Positions 1 through 64,000 of a stretch of DNA of 64,000 nucleotides are shown one piece after another. The notes below the pieces were generated by a model that did no database searches, had not been told where the DNA came from, and worked only from the letters and a program-made list of their open reading frames with translations. The stretch covers positions 930,001-994,000 of the forward strand of contig NW_026516203.1 in assembly GCF_025602895.1 (NCBI RefSeq). Reading direction: 5' to 3'. Positions within the stretch are counted from its first letter, which is position 1. The number at the start of each line of letters is the position of its first letter. The stretch is from Polychytrium aggregatum (taxonomy: Eukaryota; Chytridiomycota; Chytridiomycetes; Polychytriales). The position numbers and the translations under genes were made by a program.

Positions 1-500
1 AAAGGCCATGGAGATGGTTTTCGCATGCAAAAAATGCCGCAAGGTCTTTAGAAAGGACATGGCGTAAGTGTCTCCCGGTCTTGAGTTGATGACGATGCCA
101 GTGCTGCGGCTGTCTTTGGCCATGCTCCCACGTAGCAATTTTGCTCGAGCCGCGGAAGCACCAGATACTCAGGACCGTCGATACATATGCCTCCTCTCCA
201 CCAGTGACTACGACGAGGCCGACGAATACTGCCCGCACTGCGACAACAAATACGTCATCCCGGCCAAGACCCCGCAGATGGTGAGTCGAGCTGCTACATC
301 GACAATTGCTCATCGGGTCTATGTGCAGCGGAAGGGTCTTTGCTCGCAAGACTATGCTTGTGTGTTCGACCAGCCCGGCTGATTCATTCTGGCTGCAGGG
401 CGTTGGCGTCGAGGGCGACGACCCTCGATTGTTGCGAGACTATCGTGAGAAGCAGCGCCAGTTGCTGGAGGCCGAGTTTATGGCTGAGCGGCTTGGTTAG
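1..500 (+). CDS. CHY-type zinc-finger protein, C-terminal exons (5' end outside window)
   Basis: Three exons fit: 2-63, 205-280 and 399-500, with donors GTAAGT and GTGAGT and in-phase acceptors. They read through a stop at 498-500. The peptide has two CxxC knuckles, ACKKCRKVF and YCPHCDNKYVIPAK, and ends in a charged helix (LLRDYREKQRQLLEAEF). This arrangement matches the C-terminal half of fungal CHY zinc-finger proteins, where a 'CPHCDN' motif follows 'CxxCxKxFRKDM'. Members of the family bind several zinc ions and include Hot13, which acts on small TIM proteins in the mitochondrial intermembrane space. Which member this is cannot be decided from the fragment. Identification is by motif only. 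Confidence 0.6.
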
Positions 501-828
501 ATCGCTTGCACATCAATCGAAATCAGAATGAAGCCATACTTGAAGCAGCTGCAGAGCGGCGATCCCGTCGGCTGTGTCCTCGTGATAGTGCATCGCTCAG
601 ACTGCGTATCTCGGCTGAGTGAGTGAGTGAGTGAGTGAGTGAGGACAGGCCGGGGTGGATTCGGCCTGATCGAACAAGCCGGGGCGGATGCAGCGGAATT
701 GATTCATTTGTGGTTCCAGCCGTTTTTTGTTTTTGATCACACCATCTATTTCGGCCCCATCACCCAAGGCCGACCACCGAGGCCTATACCATCACATTCC
801 CATTGCCAGAGTCCAGAATCGACGCACG
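501..828. other. Intergenic, likely RRP15 promoter, with (TGAG)n repeat
   Basis: About 330 bases separate the CHY gene stop from the RRP15 start. A short TGAG tetranucleotide run lies at about 618-643. No ORF with recognisable content is visible. Confidence 0.5.
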
Positions 829-2641
829 ATGGGCCCCAAGAAGACCATGACCCTCGCCGTCTCGAAGAAGCGAAGCGCTCCTCCTGCGAAAGCCCGCTCC
901 GGAGGGACACCGGGAAGCAAAAAGATCAAAACCGAATCGGCCGGCCAGTCATCTGGCAGCGCCAGCCAGAGCTTGGACAGCACAAAGCGTCGCCGGGAGG
1001 TCGACGATGCCGACGAAAACGACGACAATGATGAAGAGAACGTTGAAGCCATTGACGAGAGTGAAGAGAAGGTGGAAGCTCCGGTTGGATTTGTGGACTC
1101 GTTTGACTTTTCCGGGCCGGTCGACGACAAGGCGGCGGACGAGGCCGGTGACGGCGATGACATCGACGGTGCCGACGACGGTGCCGACGACGAAGGCGAC
1201 GAGAGCGATGACTTTATCGACGAGCTGGACGATGATCTCGACGAACTCGAAGGGGAAGACCAGGACGGGGACGATGATGCAGATGCAGATGAGGACAGCG
1301 ATGTGCCTGATGGCCAGCTTGTAGAGAAGCAGCAAGGTAGAGGGTGCTACTCCAAGGCGAGCACCAACGGACAGGGCCGATGATGTCTCCGTCCGTGGAC
1401 ATGATTGTTCCGAACATTACCGATGCATAGCTATGATGTGTTAACCCTGCGATCTTCGCCATGCTCTTCATGTTTTTGGAATCCTAGACGACAGCAAAGG
1501 CAGCAAGCTCGCATCAGCCATCGGCAGGATTCTGTCCAAGAAACTGTCCAAAGGCGACATTGATGTAAGACCATCGAAGCCTTGACGGAGTCGAGCCGGC
1601 AAAGGGCATTCGTGTGGTCGAATAGCGAGCAGAGCAGCAGCAAGGACGCTTGTTGGTTGTATTGTGCGGGCGCTCGTACCATGGGCGGATTCCATCAGCC
1701 AAGGGAGCTCCACATGCCCTTCCATCGATCGAGCTTGACGGCGGCCCTCGCAATCTGCCACTCACCAATATCTCTCCCTGCAACGGCATCTGCAGCGCCC
1801 CATCCTGGCCCAGAAAAAGGAGATTGAGCGAGCCATTGACGAAGAGAAGCTCGAATCTAAAGCGACCCGGACAATCTCGGTACAGAAGAAAGCCGAGCTG
1901 GAACGGGGACACGTCGTTCCAGATCACACAACCACCGACTACGAGAAGAAGCTGAGAAAGCTGGCCACCAAGGGTGGTGCGTATCCAGGGCCCATTTGGC
2001 TCCAGTGCACATTTGCACCGCCGGAACGGGGTGTCCTCGTCCATGCACGATGATTCGAGCGCCCGTTGTCGGAAGCAATAACTTCGTGGCTACTAGATCA
2101 ACGACAGATCCAAAGTAGATCACACCAGCGCCAGTGCTTGCCTTTGTCTGATTATCCACGTCCCCACTCCATTCTGCTTCGCCCACACTCCAGTCGTCCA
2201 ACTGTTCAATGCCATCCGGGCTGCTCAAAAGTCAGCCGATGAAGTGAGCACTGGTGTCCAGAAGAACAACCAAGCCGGTGAGTATACTCAGCAGTTTTTG
2301 AACGAAGTGGATTCCGTAAGGCCGGCGCCGCCAGCCGGTATCAGGTTGTCTGGAGGGATATGACCATTCGTTTACAGATGCGCCGCGCTGACTCCACAAT
2401 GTGCGTCGCGTAATGGCTCCACGATTTGGCAGTCCCGGTTGTTTCAAAAAGCAGCTTCCTAGACATGATCAAGCGCCCGCAAAAGTCGGCCAGCGGCTCT
2501 ACGGATGAGACTCCCAAGCAGTCACAGCCCGATGCATCAAAGAAGGACACGCCGGGCGGCGGGGTGGCGTGGACAAAGTCGGACTATATGCTCCAAGCTC
2601 CAAAGCACTGGGACGAATCGGATGGCGAAGAGTCTGCGTAG
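829..2641 (+). CDS. RRP15: RRP15-like 60S ribosome biogenesis protein
   Basis: Five exons: 829-1336, 1488-1564, 1796-1976, 2194-2277, 2433-2641. They sum to 1059 nt, 352 residues. The N-terminal half (to about residue 170) is lysine-rich and then very acidic (long D/E runs). The conserved RRP15 core follows: ILSKKLSKGDI, PILAQKKEIERA, TTTDYEKKLRKLATKGVVQLF and SFLDMIKR, split across exons 2-5. RRP15 proteins are nucleolar and act in pre-60S assembly and 27S pre-rRNA maturation. The start is the first in-frame ATG; upstream in-frame codons lack one. The GTGCGT donor at 1977 was chosen because it restores the family motif 'ATKGVVQLF'. Confidence 0.88.
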
Positions 2642-2971
2642 AGTGTGTGGTTGGCTTTGCAGCCAGTTTGGGAGGAGGTGATCGATGGGCCGAGCCATTC
2701 TGAGCGAGGATTGAATAGAACCTCCGGTATCACGTCCCCGCGAAATGAAACGAGCCACAGACTTTGGATCATCGGTGGCGATTGTCTGAGCTGTGGAGAA
2801 ATACATGCTCACCCGCTCGCCTCACGCAGGCATCCCATATCGACGGAACAGTCGCGGTGCTGAGTCTACGGATCTGTATTCCCATGAACGGCGCCGAGTC
2901 ATTGCTGTTCGGAATCCATATCCGCGATGCTGCCGGCTGCACCAAATGCGGGTGCATGGCAGAGGGCTGCT
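2642..2971. other. Convergent intergenic spacer
   Basis: 330 bases between the 3' ends of RRP15 and the Byr4 gene. It should hold both 3' UTRs. Nothing else is seen. Confidence 0.5.
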
Positions 2972-5900
2972 TCAGCCGGACCCAAGACTGGTGTATGCTC
3001 GCTTGGACTTGATCATCGCCATCAGCTCCGGCAATCCACAAACCTGCAACATCAAGGCCACATCAATGAGGGATAAATGGTATCGTAGGGACAGACGGAC
3101 TTGCGTGGCTCTCGCTGCTGATGCACGGGCGAATCCAGCGAGCACGTACCGTCCGGATATCATACAGATGGGTCTTGGAAATGTTGTCCCTGCCCACACT
3201 GCGGCTGCTTGAGGACAGCGCTCGCGGATACCAGTTCCCCATGAACAGTTTGTGCGACGACTCTGAGATGTAGAAGCCTTCGACCACCGACTTTGGCAAC
3301 TCAAACTCTGTCCTGAGGGGTTGTGACTCTGTGGCCACCGCGGAACATAGCCGGTTAGTACCGTAATACCCACTCTGCTCCATTGATGTCCCGATTGGGG
3401 GGGGGAACGAACTGTGCATGTTGTGCAAAGACATTCCATCGAGCGGGTGTGCGGCGATTTGGAGGACCCGTTCATGGCGTCTCGAACAGAGAACGGTGCT
3501 CACTTTCGTCTGGAACAGTGAGGCAGTCGCCAAAGTCTTTGAAAATATCGTCGTCGTCGTCGGCTGTTGCTGCATTGTCCTGGCTCTTGATGCGATTCCA
3601 TGTCATCTTAACGGGATCAAAGACCATGTTCCCGACAATCTGGGCGACTTTGTTGCCGCCAATGTTGGTGATGAGTGCCGGGCGGACGGGAAGGCCCTGT
3701 TCAAAGTCCTTCAGGATGCGCTCGTTACCCTCCCACTTTTGCAGGACGGGGTTATAGGTCATCTCGCCGGTATCGCCAATGACTGATGGAGAGATAAGCG
3801 TCAGTCTAGCATAGGATCTACCTCGCATCCCGCGCAGATCTCAGCGCTGTCGGCCGGCGGGGTGCTGCTGATGGCAGTGGACGAGTTGCTGACCTTTGGA
3901 CGCTGCATCCGTGTTGAGATTCTGGATCAGCTTCAGGTTGGGCCGCTTCTTCCCCTTCTGTCCGAAACAAACCTCGATGTCAGCCACACCTCCAAGCACC
4001 TCCAAGCACCTCCAAGCACCTTCAAGCACCTCCAAGCACCCACAAACAACGGCCCACGATGTCGATTCGCCACATATTTGAATCAAAGATGGCCGTGTGT
4101 TGCGGGGCAGAGAGCCCTTTGGCTTCTGGAATCTACCTTGTGTACTTGTGGCTGGAGTCGGGTGCTTGGTGATGACAGCCCAGTCATACCAAGCTCGCCT
4201 GTGAAATCACAGGCATCGAGACGCAAAGAAGCACATTCAGTGACAACAGAACCCCAAGCAGGATCGGCATAGACTATCACAGAGCCAACAAGTCTCGCAT
4301 TTACTCTGCAAAGTCGGACAGGATCGACGTACGGGTCGCTGGGCGAGCGGACTCCACAGCATTCTTGATGATTCTCGATGGTCCAAGACCACTGAATCCA
4401 GCCACGATGGCGTCGCCCGTGCTGCCGTTGCTCGATCTTGGTGGGGCGGCATAAAGGTCCTCAAAGTTGTCGAGCTCGGTGCCGTCGCCAAAGTCCTGAT
4501 GGCTCTTGGGAGACCGCATCATCTGGATGGAGACCTGCTCTCCGTAGAGCTGAGCAAGCGATGTCGTGGACAGGTTTTTCGGATCCGCATTGGCTGTTCC
4601 GATGTTGAGAATGCGCTGTCGGAGCAAATGGCTGCTGAGGCGCTGAAAGTGCTCCATCGACGGACTGGATATCTTTTCAAGGCCGAACCAAGAACACACA
4701 CTGTCAGCACCAGGAGCCACCAGTGATCGAATGTTGGTGCAATCACGGCCGCCTGGCTGGCTGGCTGGCTGGCTGGCTGGGTTCCCACGCGTGCCTGCAT
4801 CGAGTTTGAGCCAACCAGAGCCGCTGTGGTCATGATCCGATCCTCACCATTACTTTGGTTGTGAGCCGGGGGATCTTGGATGGCGATGGGCTGCGAACCA
4901 CTGATGCACTTGAGGTGGGACGCGAGGCCAGCGAAGGTGTGAGCGGGCTCTTTGCCGGGAGTGACTGTATCGGTTGGGCCGGCTTTGCTTGAATGGCATA
5001 CACGCCGTTGATGCTGACAAAGGGGTTGATGTCGGTTGGAATTATCAGGCTCATATCCGGGTCGATGCCTGAGTCGTCCGAGAACATATGCGAGGGATCG
5101 CCGGACTGGTGCGCCTCTCTGCGATCTCCCATGCCCGCGCCGTTGCGCTGAGAGAAGCTCCCAGTCAGCGTCAGGGTGTCCATCGAGGACGGAAACTCAA
5201 TCTCGTCGAATAGATCGTCGTCATTTTCGGATGCCAGCAGGCTCGGCGTGCAGCTGGGGGTTGGGCTCGAAAAGGCACGTTTGCAAGTACTTTCGTGGAT
5301 CTGCGTACAGAGCAGCGAGCTGATCCCGCCGCTGCTGGGGCTGTGGGTCAAGTGCAGAGTCAGTGGAGGGTCTCTGGGCCCAGATTGGCCGTCAATGGTT
5401 TCGTTCGCTACTGCTGCTGCATTGCTGGGGTCTGCAGCAGCCGAGGAAAGCGTGGGAGACTCAGCGGGCCCGCCAAGTTCGGCCCAGTCGATATCGTCAT
5501 CGGAAGTCGCGGTGACTTGAGGAGCTGGACGGACCGCCAGCTTGAGGGTTGTAAAGCCTTGTGGCAAGTCAAAGTCTGCATCGTCGTCGTCGTTGTCGTG
5601 CCAACCGCCGTTCGGCGATGGTGGCTTCGGGCATACGGCTGCTGGTGGGATCTGCCGCACATTTGGTGGCGCTATTGTGGAGGCTATTGGGCGAGCCAGC
5701 TCGAAGGCCGAGGCATCAAACTGCTTGATCGCCTGGAGGGGTTTCGTCGCGTCGTCGAGCCGAAATGCCTCTGCGGGAATGATGGCGACAGGCAGATGTT
5801 GGTGTGTAGTTATATCTGCACGTTGCGCGAATGCCGAGGCGATTGGCCGTCTCGGTATGCAACCAGCGCGACCTCTGCCTCGCTAATCTTACCCTGGATA

Positions 5901-6316
5901 TCGTCTGGTGCTTTGGCGACACACTGTGCTGGAGTCAGATGCAGATCTTCAATGTGCAGGGTTGTGCTGGTGCTTTGCGAGAGCTTGGGCGAGGGTACAT
6001 CCGCCGACGCATATCCTTTCCCGTGGCCCAGCTGTGCGCTGCCAAGGGGTGTCTGCATTGGTCCCTGGCCATCCGTAACCTGATACGGATGCGTCGGTGC
6101 ATCGATAAAGGCATCATCAAGAAAGAGATCTTCTGTCGTGAGATCAGACACGACGAGATCGTTCTGGGGTGCCACTGCTGATGCTGGCGCCGATGCCGCA
6201 AGAGTCTTGGGTGGACCGGAGGGTGAGAGCACCAGGCCATCTTCCGGAATCTCTAGATCGTTCCAGTCCCAGTCGTCACTGTCCTGCTCGTGCTGCCGAA
6301 CTCCGGACGACATCAT
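2972..6316 (-). CDS. byr4: Byr4/Bfa1-type component of the two-part Tem1/Spg1 GTPase-activating protein
   Basis: Eight exons on the minus strand: 5893-6316, 4848-5815, 4333-4672, 4137-4198, 3894-3957, 3504-3782, 3150-3328, 2972-3043. They total 2388 nt, 795 residues, with consistent phases. Family blocks occur in order: acidic W-rich segments (DDWDWNDLEIP, DDIDWAEL, DDDLFDEIEFP), FGDGTELDNFEDL, RPNLKLIQNLN, GDTGEMTYNPVLQKWEGNE, MVFDPVKMTW, EFELPKSVVEGF, HKLFMGNWYP and KTHLYDIR. In yeasts Byr4/Bfa1 pairs with the TBC protein Cdc16/Bub2 at spindle poles and restrains the septation or mitotic-exit GTPase. The weakest junctions are the acceptor at 4672 and the GTCAGC donor at 3893. An intron at 4673-4847 carries a GGCT run, and the intron at 3958-4136 carries an 11-mer CTCCAAGCACC-type repeat. 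Confidence 0.85.
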
Positions 6317-6774
6317 TGGTGCAGCAGCGTCTCGACGAGGCAGGAAGGGTTACTCTCTGGATGGCGATGTGATGGGTGTCTTCAACAAGCCCAAGCAGTC
6401 TATCAAGAGCCAGTGCGATGCCAGGCTTTGCAAGTGAGCGGTGGAACCGAGCGAACGAGGGCAAGACGCTCATGAATGAGAACGGCCCAGCAAAGGTAAG
6501 GAGAGGGGGCATGATTGGCGGCTTGAGGCGAGTTCCCTCCAAAACTTTTGCTCAGCCGAGAGCGTGATCTGGGAATGCTTGCCAAGAGCCGTTGCAGGCA
6601 ACGGACGCGCCCTTCTCAGAATCATTCAAACAGAATGTGGACAAGTTTATGGGGCATCGCAGAACTAATATTGAGCCGGCGAGACAGAGCCGAACGAGGA
6701 GCCACGAGGCCGTTCAGTTCAGCGGACTCTCGCTAGATCGTAATGCGACATGCGGCAGCTCACGCCCAGTCGTC
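6317..6774. other. Intergenic region between Byr4 start and the Fanzor transposon
   Basis: About 460 bases upstream of the Byr4 ATG, ending at the TA target of the transposon at 6775-6776. No gene was recognised. It probably holds the Byr4 promoter. Confidence 0.4.
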
Positions 6775-6776
6775 TA

Positions 6777-6874
6777 CACTTTATTCAGAAAAAAACGGGA
6801 CAATATAGCCGTTTCCATGAACATGTAGTATGTGCTGTGCTTGCGTCAAGCAAAGCCACAAGAAATAAAACAGA
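6777..6874 (-). ncRNA. Candidate omega-RNA (guide scaffold) region downstream of Fanzor
   Basis: In characterised Fanzor and TnpB loci the guide RNA scaffold is transcribed from the 3' end of the nuclease gene through the element end, with the guide taken from flanking DNA. Here the corresponding stretch lies between the Fanzor stop at 6875 and the terminal repeat at 6777-6802. A copy with only an added A in the poly-A run survives at 32900-32998 in a MITE that has lost nearly all coding sequence. That conservation fits a functional cis element or RNA but could also reflect recent duplication. The guide would come from bases just below 6775. This is inference from locus architecture; no structure was computed. 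Confidence 0.4.
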
Positions 6875-9247
6875 TCACTTTGGCAGCCTCCGAGTGAAGA
6901 CCACCGGTCGCTCTCCGGTCTCCACAATCGACCTGCACACTGTGATCATGTTGCGCGCCGCATTGACGTCGCGATTCCACACTGTCCGGCAGCTGGGATT
7001 CTTGCAGCTCCTGACAAAGTGGGAATTCGCAACACTGGGCGCATCGAGTCCTTCCAACCGAACTGGCTCCAGGCACTTGGAGCACACTTGCGAGGTGTTG
7101 AACTCGTTCGTCGAGGCCACCTTGACGCTTCCATGATGGTGATTGGGACGGCGTCGGTGGTGCTCGAATTGCTCAAAGTACCGAGCAAACCGCTGCCTCC
7201 GAGGGCTGGATGCATAGCCCTTGCCCTGTCGCCATGACGCATTGCCAAAGGCGATCACCACATCGGTCCGTATCGGGGCGTGCCTCAGGACGGCCTTGCA
7301 CATCTTGTCAACGGCCACTTGGCGCCTCTTGTGGCCCGTGAATCGATGGTGACGAGCCTTCTTGCCAAGGTGGAAGTCGAGCTGCACTCGCAGCTCCGGT
7401 CGCAGGACATGGGCGAGATGGATCTTGAAGGCCTCCGAGGACGACACCTTGGGCGAGGGGGTGGTCGACATCCAGGTCTCGATGCTGAGCTGCTTCTTCT
7501 TGGTATTGTGCCACTTAGTATCGGACCTGTGGCCACACATGTGCTGATAGTGACCATTCGAGAATGAGACCACCTCGTCTTGGTGGCCCGGTGCTTGGAT
7601 GACCGCCGTGAAGATGGAGCCGACTCCAGGATCGATGCCAATCCAAGTGGTCCTGTTGGGGTCTGGGTCGCCGATGTGGGCCTGGATACGCTGCTCGGCA
7701 GTCGGAGGAGGCTCGATGGTCTCGGTGCGATCGGTTCGAGGCAGAAACTTGACGAGACCGATGGTGCATCCAATGCCATCGGTGCTGATCTCGTAGTTGA
7801 ACAGCTTCTTGTTCACGTCCCGCTCTTGGAAGAGGGAACTACGCAGCTTGAAGCAACTGCGCCAGAGTCGATCCTGGTTGTTGACACCGTCCTCACCTTC
7901 TTCCTTGAGCATGTCCCAGGTGAGTCCAAGACGATGTTCGGTGTCAAGGAGTTCCCAGAGAGTGACCGTGTCAATCTTGACATACTTGGCCTTCGCAGTA
8001 CATAGAGGAACTATCGTGCACACGGCCGGAGGAGTGTCAAGAGTGAGCTGCTTGAGAGCCCACTTGATCCTGGCGGCCAGCTTGTTGATCTTGGACTTGG
8101 TGGTGCCGAGCTCCGACTTGGCCGTGGTGAACCTCTTGTCGTCGGAGGGAATGCCTTGGGTAGTGAGCTCGTCCAGCTTGGCCTGGCGCTGCAGCTCGGT
8201 GACTCGGAGGGCGGGCATGTCACAGTCGATCCACTTGTGGACATTGTCGACCATCTTGTCCCGGGCGAGGATTCCCACATGGTGTGAGAGGCGGTAGAGG
8301 GCCCGGAAGCGGTCCTGGTCGTTGCTGTACCGAAACTCGTCCAGGACGTGGCCAAAGTCTGGATAGAGGAACTCGAGATCGGCCTTGGGTGGAGTCTGCC
8401 CTGGTTTCTCGAAGAGCTCGAGACAAGCCTCGATGGCTTCGTGCTTATGCTTGTTGGCTGGGAAGACGGCAGCGCAGAAGCGGCGAAGGAGTCACCAGTA
8501 GGCCAGGTCGAGGTGGGTGGTGCAGTTGGTGGCATAGGCATTGACAGCCAGGGTGAGAAGCTGACTGTGAGCACCATCAGGCAGACGAGGGGCCGGAGGC
8601 AGGTCTGCGTGCCGAGTGGTCTGGTAGTCGCGAAAGGAAGCGACCAGATGCTCGTTGTATTTCTCATTGTCCCCGGTCGGCGAGAGGGCACCGTCCTGGA
8701 CGATCCTGAAGCATTGGCGGATGAAAGCAGGGGTGGACTTGGAGATGACGGGGACGGGAAGATCCTGCTCGATGCACCGGAGGATGTGCAGGTTGAGCAG
8801 CCTGGATGCCTCGAACTGGATCTGGGTCATGGCCTCGACGGTGGCCTGGATCTTGTCGCGGAGAGCGGGATTGAGACAACAGCCATCCATCGTCTGCTTG
8901 AAGCAGCTGAACTGAGGGGCGGATGACCTTCCATCCACGAGAGGGAGGACAGAACTCTTGAGGGGGTGATATTTTGGACACTTGCTAGTGTTGCAGCGTT
9001 CGTGATCGGTGCCATCGCACTGGCGACATCGCTTGCCGGTACTCGAGGAAGTAGATGGACCAGGCTCGGTGGGATCGACATCCATTGGATCTGCAGAAGC
9101 AGTGGTGGTGAGCGACGGAGCAACAGAGAAACAAGCATGCGTGGGGTCAGAATACGAACCAGAGACAGGCTCCGACTGTGACTTGGCTTTCTTGGGCCTG
9201 GGTGGCCGAGGCTGGCCATCACCGGTACCCTTACGCTTCGGAGGCAT
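6875..9247 (-). pseudogene. Fanzor RNA-guided nuclease ORF interrupted by one in-frame TGA
   Basis: A single frame runs from ATG at 9247 to the stop at 6875 (790 codons before the stop). It is broken only by TGA at 8492-8494, directly after a TGG codon; sense reading resumes with RRFCAAVFPANK. The N-terminus is basic (PPKRKGTG, RPPRPKKAK), a likely nuclear-localisation region, followed by a Cys/His cluster (CRQCDGTDHERC). The RuvC-like nuclease is complete: IGIDPGVGSIF carries the first Asp (about residue 543). VIAFGNASW stands where canonical RuvC-II Glu would be. NEFNTSQVCSKC supplies the alternative Glu described for Fanzors plus the first zinc knuckle. CKNPSC and NRDVNAARN give the second knuckle and last Asp. 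The alternative is a functional gene with stop read-through or a sequencing error at one base. Confidence 0.85.
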
Positions 9248-9487
9248 GGGGGCAGAGGATGCTGGATGCCTGCCAGTGGTACTGGTCAGAGCAGAGACTT
9301 TTTTTTATCGTACAATGGCGCGATGATCAGATCAAGGCGAGATGAGGGAAGAAAGCAGCAGGACGAAGGTGTGGCATTTATACCCGAGAGCAGGAGCCCG
9401 TCTGTGCGGGCTGGATGGGAAGTGACCCTGTTCAAAAATCGCCGAGAGGTTCAAGCCAGGGATGTGAACGCGAAAATGGCGGCGTGA

Positions 9488-9560
9488 TTGGGGAGCTCAA
9501 CCCCAAATTGGAGGAACTCAACCCCAAATCGGTGGGGACTCAACCCCAAAGAAGTTCTCG
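9488..9560. repeat. Three-copy ~25-bp tandem repeat at the transposase 3' end
   Basis: The unit CTCAACCCCAAA recurs three times on the plus strand with 12-14 bp spacers. The first copy, on the coding strand, encodes the FGVE of the transposase. The repeat marks the point where the transposase frame is lost. Confidence 0.8.
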
Positions 9561-10324
9561 ATGGGATTGAAGTCGGGCGAGGCAGGTGGGGTGAAGATCA
9601 CTGACCATCCTCGGCGCTCGATGCAGTCCAGGACAGCCATTGTCTTGTGCATGCTGACATTGTCCATCACAATCACAGAGTCGTCTGGGAAGCTCGCTCG
9701 CTCAAAGAACTCGACCATCGAGTGTGTCTTGAATGATGTGGGGATGTACATGCGATGCAGCACACCAGAGTGGTTGATGGCAAATGCAGCCGAGACAGAC
9801 TTGTGTTTCACGTGATTGCGCTGGCGAAGCGGAGCACCCCTCGGTGAGTATCCGTAAAGAGGGAAAATGGATTTCCTGATCCCCGTCTCATCGACAAAAA
9901 CGAATCGTCGTGGGTCGATGGAGCGGACCCGGTCCCTGAACTGTGCCACTCGCTCATCCAGTCGCTTGGACTTGTAGAGGTGTGTTGCTCTCTTGTGTGA
10001 GAGACCTGCTCGGTGGATGGCAGTGTGGCAGAGTGAGAGTGATACTTTCCTCTGGAGGATGGACTCGAGCTTGCATCGCAACACAGGACCAGTCTGGAAC
10101 GGGTCCTGTTCAATCAGGGTGCGAATGACTGGACATGCCTGCTCGAAGAAAGTGGATCTGCGAGCTGGGACCCGGGATGGGTCATCCAGCTTGCATCCTC
10201 GGTGCCATCGATGGATGGTGCTCTTGGATACACTGAATATGGAGGCAACCTTACGCAGGCTATGGATGAGGGCGTAGCATCGCAATGCGGCGGTGCGAAA
10301 GTCGGATGTGTGGCGAATGGTCAT
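9518..10324 (-). pseudogene. Tc1/mariner-IS630-type DDE transposase, C-terminally truncated
   Basis: The 268-residue ORF begins with helix-turn-helix segments (SVSKSTIHRWHRG). The catalytic core follows: first Asp in FVFVDETGI, second in VIVMDNVSMHK, and Glu in FNPIENFFG. There are 34 residues between the second Asp and the Glu, so it is DD34E, typical of Tc1/IS630 transposases. Reading stops soon after the Glu (GVESPPIWG then stop), where family members normally continue for tens of residues. The break coincides with three tandem copies of TTTGGGGTTGAG on the coding strand (9490-9560), which points to slippage or a repair scar. It lies upstream of Fanzor on the same strand. Confidence 0.88.
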
Positions 10325-10468
10325 GGCCAGCGCGCGATAACATTGGGTAACAAAATATTCGATGAATGGTCAAAAACCCGGGTGTCCCGTTTTTTATTGG
10401 ATTGCCTGTAACGGGCGCACGCCACCAATGAGATCGGTAATGCTCCCTCCTCGGCCCGAGAGGCTCGA

Positions 10469-12631
10469 TTACAGCTTCTTGGGGGTCAGGATGAAGGAGC
10501 TGAGAATGTTCAAGAACTTGCTGGCGACAGCGGGCGAGACTGCTCGGCCGTCGACGCTGAGAGTGACGCGAGCCTCCAGGGCAGCAGCCGAAGGAGCAGC
10601 AGGCTTGGCCAGATAGTCGAGCAGGTCGGCCGAGCGAGAGCCCTTCGAGGCAGAGGACAGAGGACTGAGCACTGTCTGCCGGGAGCCGGTAAGGAAATCG
10701 AAAGCTGCGTCTGCCTTGGCGATGCGAGGCGCTCGGACCTCCTCGACAATCAAAAGGGCGGTCGGCTCGTGGGCGGTCAGATAGTCAGGTAGGAGCTTGA
10801 GCGAGGCCGACGACTGGTCGTAGAGGCTAGGTCGAGCGGCGGGTCGAGCGGCATTGCGCAGATAGAAGGAGCGCTATAAGCAAGGCGAAGCGAGCGGACT
10901 CTCCTGCCGCCGATGGATCGCAGCCGGGTGCGATGGAATCAGCCAGATTGGTAGCACAGAAGGCGGTTGCTCCTTGGCTGAACATACCTGAAGGCTCCGC
11001 TGATAGTCTTGGGACGGGTGGACTTGGCAGCCTGGGTGGTCGCAACAAGCACAGCGGCATTGGTCATGTCATTGGGCATGGCATTGATCATGGTATTGGT
11101 CATGGCGTGCCCACGACTCAGTCAATAGTCGCAGAGGGTTTGGGCGGTGGCATTGCATCCAGCGTACCTGCAGACTCTTGGCAACCTTGGCCAAAGTCAG
11201 CTTGGGAGAGACGTCCAAGACCGCATAGGAGGCGCCGCGATCGTTGATCTTTTGGACAACGATCTGGGCGGCAGGGACGACCTCCTTCTTCTGCGACCAG
11301 CGGGCATTGACCTCAGGAACGGCTTGAAGAGCGAGCGAGGCTGCTCGGGCAAAGATATCACCGACCTGGAAGCCTGGTGCGGGAGGTGGGATGGCCACGA
11401 AACAATGAGCCACCAGAAAGAGAGCAGCGTGTCTGGTCCGGACTGGGAGAGCTTCTCAGTCGGCAGATGCCAAGCCCGAGTCGATGGGCGAGCAGTCTCG
11501 GCAGACAACCAAGCGCGAGATCCAATGCCTTTGCCATAATCACCTTTGGCACTCAGATCGGCGACCTGGGAGAGAGAAATGATCCGCTCGAACTGGGCAG
11601 TGTGCAGCTGTCGTTGCGAAAAGGCAAAGAAACAGGGGCCGGTTGGCAGTCAGCAAAACGACTCTTGTCTCTTGACATGCAGTCTTGGTATGCAGTCTTG
11701 ACATGCAATCTTGGTATGCAGTCTTGGTGCCGATGAGAGATGCGCAAGTGAACACTTCCAGGATGCCTCGCTGCACACGCCATTGTCCCTCGGTCCACAG
11801 TAAGCAAGTACCTCCAGCTCGGTTTCATCCGCAGCGGCAGCGCTAGTGCCGAGAGTCGAAGGGTCTTTGATGAAGGCGAGCACATCGCCCTTCAAGAGAC
11901 GGTTCTTGGGACCTGTCCATGAGCGAATCCAAGAACCAACAAGCCAGCGGTTTCCCGAAGCCGACATGGCCCAGCGAGTATGTCAGATTCGATCGAAACC
12001 GTGAGCTACGATCGATACCGTGGGCTATGACTGAAGCGCTCTTGTCCTTACGACAGCCTTTAGAACACATCGGCAGCCATGTAGTGGAGAGCGATTCTGG
12101 CCGTACGCGGCGATCGATATCGGGGTTGCTGGCTGCCAACACACGCGACGGGAGAGAGAGAAGCCAAATCGGCCTACGCTCGAACACTACAAACTCGCAC
12201 CTGTTCGCGGAATACGGACGGCGGTATCTCGATCGATATGGTGGTTGGCGAGGAGATAGGCCACAGCCGGAGAAAAGACCTCGGGGCGGTTGGTGGTGGC
12301 AGTGGAAGCCAAACGGGCTGGAAAGTGATCAAGGAGTCAGTGCGATGGGTTATTGTCAGCGGCATCAGGGGCAAGCCAGACGGATATGGCCAGTCCGTCA
12401 AGTGGGTTGTCAGGAAATCGAACGGATATAGCCAGACAATCGAGTGGATACGGGCAGACAATCGGGTGGATATGGCCAGCGATGCGATGTGACGCAGAGG
12501 ATTTGGGAAGGAGAGACGCTTGCATGCATAGGCATGTCCAGGACAGCAGCCCGGCAACAGCCTGCAGTCGGCGGCATACCTCCACGAGCGGATGCAATGG
12601 TGCGCTTGGCCCCGACAGCGACTCTCAACAT
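10469..12631 (-). CDS. PDX1: Pyruvate dehydrogenase complex protein X (E3-binding protein), lacking a lipoyl domain
   Basis: Seven exons: 12580-12631, 12201-12317, 11812-11912, 11544-11607, 11168-11373, 10988-11031, 10469-10826. They total 942 nt, 313 residues, with phases consistent throughout. A mitochondrial presequence (MLRVAVGAKRTIASAR) leads straight into the peripheral subunit-binding domain (FSPAVAYLLANHHID ... TGPKNRLLKGDVLAFIK). The rest resembles an E2 inner-core fold: DIFARAASLALQAVPEVNARW, KTISGAF and VTLSVDGRAV. E2 enzymes carry DHRxxDG there, so the catalytic His is absent, as expected for E3BP, which docks dihydrolipoamide dehydrogenase in the matrix. No lipoyl domain was found in any frame between the presequence and the binding domain. 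The intron around 11660-11740 holds imperfect CATGCAGTCTTGGTATGCAGT-type repeats. Confidence 0.82.
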
Positions 12632-13293
12632 GGTGCTGGTGATGTCCAAGACGGAGAAGAAGATCGGCGTCGATCGGCGCTGGCTCAGCAACGGCGGTCG
12701 GCGATGAGGTTTGCTGTGGCATCGCAGGCAGCAAGGTGTTGGGGCAAGAAAAATCGCGCCGCGCTGATTGGCGGGCACGCGAGGGCGAGAGGGTGTATCG
12801 GAGGCATCTCGTTGGCCCGCAGGGGCTCTCGCTGCTGGCCTCGTCTCTCCCCAAAAACGAGCGGTGTCAATGTGCATGCATGATGGTTGAGAGTGGTTGA
12901 GGATGGTTGGAGGTGCTTGGGTGTGTTTAGGGTGTTCGAGTGTGGTGGTAAGGAATACGGGAGGATATTCGCCGAGTTTCGGGCGAAGCGGTGGCCCAAT
13001 GCCTGGCGATCCAAAGGACAGCGATGCCTGTGCACTCCTATCGAGTTCCCCGCCTCTATCAACACAGACAAGCCGCAGTGCTGATCCATGTCGGAAAAAC
13101 GGTGGAAATGTATTGACAAAAAAAGAATCGATATAACCGCCCGTTGAACATACTATCCTTGTGAGGAATTTACAGTGTATGCATTCCACATTAGAGAGCT
13201 TCTGCGCCGCCACTGTGGCCCAGAGACCGTGGTTGCACACGAAGGACGAGACAAATTGCATCACGGATTATAGATCGAACTGGGGGTTGGCAC
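12632..13293. other. Intergenic spacer between PDX1 start and eIF4A end
   Basis: About 660 bases with no supported gene. It contains short GGTTG/GGTGC-rich imperfect repeats near 12885-12960. It probably holds the PDX1 promoter and the eIF4A 3' UTR. Confidence 0.4.
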
Positions 13294-15635
13294 TTAGATC
13301 AGGTCTGAGGGGGGAGAGAGAGGGCGGGAGGTGTGAGCGGGAGGAGGCCAGGCCAGTCGCAGCACTGCAACATCGCAAAACAAAGAGGCAATAGAGACGA
13401 GGCAGCTGGTCTCCTGCGGCATGTACGTACCGGCAATGTTGAGAGGCATCTCCTCAACCTGGGTGTTGTAGAACTCCTCAATGTCACGGAGCATGCGGAC
13501 GTCATCGGTGGTGACGAAGTTGATGGCAACACCCTTACGACCGAAACGACCACCACGGCCGATTCTGTGGATGTAGTTCTCGCGGCTGGCAGGGAGATCA
13601 TAGTTGATAACGAGGGAAACCTGCTGGACATCAATGCCACGGGCGAGCAGGTCGGTGGTGATGAGGACACGGGAGGATCCAGAGCGGAACTCCTTCATGA
13701 TGACCTCACGATCCTCCTGGCTCATTTCACCGTGCTGCGGGGGGAAACGAGAGCGAGGACATGTGGTCAGTGGCCAGTTGGGTATGCAGCGCACTCGGTT
13801 GCACGGGGCGCATCCGTGTCTGTCTCCTTGATTTTACATTTTCGCAACAGCAGCCAGTTCAGCTCCTCGGAGCATATACAGAGTACGATCTGCGCCGCCA
13901 ACAGCACAGGCAGTCAAGCACAGCAACTCACCAGGGCCGAGACAGTAAAGTCGTTGGCATGCAGCTTCTCGGTGAGCCAGTCGACCTTTCTGCGGGTGTT
14001 GCAGAAGATGACGGCCTGGGCAATGGTGACGGTCTCGTACAGATCGCAGAGGGTGGCAAGCTTCCACTCCTCCTTCTCGACAGAGACGTAGAACTGCTTG
14101 ATACCCTCGAGGGTGAGCTCGTCACGCTTGACAAGAATGCGGACGGGGTCGCGCATGAACTTCTTGGTGACCTCCAGGACGTCGGCGGGCATGGTGGCGG
14201 ACAGGAGGACGACCTGGGTCGAGGGGGGCAGGAGCTGGAAAATGTCGTAGATCTGGTCCTTGAAACCGCGGGACAGCATCTCATCGGCCTCGTCGAGGAC
14301 AAACATCTTGACGTCGTCAGCGCGGAAGTAGCCGCGGTTGAGCATGTCAAAGACACGGCCGGGGGTACCGACGACAATGTGGGCGCCGGCCTGGAGCTTG
14401 GCGGCATCGTCACGGACGTTGGTTCCACCGACACAGGCGTGGCACTCGGCGTTCATGTAGTCACCGAGGGCGAGGACGACCTTCTGGATCTGCTGGGCCA
14501 GCTCACGGGTGGGGGCAAGGATGAGGGCCTGGGTGGCCTTCTTGGTCATGTCCAGCTTCTGGAGGATGGAGATGGAGAAGGTGGCGGTCTTGCCGGTACC
14601 AGACTGAGCCTGGGCAATGACATCGTGGTCCTTGATGACGGGGAGGATGGCACGCTGCTGGATGGCAGAGGGCTTCTCGAAACTGTGGGGTGATTGAGGG
14701 AAGGGGTTCCGACAGCGAGCAGGCACGTTGTGAGCGGCAAGAAAACACAATTCGGTAGCAGAAAACAAACGCACAGCAGGGAGTGGGAGTATGGTGGCGT
14801 GCAGCGCATGGACCGAGACCATGCCATCATGCAGACGAAAGGCCAGTGCGTCCATGGTGTGGTTCGGCAGCGCCTGCAGCCCCTGCAACGGCAAGTCAAT
14901 CGACCACAGCAAGAAAAACGAGCAAACAAAAACCGTACCCGTAAGCGTAGATACCACGGAGAAGCTCCTCGCGGAGGTTCATGTCATCGAACTTGTCGAC
15001 AACCTCTTCCCAGTTGGACTGTTCGCAGGACCGGGGGGGTATGGGTGTAGGTGGAAGAGGTGACATTGACGAGACGATGGAAAAAAATGGTGGTGTGGGT
15101 CAGTGGGCGTCGATGGACACGGATCCTGGACAAACGAAGACAGCAGCCAGCGATCGCCAGAGGATGGCGAGGCATGGTGGGCGCCCAGGCCGAGACTGCC
15201 AGCAGCCCGATCGCATCGCCAAAGCCAGCGTGGGCTTTCGGACACCGGCATTGGATCGTCCAGACGAAAGCAGACTCAGTCCGGCCAGCAAAACCAGCAC
15301 GGCCTCGCCCATCTGGCAACGCAGCGGGAAGCCTGGCGCGCGAGGCGGCAGGAAGGGGCCACCCGCAGCGAGAGAGGCTTGCACACAACCAGAATGATAG
15401 AGCATGGGCACCATAGCCGATGGCGCCAGGATCAGATGCAGTACCTCAATCTCGCCCTCGGCGATGTCGTTGAAAGACTGACCTTCTTCGTTCCTGTTGG
15501 GAGGCAGAGGCAAGCCGCGAGGCTGATCAGAGACTCGCCCGACAGGGCGCACGCCGCATCGACCCCGGCCGCACCGAAGATCGTCGGGCACAGGCCTGCC
15601 CGCATCGCCAGCAGCTGCGATACCTACTTGCTCAT
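13294..15635 (-). CDS. TIF1: Translation initiation factor eIF4A, DEAD-box RNA helicase
   Basis: Six exons: 15628-15635 (ATG AGC AA only), 15445-15493, 14939-15018, 13932-14682, 13431-13734, 13294-13304. They sum to 1203 nt, 400 residues, the usual eIF4A length. Both RecA lobes are complete: Q motif [10 protein letters not shown], motif I AQSGTGKT, Ib [25 protein letters not shown], then [18 protein letters not shown] and the typical end MPLNIADLI. eIF4A unwinds mRNA 5' leaders as part of eIF4F in the cytoplasm. The tiny first and last coding exons were placed by phase. The GAGG donor at 13430 and the 11-nt last exon reproduce the conserved C-terminus. Confidence 0.96.
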
Positions 15636-16452
15636 GGTGGATGAAAGGAAGGAACAAAGAACGAAAGTGCTCGGCTGGGCCGTATTTCAGCTCGCTGCCG
15701 ACGCAGGATTGCCTGGGCTTGCGTTCTGTGCAGGCGCGGGTGTTTTTTTTTTCTGCCGCCGCTGTGCGGGGCGTTCTGTGCAGTGGGAAAAAAAAGCTGT
15801 GCGACAGCTGTCCCACGCGCACACTCGAGCCGGCTGCGTTGGCTTGTTTCTCTCTGCTTCCAGTGCGTGGCGCAGCGCAAACAGCAGCATCACGTGGCAG
15901 GCACAGGGCGGCTGCGGCTGCTGCGGCTGCGGCGCTTGGCTCCAGCAGCAATGTCCACACACGAGACGCCATGCTGGTTGCCATGTTGGTTGCCATGTTG
16001 GCGGTCATGCTGGCGGTCATGCTGGTCATGGTCCATTGGCTATCTCTTGAACCCGTTGGGAATGTGGCTCGCTGATGTCTCGCCGGGGGCTGTGTCCCAC
16101 CTGGCATCTGGTCTGGACCAGCGCTTGCGTTCGACTGCGGGATAAGAAAACACTGGGCTTGTGGATCAGGCCGTCCGCTTTATCGAAAAGATAGCGCCAG
16201 GGCCAGGTCACGTCCATATCACCATCCAACAGTCACTCGACGGATGATACTGGCAGCCGATCTCACATCGCCGCCTGTCACTGACTGAAGGCATCGCAAA
16301 TGACTTTGATCTATTTGTCCTAAGAGCATGGTGCCGCTGCTTTTGAGAAACATGTCTTCCTGGCTGCAAACTAGCAAGCCCCTAGTGATCGTCTGGTTCT
16401 GCGCCTCCATCGTGCGAAAGCTGCAGCAGAGGGTGATGGTCGCAGGCCCATG
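15636..16452. other. Intergenic region upstream of eIF4A
   Basis: About 800 bases, presumably the eIF4A promoter. Imperfect tandem copies of a TTGCCATG / GCGGTCATG unit lie at 15972-16030. No gene is supported; the open frames here are low-complexity. Confidence 0.4.
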
Positions 16453-17319
16453 TTAAGAATCGTCCTTGTTTGAGTTCCAGACGTCGGCTCCAAGGCCAAC
16501 GGACAGGTTGAAGCGGTGGGCAACTTCGCTCGGCGCCAGCGACTGGATCGATCGAGTGGGCCCATTCCATTTGCGGCGACGTTGTATCGATTCGACACAG
16601 TTGTTCATCAAACGCAGGAGTCGGTTCGAAGTGTGAGTCAAGTGATGCATCAGAGGCGGCCAAACATGAGTTCCACAGGGTCTGGGCCATAAAAATCCTA
16701 AAAGCGCATTCTCTGGCTGCACATATGAACAACACTCACGCTTATCGACAGACTACGAGGGGAGGACGATGCGTTGCTGAGCCGGGGTGTGCTGTTTGAA
16801 GGTCCCGATTCGCATCCAGATGCCGACGACGAGCCGAACGAGCGTGCCGAGGAGCCCGCTGCACATGATCCTAGCGGTACCGACGACGGCGCTGGAGCTG
16901 CTGTCCGATTTGGTGCAGTTGTCCTCGGGAAGGCTGGGGAGGCCGGTGCAGTGGTTGGTCGCATCGACCTGGCAAAGGCACGACGACAGAAGGTCATTTG
17001 GGGCTGCAATGATTTGAATTGCCGAGACGATTGAGGTGACTGTCGCGGTCGAGGCCACAGGTGAGTGTGCTGTGCGATTGGACCCAGCGATCGGGTGAAG
17101 CCAGCTGCCGGTGTCTGGGGCGGCAGGACGATGGCGATCGAAATGCGATCTGAATCCGATGGTCGGCATTGCCTGGGAATGAGAGAGAGTGAGAGAGAAG
17201 GGGAGAGAGACAGCACAGCCCTCGCCGAGAGAGACGTGCCGATCACCTGACTTGCATCCAGCCGCAGCCATCTCCAGCGACCTGAAGATCGCATCGGTGG
17301 ATGCTGCATCAACCATCAA
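16453..17319 (-). CDS. Doubtful membrane-protein gene, unknown function
   Basis: Two minus-strand open stretches look coding but were not joined with certainty. One (about 16755-17319) has a Cys-rich, N-glycosylation-bearing segment (CTGLPSLPEDNCT), then a hydrophobic helix (IMCSGLLGTLVRLVVGIW) and a basic edge, as in a single-pass membrane protein. The other (16453 to about 16722) ends WNSNKDDS and could be its cytoplasmic tail, with an intron around 16700-16755. The gene shares its upstream region with AIM19 across a heptamer repeat. No family was recognised. It may be chance. Confidence 0.25.
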
Positions 17320-17447
17320 CCATCAACCATCAACCATCAACCATCAACCATCAACCATCAACCATCAACCATCAACCATCAACCATCAACCATCAACCAT
17401 CAACCATCAACCATCAACCACCAACCATCAACCGTCAACCATCAACC
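17307..17447. repeat. Heptamer microsatellite (ACCATCA)n
   Basis: About 18 near-perfect head-to-tail copies of a 7-bp unit, with a few degenerate copies at the right edge. It lies directly upstream of the AIM19-like start at 17478. Confidence 0.95.
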
Positions 17448-17477
17448 CTGTCCTTGTCGGCTTCCAAAATCTGCATC

Positions 17478-18287
17478 ATGGCCTCCTTACCGTCCGCACC
17501 GTCCCCGAGCTCTGGCTTCAGCCTCAACGGCGCCTTGCAAAAGTCTTCGGATTTCCTCGTCTCCAAAGGCCTGCCTCCGCTTGGTAGACTTGGCACATCT
17601 CCGTACCCCCCGGCGGCAACGTTTTTCCTGGGTGAGCTTTGGGTCCAGTCCCGAGTCCTGATGCGGCGGTACCCAACTCTGGGTATCGCTGTGCGATTCT
17701 GAGCCGTATCCAGTTGCCTCCAGTCTCCCATTGACTGTTCTGGTTGATCCTGCCGATTCCACTGCTGATTCAAACGCTTTCCGTCCCACAGGTCTGGCTG
17801 GCGCCCTGAATTGCTTGCGCAATCCCGTTGGTTGGCCCGGCTATGTCCCTCTTGTTGCCACTTCTGCCATCTTTGGTGCCAGCTCACTGATCCTTCTGGA
17901 GGACTCGGATCATGGGTCGTCAATTGTTACAGGTAAGGAGGCGATCAGACTGGCGATGTTCCGATGCCGACGATCCGACTATGATGATCCGACTATGATG
18001 ATCCGATTACTGGCCTCAATCTCTCTTCTGCGCGTGCTGGGTGTTCATGGGCCGACACTGGTACATGGCCACGACTTGCTGTCACTCACAACCTGTTTCT
18101 GTACCCTGCCTCTCCCTCCTCGCAATCGGATCGATCTTTGTCGCAAGCCTGGTCGGTTGCCTACGCCGCCGCCTTCCTGCCCAAAGCGATCCAGTCCAGG
18201 CGACCTGGCCCCATTGGCTTTGCAGCCTTCATCATTGCCAACGCCGTACCCTATGCCAGCGAAGCGTATGATGCATTCCTCGCTTAG
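17478..18287 (+). CDS. AIM19: AIM19-like mitochondrial multi-pass membrane protein
   Basis: Three exons: 17478-17631, 17792-17932, 18148-18287, summing to 435 nt, 144 residues. The segments match the outline of fungal AIM19 (altered inheritance of mitochondria 19). They include a TSPYPPAATFFLGGLAG start of the membrane region and an acidic DSDHG loop after ATSAIFGASSLILL. Then come AWSVAYAAAFLPKAI and a final helix GFAAFIIANAVPYASEAYDAF. About four hydrophobic helices are visible. AIM19 is mitochondrial in yeast and its biochemical role is unknown. Length and helix order fit the family, but the match is from memory of motifs, so the symbol is tentative. Confidence 0.65.
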
Positions 18288-18299
18288 ATACAAATCAAC

Positions 18300-18688
18300 T
18301 GTCTGTGGCCTGCAAGCACTCTATTGCGGCACTGTCCCGCCACAACAAAATCTCTTGGTCTAAAAAACCGCACGGCATTCTGGAGCAGCAGTGCACCCAA
18401 AGCGAAGGGGGCATTGTTTTGCGCCAGGGCTGCCACCCTTTCTGGATCCTGAATACACACCAATCCATCGTCCGCCATGACCAATTATGCTCGCGGTGCC
18501 TGGAAGCCAAACGACTCGGGAAGGTCGAGTGTCTTGATGCCAAGGTGGTCGAATGAATGCACCACATCCCACATCACGGCATCAGTGCCAGTCGATCGGC
18601 GCCACAGGAGATCGCGGCAATATCATGACCCCCCTGCCAGGTCAAAAGATCCCAGGGACCCACTGTCCCGTTCGTTCTGAACGAACAG
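18300..18688 (+). mobile_element. Highly decayed Fanzor-transposon relic
   Basis: Nucleotide blocks correspond to the 3' part of the Fanzor copies at 21265 and 52853. TTTCTGGATCCTGAATACAC (18449-18468) matches the left part of the 52853 element. CAGTCGATCGGCGCCACAGG (about 18591) matches the conserved 'cagtcgatcatcgccacagg' coding block. ACTGTCCCGTTCGTTCTG (about 18662) matches the Fanzor-side terminal repeat. All frames are broken. The left boundary is uncertain. Confidence 0.6.
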
Positions 18689-18897
18689 TCGGAGGACTCG
18701 GGCTGAGAATAAACCCGCTGATTTGTTAATAGATGAGGATCAGTTTCGTGTTTCTATCAAAGGCTTGACTGACGGCATTGTATGAAGCGGCTGTGAACTA
18801 TCAAAGGATCGATGAGGGAAAATAGAATGAGGGGGTTCTGGGGCTGTCACAATCTAAGGGATCATATCCGATTGCAATACATCGTCCGAAAGACATC

Positions 18898-20758
18898 CTA
18901 GGACTTCTGGCCGGCCGCATTCGCGAGATTCAGCAGTGGGGCAGCCGGCAGATAAGGCGTCGCACCCGGACCGGCGATTGGCGTCAGCGGTGGCAGATTG
19001 CCGAGGGTGGCCATGTCCACGAGTCCGATACCCTTGCAGTGCGAGCAATCTTTGCAGAAGAAGCAGCGCAGGTTCGCTGGGGCGTCGTGAGGACGCTCGG
19101 TGGACGCATGGTTGTATCCCTTGACTGAGGCAAGTTGGGCAGAATATGAGCAGGGCGAGCGGCAAGCGCGCATTCCCACGAGCGGCCCTGGACGCAGCGA
19201 GGACAGAGAGCGGTGCTTACGCTGGCATGTGGGGCAGATGGTCTTGCCCGTGATGGTGCCTTCTCCACGACATCCTGATCCAAGTGGCACGGGTTAGCAC
19301 ATAATTGCAAGTTCAGACATGGGTCGCCTGACACCAGAGGTCGCCATCGGTAATGCGGCCACTCCCGAGGACTTACCTCGGCATGCAACGCAGTTCTTGC
19401 AGCGAACCGTCGCGCGCGTGTCATGGCGGATGCTCGATTCGTGTCTCCATCCGGCTCCCTCGCACTTGGGGCATTTGGTCGTCTGCAGATGTTCGGGCAG
19501 GACCGAGGTCGGGAGGGCCGGCGCTTGATTCTTGCCGAGAAAGACAGCGAGCTCCTTGGGCCCAAAGCCCAGGCCGCTGACCAAGTGAGGGTGTGCCATC
19601 GAAAACGGATTGGGCTTGCCTTGGATGATTTGGATCGGCGGGTTGAATGCAGGTGGGATCGCAATCCGAGGCTCGCGGACCGGCACGCCAAACGAGCCTG
19701 GAGCAGCACCGCTGGCTCCGGCGATGGACACGAGCGGTTGCTGCGGCAGGAAGCTCTTGGCATCCGTGTAGGCCGACTTTGGTCCAGCACCTGATTTGGT
19801 CGCTTCGGCCGCTCTGCTCTTGCGGTCCAGTACTGCCTTGCCCTGGCAGACTGGCAGTCCAGTTTCAGGTGCATTCCATCCGATCCAACAAAGTCAATCA
19901 GCCAGCTGTACATCGTCTCGGCCAGCATCGGACACCATACCACTGCGCACCACAGATCGCCACGGCTAATCACCTTTGCAGTCCACACAGTCGATGCAGC
20001 GGATGTTGCTGGGGGTTGAATGTGGTGCATACGCCTTTTCTGGGTGGACGAATCCCTTGGCTGTGGAGGCGAGAGGGCCGGCATCCTAAAGTCAGCACCC
20101 GGCTGGCATCAGACAAACGCTGGTCGCATCCGAAGCGTCTCTCCGCCCTTTACGAGCAGTCAGCGAGCAACTCTATCGATCTTACCTCCGCATCCATTGC
20201 ACGGATCCTTGCCAAAGGTGACGCCAGAACCCTCGCAAACTGGGTGGTGGAGGGATGCGTTATGTGAGCTGAGGTGTCGGTGTCCGTATCTGCGGGCAGC
20301 AGCCTTTGCATCCGGCCACCAAACCTGGTCTATATGGCATCCTCTCTGCAGCACACTCATCAACTTATTGCACCAGAGTACAGTGTTGTTCGCACTTGTC
20401 GAGCTCGGCGGACTTGCAAGCCGACAGGAGCAGCCCAAGGCGCTCCTCAGCGCCGCACTCACCGTCACAGGCCTCGCACTTCTTGCATTTGACCTTGGCG
20501 GGCTTGTCGTGCTTATCAAGGGTCCCATGGATGAATCCGTATCCTAGACGGCAGAGCGGTGGGGATCAGACCGGTGTCGTTGGGTCAGTGGAGTGTGGTG
20601 TCTCCTTTCCGACATACTCCGGGTGGAGCTTTCGATGGGGGTGGCTGGTGGCTGCTGCAGACTTGGAAACTGAGGCTGTTGAGGACAAGATGCACACCTT
20701 CGCAGCGCGGACAAGCCGTCCGGTTGCTCATATCGGCGAGCAGCTTGTAGTCATCCAT
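18898..20758 (-). CDS. Cysteine-rich CxxCxGxG-repeat (DnaJ-zinc-finger-like) protein
   Basis: Seven exons: 20698-20758, 20463-20543, 20186-20239, 19974-20060, 19377-19811, 19221-19274, 18898-19124; 999 nt, 332 residues. Two copies of one module are visible. Each has CPxCxG, a Gly-aromatic-x-His turn, a triple knuckle such as CKKCEACD, then CxGxGxxxGKxxC and another aromatic-His segment with CIDCVDC. A Pro-rich linker of about 110 residues (AAPGSFGVPVREPRIA region) separates the two. The pattern resembles the zinc centre of type-I DnaJ proteins, but no J-domain is present. Every internal intron is phase 1, so the exons are interchangeable modules. Function unknown; a zinc-dependent substrate-binding or redox role is inference. 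Confidence 0.7.
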
Positions 20759-21264
20759 CGTGCTGGGTGTTGAGCGGGCGAGAGGGATGTTGGCAATGCA
20801 ATGAGCCAGCGACGGTGGATATCACTATCATTTTATTCCGGCCCCCTCGTGGCTGCTCATCTCGGTCACCTGAAAGTCACGTTGTATGTGGCGCAGCAAA
20901 ATTGGAATCCGGCCATGGTCGGTTGACGGCATTTGGTATCGTCTTGAGCCGATTGACAGTGGTGGTGGGCAATTGGTGTGGAGGAATGATCAATTGGATC
21001 ATTGTTGGAAGCTCCACTCCGATTGCGGACAAGAACCACCACCATCTGAATCTCTCTGGTTGGAAACCTAGTCAAGCGCGGCTGTGTGTCAGCGAGATGA
21101 CATGATCGTTTGGCTATCAGGCAAGACTCACCTTGACAAGATGTCTTCCCACGACTGATTGAGCGAGCGATGCGTTTCTGGATCTGAATCAAGGACGCCA
21201 CTGCACAGTATCTCTGCCAGCCCAAAATGCGCTGGATTTGAGGAGATTCTTTCTTCCCCAAGGG
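20759..21264. other. Intergenic spacer before truncated Fanzor
   Basis: About 500 bases upstream of the CxxCxGxG gene. No ORF or terminal repeat of the adjacent Fanzor fragment was found here, so that fragment lacks its 5' end. Confidence 0.4.
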
Positions 21265-22076
21265 CAGAACCAGCCATCGTCGCTATTTTCTCGCCAGATG
21301 GCTCCCCTCAAGCGAAAGACACCAGCCAGGCGACCAAGTGGATCCAGAGCACCCAGAAGATCCTTGATCTGCAGGAATGGATGAGCACCACACCAAGTCC
21401 CAAGATCCCTGGGTTGGCTTCCTTCCTGCAATACATTCGCCATGTGTTCGATGGAGACATGCTGGACAAACAGCTGTACTTCAGCCTGACCCGGCGACGG
21501 CGGTTCAAGCGACTCGATCTCCACAGCAAGCGACAGCGCACCGTCCACGAGATGTACAAGCAAATCATCGACCAGGCACCACCGGAGACCGACATGGTGA
21601 TTGCCTTTGGGAATGCCTCGTGGAAACAGGGGAAGGGATATGCTTCCAGTCCCAGGAGACTCAGGTTTGCCAAGTACTTTGAGCAGTTCCACCACCACCA
21701 GAGACGCCCACCAGACCGATCCGTCTCCAAGATCCATTTGTGTTCGGTGAACGAGTTCAACACATCCCAGGTGTGCTCACATTGCCGGGAATTCAAGCGA
21801 CTCGAGTCACCCGAGTATCTTGATATCGAGAAACCACACTTTGTCCGGAGCTGTGCAAGCTGCCATACGCTGTGGGATCGAGACATCAATGCAGCCAGGA
21901 ATATGATCTCGGTATGCCAGTCGATCATCGCCACAGGAGATCGACCGGGTGTATTCAAGACCATGCTTCCCAAACCAACCAAAACCACTCGATTGCCAAC
22001 CAGGACGGGAAACAATGCCATGGCCTGCCCGCTGGGCCTACAAGTCAGTCAGCGGGCTTCAGAAGCCAGAAAGTGA
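21265..22076 (+). pseudogene. Fanzor C-terminal half, open frame, first catalytic Asp missing
   Basis: The frame is open from 21159 to the stop at 22076 without disruption. Shared blocks with the full copy are WMSTTPSPK, VIAFGNASWKQGKGYASSP, NEFNTSQVCSHC, CASCHTLWDRDINAARNM and TGDRPGVF. The alternative Glu, both zinc knuckles and the last Asp are kept. The region carrying IGIDPG, with the first Asp, is absent, so nuclease activity is not expected. The stop lies 3 bases before the terminal repeat, unlike the 98-base tail in the 6777 copy. An intact frame of this length in a dead fragment may be chance, recent truncation, or use as a partial protein or guide-RNA source. Confidence 0.75.
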
Positions 22077-22103
22077 CTGTCCCGTTTCTTTCTGGATAGA
22101 CTG
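21265..22103 (+). mobile_element. 5'-truncated Fanzor copy with intact Fanzor-side terminal repeat
   Basis: Homology to the Fanzor of the 6777 element starts within a few residues of where the first RuvC Asp should be and runs to the element end. The right end reads TGTCCCGTTTCTTTCTGG and closes at TA 22104-22105, matching the inner and outer parts of the terminal repeat at 6777. No transposase or transposase-side repeat is present. Sequence divergence from the 6777 copy shows it belongs to a different, older subfamily. Confidence 0.8.
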
Positions 22104-22105
22104 TA

Positions 22106-22230
22106 AGTATATCGCACTGTTCCTTGAGTATGTCGACAGTGGATGCCGGGTCGCCCATATTCTGGGCAGTCCACTTCGGGGTTGCCATCCCTCTTGGGAT
22201 GGTCGATGGGAGGTGTTTGACTCCCTTGCA

Positions 22231-22272
<42 letters not shown>

Positions 22273-22749
22273 CGGCGAGAGGCTTCTCGCCTTCCCTCGG
22301 GGGTCTCTCGCCAGAGACTGCTCTTCTCGCCGACCGAGGTGGCTCCGAGAGCGCGTTTTTTCGTTCTCGCTCATTTTTTTAACAAGAATTTTTTTCATCG
22401 TGCATCAACGAGTCCTCGGGCTTGGACACGTGCACGTCACGTTGCCGGGAGCACCAGTCTGCGCCACATCCAGTCCAGCCCTCTCGTCTGCACTTCCACG
22501 CCATCGCAACTCTCCCTGCGGTGGCTCTGCTATCCGCGCGATGGATAACGCAGCTCTTGGCATGTATTCACCATACGTACAGCGAGTGCATCCTTCGCTC
22601 TCGCCGTTGCAGATCCGTGGGGTCTGTATAGATGTGCCCTCGTGTGGGGCTGCTCGCTCTCGGAGCTGTGCGTTCTGCATAGGTGTTGCTGCCTCCGTGG
22701 GTTCGAATTGTGCCACAGCCCAGGCCTTCAATAGCTTGATCCAGATGAT
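22106..22749. other. Intergenic region with a GT dinucleotide tract
   Basis: About 640 bases downstream of PGS1. A (GT)n tract of about 40 bp lies at 22232-22271. No gene is supported. Confidence 0.5.
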
Positions 22750-25197
22750 CTACAGCATAGTTCGGATCAGCCGTGCGGCTAGCTTGACAAGATAGTGAAC
22801 CTGGCGATCAGGTCGATCCAGCGTGGCTTCGTCGACGATGCTAGTTGTGTGCATAATAAATTCCAGATTCTACAGGATATTATAGCGAGCGTCAGGCATC
22901 GGTAGCTCACCAAAGTTGCACACCGCCTTGTACGCCCACTGTCTTGCATGCACATTGCCTCGCATGCCCTACCTGTCCGAGCTTCTTTGAAACTTCGGCA
23001 TTCTTTGTGATCAGAACGACCTGCGCCTCCAGATCACGGTCCATCGAGCGTTGCCCAAAATTGGACGAACCAACGACAGTCAACACTGGATGCTTCTGCT
23101 GTGGCGGCGTGCACCAGAGGCCTGCCCAATGTTATAGTCATGGAGTGGGTTAGGCGCTCAGTCAGATCGCGAAAGCCGGCGTTTGTGTGTGGTGCATTTT
23201 CGACATAGGAACTAGCCTTTGGCATGAAAGGTCCAGCGGTCCTTCTTGTATTCATAGAGTTCAACGCTTTCGCTGCGCCCGGCGCCCTTCAGTTGGCGAA
23301 GAAACAGCTTCTCCATGTACGTGTATGCTGCCGGCAAATGGCGCGAGACCCCCTTTGATCCATAGAATCCGTTCGCCTGGGAAATGGTGGGGCAGAGTAT
23401 CGGGGTGGGGTGGATTATGGTGTGTGAGGATGGCTCAGCGACCGACTCAGAGGAACAAGATTGGGAAAAGATCCGCTCCGCTCCCTCTCGCAGCGCCGGG
23501 AATGCACTTTGATTCCATGGTCGCATATCCAACAATCAGAGCAGTGACCGAACAGCGAGATGGCTGATCCTACCTCTGGAGCCGATGTGATGATCTTGAA
23601 GAGGGCGGTGGATTTGGTAATCAACTGTGCATACACCTTGGGGAAGTTCAGATATGCCGAGCTCAGATGGACCGCCCATTTGGCATCGCGGCTGCAGCTC
23701 TGGCTGGCGAGCTTGAGGATGGTTGTGATGGCTTGTTGATCTTGGCGCACACCAAAGAGACCCATCTGGATCACGGGGGCAAGCACCGTGTCGTGCTGGT
23801 TATCGACATCGCTGCTGTTCATCACCAGAGCCCGAGTCTCCTTGGTGCGCTCAATCCACCGAGCTCGGAATTCGTCCAATAGCTTGCCTTGGTTGTGGAA
23901 CTCACGCTCCTGTGGCAGCGGGGTCGTGAGGCGGTGAGAGAACTCGGCTATTGTCGACATCAGGTCTTGGAAGTAATTTGAAAGTTCGGGCGTATTTCGA
24001 AAGAGCACATAGCGGTCTTGGCGGTTGACAAAATAGTCCCGGTTCAAGTTGGCTCTGTCGCCCAGGTGTGTGGTGTGTGGTATGCGCCCCGGTTCGGATT
24101 CCGAGATTAGTCGTCGTCGCAAGCACTTAAAATGCCTATAGGCTCGGCTAGACCATGCTAGTGCTTGCTGAACGGTCGCATCTCCAAATTGATGCTGCTA
24201 ACGACCATGCCCCAACGCTTCAGAGATCCAGGGCATCGAGGTGGATATTCTGGGAGCCAGTGAGCAGGTTCTGATTGATTGGTAGAGCCTCTCAGTCCAG
24301 CCGATCGAAAAACTCACCCACTGATGATCACGTCGTCGTCGAATCCATAGATCTTGAGATGCATCAGCCCAAACGCCTCGTTAAACCTCCGCGGCACAAT
24401 TTGCTTGGTCAGACCTTTCAGGTTGGGGGTGTGGTAGAGCGACACGAGTATCCGGCCGGGAAACTCATCGACCAGCGGCTGCAGCAACGAAGCCGAGCTG
24501 GCGCTGTTCCCGCCGCGGGTCCCTCGCAGACAGTCAATCAGCACATGAGCTTGGAGATCGGGGTTGCTGGCAAGGCTTTCTCGCAGGACGCTGATCTACA
24601 GCAAGGTATTCCACACATCGTGAGCACGAGCGACTTGGTGCCCACGGAAACTAGGCAATTCAATCATCGCAACAACATGCTCACCAGCTCGGTCTCCTCA
24701 GATCCAATATATAGCGATGCCAGATATATGCGCTTCTTGGCCCTCCGGATTCCATTCTTGATTGATGGTGGAGCAAAGGTCGGCGGGTGGCATTAGCATG
24801 CGTTCGACTGCCTGGGCAATCGGCCGTCGCATCTATCGAGCAAGGCAGAAGAGGCAGAAGAGGCAGAAGAGGATACCTTGAGCTCGTTGTAGAAATCGGA
24901 GGGAGTCTGGATGACATCGACGTTGGCCGAACGGATCGGAAATACCGGAAGGTCTGCATAGACCGGAGCAAAGAGCTTGATGGGACAGGGCTCGACCGTC
25001 TTGCTGCCAGACCTTGCCTGGGACGGAGCCGAGGCCAAGCGGGCCTTGCTGGAGCATGTAAACGGACGCAGGGTGATCGGGCTGGCAAGAGTGGGCAGAG
25101 TCGATCGGCGACTGGCGTCGCATTGATGCGGCGCTGGACGAAGCGCGGGCAGACCTTGTCTGGGATGGAGGAGGCGAAGACAACACTTGGCATTCAT
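22750..25197 (-). CDS. PGS1: Mitochondrial CDP-diacylglycerol--glycerol-3-phosphate 3-phosphatidyltransferase
   Basis: Seven exons: 24877-25197, 24685-24756, 24318-24595, 23574-24054, 23217-23376, 22973-23121, 22750-22869; 1581 nt, 526 residues. It is a phospholipase-D superfamily enzyme making phosphatidylglycerophosphate, the committed step of cardiolipin synthesis, at the inner mitochondrial membrane. Visible motifs are VDVIQTPSDFYNEL, RIYLASLYIG, the first HKD motif HLKIYGFDD (about residue 206), ANLNRDYFVNRQDRY, ANGFYGSKGVSRHLPAAY, the second HKD start HAKGLW, and GSSNFGQRSMDRDLEAQ. The Arg/Ser-rich N-terminus fits an import signal; the ATG at 25197 gives the best one. The intron at 23122-23216 begins GC (AAAG|GCTAGT), the only choice that yields HAKGLW. 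Confidence 0.93.
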
Positions 25198-26103
25198 CTG
25201 CGAGGCGATGGCTGCGAGGCGATGCGATGCGATGCGAGGCGAGGCGATGCGAGGCAATGTGAGGTGATGCGAGGTGATATTCCACTCGAAAAGCTCAAAT
25301 GGCGATCTGTCATGTGAAAGTCACGTTTCTGTCTGGCAGCACAGCCACGGCCGATCCGGCAGTCCGGGTCTCGATGTCCAATGCGATGTCCAATGTAATG
25401 TCCAACGCGATGTCCAATGTAATGTCCAACGTAATGTCCAACGTAATGTCCAATGTGCAGATGCTGTTTGCTCATGTGTCGAATGGTTCCAAAGCTTTGC
25501 CCCCTCGACCCGCCACATTCTGGCTTTGCCGTGAAACGAGGCGGTCCATGGAGCCCTGTTCTGCGCCTTGCCGCGAACACCATCGCCCCCCAGGCCGTTG
25601 CATTGCGATGCTCCTGCACAAGCCCCGTGGTCGTGGGAATGCTGATCGAACCTCCCAGCGGAACCGTTGTTTTGGTCCGCCACCGCTCGCCACTGCCCGC
25701 CAGTCGCAATACGGACGCAGCCACTTCGGCTCCAGCACGATCCGGCTCGCAGCAGCAACAGCAGCAGCAGCAACCCGCCCCGCGCCGCTCTCGCTCCCAG
25801 CACGGCCTCCCAACTCTATCTGCGGTGTTTTTGCGGGCATGTATCCGTTCGTCATGGCGGCGCAGGGCGCCGAACGCAGGATGCCATATATAAAGTGGTC
25901 CCCGTTGCGCATGCCCCCAGGCCGTCCAACATTCCCGAATCTCGCCAGGTTTGTCTCGTTCGTCGGGTCGGTGGCCCCCAGCGCCGAATCCTTCCTGCAG
26001 ACGGGTTGTGCTGATGCGCTCTTCACCCATGACACCCGGCTGATCGCACTTTGATCTTGTCCAGCACATTCGCATCGGTTCTCCGCATCCTGCCCAACGA
26101 AAC
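25198..26103. other. Intergenic region with two tandem-repeat tracts
   Basis: About 900 bases between divergent PGS1 and CHRD genes. Imperfect GCGAGGCGATGCGAT-type repeats occupy 25198-25275 and AATGTCCAACG-type repeats 25378-25462. It presumably holds both promoters. The long open frames here follow from base composition. Confidence 0.5.
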
Positions 26104-26899
26104 ATGAAGTTCAGTCTCGCTATCTCTGCTGTCGCGGTGCTCGGCCTTGTTGCACCTGCCATGGCAAAGTTCTGGGATGTCCCGGCCCTGCTCACTCCCG
26201 AGGGCGACATCACACCCAAGGCGCCCAACTATGTCGGTGAGTGCGCCCGCTCTTTGGCGAGGACAGGCGCAGGTTGACGAGGGCTCCGGGACCAATTATC
26301 CGTTGCCACCCCGGCCGCAGTGCTGTTTGTGGATGTGTACCTGGATACTGGCTACTGCGGTCCGTTGGGGCTTGTGCTTGCGACAAAGCACTCGACCCTT
26401 CCATCAGCTCTGCGCCATGGTCCAGGCTTCTAACCAGCATCGATCGGGCTCTTTCACAGAGAGCTCTCTTCCCCACGATGTCTACCTCGCGTACCTCGAC
26501 GGCTGCAAGGAGATCCCAACCCCAATCACAAACGAATCTGCCAACTTTGGCACGGCTATCTTTGAGCTGCTGCTGACCAACCTGACACTCTCCGTCTCGC
26601 TGAGCTTCAGCGGCGACCTCGGCAACATCACCAAGCTCCATCTGCACGGCCCAGCCAACGACTCCTCTACGGCACCACCCATCTATGATCTGCTCGAGTC
26701 CAAGCCGCGACTTGTCAGTCCCATCGCTGTCCAAGTCGCCCTCAACGAAACCACCTGGGACTACCTGGTGCGCGGACTCCTGTACATCAACATCCACAAC
26801 GATCTCCATCCTGACGGCGCCCTCCGTGGCCAGGTTGGATGCGTTTCCTCTTGCCGTGTGCCCCACGGCAGCAGTAGCGACGATATCCGGTGTAAGTAA
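26104..26899 (+). CDS. Secreted CHRD-domain protein
   Basis: Two exons fit: 26104-26236 and 26460-26899, 573 nt, 190 residues. A signal peptide is clear (MKFSLAISAVAVLGLVAPAMA). The rest is a CHRD domain: YLDGCKEIPTP, FGTAIFELLL, KLHLHGPAND, GLLYINIHNDLHPDGALRGQ. CHRD domains occur in chordin and in many secreted microbial proteins. They are beta-rich and of unclear biochemical function. A good donor (T|GTAAGT at 26893) lies inside the last codons, so the transcript may continue in further exons towards 27346, where an open stretch ends CCGSGCC. Confidence 0.78.
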
Positions 26900-27370
26900 C
26901 TGTGCATCTACTGTCAACTCGGCCGCTCAGCAACTGCTCTTTGTTTCCGACGAGCCAGCCCTGTCCGTGCTTGGGCGAACTCGATGTACCGGTCCCGGCA
27001 CACTCCCTAACTCTGCTCTGTCGTGCGTATCTGGTTCGCCATCCACAGTCTTTGCTTATGAAACGTGCAACCCAGATCGCCGTCTCCCTGGTTTCTAATC
27101 CGTCCGCCCCGTCGAGCTGCTTTGCATATCTCGCTCGGATACATAGCAGGCACACTTTCACAGCTTTGTTTCAGTTGCCACCGCTGCTGTTGTGACCGGC
27201 GGTGCGATTCGGTGATTTCCTATTGTATAAATACATCCTTCGTCTCCAACGTTCTTGCCTCCGACACTAGTAGCACGAACCAGTTCACGGACATTGAGTT
27301 GAGCTTCCCAGGTCGTGGAGCCTGTTGCGGCTCCGGCTGCTGCTGATCCAACTCACCAGTGACACATGCT
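26900..27370. other. Spacer between convergent CHRD and kinase genes
   Basis: About 470 bases. It may contain extra 3' exons of the CHRD gene (open plus-strand frames at 26900-27098 and 27200-27346). None could be joined with confidence. Confidence 0.35.
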
Positions 27371-30263
27371 TCACCTGCCGCTGGGCTTTGCTGCAATCCG
27401 CTTCTTCCATCGATCGATCAGCGCCAGTCGAACAGGATCAACATCGCTGCTGTTTCCAGCTGTTGCTTGAAGCAGTGACTGCTCCATGTTCGCTGGGCTT
27501 GGTGGGCAAGCTTCCTGGATGGTTGTCAACGCCAGACCCGGCTTCTGTTCGCTGGTATTCTTCCGCAGCTCAGAGGCTATCTGGGACTCGATCTTGTCGT
27601 CGATCGTCCGGATCTGCGAGAGAATGGCCACGACCGACTCAAGGAGCCCTTCCAGTCTCGGCTCTGCGTCGACGGCGAGCCGGCACTGGCCCAAGTCGTC
27701 GTCCCGATGAAAGCCACAAGTCAGCAAATGCGACAGTGTTGCTCAGCCACCGCAGCGCACATCGTTGGTGTTCGAGTCAGGCTATCGATACAATCGATCT
27801 GCTTGGCCTTACCTTCACGCTAGACACGGCCTCGAGTATCCTCACATTCCCGACAGGCCTGTCGGCATCCTGGCAAATAGTACCTGCGTCGGCTGTGATC
27901 CGGAACGACTCTTGGGTCGTTGCGCTGAACTCGTCGACAAATGCGACCCTGAAACGCAGATCAGTATGTGCGTGCGACCGGTGTGGACTCCTGATCCATG
28001 AATTCTCCCCTGCCCGTGCCTCGGCAAACATCCACTCACCCTCTGCCAATGCTTCGGGATGCCGACTTGAGAGGCTCTTTCCGCAAAGCGCTCTGCTTTG
28101 GCACATTCGAATATCAATGAGGTGGACAGCGCAGGTCGACGCAAGCGCAGGTCGACACAGGCGCAGGTCGGCGACTGTTCGATGGATGTCTATGCTGCCA
28201 CAGCCCAAGTAAGCCCAAACCTGCCTTTTTTTCCAGCTCGCTGGGCTTCACCGTTCCAAAGTCCCAGCTTCCCTGGGCTGTGGCAGCCACGGTCTCCTTC
28301 CTTGATGCATCCAAACCATGACTCTGATGTTAGTCCCAGAGATTACACTGCATCGCTGGCGTCGGGATTCTGTCCCGCATTTGCCTGGTGATTGGATGGG
28401 TGCTCTGGCAGACTCACCTGATCGGCAGCGGCCGTGCCGAGTCTTCGGGGCCGGACTCTTTCTGCCATTCTCGGTGGCGTCGAATTGCGTTTCGGAGGGC
28501 CGCCTGTCCGTCAATGTCTCGGACGAAGGGATGGTCAAGCAACTCGCGGGCTGTGGGTCTCTGTTATCGAGCAGCCAAACGATCGTGTCAATGGGCCACA
28601 CGCCGGGGATGCTCTTCTCCAGCCTTACACTCTGCCACCTCCAGTCGATCCGGATCAGTTTTCCAGCCTATCTCTCCTGCATATCAGCACTGCGATCGGC
28701 AGTGGTGCGCTTGCCTGGTTCGGTCGCTTCCCAAGACACTTGGATACAAAGTCGCGAAACGAGCTTGAGTACTCGGGGCTGATTCCAGGAGGCTCGTTTT
28801 GGGGTATGATGAAGAGCACTCTCATCGGATGGAGATTGGAGTGCGGAGGAAGTCCTCTGAGTCGACAGAAGGGATCTTGTTGAGCGGATCACAGTTGTCA
28901 AGTGTCGCAGCCACGTTCAGCAAGCGAGCGGATGCGTGAGTGATAACTCAATGATCTCTCTGACGTACGTTGCGAGCTCGATCGCAGTGATGCCCAGAGA
29001 CCATATGTCGGCCTGGAGGTTGGGAGGCAAAGAAAATCAGTTATTCCTGGTGGCTAAAGCAAACTGGTACTCGCTAAGGAGCACATGGCATGGATCCAGG
29101 TGGTGTGCACAGAGTTGCCTCGTGTGGCGAGCAGAGTACCTTCATATTATATGCCGATCGCAGGATCACCTCCGGGGCCATCCAGTACGGAGTGCCGACA
29201 AATGTGTTCTTTTTTGTGATGGTTGCAGTTATCTCCAGTGCGCCAGCAACACGAGTGAGCGAACGGGCGAGCGGATATGTGAGCCATTGGATGCAACAGC
29301 AATTCCAGAATCGCACTCTGGGCAGGCGACATGAGCAGCAATCACACCTGTGCTGAAACGCCGAAATCAGCAAGTTTCACCTCGCCTTCCTCTGTCAGGA
29401 GGATATTTGCTGCCTTGATATCGCGGTGGATCTTGCCCAGGCCGTGGAGATACTCGAGGCCGTGCAAGAGTCCCTTCAGGATCTGGGCGACCTCATGCTC
29501 GGCGAAAACGCCTGCACGCAGCTATGCCAGAGCGAAAATGCCAGCCCTTGGCTGTCAGCATGCGGTCGCTCTACTCCTTGGGCAAGATCCACACAAGCAA
29601 CCATGTGTGCCATACAACAAACTTCCGACCCGGCGGCGCTGTGCTGCGCTGCTGTTGCAAGCGATTCTCTTGTGACCTACCACATCGAGACACGATCCAC
29701 CCGAGCAATACTCCATGATGATCCACAACTTGGTGCCGGTGACATATGAGCCATGGTACTTTGTGATCCATTTGGACTTGAGGGTCGAGAGAATCGCAAT
29801 CTCCTGCATGATTTCTCTGATGTCGTCATCGGATTCTGTGGTGAGAGCAGTCGTGCACGGCTCGTCAGCAGAAAGCAGAGGCAGACGTGCGGATGACGGC
29901 GGCGGCGTCTGGCTCCAAGCCCCGGAAAATAGGGCAGATTCTCGATTGACACGGCCATGATGCTGCTGCTGCCGAGACAGGCACGTCGGCGTACCTTCAA
30001 AATCCACAATCTTCACAGCTACGAGTCGGCCCGAGTCGCGGTGAACCCCCTTGTAGACCTGGGAAGCGGCTCGACTTGAGTGTGTGGCTGTCGTATCGCT
30101 CCCAGACGAACTCGGACGACTCTGTCTGTCGCATGCAGCACAAGCAGCACAAGCGATGGGAGCAGTGCAAACAGATACGAACATCACCGAAGGATCCGCG
30201 GCCGATTCGCTCGAGCAAGACATACTGGTCCTGCGGATCAGTAGTGGGACCTCTGCTGAGCAT
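27371..30263 (-). CDS. Ste20-family serine/threonine kinase, GCK-III (MST/STK24-26-like)
   Basis: Twelve exons: 30183-30263, 29995-30058, 29681-29835, 29348-29521, 29140-29232, 28969-29012, 28715-28856, 28418-28560, 28225-28300, 28040-28095, 27884-27948, 27371-27741; 1464 nt, 487 residues. The kinase domain is complete: [17 protein letters not shown] (ATP lysine), [92 protein letters not shown] follows, then a basic Ser-rich linker and a helical tail ([18 protein letters not shown]). GCK-III kinases act in polarity, septation and STRIPAK signalling. The exon-7/8 intron begins GC (CAG|GCAAGC), and the intron after exon 9 probably does too (AAG|GCAGGT). Start chosen at the ATG just before the kinase domain. 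Tail exons were set by phase. Confidence 0.88.
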
Positions 30264-31043
30264 CGTCCTTTCGCTTCGCTGACTGAAAGACTGCCGTCGT
30301 GAATATGAATTGGAAGGCACTCTAAGGCTTGCGCGAGCGGGCAAAGGCGACACACCCGCATGAATCGCCCTGGAGGCAGACGAAGCCCGCGCAAGCTGTC
30401 GTCGCTCATCCCGCGCAGGTCCGTGCCCTCCGGCGCATGCAGAGCGAAACGACGCCCTCATTTCTGAGCCCTGCATGTCACTGGTTCCCTGGTTCTGAAG
30501 AGTCACCATCCGTCACCAGAGGCGCCGGAGGTCCAGAACACACAGCGAGCGACTTGCTCGGCACGACTACCTGGATGTCGAGAAACCACGGAACACTCCA
30601 AGGATCGAGTGTATATCGGATCTCAATATTGCGCTCCTCAAACCAGCAATAGGCAGCATTACACTGCGAAAGAAGGCGAAAAGGCACTGCTGTGGTTTGT
30701 TCCGCATGGGCTGCAAGGATCTCGGTTTTCTGCCAGAGCTGCAATGCATCGCCCAGGGCCGCTTGCTTCAAACTCAGCGGGGCTCATGAACAAGCAGAGC
30801 GCTCTGATAAGAATTGTTGTGTCGATTGTGAATACATACATGTCCATCGAATATCTTTACTTCTATCGACCTCGCGTCAAGGCGCAGCCGCTGTCTCGCA
30901 ATCCACAGTCCGCAATGTCAGGAACGCATTCGCAGTGCGCAATCGGCCATTCTCAAAGCAATCGATTTCGCGGCCCGGTTTTTTCTTCCAGCTGCAGCAG
31001 GTTCATGCGTTCAAGCGGCAGTATTCGGCGCGCGATGAGTCAC
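30264..31043. other. Intergenic region with an unassigned minus-strand ORF
   Basis: About 780 bases upstream of the kinase. A minus-strand frame at 30478-30771 (LQLWQKTEILAAHAEQ, ERNIEIRYTLDPWSVPWF) looks somewhat protein-like, but no partner exon or family was recognised. It may be a 5' UTR or a small gene. Confidence 0.3.
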
Positions 31044-32447
31044 TCAGATAACCACGAGGGCATCGAGACTTTTTCCGGGTGGGGCAGCTATTACTTCGGA
31101 CTCGTTACTCTTCTGCGACCCTGCCTTGCGCCTGTCGGTGTTGCTGGCGCCCCGGATGTAATCGCTTGAGAGCAGGTCGCGGATGTGAACGCCAAAGTCG
31201 ATAAAGACGTTCAGGCGATATGCATGCGTCAGGCCATTCAAATGGTCGCTGAAGGTGAAGCTGCCTGTGACGGCGGCGGCAATGTTGATGCAAAAGGCGA
31301 TGGCGCTGGTGACGAGACAAAAAATGATCCAGATGACGTGGTTATGGACAATGAACTTCTCCTTGCCCTCCGGCAGAGTATCCAACCGAATGCCGATGCC
31401 CTGAACGAGCTTTGTGAGAAAGTGCAGATCCATGAACGAGGCAGTGAGGATATAGGCGTTGTCTGTATGGTGGGTTTAGAAAGTTGGGATGGGTGAGAGC
31501 CGTGCAGTTGACGGCCAGCACAGTTGCCTGGCCATAGCAAGCAGCCATCCCGCCAATGGTGTATGCGTGGCTTACAGTAGAACGAGAGGAATGGATTGAG
31601 GATGTTGACATAGTAGGGCGTAGATGCATAGTTGAAGAATCCGTGATAGATGACCCAGATGCCAATGAACTCTGAGAGGAGGATGAACAGGAAGCACGTT
31701 CCAAAGAACGTCCACACGGAGGCCTTGATAATCTTGCGGTTTTTGCTTTTGAGTATGAGGGCACAGAATCTGGCGGACGACACGGTGGGGCGAGATTCAA
31801 GTCAGAACAGGCGGAGCGAGACAGCTATTGGTATCGATGCTTTTGGGGCCATTGAATACTTTGCGAGTGCCACCATCTCAATTGTTGCAGCCACGATCGC
31901 TACAACGAATACGCTTGATGATACGCTCATTCCCCTGCACTCCTCTGCACTCCTCTGCACTCCCCTGCACTCCCCTGCACTCCCCTGCACTCACCGATCC
32001 GTTGATTCTGTTTGTGGTATTTCGGCATTCCACAGCCAAAGTTTGAGAGGGGAGCGTGAGCCACGCACAACGAACCGAGCTACAGGGAACTCTGGAATGC
32101 AGCACACGGATCGTGCATCGACTCAAGTCCCTGGCGGCTGGCGTTCGGGCCACCAACCTACCAATAATCCCGAGGAAGAGCGAAAGACTTTCCATGCTGA
32201 TGTAGGCAGCAATCATGTACTCGTATTGCTGCACATCGTTTTCATTCAAGAGGCCCGCTATGGTCATGATCACTTGGATGTTCACCGCGAGTAGCACGCA
32301 AATATCGAGCCACACGATTCGGAAGATTAAGCGATTGTGCAGCCTGAATGCCACAAGCTTGGAGGCCGCAGTGAGGCACAGACTCAGAGTCATAAAGTTG
32401 ATTCCCAGCGACAGGGCCCATTGCGTATGTGCGTTTGGGAGGCCCAT
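31044..32447 (-). CDS. Seven-helix membrane protein, tandem paralog A, unknown family
   Basis: Three exons: 32158-32447, 31576-31769, 31044-31462; 903 nt, 300 residues. About seven hydrophobic helices are visible, for example WALSLGINFMTLSLCLTAAS, IVWLDICVLLAVNIQVIM, YEYMIAAYISMESLSLFLG, WTFFGTCFLFILLSEFIGIW and VIWIIFCLVTSAIAFCINI. The C-terminal tail is charged. The topology recalls a seven-transmembrane receptor, but no DRY- or NPxxY-like motif identifies it. Paralog B has identical lengths for exons 1 and 2 (290 and 194 nt) and the same phases, so the pair arose by tandem duplication. The first intron carries a CTGCACTCCC tandem repeat (31925-31990). Confidence 0.75.
31925..31990. repeat. 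10-bp tandem repeat (CTGCACTCCC)n in an intron
   Basis: Six or so copies of a 10-bp unit lie within the first intron of seven-helix paralog A. Confidence 0.9.
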
Positions 32448-32897
32448 AGAGAGCGACTCGCAGGTGGTATGAGCCTTTGCAGACGTGAGGGATTCAAGTA
32501 GCTCCGAAATCAACTGCGAGCTTGGAAGACGCCACGATATGCTGTCCGGGGTGCCCGACTGCAGTCCGGATTGGCTGGCTGCTCTCTGCCACTTGATTCC
32601 CGCCAAAGTCGATGGTCGGAACGGGATGAGGCGAAACTGGGTCGTTCGGGGATCCCAGGTCGCTTGTGTCTACATTATGGCGCCATATCTGCTCGGGCAT
32701 TGGCCCTACCAGGGCCCTATTGTGCTTATTCTGGGGAGTGATTGGGGCTCAATCAGGCCACATGCGTATCGTGTAGTACGCAGTGCTTTCCCAGAGTCAA
32801 TATGGACGGCGGGCGGCCTCAGTGGTTGGAAATGGCTTTGGGGAGGCCATATGATTGCGCTCCTTCACGACAACGTCTCGTCCGTTTTGGCACGCTG
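32448..32897. other. Intergenic region upstream of seven-helix paralog A
   Basis: About 450 bases between the paralog A start and the MITE. It probably holds the promoter of paralog A. No gene is seen. Confidence 0.4.
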
Positions 32898-32899
32898 TA

Positions 32900-33205
32900 C
32901 ACTTTATTCAGAAAAAAAACGGGACAATATAGCCGTTTCCATGAACATGTAGTATGTGCTGTGCTTGCGTCAAGCAAAGCCACAAGAAATAAAACAGATC
33001 ACTTTGGCAGCCTCCGAGTGAAGACCGCCGGTCGCTCTCCGATCTCCACAATCGGCCTGCATACTGTGACCATGTTGCGCGCCGCATTGACGTCGCGATT
33101 CCACACTGTCCGGCGAATGGTCATGGCCAGCGCGCAATAACATTGGGTAACAAAATATTCGATGAATGGTCAAAAACCCGGGTGTCCCGTTTTATTGGCA
33201 CGCTG
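32900..33205 (-). mobile_element. 306-bp MITE derived from the Fanzor transposon
   Basis: It joins the first about 217 bases of the 6777 element to its last about 95 bases. The left part differs at about six positions (about 97% identical). The internal deletion junction GTCCGG|CGAATGG falls on a GGC shared by both deletion ends. It is flanked by TA at 32898-32899 and 33206-33207. A 12-bp direct repeat TGGCACGCTGTA precedes the left end and also forms the right end, replacing the outer part of the right terminal repeat. It lies between the two seven-helix paralogs. Confidence 0.93.
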
Positions 33206-33462
33206 TAAATTGGGACATGTATCTATTCAAGAGTCTCAATGAAATCATTGATACACTCGGCTCCAGGATGTCCTGTTAAACTTTGCACCGAGATGTGCAT
33301 CTGACCAGCCACAGCGGTGTGATAGCCGGGATACAGACACTCATTCATACTACGCTCTGTCGCTCAGACCCACCACACACCGTCAGCTCGGCACTTGATG
33401 AGCTATGGATAACGACTCAACGCCGTGTAATCGACAAAGCGCCAGTTGACCTCTGGCTGCTG

Positions 33463-34906
33463 TTAGATTGCCGTGATCTCGGCGGTTCTCTGTGCCTTTG
33501 GCGTGGTCGGGGGCTTGTTGATGTTGGCTGTCTTGGCGGTCACGGATGCCGACATGCTTCTCTGGCTGTCGGTCGTCGAGAACTTGATGTCGCTTGAGAG
33601 CAAGTCATGGATATGAACACCAAAGTCGATAAAGACGTTCAGGCGATATGCGTGCGTGAGGCTGTTGAGATGATCGCTGAAAGTGTATGTGCCTGTAACT
33701 CCGGCGGCGATATTCACGCAGAAGGCGACAATACTGCTGACAAGGCAGAGTATGACCCAAAGAATATGCTCGTAGACGATAAACCTCTCCTTGCCCTTGC
33801 GGATTGATTCGAATCGGATGCGGATGCCCTGGCCAAGCTTCACCAGAAAGTGCAGATCCATGAAGGAGGCAATTGCAATGTATGCGTTGTCTGGGGCAGC
33901 CGGGATCATCAGCACAGATATCTCATATCCAGGCCGGCGAAAGCCCTGCATTTCTTTGTGGTTACCCACACCCCTGCCCGAGGTGCGAATGCCCTCGAGG
34001 CGTGAGCCCAAACCATGAAATTGACGTGGATAGACGCCATCCTTATCCACCCAGATCTCTCCAAGTCACTTACAGTAGAACGAGAGGAAGGGATTGAGGA
34101 TGTTGATATAGTATGGAGTTGAAGAGAAGGCAAAGAAGCTGTGATAGATGCCCCAAATGCCAATAAATTCCGAGAGAAGGTTGAAGGCGCAGCAAAGCCC
34201 AAAAAATGTCCAAGAGGCAGCCTTGATGATCTTGCGTGTTCGCTGGTTTGAGATCAAGGCACAGAATCTGTGGGTGTTGATGGGGCCAAGTATGCATGAG
34301 AATGCATTAGTCTATCTCGCTTGGCAGTGATACAATTGATCATAGTTGAGCAACCGGCACAGTTGGACATGCAGACAAGTGATGGCTTACCGATCCGTAG
34401 ATTCTAGAGCCGATACAGGTGACCGATAATGCCCCGCAGCGTTTGTGCGAGCCGCCCCGCACCAAGAATGCAAAGTGAGTATGTTGTACATCGAGGAGTG
34501 CACAACCACTCCATTTGGCATTCCCATGCCCAGATGAGACCAGGCGCAAGGCGAAACAAGCGACCGTCACTCCTGGTCAGCTCAATTGCATGGCGTGGCG
34601 ACAAGAATACTGCTGCTTACCAATGATTCCCAGGTAGAGGGAGAAACTTTCCATGCTTATATACGCAGCAATGATGTACTCGTACTGCATCACGTCGTTC
34701 TGATTTAGTAACCCTGTTATCGTTATGATAACGAGTATGCTCGACAATATGAGAATGCCGATATCGAGCCACACGATCTTGAAGATGAATTTACGATGGA
34801 GCTGGTGTGCAATCAGCTTGGTAGCCGCACTGATGCACAGGCTCAGGATCATGAAGTTAAGTCCAAGGGAGAGCGACCACTGCGTCTGAGGATTGGGAGG
34901 GCCCAT
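33463..34906 (-). CDS. Seven-helix membrane protein, tandem paralog B, unknown family
   Basis: Three exons: 34617-34906, 34074-34267, 33463-33890; 912 nt, 303 residues. It follows paralog A helix for helix, as in WSLSLGLNFMILSLCISAAT, YEYIIAAYISMESFSLYLG, WTFFGLCCAFNLLSEFIGIW, STPYYINILNPFLSFY, SFMDLHFLVKLGQGI and HAYRLNVFIDFGVHIHDLL. The tail is longer and rich in Lys, Thr and Pro. Exon phases match paralog A exactly only if intron 1 starts GC (GGTAA|GCAGCA) at the site where A has GT. Family and ligand unknown; a sensory or receptor role is conjecture from topology and duplication. Confidence 0.75.
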
Positions 34907-35612
34907 GATGATGGATGGTGATCACAAAAGCGAACCGGCAAAGATAACGGGATGGGATAGGGAGTGGGGTGATAAAGGCGACCAGGTCGTGCTAGATGAA
35001 ATCGGTGGGGTTGCGAAGGCGAGGGCCAAAAATGGCAGCTAAATACCCCTCATAACCAACCACAGGCGTCTCAGTCGCACTGGAGGATCAGACGAGACCA
35101 TATGTGTTGTCTCAAAGGCCCCAGAGTCACCAATTGGATCAGCTGGTGCATTGATGCAGACTTGTGCAATATGTGGACTCCATATGAACTGCAAACCGGA
35201 CATAGTACGAATGACGAATCCTTCGGCGTGGCAACGGCAACTATTGCAACATCGCTCTTTCAGCTGAGACTGAATGAAGGAGCAAGCAGACCTCATTCAC
35301 CAATCAGCATGTCCGCGGTGAGCAGTTGCAGGAGGATGCGACCGCCTGTCCTCCTTCGGACTGATCGATGTCTCCATCAAACAATGGACACGAGGCAGTT
35401 CATTGTTCATGGGTCATATCTCAGGTCCACTTTGCACATTTGACCGCTCAGCAGCACCATATGTTGCTCGATGGCAATGGATGACTTTCGGCGAGATATT
35501 TGATGCCGAGACCCTCGATGACGTCACCCGCTGCAATATGTTCGCCACGCACAATGGCCATACCTTATTCTCCCGAGTTCTCATCGAAACCATGGGATGC
35601 TATGGCTCGGCT
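34907..35612. other. Intergenic region upstream of seven-helix paralog B
   Basis: About 700 bases, including the paralog B promoter. Open frames in both strands show no recognisable protein features. Confidence 0.35.
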
Positions 35613-35953
35613 TGCAGGCGATCCAATAAAAAAACGGGACTCCCTGGTTATTGACCATGCTGGCTTCCAGACAGTAGCTTCTCTCGGCGAGCTGCAGCGT
35701 CTATTACGTATTTTCTGAAGCCGGGACGCAGTCCAATTTCACGCGAATGTGCGTGCAGTAGCAACCCGCGTCCATTTGCAATAAAGCTGATCTCCGAGCA
35801 AGGACCGCGGGTCGCTCTCCGGTCCACAATCGCCCTGCACCCAGTGATTAAGTTGCGCCCGCATGAATGTCATGATACCACGCGTTCATGGCCAGCCCGA
35901 TATTCGGTCGTTTATCACGAACCGGGTGTCCTGGTTTTAACTGCCACGACTGT
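35613..35953. mobile_element. Decayed MITE of the Fanzor transposon family
   Basis: The left end, CAGGCGATCCAATAAAAAAA then CGGGAC, is nearly the reverse complement of the transposase-side terminal repeat at 10408. The right end (ACCGGGTGTCCTGG near 35920) is a degraded version of the same repeat in the opposite sense. In between, GGTCGCTCTCCGG, CCACAATCG, GTTGCGC and CATGGCCAGC blocks occur in the order found in the MITE at 32900. Both flanking TAs are lost or shifted. This looks like an old, rearranged copy with two transposase-side ends. Confidence 0.65.
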
Positions 35954-35997
35954 TAACCCAGCGAGACGCCTTTGATGGAGACAGGATATTCTATTCT

Positions 35998-37736
35998 CTA
36001 AATCCTGAACATGAAGCGAATACACGACCCATCTCTTTGAAGCTCAAGCATCTCGACTCCTGAGTCATTGCACTTGATCGCGCAGCTTATCTCTCGCTTT
36101 GGGTGCGCGACTGCAGACGGCGATCCACTATGAAATTCAGAGTGGAGGTCAGATGAAGTACCGGACACAGTTGACACAATCGACACAAGTGGTACGCACC
36201 GTATTCCGCAAGGCAGTTTGCAATTCCAAAATGCGTCTGTTGGATGCGGTACATGCTGTTTTCGTGGTAGTGAAGCGTCACAATGAACGTGTCGAACCAC
36301 ATCAAACTGCAGCCCAGGTTCTGGACAGCGGCAATATCCTCGTGTCGCAGCGTTCCAACCATTTCCTGCAGAAGTTCCTGGAAGTTGCGATTGCGGCCAC
36401 CTTGCTGGATAGATGTCGTTGTCAATTATCGGCGCATTATGTTTCGGATTGGCGATGCCGTCAAGCGATACATGCACTCATGCATATCCACGCGCGTGCA
36501 GTCGTCTCCTGCAGCAGACTCGGGAGTACCTGGGCAATCAAGTGGCTCATATCCTGTCGCTGCTTCTTGAGAAAGAGGTCACGCTTCATCAGCTTTTTCT
36601 CACGGCGCTTTCTCATCTGGTCCAGCCGGTCGGCTTCGGTAGCGTCGTCGATGTTCTGGTGCCGGCAGATTGAAACAGTCCATCAGCATATGCAGTCGCG
36701 AGTGCCATATCGATTGAGATCCAGGGCCGAGCCAAGGTCCCGGTCTGGCTCGCACAGCCCGAGGACAGCGATCAAACGGAAACGGTGCTTGAACTCACCT
36801 GACACACGACCGCAATGAAGAGGTTCGAAATAATAAAGTTGCCGATGAAGATGAATATGACGGTGAAGGCTTGACTGCCGGTATACCCCGCGCTGCTGAG
36901 GTGCTCCTGATACGGGAGCCATCCATCGGCCTTTGAATTGGGCGAGTGTACAAGGAAAAGTCGATATGAGACGAGCCGAATCAGGGCCGTTGCGTATCTG
37001 ACGCTGGCATGGTACTGGATTCCCAGATCGATAGAGGTTCGTTGGGACGACCGCCGGATTGCTCAGCGCCAAAAGCTCACCACAGACTCCCAACACCTAC
37101 GCAGACATAGATCCAGAGCGTGAGCAGAGAGCTGCCCATGGAGCCCCAGTCGCCGGGCACGCCACTGCTGAAGAGGTAGTGACCCATAACTCCGAATATA
37201 AACATGATCATCAGCATCAACACTATGATGTCTGCAACGTTGTTTCGCAGGGTGTTGACCAGAGCGTCGGAGACAACCTGAAGGCTCTGGATGCGGCCAA
37301 CGATTCGCAGGCCACGAATCGCACGGAGACCTGCCCTTTCGAATGGTTAGTGAGTCGCAGCGTGCCGGTGATCGCAGGGGCGACAAGCAAGAATCAAGTC
37401 ACTTGGATCATTAGATCTCGTACCCTGCACCAACTTGAGCCCTGTCAGCGTGATCGACAGCTGGTCCGTGAAGATTCCGACTATCCACTGAGCCAGAGCC
37501 AGCACCAAGACGAGCACGTCAAACTGGTTGTAGAGGTTGGCCCAGTAGCTCCATGGCTCCGAGTATATCTTCAAGAGAAACTCGGCCAGATAAATGCCGA
37601 TAAAGACCAGATTGGCACAAGCCGATGCCCGCTGGATGGCGAGGCTGTTGTCGACGTTGATGAACTCTGCCTCGATCGCGATGAAGAGCATGTTCAGGAT
37701 AATGACGCCCAAGCTGAACCCTTGCGAAAATGGGGA
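35998..37736 (-). CDS. CatSper-like one-domain voltage-gated Ca2+ channel subunit (5' end unresolved)
   Basis: Exons 37424-37736, 37101-37330, 36799-36930, 36530-36655, 36200-36377 and 35998-36110 join in phase to 363 residues. One six-helix channel unit is complete. S1 is GVIILNMLFIAIEAE, S2 LVFIGIYLAEFLLKIY and S3 QFDVLVLVLALAQWIV. The S4 segment has spaced Arg (LRAIRGLRIVGRIQ). The pore helix LLTLWIYVCADGW has the [TS/CA]xDxW-type filter with an acidic residue, and S6 is AFTVIFIFIGNFIISNLF. A charged cytoplasmic helix follows (NIDDATEADRLDQMRKRREK). CatSper channels conduct Ca2+ in flagella, and homologues are known from flagellated fungi. The first exon with the start codon lies above 37736; a Met near 37857 is possible. 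A single-domain TPC or Nav-like relative is the main alternative. Confidence 0.72.
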
Positions 37737-38793
37737 CTGCAAGCCGGCAGAACAGAGACCGGAAGGGTGAGTGGTGTCGGTGCTGTTGCTCGGCCGATAT
37801 GGCGTCCTCTATCTCCAGCGGGTTGCCACGAGGAATGGCTGAGTGAACGACATTCATACATGGACAACATTCCGCACAAAGTCGACTGCCGAGCGGCCTT
37901 GTTTCCGTTTTCTTTTTCGGCCTGTTCTGGTCGGTCGGCTATGCCATCCAGCCATCCGGCCATCCAGCACATCGATGAGATGTCAGTCGGTTGGCGCAAA
38001 ACAATAGAGCCAGCGAGAATGAGGATCGGCAGAGCATCCTGATGTCAACTACGACGGCGTTGCCCAGCCGCCCCATCCGCTTCGCCCTGTTTTCGTCGCT
38101 CGTGCTGACCGGTTCACGAGCGGGCTCTTGTCAACTTCGGAATACAGCTCGCTTGCCTTGGCGGCAGCCTTTTTGTCTGTCCAGAGGGAAACTGGGGACA
38201 GAAGCAGCCGGGCCAAGGGTCAGAAAATCGGTGTTCGAAGCGCAGACGCCAGCAGGCATGGTCGACGAGGCAATACCCGATCGGATGCTCATTGCAACGG
38301 GATCGCGTTTGATGTCGACGACGCCGCGGTCGTGAGAATCGCTCGGCGGCCGTGCGAATCATTTGGCATCCCGAGAGCGGGCATGGAACCGGTCATGGCG
38401 CCAAATGCCTCGGATTCCAGTGTGGGTGCCATCCCAGTCGATGGCGGTGCGATCGTGGCAGTGACCAGAGGCATTCGCCGGCCAGTTCCCAGAGCGATCC
38501 TTTATTGCAATTATTCTGTCAGGCAAGGCCGTTCAAGGCCTATGCATTCGATTGTGAGCGGGACTGACCCGTTTCGCGACTGGGAGGGTGAATGCAAGAG
38601 TGAACGTATGTATATTTGAAAAAAAAAGAACGACCAGTGCCTTCGAAAACAGGGTGTCCCGTTTGTATCATCGAGTCATCCAATCTCATTCATGGAGCGG
38701 GGCCTCGCAGTTCCCCTCTCTCCGGGGCGGATCGCTTCAGATCGCTGGCCGCCGGGCGGGGCAGGTCCCGGCGTGGTCGAGGAACGAGCACGT
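37737..38793. other. Spacer between the CatSper-like gene and the NOT1 3' end
   Basis: About 1 kb. It should contain the first exon(s) and promoter of the channel and the NOT1 3' UTR. A lone fragment GGGTGTCCCGTTTGTATC (about 38652-38669) resembles a transposon terminal repeat but has no partner nearby. Confidence 0.35.
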
Positions 38794-41700
38794 CTACTGC
38801 TGCTGCTGCTGGTAGTTCGAGGCACTAAAGACCGACTTGCCAACCGTCTGGAAGAGCCGCTCAATCTCCGGAGCACACCGGATGAAGCCAGAGTGTGTCC
38901 AGAAACTGTAGCGCGGATTGCGGAGCAGCTCGATGAAGGTCACCAGGATGCCGTAGGGGTGGGGGCGGTTGGCGATGAGACGCTCCAGGAGGACGCTATC
39001 GGAAGAATCAGAGGGCCAGCGGGATCAGTACGGCAGATGAGTTTCCAGCCCGTCGATCCGAGCGCCAACTCAATCAGGGGAGGGCTCGTCGGCGCACTTG
39101 TGCTGCTTACCGAGTGATTTGCTCCTGGATAATCTCCTCCGAGGCCTCGGCAAACAGGAACAGCATCACACAGCTAAAATAGTGGGTATGGCTGTTGGGG
39201 TACCGCAGCTGGTTGGCAATGGCGCTGAAGAGAAGATATCGGCCTGGAGAGAGCGCCCGTGTTAGAGTGCGTCAAAGAGCATATTTTCAGCAGCATGCTG
39301 TGGGGGCGGGGATTGGTAGTACATGGGTGGCAGAGTGGTGGATACATGGAGGAGGTACATGGGAGGTAGATGGAGGCAGATGGAGGTAGATGGAGGTAGA
39401 TGGGGGTGGATGGATGCATCTACATGCTTTGCATGGCAGGCAGTGCTGCGACACCATACCTTCGGTATCCAGATCTGCAGCCAGATGCTGGAAAATGTCC
39501 AGGGGCGCACCGGCGGTGAATTGCTGGCTGACAATAACGGACTGCTTGCCGGCCAGAGAAGCGATGGCGTGGGTGCCCACCAGGAGGACGAGAGCATTGA
39601 TCACCGGGATGTTGTATCGGCTGCTGTCCAGATCCGAGGCGCTGGGCGGGGTCGTCCGCAGCAGCTTGCTCTGCAGGTCAATCAAGAACGACGTAGGGGA
39701 GCGGTTCTTGAGATAGGTCTCAATCTCCTGCTTGAAGTTGTTGGGGAGCAGGTTTGCAGTGAAGTCGGACATGATGTGAGGGTGCTGGTGAACCTCGGGC
39801 AGCTGATCGACCTTGAGATTCGGCGTGAAGGGGTCCGGCAGACGCATGTTCCGCGGGAAGGCACTGAGGATCAGGTTTCGCAGCTGGATGCAAGAGTGAG
39901 GGATCACATCGACAAAGCTGAAGTGATAGCCGCAGAGGAACTCGGGAAAGTCATGCAGTAGAACCAACAGCACTCGCAGCGTGCCCTTGTACAGCAGCCG
40001 GATGGTCTCGGTCAGCTCGTTCTGCTTGAGGAAAGGGCCGATGAACATGAACAAGTCCACCAGCAGCTTCTGGACCAACGGCCAGCCCTGAGACAAGACA
40101 AACGTGGCGTCAGTTGCGGCCCGATGATCGCCGAGAACAAGTGGTCTGTGCAAGCGGAGGAGCAACAGTCTCGCGAGATACGAGTGCACGAGGGCCGTCA
40201 GCACACACCTTTTGATTCTCCGCCAGAAGCAGTCTGGACATGAAGAAGCGGTGCGAGATCAGTTGCAGCCAGGAGAAGGCGAAGCCTGGGAGGAACTGTG
40301 GCCTCAGGGTATGGAACGTATTACTGGATGGGACAGAGAGGCAATGTGAGCGGGCAAAATCAGTCAAGCGGACACACACGAGGGATGTGATCCACATATC
40401 GCCGCCCGACAGACGAAGGCCCACCATCCTGCGCTTCGACACATGGCCCACACGCATGATGAGTGATGGGAGGGGGGCATTTGACGCAGCTCCATTAGCA
40501 CGGCCGCTGATGCGAGGATGCAACCACATACCTCATAGCAGACAGGATCTGGAACGAAATGACTTGGAACTGCGACTCAAACACATTGATGTCGTTCAAC
40601 AACATCGAAAATAGTCTGAAGAAAGGTCGCTGGTTGAAGTGGTTTCTTCTTTGCTCGTGGCTGTGGACGAGGACAAGGACGATGATCGAGAGGATCTTGG
40701 TCATCAGCGCCAGGCGGCCGGTGTTGACGCTGCCGGCACCAGACGCGGGCACTTCCTGATCGCGGATAAGTAGCACGATCATGCGAGCGAGAGCGTCGAC
40801 ACCCTGGTATGCCAAGTGGTGCGAGCCGTTGGTCGAGCGGTTCTTGATGTAGCTCTCGACGCTGACTTCGGTGCAGACACGGAAGAACAGGTAGAACAGG
40901 TCGTCGTTCTTGAGGATGCCCTGCTGCTGCAGCTGCGTAATGAAGGCGGCGGAAGCCTTGTCGTTGGAGCCAGGGAAGTGATACAGGCGCACCCACTCGG
41001 TGAACAGCATTGTGAACTGCTCACGCAGCCGGAGGGTCTCGCTGTCCTCTGGCGCGAACTCCTTCGAGATGGCGCCTCGCTTCTGCAGTTCCGCCATGAG
41101 CCGCGACACGCTTTTGCGGCGATTTCAGCGATGGAGTCCAGAAACACGGGAGAGCAAGGCCAGATACGGGGGGGCAATACACAAGTACGGGTGGCAAGAG
41201 GCAAGCGGTTAGAAGGCAAGCAAGGAGCACATACTGCCCGGACACGATCGCCCCCGCATCAGCAGTATATCGCTCGGGCATCGCAAACGCGGGCAGATAC
41301 CTTTCGGACGATTTGCTGCGCTGGCTTTTGTAGAGGGCATCGATGGACGAGAAAAAGTCGTGGTAGGTTGCAACAGGGGCAGAGTCGTCGGCGATACAAA
41401 CGCGGATGAGTTCGGCAGTGAAATCGATGGCGGTGGCGCGGCCGGACTCGATGAATCGCGACAGCTGCACGTCGAGCTCGCCCGTGTTGAGCATGCGCTG
41501 CTGGATCAGCGCCACGGTAACAGGTACATTGAACTTTCGCTGAGCGGCGAGGCGGGGAGAGAGCGGGTGTCAGTATCCAATTCGACCATGTAACACTGCA
41601 GCCGAAACATAGGCTCGGGTGCCTTGAGGATATCGGGCCCCACCTCGTCGTCTGCGTAGAGCAGCCAGGCGCTGACTTCCTTTGCGACTCGCTTCGATAG

Positions 41701-44700
41701 CTCGCACAGCCTCTCCAGCAGATAGATGTTGACCTCGCGCGAAAGGCTCGAGTCGCTCTTGTAGAGAAGCTGGACCACCTTCTGGGAGAAGACCAGGGCG
41801 ATTTGATCGCGTTCGTATGACTGAACGACGATGTGCGGGATCTGTCGCAAGAGCAGGCGAATATCATGATGTGCGGGGAACGACCCCAGAGAGGCTGATG
41901 GCGTTTGCATGATGATTTTGCTGAGCTCGGCAATCATGGTCTGCGTATGCGGGGTGCAGCAGAGTGCGAGCGCCGAAGACAACAGGTGTTAGCAGATAGA
42001 AGATGGTGACTGCGAATCAAGCCTCACTCGTCGATTGGAGAGCGGGGGGTGCTCGGAGCGACCAGGATATGACATACCGAGAATCTCTCCTGGGCTTGCT
42101 GGGCATTGAGCGGGGCCACATCATCGTAAGGAGCGCTGGCCGTGTACGTATCCACGACAGGCACAGCACTGACGTGCTGCTGGGGACGCATGCTCGCCGG
42201 GCTCATGCCTTTGCCGGTGGCGGGGGGGATTGCGGCCGATCGAGCACAGCGGAAATAGTGGCGGAAGCAGAGACGCGCAGAGTGGATTAGAACGGGGTCA
42301 AAGTGGAGGGCAGGCTGACATATGTTCCACGCGACCAAGCGGCGTTCTAACATCGGTGTACGCCGGATGAGAGCGCCGACAGCTCATCCAAACACCTCCA
42401 AAATGGACATACCCTGAGCAGGCGCAAACGCGCGAGGAAGGGGCCGAGCGAACTCTTCGTACACGCGCATTTGCTGAGGGGTGAGACCGCCGAGCTTTGG
42501 TCGAAGCATGTCGGGCAGCGAGGCCAAGTATCGAGACGACGTATACACAGCCACATCATAGTAGGGCTGCGTCGAGCGCTGTGATACGGACAGGTCGAAA
42601 GTTGCAGCGGCATCAGCAAGATTGGGCCGTGATGCATCAGCACTGCTTCGGGCGGCGGGGGGGGGCGGCCTATGGTCGCAATAGGCTGGCCGAATCAAAG
42701 TCCACACATACCTCACGATGCTTCCGGCGGTTATGATACGCGGCGCTGAGCCCATCGTCGATGTCCGGGATGGCCTTCTCGGCTGCCGTTTTTTCAATGA
42801 CGGAGCATGCCAGATCCAAGTTGTCCGCGACCGTGACATAGATGGCCTGGTCGGGGACGCTTTGCTGTCGCCGCCAAGAGGATCGGTCGTGCGGCGATTA
42901 GCGGCGACCACGTGTGCTTTGCAACGCAGCCATCGGCAGCCACAGTGCAAGCGAATGATATGCACCATACCTCGGCAAAGCCAGCCTGGGCGAGAAGGAG
43001 ACGCATGTTCTGCATCATGCTCATTTTCAGCGGCTCGCGGCAGGTGACAGACGCAAGGCTCCCTGTGTGCCAAAAGGTTGAACCAACGCGCATTTAGCAG
43101 CCCGCTCGAGGTGCGAAGCTTATGCCAGCCCACTGACAAGGCGCAATATGCGGGCGCCGTGATACTGACCAGCAAGGTTCTGAACAATCATGTGACCGGC
43201 TTTGCGCATCTTATCCTCGTTCGGCTCAAAGGCAAAGTCCTTGACGACCAACTCGCGCGTCGCAATGCTTGCGATCGTGACGCTGCGCTCCACAACCGGC
43301 AGGATGATCTAGGATGCATACACAAATGATAGTCAGCCCCATGTAAAGCGACAATGCCAGTAGACAGGGGATGCGGCGGACTTGTGCGTGCGATCAAGAA
43401 GAGTAGTTACCTCGCGGATGGCCCGATCCATCGCAATATAAACGATGCGCTTGAGCGTCGCCTCGGGCAGGTTGAAGAAGCCGGCGCCATGATTGAGAGT
43501 AATGTAGGCAGCCAGATGTGGGAATCCACCCGCGCTCTCCTCCTCTTGAGAAACGTAAGCGAGAAGGCGTAATGAGACAATGTGCAGAGGGCGAGACAAC
43601 GATCAGGGGGGAGACGAGCCGACGACCGGCGGCAGAGTCCACCATCGAACACACTGCCGAAACAACAGCCGACAGGGCGTTGTAGGATGCTTGCACTCGT
43701 GTCCGTACCCGCGTTGCTCATCTGGGGTGCATCGGGGATGGCTGAGCCAGTGCTGGTGGGCGCCCGAGGGACGGCAGAATCGAGTGGAGCAGCACTTGCA
43801 CCGTTGGGCCGAGGCGCAGTGTATGGCATAGCCGCCTGGCCCGAGCGGATCGGGCGGCCCTCGAGAAGCGACGTGGGTGTGATTTCTGCACGAATGAAGC
43901 GGGGGGGGGCATTAGATACAACGATGGCGCTCTGTGCATGCACATCCATGGTGCACGAGGCGATACACAATGCCGGGACTGACCTTTGATATCCAACTTG
44001 ATGCCGAGCTTGTTGCACAGCACCTCGATCTCGAATTTGAGATTGAGTTTCAGGTCAGCAAAGTAATAAAGCTCCGAAAGAAGCTTCATGATCGCCATGA
44101 ACCACGGATTGGGCGGTCGGAAGACGGTGCTGTACATGACTTGCTCCAGAACTTTGCAGACAAACGGAATGACGACAATCAGGCGGTTGTGGTCGTATCC
44201 CTCGAGCAGAAGATCCTGTGAGCCGCCAAGGAATCGAAAAGGGAAGATAATTTGTCAGCGAGAAGCCAGAACTCGACAGGGCGCTGTGGGCTGATACCCC
44301 GACCCCAGCGCCGAGTGAGAAAGATGCTTATGAACATTGCCGGCCGTCTGAGACAGCCAGGGTCCACTAAAACGCAAAGCAGATAGGCACGATGCGACAG
44401 ACCTTGAAGGCAAGATGCTTGTGCTTGATGGGAATGTTCTTGGCCAGCGTGACGCCGCCGAGCCAGAATCCCAGGTTCTTGAGCAGGGTTCGCTCGGAGG
44501 AGGATGTGACGGTCTTCTCCGAGTTCAACAAGACACGGATGTTTGAATAGGTCTCCAGCAGAATGTGGCGGTCAAGTAGAGGACAGGCCAGATAGTCCAG
44601 GAAGCGGATGTAGAGCTTGTGGTTGTTGGGCTCAATCGAGGCGCGCTTCACAACGAGATAGTGGCTGAACCACCGAAAGTACCGCTCATGCAAATATTCA

Positions 44701-47700
44701 CGGATTTCGGTATACTTTTCTTCCATGTTGGACTCGACAATGTTGTTGACGATGAAGAGGATCTTGTCCTGGACGGCTTCGGGCGGAACCTCCGAGAACT
44801 GCTCGCTGTTGATGATCAGGGACTCGATCCGCAGGGCAGTGAACACCACCGGCTCCTCCGGTGGCTGATCGGCAGCGATGCCATTTGCAATGTCCTTGGG
44901 CAGCTCGTCCTTGGCTTTGGTGTCCATCAGCTGGCCAGTGAGATCCGTGATTCCACCGGGAACGACATTGGCAGGATTGGACAACGTGCTGATTCGCTGG
45001 ATCAGATCGGGATATCGCTCGTGCAGATGGGGGATTTGAACCAGCAGACCGCAGTACTGGGGCCACTCGGCCAGCCGACTCTCGAACTGCAGTAGCGCGT
45101 TCATTCCAAAGGTGAAGAGCTTGGAGTTGATGGGCTGCCGCAGGCCGTCAAGCACATAGCGCAAGGCAATGCCGAGGGCCATCGAGTTGACAATCTGGTG
45201 CCGGATCAGCGAGCCAAACAGGCAGCTGGTGATCAGCAGCGCCTTGTCGGGGTACTCGGCAAAGAACTTGTACTCGCCAAAGAGGTTTTGGATCATGCAC
45301 TTGAACACCTCCTGATCGCGCGGGTTCGCCGAGCCCTTCAGGCCCTGCAGCAGGTCGATTGTCTGCGGGATCGACATATCGCCCTTGAAAATGCGGTTGT
45401 AATAGGAGCTTGTCTCGTCCTCGACATCGGGGGAGAAAGTGCTGGCATCCAGAGAGCCGCCGGGGACAATCGACTCTTCGGGCGGTGCGGCAAGAGGCAC
45501 AATGCGGGGGTACAGCTGAGCGCCAAGACTGAACACGTTTCGGAATATCTCGGCGTTTTCAGGAGACATGGCACTCAGCGAGCTGAGGACCCGGAAGTAG
45601 GTCGTCACTACCTCGACCGAGAGAGGGACAGAGACGGGCGGATGGGTGCTGCCCTCCTGCCTCATGCTCTGGATCGTGAACTTTTCGTTGAGGAACTCCA
45701 GACAGGCGCGGACGAAGAGATCCCCGTCCTCACGGATGTGGTCGAGCAGCCATTTTTCAAAGTTGAGATAGTCCCGGCGAGAAGCGAGCGAGGCCAAATC
45801 CAGTGCGAACGGATAGGACTTTGTTTCCAAAACTTGCGACAGAGACTGCCAGAGACAAGCGAGGCCAGGATACACAGTGAATGCAGTATGTCAGTCTCTC
45901 GAATGAGCACCGGATTTATAGCCATCATACAACGACAGCAATCGCATGGGGTAGCAGAGCCGCGCGCTGGTGCCCGCCAAGGAAGTGTCGGGATCGGTGG
46001 GAGGCCTACCTTGGTCTCCTGGGTCACGTCCAGGATCCGGGACAAGAGTGCCGGGTCCTTCGAGTACAGAAGCAGCAACCCGTTGATGACCAGGGACTGC
46101 GACGCTTGCCAGACACGCGGCAGCACCGCCGCAGAATTCACATGTCCGGCCAGGAACATCAAGGCCAGGTTGGAGCTGAAATCCTTGGTCAGAGTTGTCC
46201 ATGGTGGCTGGGGCGAGATGAAGCAGTTGGGATGCGGGGCGAATGAGCTGATGACAGACGCTCAAAGAGCAGCGGGAGCAGCTGCACGAAGAGCGTGGGG
46301 TGTGGGGAAAAAAAGGCAATGCTTACAGGGATCTGGGAGAGAGCAATCAGGAGCACTTCGGGCGATTGGGTCGCGGCCTGGTCCAGAACCAGCTTGACTT
46401 GCTCTGATAGTCCATCTGCCTCCACAGCCGAGAGCCGGCAAAGGCTCTCAACGACATCCACGCTATTCCAGATCGAGTTGGTACTGAAGGGCAAAGCAAC
46501 GGGCAGGGCCTCAAAGACAATCGCTTTGCGCAGAGGGAGCTTATTCATGGTGACGAGAACAGGGTGGTTCTCAATGAGCTCTTTGAGGAAGCCAAACTGT
46601 GCCTGGGGATTCTCCCAGGGTTCCAGAAACGCTGCCAGAGGGAATTCGGAGGAATCCTGAGGAGGGACGTCACGAAACAGAGACAGCCGAGGCAGAAGAT
46701 GATGTTGGGTCAGCATTAACAGCCAAAGCACAAACAGGATGAACCACGCTTTGCGATCGAGCACGTCGCAGGCGAGGGAAGCGGCATGCCAAAGTCGCAA
46801 CACGGCAGTTTCTCTGACGATCATGTGTTGACGCAGGCTGTAGAGGCATCGCCGGTATACGCGACCTTACCCCAACGCCGGTTCTGATGGCATTCACAAT
46901 CAGGTTATATCCGCCTGGCGATACACTATCCAACTCGGGAGAATCAAGCGCACGGCCCAGCTTTATCCAGTCAATGTCGACACCCTGGATAAGGATCGGG
47001 ATGGCTTAGCAGAGGACATTCGCGGCTGTGCCAGATTTGCATGTTGCTGACAACACATCGTAGCGGGGAAATATGCTCGGAAGACATCCAAAGGGCAGGG
47101 TCGGGCTAGGTACTCACGAGAGAGACCGCGTTGGTAATGACGCGGCTGGCGTCCCATGTGGACGGGGCTTCGTCCGGCAGGTCAGCAATGATAGTCGATG
47201 CCAGCGAGAGATCGGATGAAAGCCCATCGACGGTTTGCGCCATCATTCTCAGGACGGATGCGATGTGCGATTCAGAAAAAGTTTCGCTGGCGTTCGAGGT
47301 GGATATTCCGGCGTGTTGGAAAACGGACTGGAGAGAGTCATCGGAATAGGTGGAGACATATCCCAAGTCCTGCAGGAGCTTGGATATGCTAACGTTCGCA
47401 TCGATTTCCGACCTAGATCGACACGGAAACCAACAGGATCAGAAGGGATCAGATGACTGCCGAGCGGATGCCGGAGAGGGGATATTGGAGAGCGGATGTT
47501 GGAGAGCAACAAAGCCTCAAGAAAGGCGCGGAAGAACCCCTCAGGGAGCGCTTTCGAACGTACGCCCAACAGCAACAGCGATAAAACAATGCAATCGACA
47601 TTCATCGTAGCATGGCGGTGCATCGAGGCGATACCGTGCTCGAGTCAAGGGCACATACATTTTGGATGCAGCTTCGATCAATGAAAATCGGTCAGAAGAG

Positions 47701-47850
47701 TCCAGGCGAGGAGATGAGTGCTTTGGGATCAAGCCCAGATTGGACGATACGATGATGAAAAAGACACCGAGATGGAGCGAGCTATAGGCCGAATCGTCTC
47801 GGATCTCGATACTAGCCGAGGTGGTAAGAAAGTTTCTACAGATTAAGAGA
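38794..47850 (-). CDS. NOT1: NOT1, scaffold subunit of the CCR4-NOT deadenylase complex (5' end unresolved)
   Basis: Twenty-one in-phase exons from 47659-~47850, 47118-47412, 46871-46984, 46327-46656, 46010-46207 and 44403-45845 (481 codons) down to 38794-38995. The others are 43984-44215, 43709-43885, 43411-43544, 43170-43308, 42971-43062, 42712-42846, 42413-42578, 42078-42208, 41644-41940, 41235-41539, 40532-41110, 40209-40323, 39460-40087 and 39111-39243. Together they give about 2010 residues. Order and motifs follow NOT1: [14 protein letters not shown] in the N-terminal HEAT part, [14 protein letters not shown], the MIF4G-like CAF1-binding part ending [19 protein letters not shown], the DUF3819 helices ([30 protein letters not shown]), and the conserved Not module [18 protein letters not shown] / [19 protein letters not shown]. 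Ends in a poly-Gln tail. It scaffolds mRNA deadenylation. An intron holds a GATGGAGGTA repeat (39340-39415). N-terminal exons above 47850 were not resolved. Confidence 0.93.
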
Positions 47851-49871
47851 GCTGATGGGGTGGCAAGTCGAAGCACAAGTCACCGTTGGGCGGGATAGGT
47901 TGCAGGAGACCCAGGCCACCACCCCGTTGGGACAGAGGAGCAACAGAGACATTAGCGGCGAGCGATGGCGACAAGACACAGCCGTCTCCTTGCTCTGCGA
48001 TGGACCGTTTCCCATGTCCGGGATGCGGGCAGTGGACCCAGATCTAGATCAGGCTCTGAGCCGGGCACTGGATGGAGCGCTGGTTCTGGATCTAGATCTG
48101 GGCCAAAGCCAAGATCTGACATCTGGACCTACCCTCTTTGCTAAGATCGGGATGGGTGAGGAGAGCAAGACCCGTCGAAAGTAGTCTCTTTGAGGTGGAG
48201 CCTGATTGCAAGAGTCCAAGAACCGTCGATTCGGAAAGGCGGATGCGCTGGGTCGGGTGGAAGGAGGCGACTGGCAGAGAGGGACGCGGCTGCTGGTCGA
48301 ACCACGACGAGTACAGAGGATGGGTTTGGGGCAGGTACGAGTGCGTAAAATTCTGTGGATGGATGGTTCGAGAAATGCGTACGTAGGGTGGAGAACGCAA
48401 ACGAGAGCGAGAGGCGGTCAGCGGCGAGCCGTCAGCGCATGGATCGATCGGACACGAGGAAGTGCCATCGTCGGACTGGAACGAGGAGCCTGCGATCAAG
48501 TGCCGTGGACGATGACGGAGATTGAACTTGGCTCCTGGGTATCCGTGGCGCCTGCGATTCTGACTCTGGAAGAAGACGGCGACACTCTGCAGCCGACACA
48601 GGGACCCGGACGACACAGCCACGCCCTGCGGGACTGTCGTGGGCTAGATCACCCTTACCAAGCAAGATTCGATGTCCTTGATGTACAGGACGTTCGAAGC
48701 CAGGTGGCGACGCTTGAGGGAGTGCGGATAGAAAGGGGAACAATCGATGGAAGGTAGCAAAGGACAGGGGTCTGTAGATGCCTGATCCAGCAAATGCATT
48801 AAGGTGAAGGGACTTTGGAAAGCAATCGCAGCTGCTTATGATCCAGACGAGACAGAGTGAAGGACCCGAGGCCACCGGAGCAAGTCAGAGGCCTTCGAGG
48901 ACCTGGCGAAGGCGAGAGAGGGGCGACGGAATAGAGTGATCCAGACAGAGCAGTGGTGGTGGAGATGGGAAGAGGAGGCGGCCGAGCCAGAGGGAGGGGT
49001 AATGGGAACACAGACGGATGCGACAAATAGATGCGTATGAGCTGGATGACCGAGGTATATACAGATGCGCGGAGGGCGGCGGTAGAAGCGACCCGGAGGA
49101 AAGAGGCGAGTTGCCGCTCAGCCAGCCCAGCAGACGGGGGGCGACAAGAGCAGGTGGGGTGGGGCCAGGAGTGGCAGGCGAGGCGAGCAGACAAACACCC
49201 GAGGGGCCGGAGGCAGCGGTCGGTTGGAGGAGAAGGCTCGAAAAAAAGGCAGCAGGACCGGCGGGCAAAGGCAAGTGGGAGGGCGATCAGGAGAGCGAGC
49301 GAGAACGGCCGAGAGCGGGCGAGAGCAGCCGAGAGCAGCCGAGAGCGGGCGAGAGCGCGCCAGAGACGGGGCGAGGGGCGAGAGAGGCAGAGGCGGGTGG
49401 ATCGAGCCACACGCCCCTGGCTCGAGCCAAGCGTAGTCGCGCACCCTGGCCCGAGGCGGCATGAGCCCGGACATGCGCACGTGACGGCGCGATGCACTCG
49501 ATCCGCCCGCACTCGATCCGCCCGCACTCGATCCACTCGATCCGCCCGCTTTTCTGCGTTTTCGCACAACCACTGTGTCTGTCCGCTCCCTGTCGCTTGC
49601 CTGCCTCCCTGTTCTCCATCTCCCGCCGATCTCCCCGTCGATCGGCCGCCATCCGAGCCGACGCATCGTCCTCCTGGGCAGCGGATGTCTTGGTACTCTG
49701 CTTCTGACTCGCCACCACCCAACATCGCCTTTGGCCGTCTTCGCTCTGCCCTCTTGCTTCTGGATATCCCCTCTGTTCCCACCGCTATCCTGAACTATCG
49801 GCCTGTTTCATCAATCACCTTCGTCCGCCGGCACAACAAGCAGCCCATCGCCTCCTCAAAGCTCCTATACA
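47851..49871. other. Two-kb GA/CT-skewed interval between NOT1 and the deubiquitinase
   Basis: It should hold the missing first NOT1 exons and both promoters. A minus-strand stretch near 48660-48850 (QLRLLSKVLHLNAFAG, RRHLASNVLYIKDIESCL then a GTAAGG donor) is a candidate NOT1 exon. The 49260-49400 part is dominated by GAGCGAGAG-type runs, and 49490-49550 has repeated CACTCGATCCGCCCG units. No gene was assigned. Confidence 0.4.
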
Positions 49872-52602
49872 ATGCCGATAGCCACTCTGAGTAAAACCCT
49901 CCACTTTGGCGAGCTCACACCCGACGACCTCCTTGGGGTTCTGCCGGAATCCGACATCATCAGCGCCTTTGGGGTGAGTCTCGTTACTGTGTCGTCACCA
50001 CACCAGAGCCTCGGGATTGATCCGACGCCCGGCCGTCTTGCACATTTGTCTCGTTTCCCATTTATGGATTTGCACCTTTTTTTTTTACATTCGTCCACGA
50101 TGATACCAGTCAAACACGACTTTTGAATCTCGTCGTTGTGGATCATGTTCACATTTGGCCTTGTTGCTCTCCACATCTCCGCGATCAGCATGACTGTGCC
50201 ATGCAGCCCAGCTGCCGCAGCTGCCGCAACTGCCCACCGCGGTTTGTGGCATAGCACTGTCTCTTCACTCGCTGATCTGTATTGGCTGTCGCCATCTATT
50301 TCTCAGGGATCATGGGAGGTACCGCCATCAACATGCACGCTCGATCTCGGTCCCGAAGCGTCGTCATCACCGTCACCACTGTCGTCACAACCAAACCCAG
50401 CGTCGTCCTCACCGTCAATACCGCCGCCATGCGAGTCAACCCGGTCATCCCGTCCTTTAGTTCCCAAACCATCGCCAGCTCCTGGTCACAGCCCGTTAGC
50501 CCATACCACTCCCGATAATTCTCACACCGACTCTACTCCCAACGGCGTTCACCCAAAACCGGATCACCCGACCACGGAAACGACTGGCTCGATATCACAA
50601 CCCCCGGCCTCCTCAAAACGATCAACCTCTCCCTCCTGCTCTATGGCTGCACCTTCCTCGAATGCTGGCACCGAAATACCTTCTACCCAGGAAGCAACCG
50701 CTTCGTCTGGCCAAGGTGAGCACCGTCTGGAACCACTTGGTGCTGTCCGGTACTGCCAAGGGCGGTCCTCTGGACGACTACAACTCTAAGCAAGTGCGAC
50801 ATGGTCTGGAGCTGTAGCATATCAGCACTCGGTCCACAAGCACTAACCGATCCGTGTGCCCCTGCAGAACCGCAACCAGAGTCGATCATCCGGAATCCGC
50901 CTGCAGCATCCCCTGCCCCTGTTGTTTCCAAGCCTGCGCCCCCAAAGGTCTGGGCCGACCTCCTGCGATCCTCCAATGCTGGCCAGTCAGGCCAATCTGG
51001 TATCGTTTCGATCACAAACGGCATCGATAAGAGCCGGAATGGCTTGGGCAAGAAGGACGCTGGTAAGCAGCACTAGTCCGTTTCTGATAGCGCTCATGCT
51101 ACGACACTGTTGCCCCGCAAACTCATCCAACTGACTGCATCGGAGCTCATGTTCGTGCTCACTCTCCCCGTCTCCAGCCGGTCGCAAGCCCGTCAAGACC
51201 CTCACCATCCCTCGCGGCTTGATCAACAGCGGCAATACCTGCTGGTTCAATGCCATTCTGCATCCCCTCGTGCACTGCCCGCAGTTCAAGCAGATCTTGA
51301 AGCACCACGTCAAGTTGGTCAAGCCCTCGCCGGTCCCCGACTACCCGCTCCTCCACGCCCTCTCAGATTTCATGGCCAAATTCCCGACGTCGTCTGTGGC
51401 CGACGAGGCTAGCAAGGATGACCCCAGCTTGGCCGAAATCGGCGATGCCTTTGTTCCTGAGGATGTCTACAGCGCCTTGAAAACCAAGATTGAGTCGATG
51501 CGTGGCCACCAGGAAGATGCCGAGGAGTTCCTTGGGTTTATTCTCGACGGACTCCACGAGGAACTGGTGGCTCTGGGTGAGAAATCTGGGAAGCCCCTCG
51601 AAAGAGCCGAAAAGGATGCCTGGACCGAGGTCGGACCCAAGAACAAGCCCCAGACGGTCCGGAAAATCGGAAGTAGCGAGAGCGCCATCACGCAGCTCTT
51701 TGGCGGCAAGCTGAGATCCATCATCAGCTACCCCGGCGCAAAGAACAACCCGATTCTGGAGCGTTTCCACTCCCTCCAGCTGGAAATTTCGGGGCCCAAG
51801 ATCTTCCACCTGCACGACGCCCTCCGCAACCTCACCGCCTCCGAGATCCTGGACGAGTACGTGTCATCGACCAAGGGACGCAAGCTTGACGGGGTGACCA
51901 AGCGAATCCTGATCGACTCGACACCGCCCGTGCTCATTATCCACTTCAAGCGCTTCGTCTTTGACAACTGGACCCCCGTGAAGCTCTCAAAACATGTCTC
52001 GTATCCTCTCACGCTGAAGCTCACTCCAGGTAGGTTTTGCGCCGAGTCTCGGTCTCAGTCTTAGTCGAAAGCGATGGCGTATTGAGTGAGCAGCGGCCTG
52101 GGCGGCCTGGGCGTCGGCGATCGCGATATAAGACGATTTGAAGAATCTCGCCCGGTAGGACCGCGTGCCTCCTGAGATCGAGCAACGACTGACGCCAGCA
52201 CTGGCTCCACCTATTGCTGCCGGAATTACACCAGATATCTTGTCGCCCGGATGGTCAGAGGCCCTGCCCGAGTATCAGCTGTTTGCCGGTACGTTGTCCT
52301 CGCCCGCTCGTGCTCTGTCGTGTTGTGTCGTGCTCTGTCATGCTCTGCCGTCTGTGCAACTAGTCTGACAATACCGCCATCGCCCCATCACCCCATCGTG
52401 TCGCCCATCGTCCTCCTATGAAGTCATCTATCACCACGGCCAGTACACCAACGGAGGGCATTATACCTGTGACGTCATGCGCGAGTATGGCGACTGGCTG
52501 CGAATGGATGACGAGCTCGTCACGTTCATCACCGCGGACGAGGTCTGTGAAGAAAAGCCCGATCGACAACCGTACTTGCTGTTCTACCGATCAAGCAAAT
52601 AA
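49872..52602 (+). CDS. USP10/Ubp3-like ubiquitin carboxyl-terminal hydrolase
   Basis: Six exons: 49872-49973, 50307-50715, 50868-51062, 51178-52029, 52199-52288, 52424-52602; 1827 nt, 608 residues. The N-terminal 230 residues are Ser/Pro/Thr-rich, probably disordered. The USP fold starts at PRGLINSGNTCWFNAILHPL, with catalytic Cys at about residue 254. It continues with MRGHQEDAEEFLGFILDGL and VLIIHFKRFVFD, and closes with the His box YHHGQYTNGGHYTCDV and LRMDDELVTF. The sequence order is that of USP10 and yeast Ubp3. These deubiquitinases act in the cytoplasm in stress-granule, ER-Golgi and ribophagy control, Ubp3 together with the cofactor Bre5. Exon 5 begins at 52199 because the alternative acceptor upstream leaves an in-frame TAG. 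Confidence 0.9.
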
Positions 52603-52852
52603 GCCCATGCCCAAGCGTGCGCCGCACTTCCCCCCCCCCATTCTCTGGGCGAGATGTGTCAGTGGGCATGTCTCCACCCGCTCGCTCGCTCGCTCGCTCA
52701 GCCCTTTTCCTCGCAAACTGTCATCCCTATTTTTATCGACTCCTGTGCTTCTCTCGCCCGCATTTCCACCGCCGCTATTGCCGCCATTCCCCACCATAAG
52801 CTTCTCCCCTCGCTTCGTGCCCCCCCCCCAAACGTGAATATAATGCAGTTTA

Positions 52853-53259
52853 CAGCGTTTCCAAAATGAAATGGGACACCCCCGTTTTTAACCAGGACAG
52901 TTGTTTTTTCTGGAACCTGAATACACCCACCCACTCATCGCATTCATGGCCAAGCACAGCACCATCTTGATATCGAGAAACTACACTTTGTCCGGAGCTG
53001 TGCAAGCTGCCATACGCTGTGGGATCGAGACATCAATGCCTCACGGTGCATGATCTCGGTATGCCAGTCGATCATCGCCACAGGAGATCGACCGAGTGTA
53101 TTCAAGACTGTGCTCCCGAAACCAACCAAAACAAAGAGATTGCCAACGAAGACAGGAGTGCAATCACATGGCCTGTTCACCGGGGCCTACAAGTCAGTCA
53201 GCGGGGTTCAGACATCTGAAGCCAGGAAGTGACTGTCTCGTTTCTTTCTGGACCGACTG
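52853..53259 (+). mobile_element. 407-bp internally deleted Fanzor element
   Basis: TA at 52851-52852 and 53260-53261 flank it. The left end (CAGCGTTTCC, then GGGACACCCCCGTTTTTAAC) is the transposase-side terminal repeat. The right end (CTGTCTCGTTTCTTTCTGG) is the Fanzor-side repeat. The interior keeps only the last third of Fanzor: HFVRSCASCHTLWDRDIN, CQSIIATGDRPSVFKTVLPK and a stop at 53230-53232, with N-A-A-R-N decayed to NASRCM. It is closer to the 21265 copy than to the 6777 copy. It is the same structural type as the decayed relic at 18300. Confidence 0.85.
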
Positions 53260-53483
53260 TATCAGGCAACTCGACAGGTCCAGTCGGACTCTAGCAACAT
53301 CTCGCAGGTGGCGCCAACAAGAAAGCAGCAGCCCGAACCAGCGCTGCCAGGATAGATAGAGACGATTACGGATGCAGAAGTAGAGCTGGCGCTGCCAGCG
53401 ATCTATGTATTTTGGCTTGGTTGGCAGCACGATGGATTGGTCAGTGAGCGAGCACACCGGTGTGCACGGGTCGGTGGCTATGG

Positions 53484-55743
53484 CTATTGGCTCCGCTTTT
53501 TGAAGATGAAAACAAAGATCAGCAGGACAATGAGCACCACCAGCAAAGCAATCAGAGCCTTGGCAGCCCAGGTATTCTGCTTCTCGGCAGCCTGCGGCGA
53601 GTGGGAGAAGGAAGGAGAGAGGCCAGAGTTGAACCGCCCGAGAGCCAAGTCAAGTCAAGCCAAGCCAAGCCAAAACGGAGCGATGGCGAATCGGTCCAGA
53701 TTGAAGGGTCGTTGCATATTGAGTCGTTCCAGAGAATGAATCAGACCATGTCGGCATTTGCCAGGTCGATAAAATGAATCAGGTCAGGAACGGCACACAC
53801 GCAGCTCCTATTGCTGAGGAGGGACGACAACCCGGCAGGACCTGGCTCAACCTGGGCAGCCGACACACATGGTCTCTGCTGTCCGCGCATGAAACCCGAT
53901 TCGGCTTTCTCCCCTCGTCCCTACCTTGGTGAGCTCGCCGTGAGCCTTCTCGACATGCACTGCCACTTGCTCAATGTTGTAGTCGATTCGATCCAGAATC
54001 GTGCCCTGGTCGATGACCATGGTCTGCAGCTCCTGGAAGATATGGGCCAGACCCTGAATAGACTTGACGATCTCGTTGATATCCCTCTCCCTCTGGGATA
54101 TCACGCGCTCGTTGTCAGCGACGACTGCCAGCTGAGCATCCGTGAATACCTGGCCAAAGACATATTGGAGAGGAGGTTGAGATGAATCGCGAGTGAGCGG
54201 TGTAGATTCCACCTTCAACAGCGCATGTCCAGCTGGATGGCGCCGAGCCAGAGTGGGGTAGACTTTGCCTGGTCCAAGGCCGACTCGGAGCCTCACTTCG
54301 GCTTCCCTTTCCACATCCGAAATGCCGCTGTTTCCAGTCCAGTCGAGATGCACGGCTTACCACATCCAAATCCTCGTCCTCCGGGTTCTCTTCTGCTGTA
54401 AAAACCGTGCTGGACTTGTTCTTTCTCCCGCGGAGTTCTGTTCACAGCCACGATCGATGCAGTTAGTCCCATCGTCCTGCTATTGGCCCCTGGATCAACG
54501 TCGGGATCGGAACCAGGCTGCATCTGCGGTCGGCGTGAATGCATGACCGCCCCTCTCCATTGTCGGCTCCACCGGGCTCCACCGGGCTTACTGTTGAGAT
54601 ACGAAGACTGTATCTTGCGGTAGGTCGTCGAGAGATCTTGCAGCTTTGTCGCAAGTGCCGTCTGGATGTTCTTGCCCAGAACTTTGGTCTGGGCGGTCTC
54701 GTCTGTGGCCTTTTGCTCGCTGTGTACTTTGTTGATTTTCTTCTTGCAGTCTTGAAACATCTGACAAATCACCAGCGACGCAGCAGAGATGAGAGCGAAT
54801 CAGCACATGGCAGGACAAACACCCACGGCTGGTCAAGGACTGGGAGGAGCAGGAATCTTGCGGGCTGCATTGCCATCCGAACGGGCATCGACAGCATCTC
54901 CCCAGAAATTGAGCAGCCATGGCATGGACGGATAGGTGAATGGCATTGCCTTCGGTGCTGGCTACCTTTGCAATGGTTTCGTTCAGCCGCTCTATCGTCT
55001 CCTCGTCTTCAAGGTTGTCGTCAAAACCAGGCATCAGGTGCTTCTTTTGCAGAGCCTGCAAGGTCGTCACTGTGATGCGGACGCAGCCAGGTTACTCCTC
55101 GGCAGACGAGCGTCAGGCCAGGACATCGCAACACTTACGCTTCTCCTTGATTCGACCGATAACTTCCTCGACCTAAGGCACACCGGGGACGCAACAGCAT
55201 CTGTCATTGCCTCCGTCCAGCACAATGACTCCGCGATGTCTCCAAGGTGCTCACGACGGCAAACGTGATAGAAGACGGCCCTCTGGCAGCCGCTCCGGGA
55301 ATCTGGTTGAATGCCCGTGAGCTTCTTGGCTTGGCTCGACTCACCTCATCAACGACATCGACCCTAATCCGGCCGAGAGCAATGGCCCCGTTGAGGATCG
55401 ACAAACGAGCAAAGGCCGGCCGGCGTCAAGCATGCATGCATATGAATGTGAATCCAAGCGCCAAGCAGGGGCAGAGCCAACGGTCAGCAAAATCGCTGGT
55501 TGCGCATCGGGCGACCAGACACCCGCACATAGATGACCAAAGCGCCCGCTTCGACGGCCGACTTTACCATTTCGGAGGCAAAATCGACATCTGGACGACA
55601 ACCTCGGACTGCTCGTTGGAGATGAGCCCAGCGCTCTCAGAAGCGTCGATGCTGGGCCGGACGGCTGCCGGGAAAGGCCGCTTGGACCGGCCAAGGGTAT
55701 TGCGGTATTGCAAGAAGAGCACTGTCCGTGATCGTGTGGCCAT
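53484..55743 (-). CDS. TLG2: Tlg2/syntaxin-16-type Qa-SNARE
   Basis: Eight exons: 55568-55743, 55345-55363 (19 nt), 55139-55172, 54966-55069, 54592-54760, 54361-54437, 53925-54149, 53484-53591; 912 nt, 303 residues. The N-terminus MATRSRTVLFLQYRN matches syntaxin-16. PPKWVDVVDEVEEVIGRIKEK and KKHLMPGFDDN follow, and then the three-helix Habc part. The SNARE motif is INEIVKSIQGLAHIFQELQT with the central Gln layer in MVIDQGTILDRIDYNIEQ. A C-terminal anchor (ALIALLVVLIVLLIFVFIF) precedes KKRSQ. Tlg2 works at the trans-Golgi/early endosome in endosome-to-Golgi fusion and pairs with the SM protein Vps45. The 19-nt exon is needed to restore WVDVVDE. Confidence 0.92.
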
Positions 55744-57413
55744 GGCGTTGGCGAGAGCAGGGTTGGCGAGGCGATAGGATCGAGCCGCAGCGGGTGTGGA
55801 GTGAAAGGGGCGGCGGGAACGGGAGCGGATGGAGAAGGATGGAGATGGATGGAGATGGATGATCAAGGTCAAGACCAGGGTGCGGGCGCACTTGAATGAC
55901 TCGGGGGTGAAGGCGAGACCTGCCGCAGGCCCAGACAGAACAGACCGACAGACAGCTGCAGCGAGAGTGTTGGCATCGAATGCAATGCAGACGAACCACG
56001 TCCTGCAGTCGATGCCCGTCGTGTTGGTGGAGATGCATATGCCGGTGGGAGGGAGGGCGATTGGCTGGAAACGTCAGAGCATCGGGGCGGGACACCCACA
56101 CTCGCCAATCAGCAAATATGCAAGGCGATAAGTGGCAGCGACCAGCATGTTCGCTCATCCAAAATCAGATCATGCTTGCATGTCCGTCCTGTGGGCCGAG
56201 GCCATCGTCCGTGTCCGGTGGTCGCAGTCGACACATTGCAATCCAGGATGGCAGACTGAGGGGCTGCCGGACTGACCGTCGTGTGCGATTCGACCTCGTC
56301 GATGTCGCAGTTGATGCCCCGGTTGATGCCCCGGTTGATGCCCCGGTTGATACCCCCAATCCATTTCCTGTCCATTTCCTGTCCATTTCCTGTCCGTTTC
56401 CCCGTCTGTGCCCGGAAACGCTGCACCAGCACGCACCAGGTGTGCTCACCAGACAGCGCCGTCGACGTTCCCACCGCCTTTACGGCCCTGCATCCCCATG
56501 CCCAAAAGCATCCCCATCAGAACTCTGCCCGGCAGGCAACAAAAAAGCGAGCGATTTTCGCGGCAAGTTCGTCCATGGCGATATGCGCGTGATCTCGATG
56601 ATCTTGCCCAGCTCCCAGAAGGCGAAACCTGCGCTTGAAAACCATGTTCCCACACCGATCATGGACACCCGACTTGGAGCCAGGCAAGCTGGCTGCATGT
56701 CCCGGCCAGCACAGACCAGCACAAACCAGCACAGACCAGCACAGACCAGCACAGACCAGCACCGGCCTGCTCGACCTGCCGCTCGATATCCTTCTCACGC
56801 CGATTCCATCCTCCCCACCCCAGGCAACCACGCAGCCGTCTCGTCTGCCACCGGCCCTCCACCAGCCGCGCAGCTGGTCAGATGGGCTCGACCGAGCATC
56901 CAGCCCGTGCTGCAAGGCACACGAGCGGCTTTGCCACAAGGCCAGGGCAGCAAGTTACTCGCACAATTGCACCTCAGGGGCGGCTGGTTGAGCAGCCGAT
57001 ACCACACTGTACCCGCTGTGCTGGGATGTACAGCGGGTGGCCTCTCCCGTGCTGTCACAAGGGCCACCCATGGCCCCGCCAGGCGCCGTCCTTGCTTTCG
57101 GGCAGGTCACTTGCCGTCTCGTGGTGGTGCACAAACGTATGCCGCCTCTCGTCACTGCCGGGGCCCGCCTTGCTTCTGACCGTGGTGCTCACGTTCGTCG
57201 GTCCGCGCCGGCATCTGGATGGAAGAAAAAGAGAAAGGACGCTGGCAAATACCCGCGGCAACAGTCCGCTTTCGGCCATGTCAGCGACATCGCCGAGGCA
57301 TAAGTACTCCGGGCTCGACCCGGGATGCCTTGGGCCGCACCACAGCCTCATCCAGACTCTGCCTCCTCCCTCTTGGCCAGTCGCTGCTCCAACCACCACT
57401 ACTCCGGCCTGTC
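55744..57413. other. 1.7-kb intergenic region with several tandem-repeat tracts
   Basis: It lies between the divergent TLG2 and LPMO genes. Tandem units include GTTGATGCCCCG (56306-56355), CCATTTCCTGT (56363-56400) and ACCAGCACAG (56705-56765). The long plus-strand open frame (55980-57179) is a by-product of this composition and shows no recognisable domain. Confidence 0.4.
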
Positions 57414-58786
57414 ATGCTCAACGTCTTCAAGCTCCCCCTCGCCGTGGCCCTTTTGGTCGGCTCTGTCAGCGCCCACATGCAAATGGGGGTGCCTGCTCCC
57501 AGAGGTATGGCTGGAGGCGGACTGCAGCAACTCCCCAGGTCTCGTCGGTGTACTGAGTCTGCCCTTCTGCGAACCGCTTGTCTCTCTCAGGGTCGGCCCA
57601 GTCGCCCCCGATCGACTATGATCTCAACTCTCCCTTGGACTCGAGCGGACGCCCCTTCCCTTGCGGCGGCAAGCCAGCCGGCCCCGTCACCTTCGAGATT
57701 AACGCCGGAAGCACTTTCACGGCCTCGCTCCTGCCTGCCGACGGGGCCAACTTCCATGACGGTAGGTTCGATAACTTGAAACACATACTCTGGCTCTTCC
57801 TGGGTCTCGCACTTCCTGCCATGTGCTGTGTTGAAGCCTGCCTCGGCTCGCGGACCCATCAGTACTCTTGGTCAAATGCCCTTCTCACCCGGTGCACTTA
57901 CGCCCGACATGTCAAACCAGGCGGCCATTGTCAGTTCGCCATCTCCTATGACGAGAAGAACTGGGTTGTCCTCAAGACCGTCATTCGGGAGTGCCTTCGT
58001 GCCGACGGCCTCGACTACCCCATCGATGTCCCCGCCGACATCCCCGGTGCCGACCGAGCCGTCTTTGCATGGACTTGGATCAATGCCGAAGGCAACCGCG
58101 AGTACTACAGTAAGTTGCTGGCGCGAATAATGAGCAGGAATGCTATCAAAAATATGGCATTTTGTCGTTGGCTTGCACATCGAGCCGCTAACACTCTGCC
58201 CGCAACAGTGAACTGCGCCGATGTCAAGGTCAACAGTGCAAGTACTTCGTTCTCCGGTCCCCAGCTCTTTGTTGCGGACCTGCCCGGCTATCCCACTATT
58301 CCGGAGTTCGCCCTCGTGCCAGCCAGCCAGGATGGACGCCAGTACTTGGCCGACGGCGCCCGCCCCACCATCACCGTCAGCTCCAACGGCCAGGTCCAGA
58401 CCAGCGCTTCCAAGTCCACGACCAAACCCACCACCACGACCAAACCCGCCAAAACCACCACCACCACCACTACTACTACTACTACTACCCCGGCCAAAAC
58501 TACTACTACTACCACCACTACTCCTGCCAAAACTACTACCACCACCACCACCACCACTACCAAAACTACTACCACCCCGGCCAAAACCACCACAACTCCT
58601 GCCAAAACTACGACCACCACCACTACCCCCGTTCCCACCCAGTCCGGATGCACCTCTGGCGCCTACGCTTGCATCGATGACAACTCCTACCACATCTGCG
58701 ACTCTGGATCGTGGTCCATCTCTCTTGCTGTGCCTCCCGGAACCCGTTGTGTCCAGAACGGCAACAGCATCTACTTTTCCTTGTGA
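57414..58786 (+). CDS. Secreted AA11-like lytic polysaccharide monooxygenase with C-terminal Cys-rich binding module
   Basis: Four exons, all with phase-1 introns: 57414-57504, 57591-57761, 57921-58109, 58209-58786; 1029 nt, 342 residues. The signal peptide (MLNVFKLPLAVALLVGSVSA) ends exactly before His21, so the mature protein starts with His, the first ligand of the copper histidine brace. The second ligand is in GGHCQFAISYD. Other core marks are SPPIDYDLNSPLD, RPFPCGG, FAWTWINAEGNREYYMNCA. These fit the AA11/AA10-like fold active on chitin. A Thr/Pro/Lys repeat linker (about 75 residues) then leads to a four-Cys module (CTSGAYACIDDNSYHICDSG ... GTRC) resembling CBM19 chitin-binding modules. 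It probably attacks chitin in saprotrophic growth or wall remodelling. The AA family number is inference. Confidence 0.82.
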
Positions 58787-59223
58787 TTGTGACCCTCCTT
58801 GACTCGCTGGTATCGGTCGATGTGTCCGCCCCGTAATCACCCCCTCTTCCGCCCCGTCCCCGATTCTGTCGGTGTATTGCTATGAATACTGAATAATATA
58901 ACTGCCAAGTCTCCGCTGTGACCATGTGCAGCCAGCACCATCGCCTTGGGAGCGACAGAGCCAGTCCACCGTTCCCACACACATATATATCACCTCTCGC
59001 TCGCTCTCCCGCTTGTCCACTCGCTCGCCCTCGCTTGTCCTCTCGCTCGCTCTCTCGCCTCGCTGTGCACACACACACTCACGTGTGTGGCTTGTGTTTT
59101 TTCTTCCCGCCTCGCGCCGTCATGGCCGTCGAGCAATCCCGGATTTGCGGCGACTTCAAAGCCCCGAGCGCCGCCTCTCTCTTCCCCCCATCGACATTTT
59201 GTCAGTGATCCACACCGCCAGCC
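58787..59223. other. Spacer and NAC-alpha 5' region, CT-rich
   Basis: About 440 bases. A strongly pyrimidine-rich stretch of CTCGCTCGC-type units (58990-59075) precedes the NAC-alpha start, as often seen in fungal translation-gene leaders. Confidence 0.45.
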
Positions 59224-60570
59224 ATGACCAAGGACGATTTGGAAGTTCAGGAGGTAGCGATCTCTCTCTCCCGCCGTTCTATAACCCGAGCCATATTTCG
59301 GCCACGCTGCTCTGTCGGGCCCCGGCCAGTGACCGGCACCGCCAAGCCAGCGACAGCCCGATGGACGAGGAGTTGTGTCCGGTGCCCCAAGCACCCGCCA
59401 GCCCAGATCGCTCATGAACGACCAACGCTTGCAAGGACGCCTGGACCGCCGATCAAACCGGGTCGGCCAGTCCACTTTTGTCCTGTGGCTGCTGCGTTGT
59501 TCTCTGTCAGACGGCACCTCGCTGACCATCTCGTCCCCCTCCCTTCATGTTCATCATCTGCCGCCATGTCCGGATCCTCGTTTCTCCTTGGTGCGATCTG
59601 TTCGATCTGGTCATCTGGTTCCCCTGATCGCCCCTGTTACGGTTGACTCGAGCAGCAGCACATCGAGGAGTCCGAGAGCGACGATGAACTCCCCGAGCTT
59701 GAGGGCAAGAACATCAGCCGCAGCGAAGCCAAGGCCCGCAAGGCTATGGCCAAGCTCGGCCTGAAGCCCATCACCGACATCTCCCGTGTCGTCATCAAGC
59801 GCTCCCGCAACGTACGTCTCTGATCGCCGATGCTGTGCGGGTGTGGGTGTGGGTGTGGGTGTGGGTGTCCTATTCATCAAAACCGCTTTGGCGGGCGACT
59901 GTTCATCGAAAGCGGCTAGTTTGGTATATCTTACGATGCCGTCCATTATCTCCCCCCTGCAGATCATCTTCACTATCGCCCGCCCCGATGTCTACAAGTC
60001 TGTTGGTGATGGTATGTATGCTGCAACGCTGCTCCGAGCGCCCCGAGAAGATCAAGAATCGAGACTCTGGGCCCAAGCAGATCCGAATGCCTGCCACCGG
60101 AGACATCCTGATTGTGTCCTTGTGCTGACCAACTTGATCCCCCCCCCGCAGTCTACATCGTCTTTGGCGAGTCCAAGGCCCAGGACATCAGCGCCCAGCA
60201 GGATGCCGCCAACAAGCAGTTCCAGGCCAGCGATCTTGCCGCCGACATGGAGAGCTCCGAGGAGGTCGTCCCCGCTGCCCCCGAGGCCGAGGCTGACGAT
60301 GACGAGGCCGTCGATGAGGAGGGCGTTGAGGACAAGGACATTGAGCTTGTCATGCAGCAGGCTGGCGTTTCCCGGGCCAAGGCTGTCAAGGCTCTCAAGG
60401 TAAGGCAGCGGATGGACGGATACTTGAAACAAGGTGTTCCCCGAGAACCGCCGCTGTTGCATCCTCCTGTGCTCTGCTTCTGACTCGCGATCCCTCTCGT
60501 CATTGCTTGTTTTTCAATCCAGAACAACGGCAACGATATCGTCAACGCCATCATGGAGTTGACCATGTAA
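59224..60570 (+). CDS. EGD2: Nascent polypeptide-associated complex subunit alpha
   Basis: Five exons: 59224-59253, 59653-59811, 59963-60011, 60152-60399, 60523-60570; 534 nt, 177 residues. The acidic N-terminus (EESESDDELPELEG) is followed by the NAC domain (RKAMAKLGLKPITDISRVVI, IIFTIARPDVYKSV, YIVFGESKAQD). A C-terminal UBA domain comes last (DIELVMQQAGVSRAKAVKAL, NNGNDIVNAIMELTM). NAC alpha pairs with the beta subunit (EGD1/BTF3) on the ribosome exit site and shields nascent chains. Start ATG at 59224 gives MTKDDLEVQE, which splices in frame to QQHIEESES. The third intron (59812-59962) contains a GGTGTG repeat. Confidence 0.95.
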
Positions 60571-60748
60571 AGTGGAAGGGCTCATCTGATGAATATCAAA
60601 TAAATTCTTGTTCAACTCTGTGCGGCACCCGCTCTCGACGAAAGCTGTCCACGGGCTGGAGCCCATCGCTCGACCGGCCAGCACGGACGCCACTGCGCTT
60701 TGCTCGATCCACATCGGTGGCTGCTGGGCGATTCAAGGAGGCACACGG

Positions 60749-62731
60749 TCAATCATCTCGATCTCTGGACCTTTGGACGGAGCCCTGGCGAGCAACACTG
60801 CGCGACAACCCATCGTCGCTGGCTCTCATCGGCGACGCCGATCCTCTGTCCTTCAGATTCGAGTTGCTCGACAGCGGCGAGCCCGCGTTGGACCCCAACA
60901 TCGTCCGGCTCTGCGCGGAGGACGTCCGTCGCCCAAGCCTTGGCGTACTGGATGTGGCACTCCGCAGCGCCGGAGACGACGCCTCCGACCTGGTGGTGTA
61001 GGTCGGCGAGTCGATGCTGCCTATTGTTGCCCCGCGGTATGCATTCAGCACCTTCTTCAAGGTCCCAGAGATGTCCTGGGTCAGCCAAAGTAGGCAACGT
61101 CAGTCCGGGCGGCTGGCTACGGCAAGGCAATCGACCTCCCCTTCGATGTCTGCAATCTGTACCTGAAACTCGCCAGTTGTGCGGTGAATCTGCTCGTATC
61201 TGTGTCGCCGCAGTGGAAGTCGAGTTCTGAGAATTGGGTTTACTGCGCGGCAGCCGAAAGCGCCGCAATCACAGGCATGCACATAGTTGCTGGCACATGC
61301 TCGAACGCACAGACTCCTGCATCGATATCAAGCCGGCTTACCCGGCCGAGACAAGTTCCAGGCGCCGCGCACATGTTGTCATTTCGTTCCATAGAAACTG
61401 CAGACAGGCCGTCTGTGGATCGGGCCAAGAATATGAGATCAGAGACAGGCAGACAGACAGACAGATGGGTAGAGTATTCGCACGCTCGTCCTGGCGCTGA
61501 GACAACAGGTACTGCAGTTGCCACTTGACTGGTCGCAGTATCGTCCGGTGTTGCTCACAGCCCACCTTGATTGAATTGTACTTTTCCCGCTGATAGTCTG
61601 ATGCCGTGGTCGTCACGTTCTTGGTTCCGTTCGCGACCGCGAGCGAGGCATTGTCGGCGTTCTTCTTCAGGGCACCCTGAGTTGAACCAAACCGTCGAGC
61701 AGGTGAATCGCAATACGATGGAACCGGGTGCCTCCTCGGCCGCAGGCGTATTGGTTCTCGCGCAGACGCTCCGCTGCTTCAACGGGCAGAGTTATTACCA
61801 CAGTTTCGGCGGTGGGATCTTTCAATACAGCCGCCTGCAGCTGCAACTGCAACTTTCTTTCCACCTTCGAGTAGCTCTCCCAGTTCTTGACGTCGACTTT
61901 GACGCGGCGGGTGATGTCCTATCCGATTTGTCGGGGGAGGGGTATGTGAGGTACTGGCTTCGTGGTAGCATCGCAACGCTCATCCGGAAAACCAGCGCCG
62001 CAATACCGCTGCAGAAACAACGGAGCCGTGGCCGCGACCAACATACCGGCAGAACACCCAGCGGGTCAAACACCTTGGCCGAGGACAACTTCAGCTCGGA
62101 ACACTGAAGCAACGTGTCCGAGATGATGTGGACAAGCTCGCGTGTCGATCCTCCCTCAGCATCGCCAAAGTTGCGGAAGAACGATGCGAGCTTGAGTGTC
62201 TTCTTGCGCAGACCTAACCGAAAGGGCTTCGTTCAGCAAATGCAGGCCGATAAAAGCATGTCGACATATTGAAGACGGCGAAACCGACACCACGCCGCTG
62301 CCGCGTGCGGGGTGGGGTGGACGAAATGCCTACGTTCTTGGTTGCGAAAGTAGCCTTCCCACACGGATCTGAGCTTCTTGACGTTCTTTTCTGAGGATGG
62401 TTCCATTCGAGGAAAAGGAACGCATTCCATCGCAGCACATGCACACCAGCGCTGTATTATTCGCGAGAACCTCTCGTCGTGACTCGAGTATCGTTGCAGC
62501 GGGTTGTCGATGGCCGTACCTGTGTCATCGACCGCGGCGGTGATGCTGGCGAGAATATCGCCGCTGGGGGATCGGTGCGAAATCGATGAGGGCACAGAGC
62601 AACTCCGGATCGGTTTGTTCCAACGAGGAAACAGACGTGTGCAAATCCAAGCAGCAAGCGATTCGTCGTGGCTCAGACAGTTGGTGCCTGGATGGCATCC
62701 GAGCGTTACCTGCCCTTCTTCATGATCAACA
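60749..62731 (-). CDS. FAM92/CIBAR-like BAR-domain protein
   Basis: Eight exons: 62709-62731, 62520-62563, 62334-62390, 62074-62213, 61799-61918, 61582-61676, 61121-61199, 60749-61075; 885 nt, 294 residues, close to the 289 of human FAM92A. The N-terminal 220 residues are one long helical array: ASITAAVDDTEKNVKKL, RLRKKTLKLASFFRNF, RRVKVDVKNWESYSKVERKL, ALKKNADNASLAVANGT and SDYQREKYEQIHR. This aligns with FAM92 by position (ERITNVEKHF, TARLRDKGDEL, KVVEPLKAY). The tail is Ser/Arg-rich. FAM92/CIBAR proteins bend membrane at the ciliary base, which fits a flagellated fungus. Intron 6 uses an unusual GTACAA donor. It is convergent with NAC alpha, 178 bp away. Confidence 0.68.
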
Positions 62732-63124
62732 TGGCGATGGTTGGGATTGCAGCTCGAGCGGTTTCGCCGTAATTTGAGGGCTCCCCGGATCGTCAGCAAC
62801 CTGGCCGCTCCGGCTGCGATCGCGAGCGAGGCCTAATATCAGCCCATCAGGGCGAGTCTCCAGGCGTGATTGGGCTTGAGGGCGGGATGCGACATGATTG
62901 TTGCCGGTCGTGGGAATCGGTCAAGCATCCCTCGCGCACACGGACATGGACATGGCCGTATCGCTCATGCCGGCGCACTGAATGTCTGAGCTATTTAGAC
63001 TCGGTCTAGAGTATCTGAGAACAGCAACCCATGCTATAATCGTATTGTAGAATGCCTCCGTCCTGGCCCGCATGCCAGGCAGTCGATGCGCCACTCTCAG
63101 TCTCCCCCCAGGCAAAGAGCGGTG
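62732..63124. other. Intergenic spacer
   Basis: About 390 bases between the CIBAR-like start and the next minus-strand gene. It presumably holds the CIBAR-like promoter. Nothing else is recognised. Confidence 0.35.
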
Positions 63125-64000
63125 CTATTGCATGGGTTTTGCAAGCTTGGGCAGCGGTTTGGCTACGAAGAGGCCAGCTCCCTTCTTTGGCAAGCACTGA
63201 GCAGGTGGGCCCCATGGACGGAGATCGGTGAGCAGGAACTTGGAGGTTACGGACTTTGCGACAGCGGAAACGAAATGGCAGAATACAGCCGCGGATGAGC
63301 AACCGATCATCAACTGACTGGACAGCCGCTGATACCACCGGCCGAGTGGGCATGCGGCAGAATCTCTTGCCGGTGGTGCGGGCCTGGCTCGGAGTAGCAA
63401 GGCAGCCGGGTTGCCCTTCCATACCTCGCTAAATGGCAGCGGCCTGGTCTGCGTGGAGACGGATCGTCGGGTGCGATCTGCAGACATCCCGCCCAGAACA
63501 AACTCTTCACTGTCGTCCTTGGCCTTGCTGATCACGGCCAGGATCGGCGCCAGGTCTCTCGGCGCTCGCCGCTGTGGCATCGACTTGACTTTGGTGCTTG
63601 GTGAGGTCACGGCAGCAGCGGGCTGAACCCCTGGTACCTTGGCGACGGGCATCGGTGCCGTTTCCATCAAGGCCGGCTGCGACGATGGGCGAACTGGAAA
63701 GGCGCCAGATAATTAGTGCCCCGAGCTCGTTTATATCAGTATTTTTGATATCGTGGACATCCAGATGGTGGACCTGAGCTTGGGATCGCTCCAGGTCTTA
63801 GCGGCTCCTTTGGATGCGAGTTCACAAACCTTGCTCGGGACTACCCCGGCTGTCGATATCTTCGTGGTGGGGCTCGGATGTGTTGGACGGGATTTCGTCA
63901 AGGCGCACCTGGGGAGAATGACCATTCGATAGCGGTCTCGATCAGACACAGTGGATCACACGGCCTATGCTCACAGACTAAAATGCCTACCACACTGGCG
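63125..64000 (-). CDS. Unidentified gene, several exons, continues past the window edge
   Basis: Open minus-strand pieces look coding. Exon 63830-63908 (VRLDEIPSNTSEPHHEDID) has good splice sites and phase. A short piece follows (GAAKTWSDPKL, about 63780-63815). A larger frame at 63125 to about 63690 contains RAPRDLAPILAVISKAKDD, FVLGGMSADRTRRS and a possible GTATGG donor after PLPFSE. It ends KPLPKLAKPMQ. Composition is Ser/Pro/Lys-rich with little hydrophobic core, suggesting a mostly disordered protein. No family recognised, and the joins after 63780 are unresolved. Confidence 0.4.

What the first reader, a model, noticed from the sequence alone, without database searches (positions are those of the whole stretch)
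6775..10410. Fanzor nuclease carried by a Tc1/mariner-type transposon with TA target duplication
One unit has imperfect 26-bp inverted ends, a DD34E transposase and a Fanzor ORF on the same strand, with noncoding DNA between Fanzor and the terminal repeat. This is a eukaryotic counterpart of IS605/IS607-TnpB layouts. Near-complete copies with both genes are useful for tracing how RNA-guided nucleases travel with unrelated transposases.
Basis: partly seen in the sequence, partly recalled or inferred. Interest (0 to 1): 0.9.

Follow-up and report, generated by a model that had tools for sequence, protein, structure and literature searches.

The report
Fanzor-carrying mariner transposon with repair scars
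A fungus-like genome holds hundreds of copies of a jumping gene that carries both its own mover enzyme and an RNA-guided DNA cutter, and small scars at the copies' ends suggest the cutter helps the element copy itself back into emptied sites.

Summary
Window 6777-10408, with TA on both sides, is one transposon: an IS630/Tc1-mariner DD34E transposase and a Fanzor on the same strand, and noncoding DNA between Fanzor and the 3' end. The host genome (64.7 Mb) has 29 near-full copies (window included) among 57 listed matches, 244 Fanzor-side ends (up to 3 mismatches), and an amplified ~310-bp derivative with the same ends. Two corrections: this copy's Fanzor has one in-frame stop, and its transposase lacks the C-terminus that a second subclass keeps. 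Fanzor is open for 790 codons in 22 of 29 copies read. Fanzor1 in Tc1/mariner elements is known since 2013, so this is a new member of a known kind. New here: (1) 60 of 62 unique insertions lie at 5'-TTA, one-sided, as expected of a nuclease target motif; (2) in 8 of 62 the transposase-side tip is overwritten, mostly in register, by the sequence following the element, in none the reverse; (3) copies show almost no linkage between sites, and 8 of 21 putative allelic sites carry different element forms. Best reading: Fanzor cuts empty sites beyond TTA and repair copies the element in, sometimes leaving a scar. This is inferred, not shown.

The parts
6775..6776 (.). TA target duplication, Fanzor side (3' end of the element)
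6777..6802 (-). 3' terminal inverted repeat (Fanzor side), ends ..AAAGTG; 59 of 62 unique copies have AAAGTG
6755..6774 (-). sequence just beyond the element; the guide segment if an omega-RNA is made as in SpuFz1
   Evidence: inference from layout and PMC10432273; flank read
6777..6874 (-). conserved noncoding 3' region, candidate omega-RNA scaffold (diversity 0.0225 vs 0.0484 between the genes and 0.083 at fourfold sites; fold z -1.8 and -2.0)
6875..9247 (-). Fanzor ORF, 790 codons, DPG + repositioned Glu + C4 zinc finger; this copy has one in-frame stop at 8492-8494
   Evidence: 22 of 29 copies read are open for 790 codons
9248..9517 (-). region between transposase and Fanzor; three ~21-nt tandem units lie at 9492-9555, where the transposase C-terminus is lost in this subclass
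9518..10324 (-). DD34E IS630/Tc1-mariner transposase, 268 codons, C-terminus lost (subclass A)
10383..10408 (-). 5' terminal inverted repeat (transposase side), tip CAGGCAATCC; its outer 12 nt are the most variable of the stretches measured
10409..10411 (-). 5'-TTA at the transposase end (TA duplication plus conserved T), predicted Fanzor target motif
32898..33207 (-). ~310-bp deletion derivative (ghost element) with the same two ends; its 5' tip (33197-33207) repeats the flank at 32889-32899 = scar
21159..22105 (+). C-terminal part of a related Fanzor family (about half identical), ending in a related inverted repeat + TA
52851..53261 (+). short two-ended element of the related Fanzor family, at TTA

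Best explanation
It is a cut-and-paste Tc1/mariner (IS630-type) transposon with a Fanzor1-type RNA-guided nuclease. Shown by sequence: two genes, two ends, TA duplication, many dispersed copies, both genes under purifying selection, an amplified short derivative keeping both ends. Inferred mechanism: the transposase inserts at TA; an omega-RNA from the 3' end uses the sequence beyond the element as its guide; Fanzor recognises TTA + guide, i.e. the empty site, and cuts inside the sequence that follows TA. The broken end then carries 5'flank-TTA plus some following bases, and is repaired from an occupied copy of the site, restoring or copying in the element. When the following bases are not fully trimmed they replace the element's first bases in register, which is the scar seen. 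Short derivatives are moved and retained in trans. I put the unit's identity at about 97% and the homing step at about 50%.
For: Copies with both genes and both ends, TA on both sides, a paralogous empty site for L010 in 3 held repeats at about 93% with gaps in a T run. Scars: 8 of 62 tips match their own 3' flank, 0 of 20,000 permutations reach it, none of 62 3' tips matches its 5' flank; 6 of the 8 keep the canonical length. dN/dS 0.31 Fanzor, 0.23 transposase over 28 copies. 3' noncoding region constrained. Precedent: SpuFz1 elements have a conserved CA before their 5' repeat and an assayed CATA motif, ghost loci, and cuts about 16-21 nt into the target (PMC10432273, passages).
Against: No RNA, protein or cutting data. 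In the five site pairs where both alleles of a scar (L020, L038, L044) or possible-scar (L021, L056) site were seen, both show the same tip, so the scars are older than the allele split and cannot be timed against insertion. L050, a weak scar, has A, not T, before TA. 12 of 20 non-canonical tips do not clearly match their own flank. The transposase itself might prefer TTA. The candidate omega-RNA fold is only modestly better than shuffles (7 and 6 of 200 fold as well), and the two related-family 3' ends fold no better than shuffles (52 and 53 of 200); no covariation test was made.
Confidence: 0.52

Rival explanations
1. Aberrant insertion: the transposase sometimes joins a 5'-truncated element with a wider staggered cut, so the scar is simply a longer target duplication made at the moment of insertion.
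For: Scars are shared by both alleles in the pairs seen. Junctions show 2-5 nt shared with the canonical tip (judged by eye).
Against: 6 of 8 scars replace exactly as many bases as they add, in register with TA; a wide stagger gives no reason for equal lengths. It should hit both ends, but 8 are at the 5' tip and 0 at the 3' tip of 62.
Confidence: 0.27
2. The one-sided TTA is a target preference of the transposase, and Fanzor is a passenger with another or no role.
For: TA choice is a transposase property in this superfamily (recalled); Fanzor dN/dS is no lower than that of the transposase.
Against: The preference is one-sided and near absolute, while this superfamily acts with paired ends at a symmetrical TA (recalled). 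SpuFz1 has the same one-sided feature and there it agrees with the assayed nuclease motif (PMC10432273, passages). Fanzor is open in 22 of 29 copies.
Confidence: 0.25
3. The near-absence of linkage between copies and the different forms at putative allelic sites are assembly or polishing errors in a repeat-rich genome.
For: Linkage decays on a scale (25-50 bp) like short-read k-mers; contig pairs may be imperfect haplotigs; differences between L016 and L017 are patches of bases mostly found in other copies.
Against: L016 and L017 share almost all of their mosaic: 16 differences in 3,635 positions of the element, against 4.1% mean divergence between copies; random scrambling would not be shared. 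TTA and scars sit at unique flanks and do not depend on this.
Confidence: 0.3
4. Fanzor acts on other sites, or as a regulatory or defence-like nuclease, not in element retention.
For: Some copies sit next to ends of related elements (L009, L019, L025), so their guides would match transposon ends rather than a unique site.
Against: The other unique sites have differing flanks; the motif side and the scar side both fit cutting of the element's own empty site.
Confidence: 0.1

Closest known systems
Fanzor1 in Tc1/mariner elements (PUl-1, PGv-1, HMa-1; PMC3627910, passages seen)
   Same: Transposase plus Fanzor1 within one pair of inverted ends (PGv-1, PUl-1), TA duplication
   Different: PGv-1, HMa-1 and two relatives are described there as single-copy; here hundreds of ends, many open Fanzor frames and short derivatives lie in one eukaryote genome, with one-sided TTA and tip scars
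Spu-1 / SpuFz1 of Spizellomyces punctatus (PMC3627910, PMC10432273, passages seen)
   Same: TA duplication, conserved bases before the 5' end, ghost elements, conserved 3' noncoding end; SpuFz1 (8gkh) is the best PDB profile match (E 0.0025)
   Different: Its authors found no transposase within Spu-1 ends; here it is present. TTA-type motif predicted instead of CATA; Fanzor 790 aa instead of 633
IS200/IS605 and IS607 TnpB elements (PMC10711439 passages; PMC11870625 abstract and passages)
   Same: Transposase + nuclease + 3' end RNA layout; target motif on one side, guide on the other; copy-back by homologous repair proposed
   Different: DDE transposase with TA duplication instead of HUH or serine recombinase; eukaryote
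Homing endonuclease elements (recalled)
   Same: Cut of the empty allele followed by copying from the occupied one would be the same logic
   Different: RNA-guided and re-aimed at each insertion

Membership tests
Fanzor (Fanzor1) | DPG at RuvC-I and glutamate six residues before the zinc finger | tested here: met
   D539-P-G; E715 with six residues to C722 in L003; criteria from PMC10711439 passages
Fanzor (Fanzor1) | D-X(125-275)-[TS][TS]xx-C4 zinc finger-X(5,50)-RD (PMC3627910) | tested here: met
   the second cysteine pair is CxxxxC in this family, CxxC in the related one
Fanzor (Fanzor1) | closer to Fanzor1 than Fanzor2 by tree | tested here: inconclusive
   Only two chains pass E 0.1 with the profile, both Fanzor1 (8gkh 0.0025, 9cer 0.093); with one sequence the best hit is LaTranC at 0.17, 8gkh at 0.3; no tree made
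Fanzor (Fanzor1) | RNA-guided DNA cutting | not testable with these tools
   no assay
Fanzor (Fanzor1) | 3' end transcribed as omega-RNA with flank as guide | not testable with these tools
   only indirect: conserved 3' region, weak fold signal
Tc1/mariner (IS630) | DDE transposase with DD34-type spacing | tested here: met
Tc1/mariner (IS630) | terminal inverted repeats | tested here: met
   imperfect
Tc1/mariner (IS630) | TA duplication with empty-site evidence | tested here: met
   (one insertion, three paralogous empty sites)
Nuclease-driven homing | recipient site cut on one side and repaired from an occupied copy | tested here: inconclusive
   one-sided scars in 8 of 62 fit it; timing relative to insertion unresolved

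The most novel reading that the evidence does not exclude
Fanzor drives the element as a eukaryotic, RNA-reprogrammed homing system: empty sites are cut beyond TTA, repair copies the element in and leaves in-register 5' scars as a fossil record, and repair between copies is so frequent that the family behaves like a freely recombining population in which the insertion sites stay put while full, short and intermediate forms replace one another.
Probability: 0.3. Interest if true: 0.87.

Novelty: new member of a known kind. Interest (0 to 1): 0.64.

Why it matters
What the endonuclease activity of Fanzors does in nature is stated to be unknown (PMC10432273, passage). This family puts transposase, Fanzor, ghost derivatives, a predicted target motif and apparent repair scars in one genome, so the copy-back model can be tested by sequence alone in other genomes and by a simple cutting assay.

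Tried and rejected
Structure prediction from two window sequences gave mean pLDDT 38.7 and was not used; no fold search was run. Viral contigs held no relative of Fanzor or transposase by the tool's test. Rfam and tRNA scans of the window found nothing. The transposase has no PDB sequence match at E 0.1. The first empty-site query was swamped by a repeat beside L010; the second (40 of 59 candidates scored) showed no empty allele apart from an 84% match in the tandem-repeat flank of L022. Distance correlations between segments over 28 copies were weak or absent (transposase-Fanzor N part r 0.35, 11 of 2,000 permutations as high; Fanzor N-C parts r -0.11; transposase-Fanzor C part r -0.02), so gene-tree congruence was judged uninformative and no tree was built. 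L029's 4-base match was dropped from the scars because its first four tip bases are canonical; L021 (2 bases), L056 (3) and L046 (1) were not counted. L028 was left out of end counts (5' end not found); seven copies at duplicate or allelic sites were left out of the unique-site counts. Six of the ten extra sites were already known to have canonical TTA tips, so that sample is biased.

Full report
What is in the window. Positions 6777-10408 form one unit, coded on the minus strand: 5' end at 10408, transposase 9518-10324, Fanzor 6875-9247, noncoding 3' region, 3' end at 6777, with TA outside both ends. The transposase matches DDE_3 and IS630 and has D145, D221 and E256 with 34 residues between the last two. 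The Fanzor matches the TNB zinc domain; the copy L003 carries DPG and a glutamate six residues before the zinc finger, and a profile of nine sequences finds SpuFz1 (8gkh, E 0.0025) and, weakly, Guillardia theta Fanzor1 (E 0.093) among solved structures. In the window copy one in-frame stop splits the Fanzor ORF, and the transposase ends early.

Copies. In the host genome, 29 of 57 listed matches, the window included, cover at least 3,574 of 3,632 bases (40 of 1,255 candidates scored, so these are lower bounds). The Fanzor-side end occurs 244 times with up to 3 mismatches and 0 times in the reversed control; the transposase-side end, pattern beginning TTA, 320 times with up to 2 mismatches, control 0. 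The transposase protein search lists 143 matches (143 of 528 candidates scored) and shows two subclasses: A, like the window, losing the C-terminus, and B, continuing to about 310 residues in the one copy read there. The Fanzor search lists 91 matches (91 of 1,309 scored), 76 of them without a stop in the matched part. In 29 copies read here, Fanzor is open for 790 codons in 22 (one of these starts with ATA) and the transposase frame reaches at least 260 codons in 19. A ~310-bp derivative with the same two ends gives 41 matches (40 of 1,101 candidates scored); all 30 copies read have their junction at the same place, so it probably has one origin and was moved in trans. The window's copy keeps about 216 bp of the Fanzor side and 89 bp of the transposase side.

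Borders and empty sites. Of 59 copies with both ends located, 52 sites are unique. TA follows the Fanzor-side end in 51 of 52; L005 has TG. The joined flanks of L010 align without the element to three held repeat copies at about 93%, one of them window 22321-22402: a paralogous empty site with one TA.

One-sided TTA. T precedes TA on the transposase side in 50 of 52 sites, and in 60 of 62 with ten more, six of which were already known to have TTA. In the window 13.3% of TA sites, both strands, have T before them. The exact 32-base tip has a non-T at that position at 6 places genome-wide, against 100 listed with T in a capped list. After TA on the other side there is no clear preference. In Spizellomyces the equivalent conserved bases (CA before the 5' repeat) agree with the assayed nuclease motif CATA (PMC10432273, passages). 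I therefore predict (N)TTA as this Fanzor's motif; that is inference.

Scars. The tip after TA is canonically CAGGCAATCC. In 20 of 62 sites it differs within its first eight bases, and in 8 of these (L019, L020, L031, L038, L044, L050, C68, C24) it matches the first 4 to 11 bases of the same copy's own 3' flank. No permutation of 20,000 reached this, either for the summed match length or for the number of scars. Six scars keep the canonical length; L031 and L038 are one base shorter. By eye, the junctions fall on 2-5 bases shared with the canonical tip. No 3' tip matches its 5' flank in 62. L050 is the weakest case. The outer 12 nt of the 5' end have a diversity of 0.108, against 0.0225 for the 98-nt 3' noncoding region. 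A break that leaves 5'flank-TTA plus bases of the 3' flank would be needed to write these bases in register into the tip; a Fanzor cut of an empty site would leave that. A transposase excision break would not, because its ends carry the element's own bases (recalled knowledge of the superfamily). Where two alleles of a scar (L020, L038, L044) or possible-scar (L021, L056) site were seen, both had the same tip, so the time of scarring is not resolved.

Selection and recombination. Over 28 copies dN/dS is 0.23 for the transposase (262 codons) and 0.31 for Fanzor; for changes private to one copy it is 0.46 in both. The noncoding 3' region is less diverse than the region between the genes (difference -0.026, 95% interval -0.044 to -0.009) and than fourfold sites. 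Its predicted fold is modestly better than shuffles; the 3' ends of two related-family copies fold no better than shuffles. Among the 28 copies linkage falls to the shuffled level beyond about 50 bp, also for transversions alone; mean pairwise divergence is 4.1%. The putative allelic copies L016 and L017 differ at 2 of 2,994 flank positions but 16 of 3,635 element positions; L017's base occurs in other copies at 16 of 16, L016's at 14 of 16. This looks like patchy conversion from other copies. Polishing errors could add to it but would not explain the shared mosaic.

Same site, different element. By flank matches and end coordinates I found 21 site pairs on different contigs; 8 carry different forms. 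L004/L060 (full against short; flanks 99.4-99.6% identical, read in full), L059/C21 (short against full; both ends read) and L045/C168 (short against about 1.1 kb) have both flanks checked. L049/C13, L044/C223, L056/C312, L021/C9 and L005/C119 have only the 5' flank checked, and L005/C119 is the weakest: one more difference than the self match, and another base before TA. The other 13 agree in form as far as seen; for L018, L020, L023 and L009 the second copy is known only from its 5' flank and a gene match. A third contig (C24) with the L049 flank was not classed. I treat the contig pairs as alleles, which is likely but unproven.

Comparison with the literature. Fanzor1 in Mariner elements was described in 2013 (PMC3627910, passages). 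PMC10432273 (passages) describes SpuFz1, its ghost loci and cut positions, and states that no transposase was found within Spu-1 ends and that the role is unknown. [quoted passage not shown] PMC11870625 (abstract and passages) shows a TnpB gene drive in bacterial plasmids. My searches listed no paper whose title or shown start of abstract reports homing by Fanzor in a eukaryote or such tip scars; one search listed 40 of 82 Fanzor papers, most papers were seen only as listings, and the library is incomplete.

Verdict. As a kind it is known. The one-sided motif, the one-sided in-register scars and the turnover of forms at fixed sites are what deserve follow-up, because they turn the question of what Fanzor does into a testable one.

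Noticed in passing
window 21159-22105, 52851-53261; genome: A related, more diverged Fanzor family: 150 listed matches (150 of 1,665 candidates scored), some with ~900-codon frames and many with frames of about 290-316 codons holding only the C-terminal part, often without stops.
   Followed up: partly
L009, L019, L025 (3' flanks): Three of 52 unique insertions appear to abut the end of another related Fanzor element, so their guides would match transposon ends.
   Followed up: partly
L045 site on C168:195435-196546; L021 site on C9:65142-66253: A ~1.1-kb intermediate form seems to exist at two sites; its sequence was not read.
   Followed up: no
C409, C323, C71, C57 copies: Four copies share a ~127-bp deletion inside the transposase, with 8-bp overlaps of the aligned pieces.
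   Followed up: no
window 35612-35945: A decayed short piece with remnants of both ends of the family.
   Followed up: no
window 44370-45875(-), 51219-52061(+), 13917-14957(-), 26147-26896(+): Host genes: CCR4-NOT subunit 1, ubiquitin hydrolase, DEAD-box helicase, CHRD domain; eukaryotic, probably a zoosporic fungus (guess from memory).
   Followed up: partly
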